Virus record (IMG/VR): IMGVR_UViG_3300031566_000287
Coordinates: 1 to 28,466 of that record
Length of the DNA stretch: 28,466 nucleotides
Source of the DNA: a virus
Reading direction: 5' to 3' (one strand)
Shown in pieces: positions 1-28,466 of this stretch. The notes beneath the pieces are model-generated. The model made no database searches. It was not told the origin of the DNA and worked only from the letters and a program-made list of their open reading frames with translations. Each line of letters begins with the position of its first letter. Position 1 is the stretch's first letter. The position numbers and the translations under genes are program-made.

Positions 1-1120
1 CAATGTCTTTCCAATTAGATAGGTCAGCCGTGTTGATGTATTCCCTGATCCTCTTGACGATGCCCTCCAGGCTCTTGAACATCCCGGTCAGGGCCTGAAC
101 TGCCCCGGTCGAAAGGCCACTTTCTCCCTCTCCGGTCAGCGCTCCGAAAACGTCCTTGAGAAGTTTCTTCAACTCCTGGAAGAACCCCCCGCCGGCAGTT
201 CCTGCCACGGCCTGGAAGGCATCCTTCACCCGGTTTACCAGCAAGGTCATGGTGTTGCCGAGGGGCTGCTCGATCTTCTCGAAGGCTTCGAATCTCTTCA
301 GGACCTCCTCGGTGAAGGTCCCCATCTCCTTCCACTTGCGAACGTCGTCAGACGTAATACCGAGGGCCGTAGCGATGCGGGTCGTCTGGGGCCGGATGGT
401 CCCGGCGAGGAGGGACCGGATCTCCTCGGGCATCTGCTGACCAGGCATGGACAGCGCGGTGGCGGCCTGGGCGATGCGGCGGGACAGAATGCGGATCTGG
501 TCCAGTGTCATGCCGGCCTGGAGGCCCGGGGCGATGGCGACCTGCATGGCCTCGGCCATGGACTGGAAATCCCCGGTCGTGGCCAGAGCGTCTTTCTGGA
601 GGAGCTTCATCTGCCTCTGGCCGGCCTGCATTGCCAGGGGAAGACTCTGAGAGACGGACAGAACCTTCCCCTGGGCATCCGCAAACTTGCCCGTGGCCAG
701 GATGATCCCGGCCATGGCAATGGACCCCTCCTCCATGGCCTTGTTGAACCCGATGGCCGCCCGGGTGATCTGGTCGAAGCTCCTCTTCACCGCTCCCATG
801 GCCACGAAAAGGACCAAGTAGGTGAGGAACCTCCGGACCGTCCGGCCCAAGAAGCCCAGGCTGGTCGTGAGGTCGTCCACCCCGCGCTTCATGGAGGCTG
901 TCTGAGTCCTGGCGGCAGCAAGCCGAAGCCTCAGCTCAGAGACGGACCGGCTCAACCTCTCGATCCTCCGGGCGGCCGCGTCATTCGAGGAATTCATCCG
1001 GTTGGCGGTCTGAGCCATCAGAGACATGGCTCGCTGGGTCTGCGCCAGCCCTACCGCCAGAGCCTTCAATCCCTGAAGGTTGGCGGCAGTCGTGATCCGA
1101 TAGTTCAGGCCCCTGTCCAT
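1..1120 (-). CDS. Tail tape measure protein, N-terminal part (runs off window edge)
   Basis: Open on the minus strand from an ATG at 1120 to the window edge without a stop (about 373 codons visible). The start overlaps the upstream stop as TAATG and is preceded by GGGGGAGG six bases away. The protein begins with a helical, Arg/Ala-rich stretch (residues about 25-80, coiled-coil-like with MAQTANRM and RLSRSVSELRLRL), then a hydrophobic segment near residues 98-111, then long Ala/Gln/Met-rich helices. Tape measure proteins set tail length and are threaded through the tail tube. The assignment rests on this composition, on the large open frame, and on its place directly after the frameshifting tail chaperone pair and tube gene, which is where the family always sits. 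The C-terminal part, including any lytic domain, is outside the window. Confidence 0.85.
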   Translation of the reverse strand, partial: MDRGLNYRITTAANLQGLKALAVGLAQTQRAMSLMAQTANRMNSSNDAAARRIERLSRSVSELRLRLAAARTQTASMKRGVDDLTTSLGFLGRTVRRFLTYLVLFVAMGAVKRSFDQITRAAIGFNKAMEEGSIAMAGIILATGKFADAQGKVLSVSQSLPLAMQAGQRQMKLLQKDALATTGDFQSMAEAMQVAIAPGLQAGMTLDQIRILSRRIAQAATALSMPGQQMPEEIRSLLAGTIRPQTTRIATALGITSDDVRKWKEMGTFTEEVLKRFEAFEKIEQPLGNTMTLLVNRVKDAFQAVAGTAGGGFFQELKKLLKDVFGALTGEGESGLSTGAVQALTGMFKSLEGIVKRIREYINTADLSNWKDI

Positions 1121-1404
1121 TAAATGCCTCCCCCGAATTTCGCTAGGAATTCCTTCTCATCCGACTCGTCTTCCCCGCCCTCACTCAAGTGCTTCATCAG
1201 GTCCTTCCATCCCTTCTGGTCGGCCCCGTAGGCAGCCCGGGTCAGGATGGCGGTCATCCGATGCTTCCTCATCATCTCTCTGTCAAGGCTTCCGATCACC
1301 GAGTCGAACGACAAGAGATCCAGGTTCATCAGCCACTCCAGGTCCAAGCCGTTCATCGCGCCCCGGACCACGGAGTCTTGTAGGTCTAGCCAATAGTCTC
1401 GCTT
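1120..1404 (-). CDS. gpT-like -1 frame extension of the tail assembly chaperone
   Basis: This frame is one base back (-1) relative to the chaperone gene at 1386-1979. It stays open past the chaperone stop and ends in a TAA overlapping the tape measure start. It encodes about 93 residues after a likely slip, starting KRDYWLDLQDS and including DLEWLMNLDLLSFDSVIGSL. The only start candidate inside is a GTG at 1371 with no Shine-Dalgarno, so independent translation is unlikely. In lambda and most long-tailed phages, two proteins G and GT are made from this spot by -1 frameshifting and act as chaperones that load the tape measure protein. A fused product from 1979 to 1120 would be 290 aa. The exact slip point is uncertain. 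Confidence 0.7.
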   Translation of the reverse strand, partial: KRDYWLDLQDSVVRGAMNGLDLEWLMNLDLLSFDSVIGSLDREMMRKHRMTAILTRAAYGADQKGWKDLMKHLSEGGEDESDEKEFLAKFGGGI

Positions 1405-1979
1405 GGGGGCTCGGGCTCGGGCAGGGGCGCCTCTCCTCTTAGTCCCGCGAGACTTCTTTTCATCGCTTCCCCCGCCATCTCCGCAAAAGGGCCGAGCACC
1501 TTCTTGTTGGCCAGGGCGAGGCCGATCAGGAACTCCGTTGCAACGTCCAGCCCGAGGCCCTCCACGAAATTCCTGGCGTCTGCCCGGCTCGTGTCCCTGG
1601 GGAAGATGTCCCGCAGAGAGTCCACCAAGAGGATGCCGAAGATCATGGCGTTCTCCGGATCGAGCAAGGTGTTGATCGCATCCGAAACAGCGTTCGCCCT
1701 CTCCGTGGTCCGGAGGGAAGCCAGGTCCTTCGAGATCGCTTCCACCTTGATGTCCTGGTCCTCGATCTGGCCGGCCTTGAACTTGGACTTGGCCTGCTGG
1801 GCCTGGTCCCCGTCGTGCTTGGTCAGGATGATGGTGAGGGCCTTGGCGATGGGTTGCGCGACCGACCGGATGGCGAAGGCATGCTTGAGCGAGATGGGAT
1901 AGAAGTGCAAGGTCTCGCCCTGAATCTGGTGCTCGATGAACGACGGTGAAATGAACGACAATTTCTCTTTCCAGCTCAT
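1386..1979 (-). CDS. Tail assembly chaperone (gpG-like)
   Basis: A 197-aa protein starting MSWKEKLSFISP. The ATG at 1979 is preferred because GGAGGA lies four bases upstream; an in-frame TTG at 1991 would precede that ribosome site and is unlikely. The protein is acidic and mostly helical and ends in a Pro/Glu-rich tail (PLPEPEPPSE), which resembles a linker. It lies between the tail tube gene and the tape measure gene and overlaps a -1 frame extension, the defining context of gpG-type tail chaperones that hold the tape measure protein before tube assembly. No family signature could be checked by search, so the call rests on position, size and the frameshift arrangement. A rho-independent terminator lies immediately upstream, so expression is probably reduced relative to the tube gene. 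Confidence 0.75.
   Translation of the reverse strand: MSWKEKLSFISPSFIEHQIQGETLHFYPISLKHAFAIRSVAQPIAKALTIILTKHDGDQAQQAKSKFKAGQIEDQDIKVEAISKDLASLRTTERANAVSDAINTLLDPENAMIFGILLVDSLRDIFPRDTSRADARNFVEGLGLDVATEFLIGLALANKKVLGPFAEMAGEAMKRSLAGLRGEAPLPEPEPPSETIG
1404..1409 (-). other. Candidate -1 frameshift site, C-rich
   Basis: On the minus strand the zero frame reads GAG CCC CCA AGC here, giving five consecutive C residues before AAG. A proline tRNA on CCA could re-pair with CCC one base back, after which AAG CGA GAC TAT TGG is read in the gpT-like frame. It sits 16 bases before the zero-frame stop, as in lambda G/GT. It is not a strict X XXY YYZ heptamer, because the base before CCC is G. Confidence 0.4.
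1485..1491 (-). other. Candidate -1 slippery heptamer CCCTTTT
   Basis: The minus strand reads GGC CCT TTT GCG in the chaperone frame, which contains C CCT TTT, an exact X XXY YYZ slippery heptamer in the correct phase. The -1 frame is open from here to 1120. Slipping here would remove the last 33 residues of the chaperone and add a basic stretch before the gpT-like part. This site matches the heptamer rule better than the C-rich site at 1404-1409 but lies further from the stop. Confidence 0.45.
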
Positions 1980-1994
1980 GGGTTCCTCCAAGAC

Positions 1995-2039
1995 AAAAAG
2001 TGACCCGTGCCTGGATTTCCCCTTAACCAGGCACGGGTC
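1995..2039 (-). terminator. Rho-independent terminator after the tail tube gene
   Basis: A perfect 13-bp inverted repeat (2002-2014 with 2027-2039) with a 12-base loop. Read on the minus strand, the stem is followed by AC and five T residues (1999-1995). It lies 12 bases after the major tail protein stop and just before the Shine-Dalgarno of the chaperone gene. It would end or attenuate transcription after the highly expressed tube gene, giving less of the chaperone and tape measure proteins. Confidence 0.85.
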
Positions 2040-2051
2040 GAACTAGGGTAT

Positions 2052-2897
2052 TTACGCCTGGGACTCGTTGGTGACGATGGTGAGGGTCGGGCTCAGGGGG
2101 TCAGCCGTGGCATTGCGCTCGGCCAGACCGGAGAGCTGAAGAGTGGTCCAGTCGTCACCGATCAGGGCGAAGTCACCCTCGGCCGAGAGGCGGACCTGGT
2201 GGAAGGTGTATTCGGTCCACTTGTCGGTGTCCGCCGGGTTCTCCGAGACGAATCGGAGGCAGCCGACGATGGCGCTCTGAGAGGCGGCCTTCACGCGGGA
2301 GACCAAGGCGACTGCGGTGGAGTTGAGAGCAACGTCCACATCGTAGGAGCCGGCTTCCATGTCCCCGCCATCCACGACGAAAATACGACCGAGGGCCTCG
2401 TCCACCACGTAGTCCGTGGTCTCGACCATGGCCGAGCCTCCGGCGTTGGGGGTGATCGTCACTTCCCCAATGTCGTAGATGCGCGTGGCGGCGGTCTTGG
2501 TTGCGGCCGTGGCGCCCTCATAGAGATCATACCAGCGTCCCTGGTCGGTGACCACGAGGTTCCCGTTTCCGGTAATCGCGGCCCCACCGTTGTTGGTCCG
2601 GGTATCCGACTCACCGCTGAAGAAGAACGCCAGGTTCTCGAAGTTGATCTCGTCCAGCGTCAGCGAGACGTTGATCTTCTGGCTCACCACGACCTGGAGG
2701 TCGGTGAGCTTGAGACCTTCCCGGCTGGACATGTGATCCAGCTTCTCGGTCTCCATCGAGATGTTGAAGGCGGGGGCGTTGCCGAGGTCCCGGAAGGCCC
2801 CCGGAATGCCCGAAGTCAGTTCCGCGAAATAGACCTTCCCACGGCCGAGATTGTAGTCCTCGGTCCTGGGGAGCCCAGAAGTATTCCTGCCAGCCAT
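2052..2897 (-). CDS. Major tail tube protein
   Basis: A 281-aa protein with ATG at 2897 and GAGGAG seven bases upstream. The sequence is rich in beta-strand patterns, Thr, Gly and Asn, with almost no Cys. Segments such as NISMETEKLDHMSS near residues 45-58 and SQKINVSLTLDEI near residues 72-84 resemble the tube-protein pattern of phages whose tail tube protein checks subunit pairing across rings. The C-terminal half includes an extra region with a repeated IYDIGEV/RIFVVDG type layout. Its role is to form the tail tube by stacking hexameric rings. It follows the connector and terminator candidates and precedes the chaperone pair, the standard place. A strong terminator follows it, as expected for a high-copy structural gene. 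Confidence 0.8.
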   Translation of the reverse strand: MAGRNTSGLPRTEDYNLGRGKVYFAELTSGIPGAFRDLGNAPAFNISMETEKLDHMSSREGLKLTDLQVVVSQKINVSLTLDEINFENLAFFFSGESDTRTNNGGAAITGNGNLVVTDQGRWYDLYEGATAATKTAATRIYDIGEVTITPNAGGSAMVETTDYVVDEALGRIFVVDGGDMEAGSYDVDVALNSTAVALVSRVKAASQSAIVGCLRFVSENPADTDKWTEYTFHQVRLSAEGDFALIGDDWTTLQLSGLAERNATADPLSPTLTIVTNESQA

Positions 2898-2914
2898 TTG
2901 TTACTCCTCGTCCC

Positions 2915-3340
2915 TTAAGCCGGGGACAGTATTGCTTCGAATCGAAAAGATGCCGTGGACCCTTTTGCGGCCTGCTGCCTGGCGGGATGCTCGTATTCCG
3001 CTCCCACCAACCTCAGTGTGATCTGGCGCAGGCTATCTGTTCTCGGGATCAGGATCTGGGAGGCACACAGATCCTCTTCGAACCTTTCGAAAGTGACCGT
3101 CGTGTTGAACTCCACCACGAGCAGCCACTCCCAGTTCAGCCGCTCCTGCATCCGATCCCTTCTCTGTCGTATCGGAAGCCCGAAGGAGCTTGCGATCTCG
3201 AAGGCCAAGGCAGAGGAGGGGACCACAGAAGACTCCTCATCTACAGTCATGTCCCGACCCGAGTAGCTCACCGGGGGAAACACCCCGGCCAGGGCCGCAG
3301 AGGTCAGAGCACTATGGATCTGGGAGACGTAGGTGGCCAT
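2915..3340 (-). CDS. Putative tail terminator / tail completion protein
   Basis: A 141-aa protein starting MATYVSQIHSAL at an ATG that overlaps the previous stop as TAATG. The Shine-Dalgarno is poor (GAAAGC), so translation is probably coupled to the upstream gene. The size, the pattern of an N-terminal helix followed by beta strands (LVVEFNTTVTF, ITLRLVGAEYEH, STASFRFEAIL), and the position immediately before the tube gene match tail terminator proteins of the lambda gpU type, which cap the tail and join it to the head. I recognise no diagnostic motif, so the function is inferred mainly from gene order. Confidence 0.55.
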   Translation of the reverse strand: MATYVSQIHSALTSAALAGVFPPVSYSGRDMTVDEESSVVPSSALAFEIASSFGLPIRQRRDRMQERLNWEWLLVVEFNTTVTFERFEEDLCASQILIPRTDSLRQITLRLVGAEYEHPARQQAAKGSTASFRFEAILSPA

Positions 3341-3855
3341 TATTTGATGCTTTCGCCTGGACGGGTGGGCCTGTCCGGACCGATAGAGGAAAACTTGTTG
3401 GTGTAGGGGCCTACCAAGACCATCTTGGAAAGGCCGTCCAAGTGCTGGTTGATCTCTATGGTCAGGGCAGCCCGCAGGGCCTTCAGCTCGTCCATCCCAG
3501 CCTTGCGGAAAGCGGCTTCATCGTTGTAGGTTTCTCGGTTGCTGGCTCCAGCATCCATGAAGATCATCGGGAGCAGAAAGGTCAGCTCCAGCTTCACCAT
3601 GGCGATCTCGGCCAGCTCGGCCATCTCGCGGAAGTATTCGCTGTTTTCATCCGGGCTCGCGGGCGAGGAATCCTGGGTATACGCCTGGATCGCCTCGATC
3701 CTGGCCTGGCTGAGTCTCCTTCTGAAATGCAGACGGACCTTACGGATCGCCTGATCGAGCAGGGTATCAAAATCAGATCCTGACAGGGAGGAGGCGCCAG
3801 ACAGTCTCAGATTCGCTTTTAGCGTATCGACGTTCGCAATGAACAACGGACTCAT
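3340..3855 (-). CDS. Putative head-tail connector (adaptor) protein
   Basis: A 171-aa, mainly helical protein starting MSPLFIANVDTLKANL. The ATG at 3855 overlaps the upstream stop as ATGA and has GGAGG five bases before it; an in-frame ATG at 3867 is possible but less well placed. A long central helical region (EYFREMAELAEIAMVKLELTF) and a C-terminal pair of helices with a basic tail fit the size and style of head completion/adaptor proteins such as the gp6 or FII groups that sit under the portal. It lies between the capsid gene and the tail terminator candidate. There is no decisive motif; the call is by order and composition. Confidence 0.5.
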   Translation of the reverse strand: MSPLFIANVDTLKANLRLSGASSLSGSDFDTLLDQAIRKVRLHFRRRLSQARIEAIQAYTQDSSPASPDENSEYFREMAELAEIAMVKLELTFLLPMIFMDAGASNRETYNDEAAFRKAGMDELKALRAALTIEINQHLDGLSKMVLVGPYTNKFSSIGPDRPTRPGESIK

Positions 3856-4025
3856 TGGCCCCTCCATTCCCTGCTCAGGATCTGAATAGCTTCTTCCACG
3901 GTCCCCGGGAGGGGCGCACGGTAGTTCCGTTCCACGAGCAGGATATGCAGCTCCTGAAGGGTCTTCCCCTCCAGCTTGCTGGGATCCAACCCCCAGAACT
4001 TAGAAACTGCCGTGCGCTTCCTCAT
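3852..4025 (-). CDS. Small protein in the head gene cluster, unknown function
   Basis: A 57-aa protein beginning MRKRTAVSKFWGLDPSKLEG. AAGGAAGGGA lies just upstream of the ATG at 4025; longer versions of this frame run back into the capsid gene and are shadows. It contains a short basic N-terminus and two predicted helices (LQELHILLVERN, VEEAIQILSREW). It overlaps the next gene by four bases (ATGA). In lambda-like order this slot is held by the FI-type or other small head accessory proteins, but no similarity is visible, so the function is left open. Confidence 0.6.
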   Translation of the reverse strand: MRKRTAVSKFWGLDPSKLEGKTLQELHILLVERNYRAPLPGTVEEAIQILSREWRGQ

Positions 4026-4036
4026 GGGTCCCTTCC

Positions 4037-5074
4037 TTAGACGACTTTCAGGCTCACGCTCGCATCCGGCCTGCGGGGGACGCAGAGAGGACGGGAGTGG
4101 GCGAGAGCGATGAAGGCGCTGGGGTCCTTGGTGATCCAGCTCTTGGCGAAGATCTGGCCCTGGAACTTGCGCTCCTGGAGAGCATCGAAGTCCGGGATGG
4201 CCCCGTAGAGCCTGCCCCACTCCGCATCCGGAGAGGCGCACACCAGTTCCGCATAGTCGCTGCGGATCATCGAGGTCGCGGTCCCGTTGACGGAGATCTG
4301 GCGACCATACTCCCAGACCTGGACTCCGCAGAAGTCCCCGAGGAAGATCGCGCCCTGGGGGTTGAACTGGCCGGAAAGATTCACCCCGCCGGCCTGGATG
4401 CGCCGATTGTCGAGGAGAGTCGAGACCCGGGCGTTCTTGAGGAACTCATCGGCAGCGTTGCGGCCGAGGAGCATGTGGGTGGGAGACAGGCCCACTCCAT
4501 CACTCGTCAGGCGCTTCACAGCGTGGATGTCGGCCTCGGGGTTGCTGGTCGTGGACCACAGGGGGCTCACGGTGTAGGCATTGGCCGCGCTGCGGGGGAA
4601 GGTCACCTGGAAGACTTCCTGATCCGCAACCTCGTAGGAGATGGTCCCGAGCAGCGCCTGGGAAGCCTGAACTTCCTCGGTGTTCTCGATCTGGTCCTTC
4701 ATGTATTTCAGGTCCCGGGCGATGTGCCGGGTGAGGGCCGAGAGCTGGGCTCCGGCGTCGATGAAGATGCTGGTGCCGGCCCGGCGGGTGAACAGGAGTT
4801 CACTCGGGGTGAACGGCCGCTTGATGCGGATGTTGGGCATGGTGACCGTGGCGAAGGACTGCCCGAGGCCACCGACCATGAGAGCTTCCCCGTTCTTCTT
4901 CACGTAGGGGGCCGCCACGATCCCGCCGGTCAGGTAGGACAGCTCGGCGGTCTCGGTGCTGAGGGTCTGAACGTCGCTGAAGAGGAGGTTCTTCAGGAAG
5001 TTCTGGGGCCCCTTGATCTCGTTGATCAGGAGGGTCAGGGTGGTCCACTTCAGGGGATCAATCGTGTAAGCCAT
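4037..5074 (-). CDS. Major capsid protein (gpE-like)
   Basis: A 345-aa protein. The ATG at 5074 (MAYTIDPLKW) is chosen because GGAGGTGAGG precedes it; 17 extra N-terminal codons of the longer frame overlap the upstream gene. The protein has the length and layout of the lambda gpE/phage capsid E family: a long N-terminal arm ending near residue 40, TGGIVAAPYVKKNGEA near residues 50-65, a proline-punctuated IRIKRPFTPSELLF near residues 83-96, a long spine helix (IARDLKYMKDQIENTEEVQ, about residues 117-135), and a C-terminal domain including RIQAGGVNLSGQF and SDYAELVCASPDAEW. It forms the icosahedral shell. It follows a decoration-like gene and a protease/scaffold gene, exactly as in lambda C/Nu3-D-E. 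Confidence 0.88.
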   Translation of the reverse strand: MAYTIDPLKWTTLTLLINEIKGPQNFLKNLLFSDVQTLSTETAELSYLTGGIVAAPYVKKNGEALMVGGLGQSFATVTMPNIRIKRPFTPSELLFTRRAGTSIFIDAGAQLSALTRHIARDLKYMKDQIENTEEVQASQALLGTISYEVADQEVFQVTFPRSAANAYTVSPLWSTTSNPEADIHAVKRLTSDGVGLSPTHMLLGRNAADEFLKNARVSTLLDNRRIQAGGVNLSGQFNPQGAIFLGDFCGVQVWEYGRQISVNGTATSMIRSDYAELVCASPDAEWGRLYGAIPDFDALQERKFQGQIFAKSWITKDPSAFIALAHSRPLCVPRRPDASVSLKVV

Positions 5075-5076
5075 GA

Positions 5077-5478
5077 TTACCTCACCTCCGTCAGGCCGCG
5101 CACGATGAGGCCGCGAGCCAGGCACTGGGTCCGGAGAGCCTCACGCAGGTCGGCCGCGAGTTCCCCATCGGGAAGAACGATGTCAGCGTATTCGATCTGA
5201 CCTTTGACCATCACCTGGGCGATGACTTCCCCGGATCCGTCGAGCTGGACGGTATCGGGATAGATGAAACCCTTGATTTCGTCCACGTCCCCGGTTCCGG
5301 CTGCGGACCAGACCTTCCAGTTGAAAGCTGCCTCATCGAAGGCCACGGGGGTCCCCACGGCCAGCTCGGTCTCGGCAACGTCCGGAGAGAAGGTGCAAGG
5401 CAGCACTCGCTCCGGCTGAATCCTCGGGTAGGCATCGTAACTGCCCTGCCCGAACAGCTCGTTGGCGGCATAAGCCAT
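5077..5478 (-). CDS. Head decoration-like protein (gpD-like)
   Basis: A 133-aa beta-rich protein beginning MAYAANELFGQG, with GGGAGG upstream of its ATG at 5478. Central features are LAVGTPVAFDEAAFNW (residues about 39-54) and a repeated strand pattern ending in ADIVLPDG, which resemble the family of capsid-stabilising decoration proteins typified by lambda gpD. The position directly before the gpE-like capsid gene, with which it abuts by two bases, is the canonical position. It would trimerise on the expanded shell to reinforce it. Similarity is by pattern only, and an alternative is a general capsid accessory protein. Confidence 0.68.
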   Translation of the reverse strand: MAYAANELFGQGSYDAYPRIQPERVLPCTFSPDVAETELAVGTPVAFDEAAFNWKVWSAAGTGDVDEIKGFIYPDTVQLDGSGEVIAQVMVKGQIEYADIVLPDGELAADLREALRTQCLARGLIVRGLTEVR

Positions 5479-5480
5479 GA

Positions 5481-5867
5481 TTACTTGCCTCCCTTGTTCA
5501 TCAGCTCGATCACCTTCAGGGCCTCGGCGACTTCATCCGCCTCTTCCTTGCGAAGGTTCATCCCCGCATAGAACGAGGGGACGATGGACTCGGACTTGTC
5601 TTCCGTGCTCTGGTTCGAGATGCCCATGGACTTCTTCAGCTCCACCAGGTCCTTCTCGGCCTTCTCCGCACGCTCCTTGAGGTCCGTCTTCTCCTTGTCG
5701 AGAGCGGTCTTCTTTGCCTCGGCCTCGACCTTGGCACGCTCGACCAGATCGTCCTGGCGAGCCTTGACGAGGAACTCGACGGCCTTGGCCAGGGTCGCGC
5801 CCTGAGTCATCTGGGCCGCCAGACCATCCTGAAGGGACTTCAGGAGATCCCGGTCTTCCTTCTCCAT
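5481..5867 (-). CDS. Probable internally initiated scaffold protein
   Basis: Inside the protease gene an in-frame ATG at 5867 (residue 181, starting MEKEDRDLLKSL) is preceded by AAAGGAG (5877-5883) with a nine-base gap. It marks the exact boundary between the protease domain and the charged coiled-coil region. Initiation here would give a 128-aa scaffold protein, as lambda makes Nu3 from within gene C. This is inferred from the sequence signals; no protein data are available. Confidence 0.45.
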   Translation of the reverse strand: MEKEDRDLLKSLQDGLAAQMTQGATLAKAVEFLVKARQDDLVERAKVEAEAKKTALDKEKTDLKERAEKAEKDLVELKKSMGISNQSTEDKSESIVPSFYAGMNLRKEEADEVAEALKVIELMNKGGK

Positions 5868-6407
5868 CTTGTTCGACTCCTTTGGTTTACTGAACATTCT
5901 ACGGAGCCAACCCTGGCCCGCGTCTTCTTTCTCGGCCTCCCCGGCCAGAGAAACCCCATGCCAATCGCCGTCTCGATAGAGCTTCTGAAGGTTGGGGTCT
6001 TCCACCTTGATGATCATTCCCCAGGACCCCACGGGGCTCACCTTCTCACCAGATCGAGTCTGGAACCCCTCAAACCTCGGGTCCCCCTTCTGGACGATGA
6101 AGGTCTCGGCGACCCAGGCCCGGTCAGCTCCCAGGGCCTTCCCATCGTGCCGGAGGTCGATCTGTCCTCCTTCCTTCTGAAAGCTATAGGCCATCTCCTT
6201 CACTGTCTTTGCATCGGCGAATTCCCCGTCTGAGTCCAGGAGGTCTGGGACGTAGACCAGGGCGGTCAAGAGGCCCTCCGCGTCCATCTTGGAGAGCATC
6301 TCCACCTCGAAGGTCCCGTCCGCCTTGAACAAAACTGGAAGGCGGTTCTTCCCTGCGGGACACAGAGAGACCCACTTGATCTTCGGGTTCTTGAGCCTCT
6401 TGGCCAT
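5481..6407 (-). CDS. Prohead protease (XkdF-like) with C-terminal scaffold region
   Basis: A 308-aa protein; the ATG at 6407 (MAKRLKNPKIKW) follows GGGAGG, while the longer frame start at 6461 has none. Residues about 48-158 match the XkdF-type prohead serine protease layout: VYVPDLLDSDGEF, a His at residue 87 in IDLRHDGK, VGSWGMIIKV and GVSLAGEA with Ser153. Residues about 181-270 are highly charged and coiled-coil forming (KVEAEAKKTALDKEK, RAEKAEKDLVELKK), as in scaffolding proteins, and the C-terminus is a short helical segment of the type that contacts the shell. Such proteins cleave scaffold and capsid precursors in the procapsid. It is the first gene of the leftward head operon, and a probable internal start at 5867 would also make scaffold alone. 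Confidence 0.85.
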   Translation of the reverse strand: MAKRLKNPKIKWVSLCPAGKNRLPVLFKADGTFEVEMLSKMDAEGLLTALVYVPDLLDSDGEFADAKTVKEMAYSFQKEGGQIDLRHDGKALGADRAWVAETFIVQKGDPRFEGFQTRSGEKVSPVGSWGMIIKVEDPNLQKLYRDGDWHGVSLAGEAEKEDAGQGWLRRMFSKPKESNKMEKEDRDLLKSLQDGLAAQMTQGATLAKAVEFLVKARQDDLVERAKVEAEAKKTALDKEKTDLKERAEKAEKDLVELKKSMGISNQSTEDKSESIVPSFYAGMNLRKEEADEVAEALKVIELMNKGGK

Positions 6408-6515
6408 GAAAATTCCTCCCGTCCAGGATGTAGGGGTATCATGGACAGGATAGCACATCATCCTGGATGTGCGGTTAAAAAATTCTATTTGATGCCCGTA
6501 TCAAAAGGAAGTGCA
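6408..6515. promoter_or_regulatory. Divergent intergenic region between head operon and portal gene
   Basis: This 108-base region separates the leftward protease start (6407) from the rightward portal start (6516), so it should hold both promoters or an operator. It contains a nine-base inverted repeat (6422-6430 TCCAGGATG with 6459-6467 CATCCTGGA) and an A/T-rich stretch at 6475-6492 that could serve either direction. I see no convincing -35/-10 pair for a housekeeping sigma factor; a phage-specific factor or weak promoters are possible. The Shine-Dalgarno signals of both genes lie at its two ends. Confidence 0.4.
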
Positions 6516-7943
6516 ATGGAGCCATCAAAGATCCTGAAAATCGTCGGGGCTTCCACTCATCTGCTCTATCCGGACCAGGGTGGGAAGTCCCTTCTCCAGA
6601 TCCTCAAGGGGGACGAAACGCAGTCCTCCCAGGATCCCTGCCCGGGGTTGAAGTATCACCCCTTCAACTTCGAGCTGGTGACCAAGTTCAAGGAGTCCAA
6701 CTCCCACCACAGCACCTGCATCGAGACCAAGAAGGAGGCCACGGTGGGCCTGGGCCTGGTGACCGAGGAGGAGAGGAAGAAGAAAGCGGAGATGGCCCAG
6801 ATGGCCACGATGCCTCCGGCGGCCCCGGCCGGCCCGGCCAAGCCCGGGGGTATCCAGCTTCCCCAGAAGCCCCGGGGAGTCAACAAAGAGGATGATCTGG
6901 ACCTGTCCGACCGCAGCACCTCGAAGGCCGAGATGGCGCTGGATGAGCTTTGCCGGGTCTCGTGGCAGGATGTGATCGGGGACGTTGCCGAGGATTACTT
7001 CCAGACCGGAAACGGATTCGTCGAGGTCGTTCGCGCAGGGAATGAAATCGTCGGCCTCCACCATGTCCCTGCGGCGCATGTCTATGTCGTCGTGGAGGAC
7101 GACCTCTACAACATCCACTATGAGATCAATCCTTTCTTGTCCGGCAGCCTCCTTGAGGGTGGGGACTCGGCTGCATCTGCCAGGACCTTCGTTCCCTTTG
7201 GGGAGAAGGAAGCCTACCTGGCGAGGACCCCCGCCGCATCGGAGGCGGCAGCCCGGATCTCCGAGGTCATCCACTTCCGCAAGCCTTCGGCAGCCTCCCG
7301 GTGGTATGGAGTCCCCGATTGGTTGGCCGCCGTTCCGAAGATCGAGCTGTCCCATTGCTCGGATCAGTTTCAGCTCGACTTCTTTATGAACAGGGGAGTG
7401 CCGGAGTTTCTCCTGTTTGTGACCGGGGGCGAGGTCTCACCCCAGGACTGGACGAAGCTGGAGGACAGCCTCCGTGCTGGCGTTGGTTTGGGAAACAGCC
7501 ACAAGTCCATAGCGATGAACCTCGTTGCGCCCGAGATCGGAATCCATCTCGAAAAGCTGGAGTCCGACAACCGGGATGGGGACAGCCAGCAAGCGCTGGA
7601 GGAGCAATGGGCCCTCAGCATTGTGACGGCCCACCGGGTTCCACCGTTGCTGGCAGGCATCCAGATCCCGGGGAAGCTCGGGGCATCGAACGAGATCGTG
7701 TCCGCCATGAAGGCTTTCCAGACCTTGGTGATCGGCCCGAGCCAGAAGGTCTTCGAGACGATCCTGAACAAGACACTCGGCGGGAAGAAGGGCGTGTCCG
7801 GGCTCAAGGCGGGGGACTTCAAGTTCCGCAAGATCACCGATGAGATGGAAGTCGAGCAGCTCGATCCGATCTCCCGGATGCGCCAGGAGTTCACGGCTCC
7901 AGTGAACAAGGACCGCGACCCCAACAAGGGCTTGAAGGAATGA
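6516..7943 (+). CDS. Portal protein
   Basis: A 475-aa protein on the plus strand. The ATG at 6516 (MEPSKILKIVGAS) is chosen because AAAAGGAAG lies four bases upstream; ATGs at 6441 and 6492 have no ribosome site. The sequence shows the HK97/PBSX-type portal pattern: CIETKKEATVGLGL (residues about 67-80), a Pro/Ala-rich insertion (MATMPPAAPAGPAKPGG), DYFQTGNGFVEVVR and LHHVPAAHVYVVV, EVIHFRKP, WYGVPDWLAA, and FFMNRGVPEFLLFV followed by the helical stem and GASNEIVSAMKAFQ. The portal is the dodecameric DNA entry vertex and terminase docking site. It is one of only two plus-strand genes, opposite in strand to the rest of the head cluster. The stop overlaps the next start as ATGA. Confidence 0.9.
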   Translation: MEPSKILKIVGASTHLLYPDQGGKSLLQILKGDETQSSQDPCPGLKYHPFNFELVTKFKESNSHHSTCIETKKEATVGLGLVTEEERKKKAEMAQMATMPPAAPAGPAKPGGIQLPQKPRGVNKEDDLDLSDRSTSKAEMALDELCRVSWQDVIGDVAEDYFQTGNGFVEVVRAGNEIVGLHHVPAAHVYVVVEDDLYNIHYEINPFLSGSLLEGGDSAASARTFVPFGEKEAYLARTPAASEAAARISEVIHFRKPSAASRWYGVPDWLAAVPKIELSHCSDQFQLDFFMNRGVPEFLLFVTGGEVSPQDWTKLEDSLRAGVGLGNSHKSIAMNLVAPEIGIHLEKLESDNRDGDSQQALEEQWALSIVTAHRVPPLLAGIQIPGKLGASNEIVSAMKAFQTLVIGPSQKVFETILNKTLGGKKGVSGLKAGDFKFRKITDEMEVEQLDPISRMRQEFTAPVNKDRDPNKGLKE

Positions 7944-8632
7944 GCCTGTTCCTGGAAGCACTCTCCAACCTCAACGTGGGGCGGGAACGGGCCCAGATAG
8001 TGACGTTCTATCGAGAGGTCGTTGCCTCCCCACGAGCCTTCACCATGTCCGAAGTGGAGGCTTCAGTCTCCTGGATCTCTGCCATGTGCTTCAAGGGCCT
8101 GGCTGGCAAGGAGACCAGGAGCAAGTCCATCCAGTTCATCCTCGGGAAGATGCGTCTCCCCATTACCTCCTCGGTCAACATCCATATCCCCCACTATTGG
8201 GCCCCCTACTACCACGACGGGCCGGGCCCCAGGGTCCCGAGCAAGAAGAAGTTCTTCCTGGTCTTCCCGAAGGGCCAGGACCCGAGAAGGCCGAGGAGCT
8301 ATCGGGATGAGATAGACCCGAGCAATGTCAAGTCCATGCACGCTCTTGGGCCTGGGGCCTTGAGGATGTATAAGAAGCTGTTCGGGGACCGCCTGAAGTT
8401 CTTCAAGGTCCGCAAGGGATGGAAGGGGGATCGGTTCTTCGACCGGACCGAGCAGAAGTATGGGCGGCAGATTTCGGACTTGGTTCAGATCTTCCTGGAA
8501 GAGATCTTTGTCCTATGGGGCGACCACCTGACCGAGGAATATCTCCCCAATCAGATGGTCTCTACCCGGATGGGTGGTCTCCTGTCCTTGATCTGGCGGA
8601 TCGTCTACCGCAAGTCATCCCTCAGAGCCTGA
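7940..8632 (+). CDS. Unknown protein co-translated with the portal
   Basis: A 230-aa protein beginning MSLFLEALSNLNVGRERA, overlapping the portal stop by four bases (ATGA). It has a helical N-terminal third, then a proline/tyrosine-rich section (HIPHYWAPYYHDGPGPRVP, about residues 82-100), then a strongly basic section (KKKFFLVFPKGQDPRRPRSY and KVRKGWKGDRFF), and a hydrophobic helical C-terminus. No motif of minor head proteins, proteases or nucleases is recognised. Pairing with the portal suggests a role in procapsid assembly, the portal vertex or packaging. Its last 18 bases overlap the end of the convergent resolvase gene. Confidence 0.7.
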   Translation: MSLFLEALSNLNVGRERAQIVTFYREVVASPRAFTMSEVEASVSWISAMCFKGLAGKETRSKSIQFILGKMRLPITSSVNIHIPHYWAPYYHDGPGPRVPSKKKFFLVFPKGQDPRRPRSYRDEIDPSNVKSMHALGPGALRMYKKLFGDRLKFFKVRKGWKGDRFFDRTEQKYGRQISDLVQIFLEEIFVLWGDHLTEEYLPNQMVSTRMGGLLSLIWRIVYRKSSLRA

Positions 8633-9163
8633 GTCTCCCCAGCCCCACCGGGCCAGCCCGATGGCATCCACGACATGCTTCCACTCCTCGGGCTTGAGCT
8701 TTGTCAGGTGAGCCGGGGGGTTGGTTGGAATCGTGTAGCCCTGGCCCTTCTTGTAGGTCCATCCCAGCCTCCCCAGGACCCGCGCCTGATGGATAGGCTT
8801 CGGGATCGACCCCTTCCACTTGCGTGGCCTGGGCAGCTCGATTTGGGCGCAGAAGGGGGACAGGGCGGCAGCCGCCGCGCCCGCGACCTGGGCGAGCAGG
8901 AGCATGGAGTCCGGCCGGGCCAGCCCGGAGCCGGAGTAGATCTGCTGGCCCTCGATGATGGCGTGGATGTAGTCCCGATCCGGGAAGCTCTGGCCGAGCA
9001 CCGGGAACCTGGAGGCCAGCTCCTGGACCATCTTCTGGACGGCCGACTCGCCCTTGTAGCTCCCGGGGACGCGGATCACTTCGACATGTGAGACCTCTCC
9101 CTCGTCGTCCACGATGGCCAGGCCCAGGTTGTGCAAGTCGGGATCGATGCCGATGTAGTTCAT
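8615..9163 (-). CDS. RuvC-like Holliday junction resolvase
   Basis: A 182-aa protein with ATG at 9163 overlapping the upstream stop (ATGA), with AAAGGGG five bases upstream; the longer frame upstream is a shadow of the glycosyltransferase gene. It begins MNYIGIDPDLHNLGLA, with Asp7 in the first strand of an RNase H-like fold, Glu71 in HAIIEGQQIYSG, and a C-terminal Asp166 in HVVDAIGLARWG, which together give the acidic triad of RuvC-type nucleases. Residues PRPRKWKGSIPK resemble the phage resolvase version of the fold. Such enzymes cut branched DNA made during replication and recombination before packaging. It is the last gene of the large leftward operon and converges with the plus-strand gene at 7940-8632. 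Confidence 0.8.
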   Translation of the reverse strand: MNYIGIDPDLHNLGLAIVDDEGEVSHVEVIRVPGSYKGESAVQKMVQELASRFPVLGQSFPDRDYIHAIIEGQQIYSGSGLARPDSMLLLAQVAGAAAAALSPFCAQIELPRPRKWKGSIPKPIHQARVLGRLGWTYKKGQGYTIPTNPPAHLTKLKPEEWKHVVDAIGLARWGWGDSGSEG

Positions 9164-9924
9164 GACAGCCCCTTTCTCATTTCCAGGTAGGACTCTGCCC
9201 ACTTCCCTGTCCACAGCCGAAGGGTATCCCCCACCGGATCCGCCAGGAACTTCTTGGGCCGGTGACCAACCCCGATCCCTCCGCGCCCGGGCATCCCCTT
9301 CATGCCGATCATCAGGTCCACGGCCGGGTCGAAGAGGTCCTGTTTGAGGGAGGGACACCCGCTGACCAGCTCCCAAAACTTGGCATCAATCCCCTTGGAT
9401 CCCGTCAGGAGACAAGCCCTGGCGGCCTCGGCTATGGTCCCAATCAGATGGCTCCGGAATCCCGTGGCGCACAGGGCGCTCCCCCGGTTCAGGAAGATCC
9501 TGTAGGTCATACTGGGCAGATGGTAGTATTTCTGCCAGATCGTTCCGGCCACATCTGCGGCCATGAGCCTCCGGTGCATGTCGAACACATAGTCCTGATG
9601 GTAGCAGTCGTCGTCCTCCATGATGAGGATGTTCGGGGCCGTGGCGAGCCCCAGGCCGGCCATGACGTTGGCCGCCAGGCTCTTGGGACCTTGATCCTCC
9701 CTCCGGAAGATCCGCTTGTAATGGATCGTGAAGACCCCTCGGTTGGCCAGGAGGGACTCCCCGACTCCCTGGAGCGCCCGGGCCGAGGCATCAGTTTCCC
9801 CATCGTCCACCACGATCCACTGGATCACTCCCCGGAAGGTCTGGTTGAGGAGCATGAATGCCAGGAGGCGCAGGGTCTGGTAGCGATCCCCGGTCGGGGT
9901 GATGATGCTGATTTCTTCCTTCAT
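9160..9924 (-). CDS. Glycosyltransferase family 2 (GT-A fold)
   Basis: A 254-aa protein; the ATG at 9924 overlaps the previous stop by four bases. It starts EISIITPTGDRYQTL, the usual first strand and nucleotide-binding turn of GT2 enzymes, followed by WIVVDDGETDAS (residues about 36-47) and NILIMEDDDCYH (about 97-108), which holds the acidic metal-binding DXD motif. The C-terminal region includes RPKKFLADPVGD. GT2 enzymes transfer a sugar from a nucleotide sugar to an acceptor. No membrane segment is seen, so it is probably soluble and cytoplasmic. It is co-translated with five other sugar or methyl transfer-type genes; the acceptor (protein, lipid glycan or DNA) is unknown. Confidence 0.85.
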   Translation of the reverse strand: MKEEISIITPTGDRYQTLRLLAFMLLNQTFRGVIQWIVVDDGETDASARALQGVGESLLANRGVFTIHYKRIFRREDQGPKSLAANVMAGLGLATAPNILIMEDDDCYHQDYVFDMHRRLMAADVAGTIWQKYYHLPSMTYRIFLNRGSALCATGFRSHLIGTIAEAARACLLTGSKGIDAKFWELVSGCPSLKQDLFDPAVDLMIGMKGMPGRGGIGVGHRPKKFLADPVGDTLRLWTGKWAESYLEMRKGLS

Positions 9925-10658
9925 AGCGCCAGGTTCCTTTCGATGGTCTCCTTCGACATTTTCTTGTGGTAGGAGCGGCTGGGGGCGCCGCAGAACACGT
10001 CCCACAGCGAGCCGAGGTCCAGGAGGCTTGCTTCCGGCATGAGCGGGGCCAGCTCGTGGATGATGGGCTTGGCGGCCATGGATGCGGAGATGGAGAAGGT
10101 CCGGTGGCCCCTCTTGTAACACTGATAGATCGACCCCTTGATGGTGGCTTTTGAATCGTAGCAGTTCAGGGATGGGATCTCGATGTGGCTGATGTTCCTC
10201 TTGATCCTCTGGTCCAGCTTCTTGAAGATCGGGGGCCCGACGAGAACTGGGGTCCTGGCCAGGAATGCCCGGAGGAACGGGGCCAGCTCTCCGGCGATGC
10301 TGGCGCGGTGGAGGAAGTCCCCATGGAACCAGACCGCGCCTGGGGACATCTCGTCCACCATTCTGATCGCCTCCTCGGTCGGGATCCCCATGAGGCTTGC
10401 CAGGAACTTGGGATCCTGCATCCCATAGCGGACTGCCTTCTCCTTGACGAGAGGAGCCTCCCGGAGAACGTGGAGCAGATCGAGAGCCAGTGGCAAGGTG
10501 TAGTCGTGCCGGTCGCAGTTGGTGGCCCTGGCCTTTCTGCCGTAGATCTCCTGGAGCATGCACATGAACTCCCCATCACCATAGCGCAAGAAGGAGATGG
10601 GCTTCTTGACGGTGAGGTCGAGGATGACATTGGAAACGGTCAAATCATAGTTTCTCAT
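9921..10658 (-). CDS. GT-D fold-like glycosyltransferase
   Basis: A 245-aa protein starting MRNYDLTVSN at an ATG that overlaps the previous stop by four bases. Near the N-terminus it has SFLRYGDGEFMCML, with R25-YGDGE30; this R-x-GDGE signature is typical of the GT-D fold-like enzymes (the former DUF1792-type group), where the DGE acidic pair binds metal and nucleotide sugar. Further conserved-looking blocks are TPVLVGPPIFKKL and the C-terminal LLDLGSLWDVFCG. These enzymes act in building surface or protein-linked glycans in bacteria. The assignment comes from the signature and context; the substrate cannot be told. Confidence 0.72.
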   Translation of the reverse strand: MRNYDLTVSNVILDLTVKKPISFLRYGDGEFMCMLQEIYGRKARATNCDRHDYTLPLALDLLHVLREAPLVKEKAVRYGMQDPKFLASLMGIPTEEAIRMVDEMSPGAVWFHGDFLHRASIAGELAPFLRAFLARTPVLVGPPIFKKLDQRIKRNISHIEIPSLNCYDSKATIKGSIYQCYKRGHRTFSISASMAAKPIIHELAPLMPEASLLDLGSLWDVFCGAPSRSYHKKMSKETIERNLAL

Positions 10659-11344
10659 GAGAGGAATCTCCTACCAAATTTACGGGTCAGGTTTCTGGGA
10701 CGAAGGATTGCCTGCTTGCCTCCGTGGGTGAAATACTGGAAGAAATCGTTGTTCCGGAAATGCCCAGCGAAGTGGCGCGTCCGGATTCCTGCTGCCCATG
10801 CAGCGTAGTCTACACTCATCTGGTCCCGGACGCAAACGAGGATCTCCTTCCACCAGATGTCGTGGAACACGCGCATGGATGGAGTGTGCCTCCGGTATAG
10901 GAAGCCGGTGCTGGTGACGTAGTTAGGAAGCTCGAATCCCTGGGCCTGGAACCTCTGGATCTGCGCCCCCAGGTCCTCCCGGGGGATCTTCAGGGAGGCA
11001 TTGATCTGGTCGGCCTCCTGGAGCAGATCATCGTTCTTGGGGTGGACCAGGCCCACCAGCTCGAAGCCCCTGGCCTTGAGAATGATCTCATCCGGGTTGG
11101 CGAGCAGGTGCATGTTGGCGTCAATCCAGACCGATTCCGTCTCCTTCGGGAATAGCTCCTCGGGGTGTGTCTTCAGCCACCTGGCCTGGAGTCTGCCATC
11201 CTCTGGGATGTTGTGGACCTTTCGAATCTCCCACACATCACTCTTGATCGGCAGGTCGGTGAAGCAGATGAACGAGTGATGCCCCGGATTGGAGGGGGCG
11301 TAGAGCTTCTCTTCCTTGCCGATGATTGCGGTGTAGACGATCAC
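10655..11344 (-). CDS. TOD1/MUCI70-type (DUF616) glycosyltransferase-like protein, copy 1
   Basis: A 229-aa protein with a GTG start at 11344 overlapping the upstream stop as GTGA. The layout matches the TOD1/MUCI70 glycosyltransferase-like family: VYTAIIGK at residues 3-10, FICFTD at 25-30, VWIDANMHL at 72-80 as the DXD-like element, LVGLVHPKNDDLLQEA near 96-111, GFLYRRHTPSM near 147-157, WWKE at 164-167 and RDQMSVDYAAW at 173-183. Family members in plants and some bacteria act on polysaccharides or glycoproteins. The product of the next gene upstream shares the same motif series, so these are tandem paralogs. The substrate is not known. Confidence 0.78.
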   Translation of the reverse strand: MIVYTAIIGKEEKLYAPSNPGHHSFICFTDLPIKSDVWEIRKVHNIPEDGRLQARWLKTHPEELFPKETESVWIDANMHLLANPDEIILKARGFELVGLVHPKNDDLLQEADQINASLKIPREDLGAQIQRFQAQGFELPNYVTSTGFLYRRHTPSMRVFHDIWWKEILVCVRDQMSVDYAAWAAGIRTRHFAGHFRNNDFFQYFTHGGKQAILRPRNLTRKFGRRFLS

Positions 11345-12024
11345 TTGCTGCTCCTATCACTGAAGAAGGTAGCTCCAGGGAACTTGTAGTAGAGCCCAGG
11401 CAACCACCTGGCCCTGACACCGGCCTTCCAGATAGAGTAGTCGAAGCTCATCTGATCCCTGCCGTGGCGATATTTGTTGAACTCCTCGAACCAGATCCTG
11501 TTCATCTCTCGGATCTTGGGGCAGTTCCTGCGGATCAGGAACCCTCCACAGGACTGCTCCTTCTGGTCGAACCCCTGGGCCAGATAATCCGCCACCTGGT
11601 GATCGAGTAAGGGCCAGTCAGCCTCGCGGACCTTCCCGCATTCCTTCAGGGCCTGGGCCTCCTGGATGATGCTGGAGTGGCAAGGATGCTTGAAGCGGGC
11701 CAGGTCCATTGCCTTGGGCTGGAGGTATTTCCGGATCATGTCCTCCGGCATCATGCGGAGTTTGAAGCTGGCATCCATCCAGATCCAGTATTCCGCAGCC
11801 TTCTCCGGCCCACCCTCGTGGCACATGATCTTGACCATGCGAGTCAGGTGGACAGGATCCGTGCCCTTGATCTCACGCCTCTCCCAAGGTCCGGAGATTG
11901 GAGGATGCCCGGGGGAGACGTAGGCTATGAACCTGGCCTTGGTCTTACGGGAGACGGACAGCTTCGGGATCCGAATCGTGTCGGAATGGTGACCTAGGCT
12001 GGCCGTCACCACGTAGATCTTCAC
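11341..12024 (-). CDS. TOD1/MUCI70-type glycosyltransferase-like protein, copy 2
   Basis: A 227-aa protein with a GTG start at 12024 (MKIYVVTASLG) overlapping the methyltransferase stop by four bases. It shares with its neighbour YWIWMDASFKLR at residues 79-90, LARFKHPCHSSIIQEA near 108-123, GGFLIRRNCPKI near 160-171, W178-FEEF and RDQMSFDYSIWKAGVRAR at 189-206. The N-terminal strand (YVVTASLGHHSDT) differs from the YTAIIG form, and the FTD element is replaced by FIAYVS. It is therefore a diverged paralog, perhaps with another donor or acceptor specificity. It is co-translated with the rest of the cassette. Confidence 0.72.
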   Translation of the reverse strand: MKIYVVTASLGHHSDTIRIPKLSVSRKTKARFIAYVSPGHPPISGPWERREIKGTDPVHLTRMVKIMCHEGGPEKAAEYWIWMDASFKLRMMPEDMIRKYLQPKAMDLARFKHPCHSSIIQEAQALKECGKVREADWPLLDHQVADYLAQGFDQKEQSCGGFLIRRNCPKIREMNRIWFEEFNKYRHGRDQMSFDYSIWKAGVRARWLPGLYYKFPGATFFSDRSSK

Positions 12025-12617
12025 CCTCGCACCAGAGTCAGGAGGCCATGGCCGTAGGGGGCGTGCCGCTCGATGCGCCAGTGGGGATTGGCCGCCATGA
12101 ACTCGTCGATGGCGAGGCGGATGCCGTGGGATGCCGGATCGAAGCAGGAGCGGTCATCCGGCTGGGGAAGGTAGGTCCCTGTCTCCAGGTTCGCCCCCAT
12201 CGTGGCGAAGGTGATCGTGTCATGGAAGACGAGCCATTTCTTCGATTCGTTGCCCCACATGGACAGCTCGTTGCGCAGGTGCTTGTAGGTGTGGAGGGAG
12301 TCGAAGAAGATCAGGTCTGGGGTCGCGCAGCCTGCGAAGGATGAGTAATCGATGGAGTTCCCCTCGAACAATCTCCACCTCTTCTTGTCCACGGCCTTCT
12401 TGAGCTGCCGGGCCTTGTTCGTGGTCACCAGGTCCACGCTGAACAACCTGCCCTCTGGAGGAAGGCCGGCCAAGAACGCGCTGGAGGAGTGGCCGCACTT
12501 CACACCCAGCTCCCAGATCGAGGTGCATTTGCCGGCCATTTCCTTCAGGTAAGGGAGGTGCTTGGCCGTGGCTACCCTGCTCGCGCAGTTGTTCCTGAAG
12601 ATCTTTTCGAGCGACAT
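12021..12617 (-). CDS. Class I SAM-dependent methyltransferase
   Basis: A 198-aa protein with ATG at 12617 overlapping the previous stop as TAATG. It has a Rossmann methyltransferase layout: SIWELGVKCGHSSSAF (residues 33-48) as motif I, RLFSVDLV (57-64) with Asp62 as the motif II acid, PDLIFFDSLHTYKHLRNEL (100-118) and WLVFHDTI (128-135). The FDSLHTYKHLRNE and FHDT elements resemble the Methyltransf_24/CmcI type group, which methylates small molecules, sugars and lipids in glycan and antibiotic pathways. In this cassette it most likely caps or modifies a sugar. Nothing in it resembles the DPPY or PC motifs of DNA amino or cytosine methyltransferases. Confidence 0.75.
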   Translation of the reverse strand: MSLEKIFRNNCASRVATAKHLPYLKEMAGKCTSIWELGVKCGHSSSAFLAGLPPEGRLFSVDLVTTNKARQLKKAVDKKRWRLFEGNSIDYSSFAGCATPDLIFFDSLHTYKHLRNELSMWGNESKKWLVFHDTITFATMGANLETGTYLPQPDDRSCFDPASHGIRLAIDEFMAANPHWRIERHAPYGHGLLTLVRG

Positions 12618-13165
12618 TAGAATTCCTCCAAGGTTAAAAACGGAAGTGACGGAAGGTTAGCTATCTTGGAGCAGTTGAGCAGCTCCACTTTCTTCTCCGC
12701 CAGCTTGTCCCTCATGGACGCCAGGTGCTCGTTGATGGCTTTCGCGCTCCGGCTCATGTGGTGGTCTGGCAGGAGGTCCATGCCGATGACGCCAATCCTC
12801 TTCGCCCCGAGCTTGTAGGCAAGGTGGATGGCAGCGAAGGGTGAGGTCCTGAAGTGCAGGAGGTCCTCCACGTCTAGGTTCGCCCTAGGGCTGAACCTCT
12901 GCAGATGGAGCTTCCGGATCGCCTTGGCGCCCAAGCGTGGCATCCAAGCATCGTGGCAGATCCAGGCCACCTCTGCTGGGCAGATGTCGATGTAGAGGAG
13001 CCTGTTCTCCGTGAACCTGCGGGGGGCGTCCAGGACCAGAAGGTGGGTGGGGCTCAGGAACCGGGCCACGTCGTTCACGCCGATGGTCGTGAACTCGCAG
13101 AGCGCATCTGCCTGCCTCACAGCAGAGGCCCCGAGCCCCACCACAATGATCGTTTCAGTCGGCAT
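12617..13165 (-). CDS. MptE/DUF115-like protein of the sugar cassette
   Basis: A 182-aa protein starting MPTETIIVVGLGASAVRQ, a nucleotide-binding Rossmann-like first strand and glycine turn. A later block, IHLAYKLGAKRIGVIGMDL (about residues 112-130), is typical of the DUF115/MptE-like group (also found in Maf flagellin glycosylation factors) and of sialyltransferase-like folds. It overlaps the preceding pyrophosphohydrolase gene by 11 bases and the next start by one base. It is likely to bind or transfer a nucleotide-activated group in the same pathway as its neighbours. The exact reaction is not known. Confidence 0.6.
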   Translation of the reverse strand: MPTETIIVVGLGASAVRQADALCEFTTIGVNDVARFLSPTHLLVLDAPRRFTENRLLYIDICPAEVAWICHDAWMPRLGAKAIRKLHLQRFSPRANLDVEDLLHFRTSPFAAIHLAYKLGAKRIGVIGMDLLPDHHMSRSAKAINEHLASMRDKLAEKKVELLNCSKIANLPSLPFLTLEEF

Positions 13166-13517
13166 CGGGAATTTCTTTCTCGATGTTCTCCTGGGCCCAG
13201 ACCGCCATGGCGGCCCGGCAGATCACATGCCCGAGATGATCCTCGGTCTTGTCTCCTGCCAGGTATTCGATCACATGGCGGATCAGATGGTTCAGGTGGC
13301 TCTTGAGCGGGATCCCGTGCCAGTTGTTGTCGCTGTATTTCCTGGCACCATAGGCCAGGACCTTGGCCAGCCGGCGCATCGCTTCCGGTGGGAGCAGGTC
13401 GTAGCGCTCCTCCAGCTTCGACTGCTGGGCCCCGTTGGGCAGGGTCTCCCGCTCCTCCTTCTTCTTCGCGGACTCGCTCTGCATCTTGATGATGTTCATG
13501 GCTTCTTCAGGACTCAT
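13155..13517 (-). CDS. dATP/dGTP pyrophosphohydrolase-like protein (DUF5664-type)
   Basis: A 120-aa helical protein starting MSPEEAMNIIKMQ, overlapping the previous gene by four bases. The core RYDLLPPEAMRRLAKVLAYG, then ARKYSDNNWHG, HLNHLIRHVIEYLAG and HLGHVICRAAMAVWA, matches the pattern of the phage dATP/dGTP diphosphohydrolase N-terminal family (formerly DUF5664), which contains relatives of the MazZ enzyme of 2-aminoadenine phages. Members hydrolyse purine dNTPs to monophosphates. It neighbours the DNA polymerase gene, and a second, MazG-like pyrophosphohydrolase lies at 19382-19696. Activity and base preference cannot be read from the sequence. Confidence 0.72.
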   Translation of the reverse strand: MSPEEAMNIIKMQSESAKKKEERETLPNGAQQSKLEERYDLLPPEAMRRLAKVLAYGARKYSDNNWHGIPLKSHLNHLIRHVIEYLAGDKTEDHLGHVICRAAMAVWAQENIEKEIPDAD

Positions 13518-13681
13518 TTGTGCTCCTTCTTATACGCCAGAGCTGCTGTGAATGACGTAGTCGTGTGCTCCTTGATCTCTTCCCTTCCGTCGTGGAACTT
13601 CCTGATCACATACCACTTGTCGCTGAAGTAGCACTTTGTGACCACCAGGAAAGACTTCTTCGCATCAGTGGACTGGTTCAT
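13514..13681 (-). CDS. Small protein, unknown function
   Basis: A 55-aa protein; the start is taken at 13681 (MNQSTDAKKSFL), with GAGGG nine bases upstream, in preference to an ATG at 13690 that lies right against that ribosome site. It is basic, with a likely beta-hairpin (FLVVTKCYFSDKWYVIRKF) and a helical tail (SFTAALAYKKEHK). It overlaps the next gene by four bases and the previous one by 17 bases, so it belongs to the replication operon. No family is recognised. Confidence 0.6.
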   Translation of the reverse strand: MNQSTDAKKSFLVVTKCYFSDKWYVIRKFHDGREEIKEHTTTSFTAALAYKKEHK

Positions 13682-13964
13682 CTGGCGCATCCCTCTTCGT
13701 GACACTGCCGGTCCGAATGTGGACCTTAGCATCGACCCCCAAGTCTATCACAATTTTTGTGAGTTGGCGTCGGAGGAGATGCGCTTTTTCCCAGGTTGGC
13801 GCCCTGAGGATTGGCTTTATACGAGTCACTCCGATCTTTGCCAGGACCGACCACCAGCGATCCTTGGGAGGAGTCTGGGAGAAGTGGGGCCGGACCACGA
13901 TGAACTCCGTGACACCGGCCAGGTCGACCTCGGTGATCTGATCCTTCAGGAGGAGGGAGACCAT
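13665..13964 (-). CDS. Unknown protein following the DNA polymerase
   Basis: A 99-aa alpha/beta protein starting MVSLLLKDQITEVDLAG. The start at 13964 lies 19 bases inside the end of the polymerase gene and has AAAGGA upstream; longer versions of the frame are polymerase shadows. Strands such as EFIVVRPHF and IDLGVDAKVHIRTG, and a basic helix EKAHLLRRQLTK, suggest a compact fold. No homologous family is recognised. Its place between polymerase and pyrophosphohydrolase suggests a role in replication or nucleotide use. Confidence 0.6.
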   Translation of the reverse strand: MVSLLLKDQITEVDLAGVTEFIVVRPHFSQTPPKDRWWSVLAKIGVTRIKPILRAPTWEKAHLLRRQLTKIVIDLGVDAKVHIRTGSVTKRDAPDEPVH

Positions 13965-15988
13965 ATCTGCAGCCGTCCTTTCTCGTCTCGCACTGGTTCT
14001 GCCGCCTTGTCCCAGCGGCGCATAAGGCAGGGGGAAGCACCGATTGGAACGTCGGGCAGGATCAGGTGCATCTGGCTCTTCCAGATCTCCGCCACCTTGT
14101 CCGCCTTCTCTCCCATGTCCGGGCCCTCTGGGATCTCCAGGAGAATCTCGTCGTGGATGAAGGCCTGGGGGTAGCATCCCTTGAGGTCCCCGACGTAGCA
14201 GGCCTTTGCCACCTCGAAGACGGCCAGCTTGGCTCCCTCAGCGGCTGGGCTCTGCAGGGCGGCCCCGTTGGCGCAGGCGCAGTAGGTGGCTCCGGCCCGA
14301 TACATGCCGAGGGGCGTGGAGTAGCAGTAGGAGTCAGGATCGTATGGATCCTTGCACCCCCTGTTGACCCACTGGAAATAGTCCTTCATCTCCAGGTAGA
14401 TGGCGAACCAAATCTGCCTGAGCTGGACGGCCTCTTCTCGGGTCACCAGGACGTCGTAGGTGTCCTTGGCGTAGGTCACGAACGTGTCCGGCCCTAAACC
14501 GCCGGGGAACCCCAGGCCTGTCGGCTTGGCGAATTTGCGCCAGTGCCCGAAGAACTTCTTTGAGCCGGGCCAGCTCTTCAGCTTCAGAAATTCCCGGTAG
14601 ATATCGTCCGGCTGGTCGCAACCGCTCCACTCCCTGAACTCCTCATCGAAGTGCCAGGCGAGCTGGGCCCCGAGGAACGCATGGAGATCGTAGCCGGCCA
14701 TGACCTTGTCCCAGTGGACAGAGTAGCCGAACAGCGATTTCGTCTTCTGGGCCAGGGCCACAAGCTCCAGGGCAGAGTAGTCGATGGAGCAGATCACGAA
14801 CCCGGGGCGGGCGACAAAGCAGCCCCTGGCCCGTGGGTCTACCTGCTGGATGTTGGTGGCCGGGTAGGGCTCCATCGGGGCTTCCTTGCGGTTACCGTAG
14901 GACGACGTGCGCCCAGTCTCCTTCAGGATATCGAAATTCGGATGGACCGAGTCGGCGGCCAGCTTGGGAAGCTCCGTGCCGGCCAGCCGGGCGAGGGCCT
15001 GCCGCTTCTGGTATTCCGCGAGGCGCTCGTCATAGGGCGCCAGCTCGGTGATCGTGCCGGCATCGGCCGCCACCTGGTCGGTCGCCGTCTTCTTGACTTC
15101 CCTTCCGTTCTTCTCGCACACCTCGACGATCACTTCCCCCAGCCTCTTGGTGTTGATGGAGGTGGGCTTTCCCTTGGTCGTGCCTTTGCCATTCTTGTAG
15201 GCCCGGGGAGGTTCAGATGGCCGAAGGATTCCAGATTGGATGAGGAGCTGCAGGTTGTCCTCGTGCAGGTCGACGGCCAGCTCCGCCGCCAGCTTGTCCC
15301 GGTGCTCCTGATCGATCTTGAAGCCTCGGACGGTCATGAGGCGGAGCGCGAAGTCCACGGAGGTCTGGAAGGTGTGGGTCGTCATGGAGCCGGGGCCTGT
15401 AGGGTTCGCCTGCTTCTCCTGCTCCTCCCAGATCCTCAAGGTGTCGATGGCGTCCTGGATGGCGTAGCGCGAGGCCTCCTCGGGGTATTCGGAGATGGGC
15501 TTGCCGTCCAGCTCGCTGTAGCGCAGGCGCCAGGCATCGGGGGAGTTCTTCTCCTCGGACCTGTCCTCACCGAACCTGTTGAGGACGAGCGCGGCCAGGG
15601 AATAGGCGATCTTCTGCTCACTTCCGTCAGGCATGTAGAGCTTGTCGATCTTTCCGATGGTCGATAGGTTCAGGAGCTTCTCCCGGATGCGCGTGTCCGT
15701 CACTCTGTGCGCGTCCAGGGCCTTGAAGATGACGGGCAAGAGGTGCGGCCAGGTCCTGGCAATGACTGTCAGATCGTATGCGGTGTTGTGGCCGACGAGC
15801 AGCGTGTCCGGATCGTCGAACAGGCTGTGAAGCAGGACCGGCAGGCTGTCGTCGCAAGAGGCCAGCAGATCCCTCTTGATGACCCCGTCGATACGTGAAG
15901 CAAACGACGCGCAGACCACCTTCGGCGCCACGGCATCTCCAGGGCCGATGAGATAGGTCTCCGTGTCGAATGCTACCACGTTCTTCAT
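13946..15988 (-). CDS. Family A DNA polymerase with 3'-5' exonuclease
   Basis: A 680-aa protein with ATG at 15988, overlapping the upstream stop as ATGA, with GAGGAG upstream. The exonuclease domain has FDTE (Asp8, Glu10), HNTAYD (Asn68, Asp72) and YAIQD (Tyr175, Asp179), the three Exo motifs. The polymerase domain has TGRTSS (358-363), motif A IDYSALELVALAQ (Asp403), motif B RKFAKPTGLGFPGG (Lys488) and motif C IHDEILLE (Asp613, Glu614). It copies the phage genome and proofreads. Compared with E. coli Pol I, motif B has Leu and Gly where Phe762 and Tyr766 would be, and motif A has Val in place of the Arg after Glu-Leu. Primase, helicase, SSB-like and nuclease genes are in the same operon. Confidence 0.92.
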   Translation of the reverse strand: MKNVVAFDTETYLIGPGDAVAPKVVCASFASRIDGVIKRDLLASCDDSLPVLLHSLFDDPDTLLVGHNTAYDLTVIARTWPHLLPVIFKALDAHRVTDTRIREKLLNLSTIGKIDKLYMPDGSEQKIAYSLAALVLNRFGEDRSEEKNSPDAWRLRYSELDGKPISEYPEEASRYAIQDAIDTLRIWEEQEKQANPTGPGSMTTHTFQTSVDFALRLMTVRGFKIDQEHRDKLAAELAVDLHEDNLQLLIQSGILRPSEPPRAYKNGKGTTKGKPTSINTKRLGEVIVEVCEKNGREVKKTATDQVAADAGTITELAPYDERLAEYQKRQALARLAGTELPKLAADSVHPNFDILKETGRTSSYGNRKEAPMEPYPATNIQQVDPRARGCFVARPGFVICSIDYSALELVALAQKTKSLFGYSVHWDKVMAGYDLHAFLGAQLAWHFDEEFREWSGCDQPDDIYREFLKLKSWPGSKKFFGHWRKFAKPTGLGFPGGLGPDTFVTYAKDTYDVLVTREEAVQLRQIWFAIYLEMKDYFQWVNRGCKDPYDPDSYCYSTPLGMYRAGATYCACANGAALQSPAAEGAKLAVFEVAKACYVGDLKGCYPQAFIHDEILLEIPEGPDMGEKADKVAEIWKSQMHLILPDVPIGASPCLMRRWDKAAEPVRDEKGRLQIWSPSS

Positions 15989-16245
15989 TTCCGCAGCTCC
16001 TCTTTGATGAACATCATGATGTGCTTGGCGAGTTGTCGAGACAGGCCCTTGTCCTGCTCCACCCCGTTGATGAAGATGCGCTCCAGTTGCTCGTTCTTGT
16101 CGAGGTGGATCTCCAGCCGCTTCGTCGGCAGGTCGCTGGTCATCCAGTTCCCTCCCAGGATGCGGGTCGCCCACAGGTAGGTGTCGTTTGGGGAGGCCAA
16201 GATCTTCCTGATCTTGCCCTGGTCGTCTTTGATGAGCACTGTCAT
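15985..16245 (-). CDS. Small protein upstream of the polymerase, unknown function
   Basis: An 86-aa protein starting MTVLIKDDQGKIRKILA. Both ends overlap neighbours by four bases (ATGA), and GGGAG precedes the start at 16245. The pattern is a beta-rich N-terminal half (TYLWATRILGGNW, KRLEIHLDKNEQLERIFING), then a helical, basic C-terminus. It might be a polymerase accessory, but no motif supports this; the function is unknown. Confidence 0.65.
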   Translation of the reverse strand: MTVLIKDDQGKIRKILASPNDTYLWATRILGGNWMTSDLPTKRLEIHLDKNEQLERIFINGVEQDKGLSRQLAKHIMMFIKEELRK

Positions 16246-16496
16246 CGCATCAGCTCCCAGGGCTTCTTGGCCCCAAACTCGTCCTCGTTCTTGTCCTGCG
16301 CCTTGGCGTAGGACGCCTTCTTCTTCATGTCGTTGCCAGGGAACCCAGAGCCTTTGAAGATGGTCCCCTGGCCTCCGGTGATGCGTCGGTTCATGTCGCA
16401 GCCACAAGATGGACAGGCCACCTGAGGGTCCTCTGTCATCCCATGGTTGACTTCCGATTCCTTGCCGCATTGCGGACATCGGTATTCGTAGATCAT
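16242..16496 (-). CDS. FmdB-family zinc ribbon protein
   Basis: An 84-aa protein starting MIYEYRCPQCGKESE, with GGAGG five bases before the ATG. The first half holds two Cys pairs, CPQC (7-10) and CPSC (28-31), a zinc ribbon, followed by GTIFKGSGFPGND (45-56), the hallmark end of the FmdB/CxxC_CxxC_SSSS regulatory group. The C-terminus is a charged tail. FmdB-type proteins are small regulators or adaptor-like factors of poorly defined role, sometimes found in phages. It lies downstream of a strong stem-loop and begins a run of co-translated genes leading into the polymerase. Confidence 0.82.
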   Translation of the reverse strand: MIYEYRCPQCGKESEVNHGMTEDPQVACPSCGCDMNRRITGGQGTIFKGSGFPGNDMKKKASYAKAQDKNEDEFGAKKPWELMR

Positions 16497-16516
16497 GATT
16501 GCCTCCAGAGAGAAGG

Positions 16517-16578
16517 AGTCCCGCCGGCCGCGCTGTCCACCCCTGAGGTATGATACGGGCGCGGCGACCGGCGGGACT
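16517..16578 (-). terminator. Strong stem-loop upstream of the FmdB gene, possible weak terminator
   Basis: An 11-bp perfect inverted repeat (16517-16527 with 16568-16578) extends inward by six more pairs after a three-base bulge, leaving a 25-base loop. It lies between the SSB-like gene end and the FmdB gene ribosome site. On the minus strand the stem is followed by CCTTCTCTC, not a clean T-run, so it may be an attenuator, an RNA processing site or a message-stabilising structure. On the plus strand it is followed by TTT, but no plus-strand gene is present. Confidence 0.5.
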
Positions 16579-16584
16579 TTTGAA

Positions 16585-17103
16585 TTATTCGAGTTCCGCC
16601 AGGCGCTCCTGCTCCTCGGCGGTGAGGAACTTCTCGATGACGTCGGCGGGGATCTTCTCCTTGATCTCCTCCGCGTCCAGGCTGCGGACGTAGTTGACCA
16701 AGGTGAAGGGCGTGTCCTTCTTGGTCATGACGATCTTGTTCTGCAGCTCCACGACGCGCCCGGACAGCGGCTGCTCGTCGGAAACCACTTCCATGGCCTC
16801 CTCCTCGCCCACCTGGCTCTCTTCGACCGCCATCACGTTGGACACGAAGGCCTTGAAGTTGGGGAGGAAGGAGTCGTTCTTCCGCATGAGCAGTTGGCTC
16901 ATCTGCTCCCCGGGGCGGTGCGCCTGCTCGGCCGGGTCCTCGGCCAGGGTGACCAGGTTCACCATCTCGATGGCGACGAAGTCATCCCCCTTGCGGGTCT
17001 TGTCCTGCTTCACCCGGCGGATCAGCACCAGGTAGTGGCCGGCCTTGACGTAGTTGGCTCCACGGCTTGCTTTTGCGTCTTTGATCCCGTCGAAAAGTCC
17101 CAT
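16585..17103 (-). CDS. Putative single-stranded DNA-binding (OB-fold-like) protein
   Basis: A 172-aa protein beginning MGLFDGIKDAKASRG, with TGGAGAA upstream of ATG 17103. The N-terminal half has the strand pattern seen in phage SSB-like proteins: NYVKAGHYLVLIRRVKQ (17-33), RKGDDFVAIEMVNL (37-50), then NFKAFVSNVM. The C-terminal half is acidic and helical, ending EEQERLAELE, which recalls the acidic tips of SSBs that bind partner proteins. The assignment also uses its place between helicase and polymerase. It could be another nucleic acid-binding accessory. The first seven residues resemble those of the SNF2-like helicase. Confidence 0.5.
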   Translation of the reverse strand: MGLFDGIKDAKASRGANYVKAGHYLVLIRRVKQDKTRKGDDFVAIEMVNLVTLAEDPAEQAHRPGEQMSQLLMRKNDSFLPNFKAFVSNVMAVEESQVGEEEAMEVVSDEQPLSGRVVELQNKIVMTKKDTPFTLVNYVRSLDAEEIKEKIPADVIEKFLTAEEQERLAELE

Positions 17104-17105
17104 GT

Positions 17106-17291
17106 TCAGTTCTCCATTTCTTCTTCTTCGACACAGATCTCCGCTACACTGCGAAGGTTACGAATCCATTCTGAGAGCAGGTCTTCTTCGTCCTCCCGAA
17201 GATGCGGCCAGAACTCGCTCTGGTCAAACCTGTCGCACTCGTCCTTGATCTTGTCCCACCGGACCTGTTTCTTTGTCGTTTCCATGCCCAA
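17106..17291 (-). CDS. Small acidic protein, unknown function
   Basis: A 61-aa protein if the TTG at 17291 is used (GGGGGAG five bases upstream), or 59 aa from the ATG at 17285, whose distance from the ribosome site is longer than usual. It is acidic, with Trp residues spaced along a helix (QVRWDKIKDECDRF, SEFWPHL, SEWIRNL) and a C-terminal EEEEMEN. Such small acidic proteins can bind basic or DNA-binding partners. It sits between the helicase and SSB-like genes, separated by two bases from each. No family is recognised. Confidence 0.6.
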   Translation of the reverse strand: MGMETTKKQVRWDKIKDECDRFDQSEFWPHLREDEEDLLSEWIRNLRSVAEICVEEEEMEN

Positions 17292-17293
17292 CT

Positions 17294-19378
17294 CTACTCC
17301 CCCTTGTCCGCGCTGTCAACACCGAATCTTTCCTGGAAAAATCTGACCTGCTCTGGGTTCAGCGGCTTGGGCTGGAGGCCCTTCTCTCTGAGGAACTCCT
17401 GAGAGTAGATACGCGGCATGGGAGTGTGAGTTCCAAAGATTAGCTTCTGTCTCATTCCGGTCGTCTGCTGGATGTAGGTGGCATCCGACAACGTCGCGGC
17501 GTAGAGCACATGCTCCCAGGTCATGGTGTGGAAGGTGTGGACCAGAAGCTCGTCCGCCGACTGCCCGTTGCGATGGGTCCTGCCGACGATCTGCTCGGCG
17601 TCCTTGGCAGGCCTGGGCCACTGGACGAAGCATTGGTTCTTGAAGTGCTGGAGGTTCTTGCCAATGCCGTGGGCCGGCATGGAGGCCACGCAGAGCTTCC
17701 CGGCGTTCCCGGGGTCGCAGATCCTGCGGTTGCCAGCCTCTCCAGCCGCGCACTCCAGCCCCGGCAGGCCGGCCTCCAGGAGCGCCTCCAGGATCCACCG
17801 GCCGATCTCCTGGTGGTAGACCCACAGGATGGCCCCTTCACCCCCCAGGGACTGGGCCCACTTCACGACATGGCGAATCTTGTAGTCGCACACCCGCACG
17901 GTGATGCTGTCCCGGTTCGGGCGCCCCTCGAAGTCCAGGTCCTTCATCCTTCGCCAGAGCCCGGCCAGCAGCCCTCCCACCTTCTTTCCGCCGTTGCGGG
18001 AGATCTCCGACCCCACGAGCATGGGAGTGTCCATCCCCTTCGGGGGGTCGTGCAAGAACTCTCGGAGCCCAACAGCATACTCCTGAGCCGCATGGTGGTG
18101 CTCCTTGGCGCGATCTAGGCGGGAGGAGGCTTCCGACACGGGCAGGCCCTCGCGTGCAGCCAAGGCCTCTGGTTCGGGCCATACGAGAGAATTGAAGAAT
18201 CCAGCCGACAGCTCATAGAGCCACTTGTATGTGTGGATGGCGTGCTCGATCTCGTCGCCGTTCGGCGTGAGGAATTTGTCCTGGACCTGGTTGATGAGGT
18301 GCTCCAAGTGGGTGAAGCCCTCCGCCGCCTCAGGCTTGTCCACTGGCAAATTCTGGAACACCAGGCTTGTGCCGATGTCTGAGTCGCTGGTGGAGACGAC
18401 GCCAGGGCAGGTCGTGAGCCGGAGCCGGTAGGCCTTGCGGAGCCCAGGCTGGGTGGCAGGGAACTTCTCCGCCGGCTGGATGCCCTTGGCCCATTCGAGG
18501 AGTGGGAAGAGCACTCGCATCTGGTCGTCGTTGGGAGGCTCGCTCGTGGAGTCGAGGACGGCTCCCCACTCCTGGCACATGATCGGGCTGCGCGGCAGGG
18601 GGCAGTTCTCCCCCAGGCAGAACCGGATCAGGTGGGAGTAGTCGGAGATTCCCTTGGAGGTGATGGTCCCGGACAGGCAGACGAGCTGGGGATTGTGGTC
18701 CCGGATGAAATTCATGAGACGCTTGGTCCGGGCCGCCGTCCTGTTCTTCAGGAGGTGAGCCTCGTCCGCGATGATCAGCCCCGGCTCGATGGTCTCTAGG
18801 ATCTTCACGGAGTCTGTAGTGGACAGGAAGGAGTAGGGGATCACGTAGCAGCCGATCAGCCCCTTCTCGATCATGTGGGCCCTCTGCGCCTTGGTCTTCC
18901 CCGCCATCCCATGAAACTGGACGGGCAACACGGTCCGCTTCCTGGCCCACGGGATATCCCGCTTGAAGAGCTGCTCATAGACCTGGGGCGGGACCAGGAT
19001 CACAGAGCGGTGAATGTGCAGCTCCTTGTAGGCATGCGCCGCGATCAGGAGGGTGATCAGGGTCTTACCCTGCCCGACCCCGATGGGGGCGAAGAGCCCG
19101 CCGGCCTCGCGGTAGGCTGCTACGGCAGTGGCTTGGATGGGGAACAGGCGCCAGCCGGACTCGAACGTGTCCGCGAGGAGGACCTCACGGTTGAGCTTCT
19201 CCAGCTCGAATTCCTTTGCAAGCTCCCGGATCGGCAGGTTGGTCACCCTTCTGACTTCTGCCACGTCCGGGGGAATATCCCGCCTCCCGATCCGGAGCCG
19301 CTCCAGTAGACTGGAGGTTTTCTTCGGCTCCGGATCGGGCATCCGACCTCTCTCCTTCAGCTTGTCAAGGAGGCTCAC
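17294..19378 (-). CDS. SNF2-like superfamily 2 helicase
   Basis: A 694-aa protein from a GTG at 19378 whose ribosome site (GAAAGAAG) is weak; an ATG at 19342 with AAGGAG nine bases upstream would give 682 aa. The N-terminal repeat MSLLDKLKER and SSLLERLRIG argues for the longer form. It has a glutamine near residue 82 (FPIQATAV), Walker A IGVGQGKT (99-106), DEAH (205-208), motif III LSGT (235-238), and motif VI QIVGRTHRNGQ (596-606), the last being typical of SNF2-type enzymes. These translocate on double-stranded DNA to remodel or unwind it; phage forms assist replication or recombination. It is co-transcribed with a Cas4/AddB-like nuclease and an SSB-like protein. The middle region, with no obvious domain, is larger than the minimal core. 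Confidence 0.88.
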   Translation of the reverse strand: MSLLDKLKERGRMPDPEPKKTSSLLERLRIGRRDIPPDVAEVRRVTNLPIRELAKEFELEKLNREVLLADTFESGWRLFPIQATAVAAYREAGGLFAPIGVGQGKTLITLLIAAHAYKELHIHRSVILVPPQVYEQLFKRDIPWARKRTVLPVQFHGMAGKTKAQRAHMIEKGLIGCYVIPYSFLSTTDSVKILETIEPGLIIADEAHLLKNRTAARTKRLMNFIRDHNPQLVCLSGTITSKGISDYSHLIRFCLGENCPLPRSPIMCQEWGAVLDSTSEPPNDDQMRVLFPLLEWAKGIQPAEKFPATQPGLRKAYRLRLTTCPGVVSTSDSDIGTSLVFQNLPVDKPEAAEGFTHLEHLINQVQDKFLTPNGDEIEHAIHTYKWLYELSAGFFNSLVWPEPEALAAREGLPVSEASSRLDRAKEHHHAAQEYAVGLREFLHDPPKGMDTPMLVGSEISRNGGKKVGGLLAGLWRRMKDLDFEGRPNRDSITVRVCDYKIRHVVKWAQSLGGEGAILWVYHQEIGRWILEALLEAGLPGLECAAGEAGNRRICDPGNAGKLCVASMPAHGIGKNLQHFKNQCFVQWPRPAKDAEQIVGRTHRNGQSADELLVHTFHTMTWEHVLYAATLSDATYIQQTTGMRQKLIFGTHTPMPRIYSQEFLREKGLQPKPLNPEQVRFFQERFGVDSADKGE

Positions 19379-19381
19379 AGT

Positions 19382-19696
19382 TCAGAACTTCTTTCCCCCA
19401 TGCCGATACGCACGGGTGTCGTTGTAATCCATCTTCGCCCGGAGGGCCCCGATGAGGTCCAGCTTCAGCTCCTTGGCCATGTCCAGGATTCTGATGATCG
19501 TGTCCGCCAGCTCCTCCTCGACCCCGGAAAACTCCGGGATCTTGTCGCTCTGCATGTTCACCCTCTCGGCCTCCAGGGCCTCGGACAACTCCGAGTGGAC
19601 GAGAGCGATCAAGGTCCCGAACTCCCTGGGCTTGTCCCACCAGCCCTTGTCGTGGGCATACTGGTTGATCCGGTCCATGAGATCCTGGATGCGCAT
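19382..19696 (-). CDS. MazG-like nucleoside triphosphate pyrophosphohydrolase
   Basis: A 104-aa helical protein with ATG at 19696 overlapping the nuclease stop (TGATG) and GGAGG seven bases before it. It has the all-alpha NTP-PPase signature: HSELSEALEAER (34-45, Glu36 and Glu39), VEEELADTIIRILD (59-72, Glu62 and Asp65), and a basic C-terminal KMDYNDTRAYRHGGKKF. These enzymes convert dNTPs or NTPs to monophosphate and pyrophosphate using Mg2+, cleaning the pool or removing an alarmone. A second, unrelated-looking pyrophosphohydrolase candidate lies at 13155-13517. Confidence 0.85.
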   Translation of the reverse strand: MRIQDLMDRINQYAHDKGWWDKPREFGTLIALVHSELSEALEAERVNMQSDKIPEFSGVEEELADTIIRILDMAKELKLDLIGALRAKMDYNDTRAYRHGGKKF

Positions 19697-20532
19697 CAGA
19701 TTCCCTCCACGATGTTCTCGAACCGGGAGCGGAGGCCCTGGACGAATGCCTTCATCTCGGGGGTCGAGTCCGGGGCCGCCACGAACACGTCGGTCAGGAT
19801 CTCGACATGCCCTGCCGCGAGGGTGAGCATGTCCCTCCGCTTGAAAACATCGAGGGACCAGAAGCTGTCGGGAGCATCGTCCCCGAGGTCGGCCAGGATC
19901 AAGGCCATGGCAGCCTTGAAGATCCGCTCCACGCAGTTCACGGTCCGGCCCACAGGCATGCACCGGACGTAGAGCGTCGGCCCTTCCGGGGGCTCCACAG
20001 GGAACGTGCCGGCCGACACGATCCTGGCCTCGGGCGGCAGGTAGGCTTCCGGTGGGAAGGGCGTCGTCTGGATGGGCTTGGCGATCTCGTTGAGCATCGC
20101 CGGGGGTTCCTCCTTCAGCGGCTTGACTTCCTCCTCAACCCCAGTCTGGCCCGTGATCTCGATGGGCGTCTTGTTCTTGCTCCCCTTGGGCCGGCCCCGG
20201 CGCTTCGGCTTCTCCTCGGCAGGTCCGGGGACTTCCGGGGGGACTTCCGGGGCGACTTCCGGGGCGTCTGCTGGGGAGTTTGGAGGAGCCGGTGCCGGCT
20301 CCGGAGCGCTGGCGGTCTCAACGACGGGCGCGGGCTCCGGAGTCGGGGCCGGTGGAACTTCCATGTCCTTGTTGGAATCCATGCAGGCCTTGCACGGGAA
20401 CCCCTTGGAATTCTGGCCCTTCCCTCCGCAGGCGATGCAGGGTATGGCGACTTTGGGATCCTCGACGGCCGGAGCTTCGGGCTCGGCCTGGCATGGCAGC
20501 TTCTTCTTCTTCATCTTGTCGAACAGCGACAT
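19696..20532 (-). CDS. Possible internally initiated zinc knuckle/AT-hook protein
   Basis: Within the nuclease gene an in-frame ATG at 20532 (residue 296, MSLFDKMKKKK) has AAAAGGAG at 20542-20549, nine bases upstream, as strong as real gene starts nearby. It lies just after the nuclease domain and before the zinc knuckle. The resulting product would be 278 aa with DNA-binding modules only. The residues resemble the true N-termini of the helicase (MSLLDKLKER) and SSB-like protein (MGLFDGIKDA). It could equally be a relic of an ancient gene fusion. Confidence 0.35.
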   Translation of the reverse strand: MSLFDKMKKKKLPCQAEPEAPAVEDPKVAIPCIACGGKGQNSKGFPCKACMDSNKDMEVPPAPTPEPAPVVETASAPEPAPAPPNSPADAPEVAPEVPPEVPGPAEEKPKRRGRPKGSKNKTPIEITGQTGVEEEVKPLKEEPPAMLNEIAKPIQTTPFPPEAYLPPEARIVSAGTFPVEPPEGPTLYVRCMPVGRTVNCVERIFKAAMALILADLGDDAPDSFWSLDVFKRRDMLTLAAGHVEILTDVFVAAPDSTPEMKAFVQGLRSRFENIVEGI

Positions 20533-21417
20533 TTCTTCCGTCTCCTTTTGGTCAAACTGCTGACCCGACTTGTCTATGATCTGCTTGATCCTCTTGGTGT
20601 AGTCCTTGATCGAATTCTTTCCACCGCAAATCGAGAGGAACGGACAGCCTCCATAGGCATTGCAGGCCTTGGTGTCTTCTGCGCCCGCCACGAATGCCCA
20701 CTCGCCAGAAGCATACTCCGAACTCTGGAGAACGGTCGAGCGAAGGTCCAGCATTTCCTTCGCCATCTGTGTCAGTTCCATCCAGAACTCGTCGACACGA
20801 GGCAGGTCGACGTGGGCTTCCGCCACCTGCACGCGGGGGGACGGCTGCCGAACGAATTGATTGTGGCGAATCAGGACCGGCCTCTCCGGCAGGCCCTTCA
20901 GGTGGCGCTGGTAGAATGCGTAGGCAGCATAGATCAGCATCTGCGGATCGTCCTGGATGGAGGCCTCGGAGAGGCAGTAGCGGCTGTTCTTGCTGACCTT
21001 GTGGTCATGGACCTCAGCGTCTTCCAGGAGCATGAGGTCAATGTAGCCCGTCAAACCCACGTCATCGACGACCGGCAGGTCGAACTTCTTCTCGATCTCC
21101 CTACCGGGGCGACGGAGGACGATGCCCGAGTCGATGCCGAGCTGGACCAGTGCCTTGATCTCTTCGGCCTCCTCGTCGGTCACGGTCCCGTCCTTGCAGG
21201 TCATCCACCCGTCTGGATAGATGTTCACCGACTTCCCCGCCTTGTCCCTGCCGGTCTCGTCCGCCTCAAGCCAGCGGGCCAGTACGGCATGCGTCACGGT
21301 CCCGAGGATCTGAGCGGCGGCGGATTTAGCGACCTGGGGCAGTCGCCAGACTCTCTCGAACGCCCACTTCCTCCTGCAGGCAAGGAAGGTCTTATACTGC
21401 GTGGCTGAAATGATCAC
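19696..21417 (-). CDS. Cas4/AddB-like PD-(D/E)XK nuclease fused to zinc knuckle and AT-hook
   Basis: A 573-aa protein from a GTG at 21417 (overlapping the previous stop as GTGA, with GAGGAGGAA upstream). Residues 1-265 are a RecB-type nuclease: Cys14, His43 in GTVTHAVL, Asp127 in TGYIDLML, Asp138-x-Lys140, and three further cysteines C252, C258 and C264, the pattern of a 4Fe-4S cluster in Cas4 and AddB. Residues 327-345 contain two CxxC pairs (zinc knuckle), 353-402 a Pro/Ala/Glu linker with a repeat, and 404-416 KRRGRPKGSKNK, an AT-hook. The C-terminal 90 residues form a helical domain of unknown function. It probably processes DNA ends with the neighbouring helicase. An internal start at 20532 may yield the C-terminal part alone. 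Confidence 0.85.
   Translation of the reverse strand: MIISATQYKTFLACRRKWAFERVWRLPQVAKSAAAQILGTVTHAVLARWLEADETGRDKAGKSVNIYPDGWMTCKDGTVTDEEAEEIKALVQLGIDSGIVLRRPGREIEKKFDLPVVDDVGLTGYIDLMLLEDAEVHDHKVSKNSRYCLSEASIQDDPQMLIYAAYAFYQRHLKGLPERPVLIRHNQFVRQPSPRVQVAEAHVDLPRVDEFWMELTQMAKEMLDLRSTVLQSSEYASGEWAFVAGAEDTKACNAYGGCPFLSICGGKNSIKDYTKRIKQIIDKSGQQFDQKETEEMSLFDKMKKKKLPCQAEPEAPAVEDPKVAIPCIACGGKGQNSKGFPCKACMDSNKDMEVPPAPTPEPAPVVETASAPEPAPAPPNSPADAPEVAPEVPPEVPGPAEEKPKRRGRPKGSKNKTPIEITGQTGVEEEVKPLKEEPPAMLNEIAKPIQTTPFPPEAYLPPEARIVSAGTFPVEPPEGPTLYVRCMPVGRTVNCVERIFKAAMALILADLGDDAPDSFWSLDVFKRRDMLTLAAGHVEILTDVFVAAPDSTPEMKAFVQGLRSRFENIVEGI
20230..20265. repeat. Three tandem 12-bp repeats within the nuclease gene linker
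   Basis: Three consecutive 12-base copies of GACTTCCGGGG(G/C) type at 20230-20241, 20242-20253 and 20254-20265 encode the repeated PEV(A/P) part of the proline-rich linker between the zinc knuckle and AT-hook. The copies differ by one base. Such repeats expand and contract by slippage, so the linker length may vary between relatives. Confidence 0.8.
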
Positions 21418-21818
21418 TCCGATTCCTCCTCGTCGTCATCTTCCTCAGCCATTCGATCCAGCTCCACCTCCTGCTCCGAGTGATCCAGGACGGCTTCAGC
21501 GAAGGAGATGGCCTCGTCTCCATGGTTGACCAACACCCGCTCCCACTTGTGGCCGTCCTCGCACAGGAAGATGATCCTGGCGCCGTAGCCATTCCATCCC
21601 ACTCGCTCCCTGTCGGTTGCGAACCGGATGGTGCTCTCCTCTGGGTCGAAGCTGAGGGGCATCGTCAGGAATGGGGCCGTGTGAGGCAGGATATCCATTC
21701 CGATGATTCTGCTCTTCACTCGGAACTTCTTCCCTTCCCGTGTCTGTGTCCCGCAGATGGGGCAGTAGACGAAATCCCCTTGGCACAACTGCATGACTCC
21801 GTTGCGGAACTTAACCAC
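21414..21818 (-). CDS. Zinc ribbon-like small protein, unknown function
   Basis: A 134-aa protein from a GTG at 21818 with AAAGGAGG four bases upstream; an upstream TTG at 21833 would place the ribosome site inside the gene. It contains CPIC near residues 19-22 and a later FLCEDGHKWERV near residue 85, which may together bind one zinc ion, and an acidic C-terminus (RMAEEDDDEEESE). A central segment, FRVKSRIIGMDILPH, is followed by beta strands. It is coupled by a four-base overlap to the nuclease gene. No named family is recognised; an accessory role with the nuclease is only a guess. Confidence 0.65.
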   Translation of the reverse strand: MVKFRNGVMQLCQGDFVYCPICGTQTREGKKFRVKSRIIGMDILPHTAPFLTMPLSFDPEESTIRFATDRERVGWNGYGARIIFLCEDGHKWERVLVNHGDEAISFAEAVLDHSEQEVELDRMAEEDDDEEESE

Positions 21819-21857
21819 AGGTCCTCCTTTCAAGCCATTCTTTAGATGGGCCAGCCA

Positions 21858-24467
21858 TTACGCCTCCCTGGGTGACTTGATGTTGGTGATTTCACAGAAG
21901 CGTTTCCGGGCGTAGCCAATCTCCTCGGCTGCCCAGAACAGAAGATGCTTGTCCAGTCGATGCCAGCGCTGGACGATTCCCTGGATCCTGATGTTCTTCT
22001 GGCCTTGATTGTTGAACTCCGCAGCGCTAATGGCCTTCAGGGCGGCGGAAGCTACCTTGCAAGAAATGTTCGGAGATAGCAAATGCCTGGCAAAAGCCAC
22101 CGTGCAGTAGATTTCTCCGTCAGATTCGACATACATCGAAGGCAACGTACGTGCTGCGGCGCTCGTCTCCACGTAGTTCATGATGAGCTGGATGAGGTTG
22201 GCCTCTACGTCGGCCTCTCCACGGAGTCGATAGGTCAGCTCTGACCCATCCATCCCCTCCATGAGCAGTCGGTTGCCACGGGGCAGCCGCTTGAAATTGT
22301 CCCGCAGCCAGAGGAAGTGCCGGGCGATCAGGTAGTCGCTTCCGTCAGCCTCTCCGTCAGGGGCGATCCATCTGACACCGTCCTTGCCGGTGAAGGCCGC
22401 TCCCCCACGCTCTGCCAAGAAGTCCGCCGCCGCCTGCTTGACGGAGAACAGGTAGATGCGTTGGATCAGGGCCTTGCGGTCGTCCTCGGTGAAGCCTGCC
22501 TTGGCGAGGGAGGACAGGATCCCCATCGTGTTGGCGGTGATGATCAGGCGGGACGGGGCTCGCACCGTATATGGGGCGATGTATTTCTCATTCACATGGA
22601 TCGGGTCACCAGCGACGAGGGATCGGAACATCTCGCTTGGGTGGTTCGTGCCGAACCCTGCGCTCGGGATGCCCTCGTCCAGAGACACGATGACCGAGCT
22701 TCTGAGGGAGGCAGCGTAGTTCCCGAAGACGGCTCCTGTCGCCACGTTGGACGGGTCAAAGCACTCGGCCAGGCCCCGCACGAAGAGCTTCTTGCCGGTG
22801 GACGGGGGACCGATCAGGGCGATGGCACAGATGGGGTTGACCAGGTCGAAAGACCAGGCGATCCAGTTGCACAGCTTTTGAAAGTTGTCCGCGCCCACGA
22901 GACACTGTAGCCAGTCGTTGACGTCGTCGTTGTAGGCCGGCTCCAGGTCCTCCCTGATCCGAGTCACAGGGAAGAGGAGGCTCCCGTCCCGCGAAGGGAT
23001 CCCCCCACGGAGCCCTGGAGGGAAGCCGCCCACCTGGTAGGAGACTTCCGTCACGGGGGTCATGTGGTTCCTGAGGATGTTCACCAGGGGGACCAGCCGG
23101 TCCTCGCCCTGAGTCTGGATGATCACTCCGTCGATGCCGGACTCCCGGATCCCGGCGTAGATCTCCTGCTGCCCATAGCTCATGGTGGAGTAGGTGCCGT
23201 TCTTCTGGAGGACGAAATAGAGCTTCCTCGCCAAGATCGCCCTCCTGGACAGGACCAGCATGGCCTCGTTGTCGTCGTCCGGTAGCATCCCCTTGGGCCA
23301 GATCTCCCGGGCCGCCGCCAGGACCTCGTTGGCGGTCACCAGCTTCTTGCGCCGGGCGACCTCCTCCTGGATTTCCTCCCGGATCTCCAGCTCCTCCCTG
23401 ATCTCCTGCTTGGCGTCCTCCTGCTCCCACAGCCTGAGAATCTTCCCCCACAGGTTCGACAGTGGATCCAGGTCCGCCTCTTCTGGAGGCATGATGGACA
23501 CCCAGTCCAGGAGCAGGGCAAAGGCGTGCTCGGGCCGGGAGCCGGTGATGGGGAAGATCAGGGAGATCACCTGCCCGGCCACCTTCATCATGATCGTGTC
23601 CCGAGTCCCCCTCTCTGGCAGCAGATCTTGTAGTGCCTGTGGCGACTCGGGCCAGATGTAGGGGTAGCAGTCCCTGTTCTTCAGGCGCCGCTTCGCCTGC
23701 TTGTGGACTTCCGTCTGCTTGTTCTTGTCGAAGAGGATGCCCCTGGCCATCTCCGGATCTGGCATGGGCCGCCCCCGGAGGTTCAGGGATTGCCGTGTGG
23801 CCCGCGCAGGAGGCCCTAGCTCGTTGATCGTGTCCGGGTTGACCCTAAGGGCGGTGTCGATCTCCAGGCGCTCCAGGAGCCAATCAGGGGTCCTCTCGCC
23901 CTTCCTGACGACGTCGGGCAGGCGGAAGCACCGGGTCCAGTCCGAGGTGCTGCCCTTCTTCCAGCCGTCCACCTGCACCTTGGTCAGGCCCAGCCCGCCG
24001 ATCATGGACAGGAGCCCTCGGTGCAGGGGCTCTGCCCTCTCCGTGGAGACGGGCTCGGTCAGGATGTAGATGAGCCGCATTCCCTTGAGGGTCGGGTAGT
24101 AGACCGCCGGCAGGGGCACGTCGGACTTCGAGAATGCCGTCGCCAGCTCGTCCTCGGCGGCCGCCAGCTCTTCTGGGCCGGACCACTGCTCATGGGGCTC
24201 CTTGTCCAGGTCGACCGCAAGGTAGCGGACCAGCACGTCACCTCCCGAGACTCGGATGAGCCCGAGAGCGATCTTGGCGAGGGGGAAGATGTCTGTCTCC
24301 CCTGGGATGAAGTAGGTCAGGAAGTGAGCATCGGTGGGCCAGGACTTGCGGAGGGCCTCCTCCAGATCCTGCTCAGGGAGGAGATCTGGTAGATCGTCCC
24401 CCTGGTCTGGGTGGAGGCTCTTGGCCCTCGTCACATTCGCCTGGTCTTGAACGTAAAGTTTCAACAT
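21858..24467 (-). CDS. Primase-polymerase / SF3 helicase fusion
   Basis: An 869-aa protein with ATG at 24467. Residues 1-200 form an archaeo-eukaryotic primase-like domain with AVDLD (Asp86, Asp88) as the metal-binding pair, KGMRLIYIL near 128-136 and TRCFRLPDVVRKG at 178-190. A long coiled segment (352-376, EIREELEIREEIQEE) follows. Residues about 530-680 are a D5/SF3-type helicase: Walker A IGPPSTGKK (552-560), Walker B VIVSLDE (592-598), sensor ITANT (643-647) and an arginine in LIQRIYLF. It primes and unwinds DNA at the replication fork. No Shine-Dalgarno is visible before the start, so it may be translated by coupling with the upstream gene, whose stop lies six bases before it. Confidence 0.88.
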   Translation of the reverse strand: MLKLYVQDQANVTRAKSLHPDQGDDLPDLLPEQDLEEALRKSWPTDAHFLTYFIPGETDIFPLAKIALGLIRVSGGDVLVRYLAVDLDKEPHEQWSGPEELAAAEDELATAFSKSDVPLPAVYYPTLKGMRLIYILTEPVSTERAEPLHRGLLSMIGGLGLTKVQVDGWKKGSTSDWTRCFRLPDVVRKGERTPDWLLERLEIDTALRVNPDTINELGPPARATRQSLNLRGRPMPDPEMARGILFDKNKQTEVHKQAKRRLKNRDCYPYIWPESPQALQDLLPERGTRDTIMMKVAGQVISLIFPITGSRPEHAFALLLDWVSIMPPEEADLDPLSNLWGKILRLWEQEDAKQEIREELEIREEIQEEVARRKKLVTANEVLAAAREIWPKGMLPDDDNEAMLVLSRRAILARKLYFVLQKNGTYSTMSYGQQEIYAGIRESGIDGVIIQTQGEDRLVPLVNILRNHMTPVTEVSYQVGGFPPGLRGGIPSRDGSLLFPVTRIREDLEPAYNDDVNDWLQCLVGADNFQKLCNWIAWSFDLVNPICAIALIGPPSTGKKLFVRGLAECFDPSNVATGAVFGNYAASLRSSVIVSLDEGIPSAGFGTNHPSEMFRSLVAGDPIHVNEKYIAPYTVRAPSRLIITANTMGILSSLAKAGFTEDDRKALIQRIYLFSVKQAAADFLAERGGAAFTGKDGVRWIAPDGEADGSDYLIARHFLWLRDNFKRLPRGNRLLMEGMDGSELTYRLRGEADVEANLIQLIMNYVETSAAARTLPSMYVESDGEIYCTVAFARHLLSPNISCKVASAALKAISAAEFNNQGQKNIRIQGIVQRWHRLDKHLLFWAAEEIGYARKRFCEITNIKSPREA

Positions 24468-24473
24468 GGTAGG

Positions 24474-24698
24474 CTATGATACGTCGTCAGAGACCTCAGG
24501 GCCAGGTTTTTCTTGAATCCCTGCCTGGAACCCAGACAGGAACGCATCAATCCGGTCATAGGTCCGAAGGAACGACAGTATCCGTCCTCCTCTCTTGATG
24601 ATGGTCAGTCCTCCCTTGGTCTTCTCCAGCTCAAGCCCAAGGGACTCGGCCCGGGTCTCAAGGGCAGCCCGAGCATCCTTCTTGAGCCATGCGTTCAT
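24474..24698 (-). CDS. Small basic protein, unknown function
   Basis: A 74-aa protein starting MNAWLKKDARAALETRA, overlapping the previous stop as ATGA. It has an N-terminal amphipathic helix, then a beta-hairpin with KGGLTIIKRGGRILSFL, and a helical end. The style (small helix plus strands, basic) fits an unknown early phage protein. It precedes the primase gene. Confidence 0.6.
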   Translation of the reverse strand: MNAWLKKDARAALETRAESLGLELEKTKGGLTIIKRGGRILSFLRTYDRIDAFLSGFQAGIQEKPGPEVSDDVS

Positions 24699-24934
24699 AA
24701 GATCCGCGCCGCATCGATGCCGAGTTTCTTGTTGAACCGAACGACGACCTTACGCTCGTCCGGCAGGATGAACAGGGGCTCGTCCGGATCAGTGTCCCGA
24801 GGGAAGGTGATCTCGATGCCCTCACTGTTGAAGACCTGCCGGATGATCCAGAAGATGTCGTCGTCCTCGGTCGTCTCCTCCCAGATGCGGTCGGTCAGAT
24901 CCAGGATGTCCTCGTCTTCCATGCTCAAAAACAT
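24695..24934 (-). CDS. Small acidic protein, unknown function
   Basis: A 79-aa acidic protein with AAAAGGAG seven bases upstream of its ATG at 24934. The N-terminal third is strongly acidic (MEDEDILDLTDRIWEETTEDDD) and the rest holds beta strands (ITFPRDTD, PLFILPDERKVVVRF). It begins a short operon leading into the primase gene, directly after the tRNA gene. No family is recognised. Confidence 0.65.
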   Translation of the reverse strand: MFLSMEDEDILDLTDRIWEETTEDDDIFWIIRQVFNSEGIEITFPRDTDPDEPLFILPDERKVVVRFNKKLGIDAARIL

Positions 24935-24957
24935 TTCGTTCTCCTTTTGTTGAAAGC

Positions 24958-25032
24958 TGGTAGCCCAGCCGGGAGTTGAACCCGGTCCTCCACCTTGAAA
25001 GGGTGGCGTGCTGACCGTTACACCACAGGGCC
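24958..25032 (-). tRNA. tRNA-Glu (anticodon UUC)
   Basis: A 75-base cloverleaf on the minus strand with encoded CCA end. The acceptor stem GGCCCTG/CTGGGCT has one G-U pair and one U-U mismatch; the D-arm GTG/CAC, anticodon stem CCACC/GGTGG with a seven-base loop CTTTCAA (anticodon TTC), and T-arm CCGGG/CCCGG with TTCAACT loop all pair well. It reads GAA and GAG codons. The 5' end follows directly on the stop codon of the upstream gene (25033), and the next gene's ribosome site is about 10 bases after the CCA end, so it must be cut from an mRNA by RNase P and RNase E-like or tRNase enzymes. Confidence 0.92.
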
Positions 25033-25356
25033 TTACTCCAATTCGACTCCCATCACGTTCGATAAATGTTGGATCGCTCGCTCGAAGGCGAGGGTCTCAC
25101 TCTCCAGGGCCCGAACCCGCTGCAGATAGACCATCGCCGTCCTTGATGCCGCAGGATCTACAGCAAGCTCTTCATCCCGGGCCTTGATGTAGCCGACCTC
25201 TGCCCTCTTCATTAAGACCCTGCAGTCTGAGAGCTTCTTGGTTGCGTGAATCAGGTATAGCTTCACTGATTCAGGATTCGAGATGCTCGCCGCCGTGGCC
25301 AGGATAGACCACCCGAAGTCTACCTTCCGAAGCAGGTTCGTGAGATTGGTCTTCAT
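25033..25356 (-). CDS. Small helical protein, unknown function
   Basis: A 107-aa protein starting MKTNLTNLLRKVDFG, overlapping the previous stop as ATGA, with AGGAGAG upstream. It is almost entirely helical, with VYLQRVRALESETLAFERAIQHLSNV as a likely helical hairpin or coiled coil. The final GAG-TAA is immediately followed by the tRNA 5' end. No family is recognised. Confidence 0.65.
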   Translation of the reverse strand: MKTNLTNLLRKVDFGWSILATAASISNPESVKLYLIHATKKLSDCRVLMKRAEVGYIKARDEELAVDPAASRTAMVYLQRVRALESETLAFERAIQHLSNVMGVELE

Positions 25357-25736
25357 TCGTCTCTCCTATATGCCGTTCGAAGTCCTCGCTTACTTAGGTT
25401 CTGGACCCACGAGGGCCTCACCGCTTCCACCTCTTGAAGGATACCCCTGAAGATCTTGTCGTGCGTCAGGAGCCTGCCAGTTTTCGTCCTTCTGTATTCC
25501 CCTCCGGATCGGATCGAATCACAAGCGTGCGCCAGCTCGTGGACCAGGAGGATCCGGATGTATTCCGGCTCGTCGCTACACCAGGGGTATAGCATGATCT
25601 CCCTGATCAAGCAGTCACACCAGCCTCCGAGGGTTCCGGTAGACTTTGGCTTCACGGAGATCTTCCATCCCTTGAAGCTCACGCCCCAGATCTCCTCCAA
25701 GGCCTTGATGGTGCGATCTCTGCTGACCGTCTTCAT
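25353..25736 (-). CDS. SprT-like zinc metallopeptidase candidate
   Basis: A 127-aa protein with GAGG five bases upstream of the ATG at 25736. It holds ILLVHELAHACD (residues 62-73) with His66, Glu67 and His70, the HExxH zinc site, and a possible third ligand, His92, in LLTHDKIFRGI, matching the layout of SprT-like proteases. The N-terminal strand WKISVKPKSTGTLGGWCD precedes the site. SprT-type enzymes cleave DNA-bound or crosslinked proteins, which would suit a phage takeover or repair role. It is small, so other metallopeptidase-like functions are possible. Confidence 0.7.
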   Translation of the reverse strand: MKTVSRDRTIKALEEIWGVSFKGWKISVKPKSTGTLGGWCDCLIREIMLYPWCSDEPEYIRILLVHELAHACDSIRSGGEYRRTKTGRLLTHDKIFRGILQEVEAVRPSWVQNLSKRGLRTAYRRDE

Positions 25737-25879
25737 GACTCCCTCACCATGTTATAGCCCGACAGGGCGATCAGGATCATTGCCAAGGGCAGGAGTGTGG
25801 CTGAGACGGCCAGGTCCATGTTGGCACACACCCATGCCCAGGCAAAGAATACCACGAACACCGGGATGAAGCGTTTCAT
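25733..25879 (-). CDS. Small two-segment membrane protein
   Basis: A 48-aa protein beginning MKRFIPVFVVFFAWAW and ending SGYNMVRES, with AAAGGAAAG just before the ATG at 25879. Both ends overlap neighbours by four bases (ATGA). There are two hydrophobic stretches, residues about 5-18 and 26-41, separated by a short NMDLA turn, with a basic start. It likely lies in the host inner membrane. The function is unknown. It resembles in size and N-terminus (MKR, then IP and AW) the protein at 28307-28453. Confidence 0.7.
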   Translation of the reverse strand: MKRFIPVFVVFFAWAWVCANMDLAVSATLLPLAMILIALSGYNMVRES

Positions 25880-26952
25880 TTCTTTCCTTTCAATTCCACG
25901 ATTTCCATCCACGCCTTGACCAGGCTATTCATCAAGCGGTTGCTGCACCCCTCCACCGAGAGGGCCCGGCGGCGCCATCCGTCGAGCTTGCCGTTGGCCT
26001 GCTTGAGGCGCTCCTCCAGCTCGGTCTTCTCCTTGAAGTAACGACTCTCGGCCGAGATTGCATCCCGAAGCCTTTCGCGCAAGACGCCGACCTCGTTCCC
26101 ATGCTGGGCGAGCTGCTTCTTGGCCTCGTCCCGCTCGCACCGCGCCCGGTCGAGCTGCTCCTGTAGATGGACCACGTCCCTTGGCATCTCGTTCAGGCGG
26201 AATTGCAGGTTCTTGGCGTGGCCGCGCTGGCGCTCCAGGGCCAGTTCCAGCTCCTGGATGCGTTGGAGCTGTTGAGTGATCTTGATGTGGTCCTTCTCTT
26301 CCTTCTCCTGGTAGAATGCCAGGTTTGCTTCCAGCTCCTGGACCTGAGCTGCCTTTACGTTGATGCTCTCCACCAGCCGCTCCCGGACCTTGGCGCGGGC
26401 GGCCGCATCGGACTCCAGCTCCTTGATCTTCTGCTCTGCCAGGAGGAGCTTGGCCGCCAGCTCCTCGATGCGCTCCCTCTGGGAGTTGGCCCGCCACTCG
26501 GCCTCCCGGCGCTTCGCAACCTCGTCATCCGCGATCCCGGCGAAGGATGCCGCGTGATCCTCCAGGAACAGGTTCCGCTTCTCCAGCTCCTCGATGCGGG
26601 CCTGCTCTTTCAACAGATCCCTTTGGAGGGTTTCCGTGTCCCTCTGCCGGATCCTGTTGGTGTCGTCCAGAAGGGCGACTCGGGCTTCGAGCTGGGCGAT
26701 ACGGGCCTGAGCCTTGCTTTTTTGAAGCCCGGACAGGACCGTCCTTTGCTTGGCGTTCTTGGACTGGGCGGCGCTGATCTGATTCCTGAAGTTCCGCTCG
26801 GCCTTGGATGCGTCTGCCTCCAGCTCCCTGATGCGCCACACGGACTGGACCAGGGACACGCCCTGGATCGCGTCGAAGTAGGCTTCGAGCTGGGAGATAC
26901 GGGCCTGGGCCTTCTTCAGTTCATCCGACAGGTAGCTTGCTTCTGATGACAT
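25876..26952 (-). CDS. Long coiled-coil protein, unknown function
   Basis: A 358-aa protein with GGAAGG upstream of the ATG at 26952. Almost the whole length is charged, helical and coiled-coil forming, with recurring RIxxLE segments: ARISQLEAY (near residue 17), ARIAQLEARV, ARIEELEKRN, ERIEELAAKL and RIQELELAL, suggesting duplication of a helical unit. The C-terminal end is a short helical region, RLMNSLVKAWMEIVEL. Such proteins build filaments or scaffolds; no domain for ATP or DNA binding is visible. It sits among small membrane protein genes and is co-translated with one of them. A structural or host-takeover function is possible. Confidence 0.75.
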   Translation of the reverse strand: MSSEASYLSDELKKAQARISQLEAYFDAIQGVSLVQSVWRIRELEADASKAERNFRNQISAAQSKNAKQRTVLSGLQKSKAQARIAQLEARVALLDDTNRIRQRDTETLQRDLLKEQARIEELEKRNLFLEDHAASFAGIADDEVAKRREAEWRANSQRERIEELAAKLLLAEQKIKELESDAAARAKVRERLVESINVKAAQVQELEANLAFYQEKEEKDHIKITQQLQRIQELELALERQRGHAKNLQFRLNEMPRDVVHLQEQLDRARCERDEAKKQLAQHGNEVGVLRERLRDAISAESRYFKEKTELEERLKQANGKLDGWRRRALSVEGCSNRLMNSLVKAWMEIVELKGKK

Positions 26953-26953
26953 T

Positions 26954-27109
26954 TCAGATTCCTTCCTTCACGTAGATCCAAAGACGAGCGATTGGCCAAA
27001 AGACCAAGAAAATTAAGATGAAGGGAGACAAGACCACTCCCAAGGTTGCGATGACCACCCCGTATGTTAGAGCCAGCAACAGGGCTCCACAAATCTCCAA
27101 AAGCTTCAT
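26954..27109 (-). CDS. Small two-segment membrane protein
   Basis: A 51-aa protein starting MKLLEICGALLLALTYG; tandem ATGs at 27112 and 27109 are both possible, and the second is better spaced from GAAGG. Residues 6-25 (ICGALLLALTYGVVIATLGV) and 27-43 (LSPFILIFLVFWPIARL) are hydrophobic with a short turn, and the C-terminus is basic (IYVKEGI). It is a likely inner membrane protein of unknown function. It ends two bases before the start of the coiled-coil gene. Confidence 0.7.
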   Translation of the reverse strand: MKLLEICGALLLALTYGVVIATLGVVLSPFILIFLVFWPIARLWIYVKEGI

Positions 27110-27117
27110 CATGGCCT

Positions 27118-27321
27118 TCACACCCTTCCATTCTCATCGAAATCGTAGCCTAAGTATACTTCGATTGTGTTGTAGGGGTGGGAAGGATCTTGGATTTGCG
27201 CCTCGGCTCCCCCCTCATATATGGAGCCAATCGAGGCATTCCACTTCTTCAGCACGGCCATGAGGTCCTTCTTGAACCCGGCCTCGATCTCTGCGGCGGT
27301 CATGTTCTTGATCTGCTTCAT
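27118..27321 (-). CDS. Small duplicated protein, copy A
   Basis: A 67-aa protein starting MKQIKNMTAAEIEAGFKK, overlapping the previous stop as ATGA, with GGAG eight bases upstream of 27321. It shares with its neighbour (27318-27512) the blocks MTAAEIE at residues 7-13, LKKWNAS near 24-30 and IEVYLGYDFDENG near 53-65. The layout is helical at the start, beta-hairpin at the end. The function is unknown. The pair is a tandem duplication. Confidence 0.7.
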   Translation of the reverse strand: MKQIKNMTAAEIEAGFKKDLMAVLKKWNASIGSIYEGGAEAQIQDPSHPYNTIEVYLGYDFDENGRV

Positions 27322-27494
27322 GGCTTGGCTCCGTTCTCGGTGAACTCCCATCCCAAAGGCACTTCAACGAAACCAACCCTGGCGCACATCCCGTAGTCGT
27401 GCTTCCCTTCCACCGCGTAAAGGGAGGCCCTCCACTTCTTCAGGAGCTTCCTCAGCTCCACACTGAATTCGATCTCGATCTCTGCGGCGGTCAT
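27241..27494. repeat. DNA-level repeat of the duplicated gene pair
   Basis: Identical segments of 12 bases (27241-27252 and 27432-27443) and 21 bases (27283-27303 and 27474-27494) occur at the same 191-base offset, equal to the distance between the two gene starts (27321 and 27512). They encode the KKW and MTAAEIE blocks. This collinear identity supports a tandem gene duplication. Confidence 0.85.
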
Positions 27495-27512
27495 CTTGCT
27501 CAGATTCTTCAT
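27318..27512 (-). CDS. Small duplicated protein, copy B
   Basis: A 64-aa protein starting MKNLSKMTAAEIEIEFSV. The ATG at 27512 has AAAGGAG six bases upstream; a GTG at 27515 is too close. The blocks MTAAEIE, LLKKWRAS and VEVPLGWEFTENG align with copy A. Its stop overlaps the next start (ATGA). The function is unknown. Confidence 0.7.
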   Translation of the reverse strand: MKNLSKMTAAEIEIEFSVELRKLLKKWRASLYAVEGKHDYGMCARVGFVEVPLGWEFTENGAKP

Positions 27513-27841
27513 CACAAGCTCCTTTCCGGCTTCCCGTCCGCTCCCCTGCGCCAGATCTCCACGATCTTCACCTTCTTGGAGATCCAGACCTCTCCACTCC
27601 CCTCGTTCACATATCTCTTGGCGATGGTCCTGGCCTCGCGCAGGTCCTTGGCCCCGGAGACCAAGGAGTCACCAGAGCCCAGGCTCGCCAGGCTCAAGGA
27701 GACGGCTATCCTGAACGGCTGGGCGAGCGGTGCCATGATGCTGATGGCATGGTGGAGCCTCTGGTAGGGGGCTCCCGAGGACACTGACCGCTCGAAGGAC
27801 TTGAGCACATCCAGGACCAGGGCCGCTTCTTTCTGGTTCAT
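27512..27841 (-). CDS. Unknown protein
   Basis: A 109-aa protein starting MNQKEAALVLDVLKSFE, with GGAG nine bases upstream of the ATG at 27841. The N-terminal two thirds are helical (AISIMAPLAQPFRIAVSLSLASL), and the last part has strands and a basic end (SKKVKIVEIWRRG). It is coupled to the next gene by an overlapping GTGATG. No family is recognised. Confidence 0.65.
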   Translation of the reverse strand: MNQKEAALVLDVLKSFERSVSSGAPYQRLHHAISIMAPLAQPFRIAVSLSLASLGSGDSLVSGAKDLREARTIAKRYVNEGSGEVWISKKVKIVEIWRRGADGKPERSL

Positions 27842-27843
27842 GG

Positions 27844-28149
27844 CTACTTCTCCACGTTGTGATACGCCTCGACCCAGTTAGGGTGACCGAAATCAGGAGC
27901 CAGCTTGTTCAGGTAATCCTCCATGATGGAGGCAGATTCCAGCGGGAGTGGCCACGGGTCTGTGACCATGAACAGGTCGAGCAGGACACGGTATTGCTGC
28001 TTCGTGATCTGCTTCTTGTCCAGCGTCTTGAGGACGTCGAAGAGCTTGTCCTGCGTGGCCCACAGCTCCTCGGTGAGCCTGCGGTTGTCCTTCTTCAGGT
28101 TGTCGATGACACCCTTGTGCCAGAGATAGGTCTGGTTCTCGTTGCTCAT
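27844..28149 (-). CDS. Unknown helical protein
   Basis: A 101-aa protein starting MSNENQTYLWHKGVIDNL; GGGGGTG precedes the ATG at 28149, which overlaps the upstream stop as ATGA. Residues 13-50 look like a coiled coil (NLKKDNRRLTEELWATQ, KLFDVLKTLDKKQ). The C-terminal half is mixed, with many aromatics. No family is recognised. Confidence 0.65.
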   Translation of the reverse strand: MSNENQTYLWHKGVIDNLKKDNRRLTEELWATQDKLFDVLKTLDKKQITKQQYRVLLDLFMVTDPWPLPLESASIMEDYLNKLAPDFGHPNWVEAYHNVEK

Positions 28150-28307
28150 CTCACCCCCATGAACAGGGCGATGCCCATGGCCGCGACGATGGAGAACATG
28201 GCGAGGAGGAGAAAGGTCATGATCTTCCTGCGCCGGGTCTCCGCCTTCAGGCGCTCGCGCATCCACTCGATGGTCCCGATGAGTTCATTGTAGTTTTTCT
28301 TTGCCAT
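28146..28307 (-). CDS. Small single-pass membrane protein
   Basis: A 53-aa protein starting MAKKNYNELIGTIEWMRE, with GAGAGGG upstream of the ATG at 28307, which overlaps the previous stop (TGATG). The N-terminal half is a charged helix (RERLKAETRRRK) followed by one hydrophobic segment MTFLLLAMFSIVAAMGIALF near residues 30-49. The positive charges before the segment suggest an inside N-terminus. The function is unknown; it is co-translated with another small membrane protein. Confidence 0.7.
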   Translation of the reverse strand: MAKKNYNELIGTIEWMRERLKAETRRRKIMTFLLLAMFSIVAAMGIALFMGVR

Positions 28308-28453
28308 CACTTCATCCCTCTCGTCCTGATGTTGAGAAAAATCGTAGCAGCGAGGATCAGTGGAGCCACCAGGATCCACACCCACGATGGTGTGGTGAAA
28401 ATGACGACGCCCCACGCCGCGCAGAGCATCCAGGGAATATAACTTCTCTTCAT
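28307..28453 (-). CDS. Small two-segment membrane protein
   Basis: A 48-aa protein starting MKRSYIPWMLCAAWG, with AAGGAG seven bases before the ATG at 28453. Two hydrophobic parts (residues about 6-19 and 23-40) are separated by TTPSW, and the end is basic (NIRTRGMK). It resembles the 48-aa protein at 25733-25879 in length and in the start (MKR then IP and AW). It is the first complete gene of the leftward operon in this window. Confidence 0.7.
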   Translation of the reverse strand: MKRSYIPWMLCAAWGVVIFTTPSWVWILVAPLILAATIFLNIRTRGMK

Positions 28454-28466
28454 TGTAGGACTCCTT

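Follow-up and report, generated by a model that had tools for sequence, protein, structure and literature searches.

Frameshifted tail chaperones are well known in phages, and in lambda the slip heptamer is G_GGA_AAG. The lambda G/GT system, in the part of PMC5009743 that was available, shares with the locus analysed here the gene order, one start giving two products, a -1 shift, a C-terminal domain encoded in the -1 frame and the tape measure gene next. The Casjensviridae 'pre-tape measure frameshift protein' (Enc34, Redjac and BcepNazgul, and AH2 in the available text of PMC3483164) occupies the same gene order, and the major tail proteins of these phages are related to that of our locus (about 24-36% identity). 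A search of the phage literature for frameshifts at CCCTTTT or CCCUUUU, including the forms ending in A and G, returned one chaperone case, the G/T frameshift of E. coli phage 9g, whose slip motif begins with CCCUUUU (available portion of PMC4276943); subscription papers lay largely outside this search, so earlier reports of a -1 shift are possible.

The window (the whole stretch of 28,466 nucleotides from IMG/VR record IMGVR_UViG_3300031566_000287) very probably encodes a tail assembly chaperone of the lambda G/GT type, with a -1 slip at CCCTTTT (1491-1485, minus strand) that yields a longer fusion (Table 1). Two ORFs sit between the major tail protein and the tape measure genes, and the second overlaps the first in the -1 frame and has no start codon at its conserved beginning, both as expected of this type. 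The chaperone starts at ATG 1979, which GGAGGA closely precedes (TTG 1991 would give a longer ORF), and stops at TAG 1388-1386. From 2022 onward the -1 frame stays open as far as a TAA at 1122-1120, which overlaps the tape measure ATG at 1120 by one base. The first ATG, GTG or TTG codon in this frame is GTG 1371, followed by ATG 1356, in agreement with the initial annotation, which had the frame running from the chaperone to the tape measure start without a ribosome site of its own. In the dual-coded stretch, frame 0 encodes a Glu/Pro-rich tail and frame -1 a Gly/Arg/Lys-rich linker.

Table 1. Features of the chaperone locus, in window coordinates.
Feature	Position	Strand	Basis
Major tail protein (Ig-like domain family), upstream of chaperone	2052..2897	-	phrog_807, E=2.2e-47
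Tail assembly chaperone, 0-frame product, 197 aa	1386..1979	-	gene position; weak PHROG_1442 match, E=0.0069; aligned homologues in related phages
Slip site C_CCT_TTT	1485..1491	-	in-frame heptamer; column conservation in 16/17; 0/127 control dipeptides
Dual-coded stretch, slip site to 0-frame stop	1389..1484	-	frame translations
0-frame TAG stop within TGGCTAGA	1386..1388	-	-1 frame of TGGCTAGA reads W-L-[DE]-L-Q-D
-1 frame extension (lambda T-like), 121 aa after the shift	1120..1485	-	homology in frame; no usable start before GTG 1371
Tape measure protein, continues beyond window edge	2..1120	-	phrog_10093, E=9.9e-11
Rejected candidate site CCCCCA (C_CCA tetramer)	1404..1409	-	no conservation among 16 lineages

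Elsewhere in the window, the genes for the head maturation protease (phrog_3017; 5481-6461, minus strand) and the portal protein (phrog_12, E=1.2e-24; 6441-7943, plus strand) are divergently oriented, with a 21-base overlap between their ORF starts; all other identified structural genes lie on the minus strand. An open frame of 533 aa at 19807-21408 (plus strand), antisense to the exonuclease ORF at 19696-21417 (minus strand) and with no PHROG match, is probably a GC-rich shadow frame.

The heptamer reported in the initial annotation is present, is read C CCT TTT in the zero frame and lies 32 codons before the 0-frame stop. It is the sole strict X_XXY_YYZ heptamer in the overlap. The codons CCT, TTT and TTA are rare in the structural genes of the window (6 of 60 Pro, 7 of 68 Phe and 0 of 155 Leu codons, respectively). 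In a gene of this length, chance alone not uncommonly produces a single in-frame heptamer: shuffles that preserved the protein contained 0.45 per gene on average. In E. coli, according to the available part of PMC4066793, C_CC.U_UU.Y belongs to the efficient class H_HH.U_UU.Y, and reporters with C_CC.U_UU.A and C_CC.U_UU.G shift at more than 0.10% without stimulators; these efficiencies may not apply in the phage's own host.

Searches that took the chaperone and the major tail protein as queries recovered three records that match the window without a difference over 872 bases. Two other relatives, L009 and L023, have chaperones 42-44% and 32% identical to that of the window and carry the heptamers C_CCT_TTA and C_CCT_TTG, respectively. 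In the window, L009 and L023 alike, frame 0 ends at a TAG inside TGGCTAGA with the same -1 reading, and the -1 extension of the window is 32-40% identical, in the same frame, to those of L009 and L023. This stop junction was noticed in L009 and L023 before any junction scan was made. A further relative, L063, was obtained by scanning viral contigs for the junction alone, the slip site not being part of the query, and has C_CCT_TTA at the column occupied by the heptamers of the window, L009 and L023. The gene pair with the stop junction was present in six of the 80 sequences fetched from 88 matches (the three window copies, L009, L023 and L063). Shuffles that left the proteins unchanged and drew codons according to the usage of each phage placed a heptamer at one column in all of the first three phages 21 times in 100,000, and 0 times in 100,000 once L063 was added.

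No start codon precedes the conserved WL[DE]LQD in the window, L023 and L063, while the -1 frame of L009 has TTG and GTG codons upstream, which counts against the no-start argument. The downstream ORF might be a separate protein, started at GTG 1371 or ATG 1356 and coupled to termination at 1386, and both codons do lie near the 0-frame stop, 7 and 12 codons into the -1 domain. However, no Shine-Dalgarno sequence was seen by eye before either codon, the conserved WLDLQD lies upstream of both, and the first start after the TGG varies in position (+7, +6, +6 and +20 codons in four relatives). A separate protein would also leave the conserved heptamer unexplained, and we consider it very unlikely.

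Relatives were collected more widely with a five-sequence major-tail-protein profile, which found 110, of which 80 were kept and 71 of these 80 examined. The nine left out were window copies (L128 and L129) or had little downstream DNA (L131, L140, L148, L169, L184, L194 and L203). Outside the analysis stood L010, L011, two distant major-tail loci from the contig scan (one of them L024) and L028 (S-ESS1), with its chaperone unannotated. Relatives lacking an open -1 frame would have counted against a frameshift; a chaperone-like ORF with a -1 extension was found in 67 of the 71 (58 distinct). In L189 the slip site was probably missed by the ORF-pairing rule. The recurrence of this two-frame layout also refutes a single gene split by sequencing error or recent mutation, an explanation that could appeal to the record being a virus contig with no isolate behind it; the three other records identical over the same 872 bases likewise speak against it, and its probability is negligible.

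The strict heptamers in the overlaps of the 58 distinct pairs were C_CCT_TTN alone (12), C_CCT_TTN with G_GGA_AAN (4), G_GGA_AAN alone (12), A_AAA_AAN (16) and G_GGA_AAN with A_AAA_AAN (1); none of these heptamers was present in 13. None of the 16 chaperones with C_CCT_TTN, window included, exceeds 53% identity to its nearest neighbour. We aligned 31 of the 58 distinct chaperones and built a tree from them, omitting by choice mainly A_AAA_AAN rows, other distant rows and near copies. At the alignment column of the window's slip site, Pro-[Phe/Leu] is encoded in 17 chaperones and C_CCT_TTN is used in 16 of the 17, the last base of the second codon being T, A, G or C. The one exception is L137, with Pro-Leu as CCC CTG and G_GGA_AAA immediately after. 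Elsewhere in the same loci, C_CCT_TTN occurs at 0 of 127 Pro-[Phe/Leu] pairs. Judged from these sequences, C_CCT_TTN at this column is a codon choice kept for its own sake. A conserved slippery site in the overlap is a further character of the lambda G/GT type, and the alignment of relatives that the initial annotation had proposed as a check points to the site. Slippage in transcription, not by the ribosome, might change the frame on the short runs within CCCTTTT, but it requires longer single-base runs than the chaperone gene contains (five at most), and the conserved feature is codon-phased; we give it next to no weight.

The choice between two candidate sites had been described as not obvious, and the relatives decide it in favour of CCCTTTT. 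The other candidate was a run of C residues near the stop. Five C residues are indeed present, exactly at 1409-1405 (1404 is A), and are read in frame as GAG CCC CCA AGC, that is, a C_CCA tetramer; they form no heptamer and are not conserved. A P-site slip on C_CCA at 1407-1404, five codons before the stop, would still yield the conserved -1 domain with WLDLQD. However, the window is the only one of the 16 C_CCT_TTN lineages with C_CCA in the 12 codons before the stop; some C_CCN tetramer lies in that interval in 6 of the 16, at varying places. The available part of PMC4066793 places C_CCA in E. coli among four tetramers that shift only 1.8- to 3.6-fold over background, values that may not apply in the phage's own host. 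A -1-frame W..L.D motif was found in 11 of the 16 lineages. It starts 3-21 codons before the 0-frame stop in six, one codon before it in four and three codons after it in one. If the motif is part of the fusion, the shift in those six must occur upstream and not beside the stop, because the motif begins before the stop is reached. Taken together, these observations leave a shift on the C-run hardly credible. The expectation that phage sites lie near the stop fails here, as the distance is 25-69 codons in the 16 C_CCT_TTN lineages and 16-33 codons in 12 of the 14 annotated phages compared, whose major tail proteins are related; the slip site of a chaperone need not adjoin the stop.

Homology and gene order strongly support a programmed -1 frameshift in the tail chaperone, as originally proposed, and so do the lack of a start codon and the conservation of the heptamer. 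By analogy with lambda, most ribosomes would read 1979-1386 and produce the 197-aa chaperone. In a minority, the tRNAs on CCT (P site) and TTT (A site) would slip back one base to CCC TTT at 1491-1485, with TGC read next and translation continuing to 1120, giving a predicted fusion of about 286 aa at a presumably low ratio. The extra C-terminal domain of the fusion would be expected to connect tape measure and major tail protein as the tail is assembled.

No conserved downstream stimulatory structure was found when folding was compared with shuffles in the 16 lineages. Folding downstream of the site in the window was weaker than in synonymous shuffles (z about +4, 60 nt). In the same comparison z fell below -1.64 in 5 of the 16 lineages; in 2 others, one of them the window, it was about +1.64 or higher. 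Dinucleotide shuffles over 82 nt in the first three phages gave z values of 0.21, -0.27 and -1.83. The stretch upstream of the heptamer is purine-rich (in-gene fraction at or below 0.05 in 6 of 16 lineages). With the amino acids fixed, there was no excess in the 16 lineages (Fisher p 0.43), and one of six control offsets gave p 0.02. A Shine-Dalgarno stimulator upstream of the heptamer was rejected as unproven, since the stretch is no stronger than its encoded amino acids would lead one to expect.

The evolutionary series around the site is the part that deserves specialist attention. In four lineages (L133, L142, L143 and L144), C_CCT_TTN is followed two or three codons on by G_GGA_AAG; L142 reads CCT TTG GGG GGA AAG. 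In L142 (IMGVR_UViG_3300032212_000149), four strict heptamers overlap one after another (C_CCT_TTG, T_TTG_GGG, G_GGG_GGA and G_GGA_AAG), with a Shine-Dalgarno-like AAGGAGGTG directly upstream of them. The four lineages fall in three places in the tree, among single-site lineages (three changes, forced by the starred branches); the tree has long branches and 8 of its 28 forks open, so it does not fix the order of the site changes. A clade of nine rows (100/100) has no strict heptamer. All 11 members of this clade examined, two of them outside the tree, have G_GGG_GAR aligned with the position of G_GGA_AAG (L149, L153, L156, L157, L159-L161, L165, L166, L168 and L172). Four of the 11 have a -1 frame that opens just one codon before G_GGG_GAR. 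We hypothesise that G_GGG_GAR is the slip site of this clade. The slip position stays constant while the heptamer changes between C_CCT_TTN and G_GGA_AAN, with four lineages carrying both and one clade no strict heptamer. Tentatively, and at slightly less than an even chance, the protein may set the position, where its helical core ends, with one heptamer (C_CCT_TTN or G_GGA_AAN) replacing the other by way of intermediates that have both sites, the clade without a strict heptamer using the non-canonical G_GGG_GAR and the window being in the C_CCT_TTN state. These phages offer a natural series (one heptamer, two, the other, no strict one) for testing how a recoding site can be replaced without loss of the product.

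These results fix the frameshift site for a group of uncultured phages whose chaperone could not be clearly matched to any family. PHROG_1442 ('tail assembly chaperone') was matched weakly, by two of three members (E=0.0069 for the window). The chaperone had no match in Pfam, none in BFVD at E<=0.001 (best E=2.5e-3, model mean pLDDT 66) and none by tblastn with three different queries against 50,697 phage records. Against the Casjensviridae chaperones, hhalign gave probabilities of about 2% (2.1%, 0-frame) and about 5% (5.2%, -1 domain). Membership of the Casjensviridae chaperones was rejected, no sequence homology being detectable by hhalign or tblastn.

The comparison set comprised thirteen Casjensviridae phages and Vibrio phage SIO-2. 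Four of these 14 records have a joined CDS (Enc34, RcPacific, BcepNazgul and Redjac). In Enc34 (L012; 5899-8822), the annotation divides the tape-measure region into separate ORFs in different frames, ORF23 ('putative tail related protein') and ORF24 ('tape measure protein'). Ruegeria phage V16 (L013) and Rhodobacter phage RcPacific (L034) have a -1 extension without a strict heptamer in the overlap, RcPacific being annotated as joined. The 12 phages with sites 16-33 codons before the stop each have exactly one strict heptamer in the overlap; in contrast to the window, 8 of these 12 heptamers are A_AAA_AAG and none is C_CCT_TTN. The 9g motif, CCCUUUUUUU, differs in being reported as a -2 shift (available portion of PMC4276943). 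Compared with lambda, the window has C_CCU_UUU as its heptamer, the site lies 32 codons before the stop, and sequence homology of the chaperone to G is not established. In frames, gene order and conserved site, the locus is an ordinary lambda-type chaperone frameshift, and its slip site is now identified.
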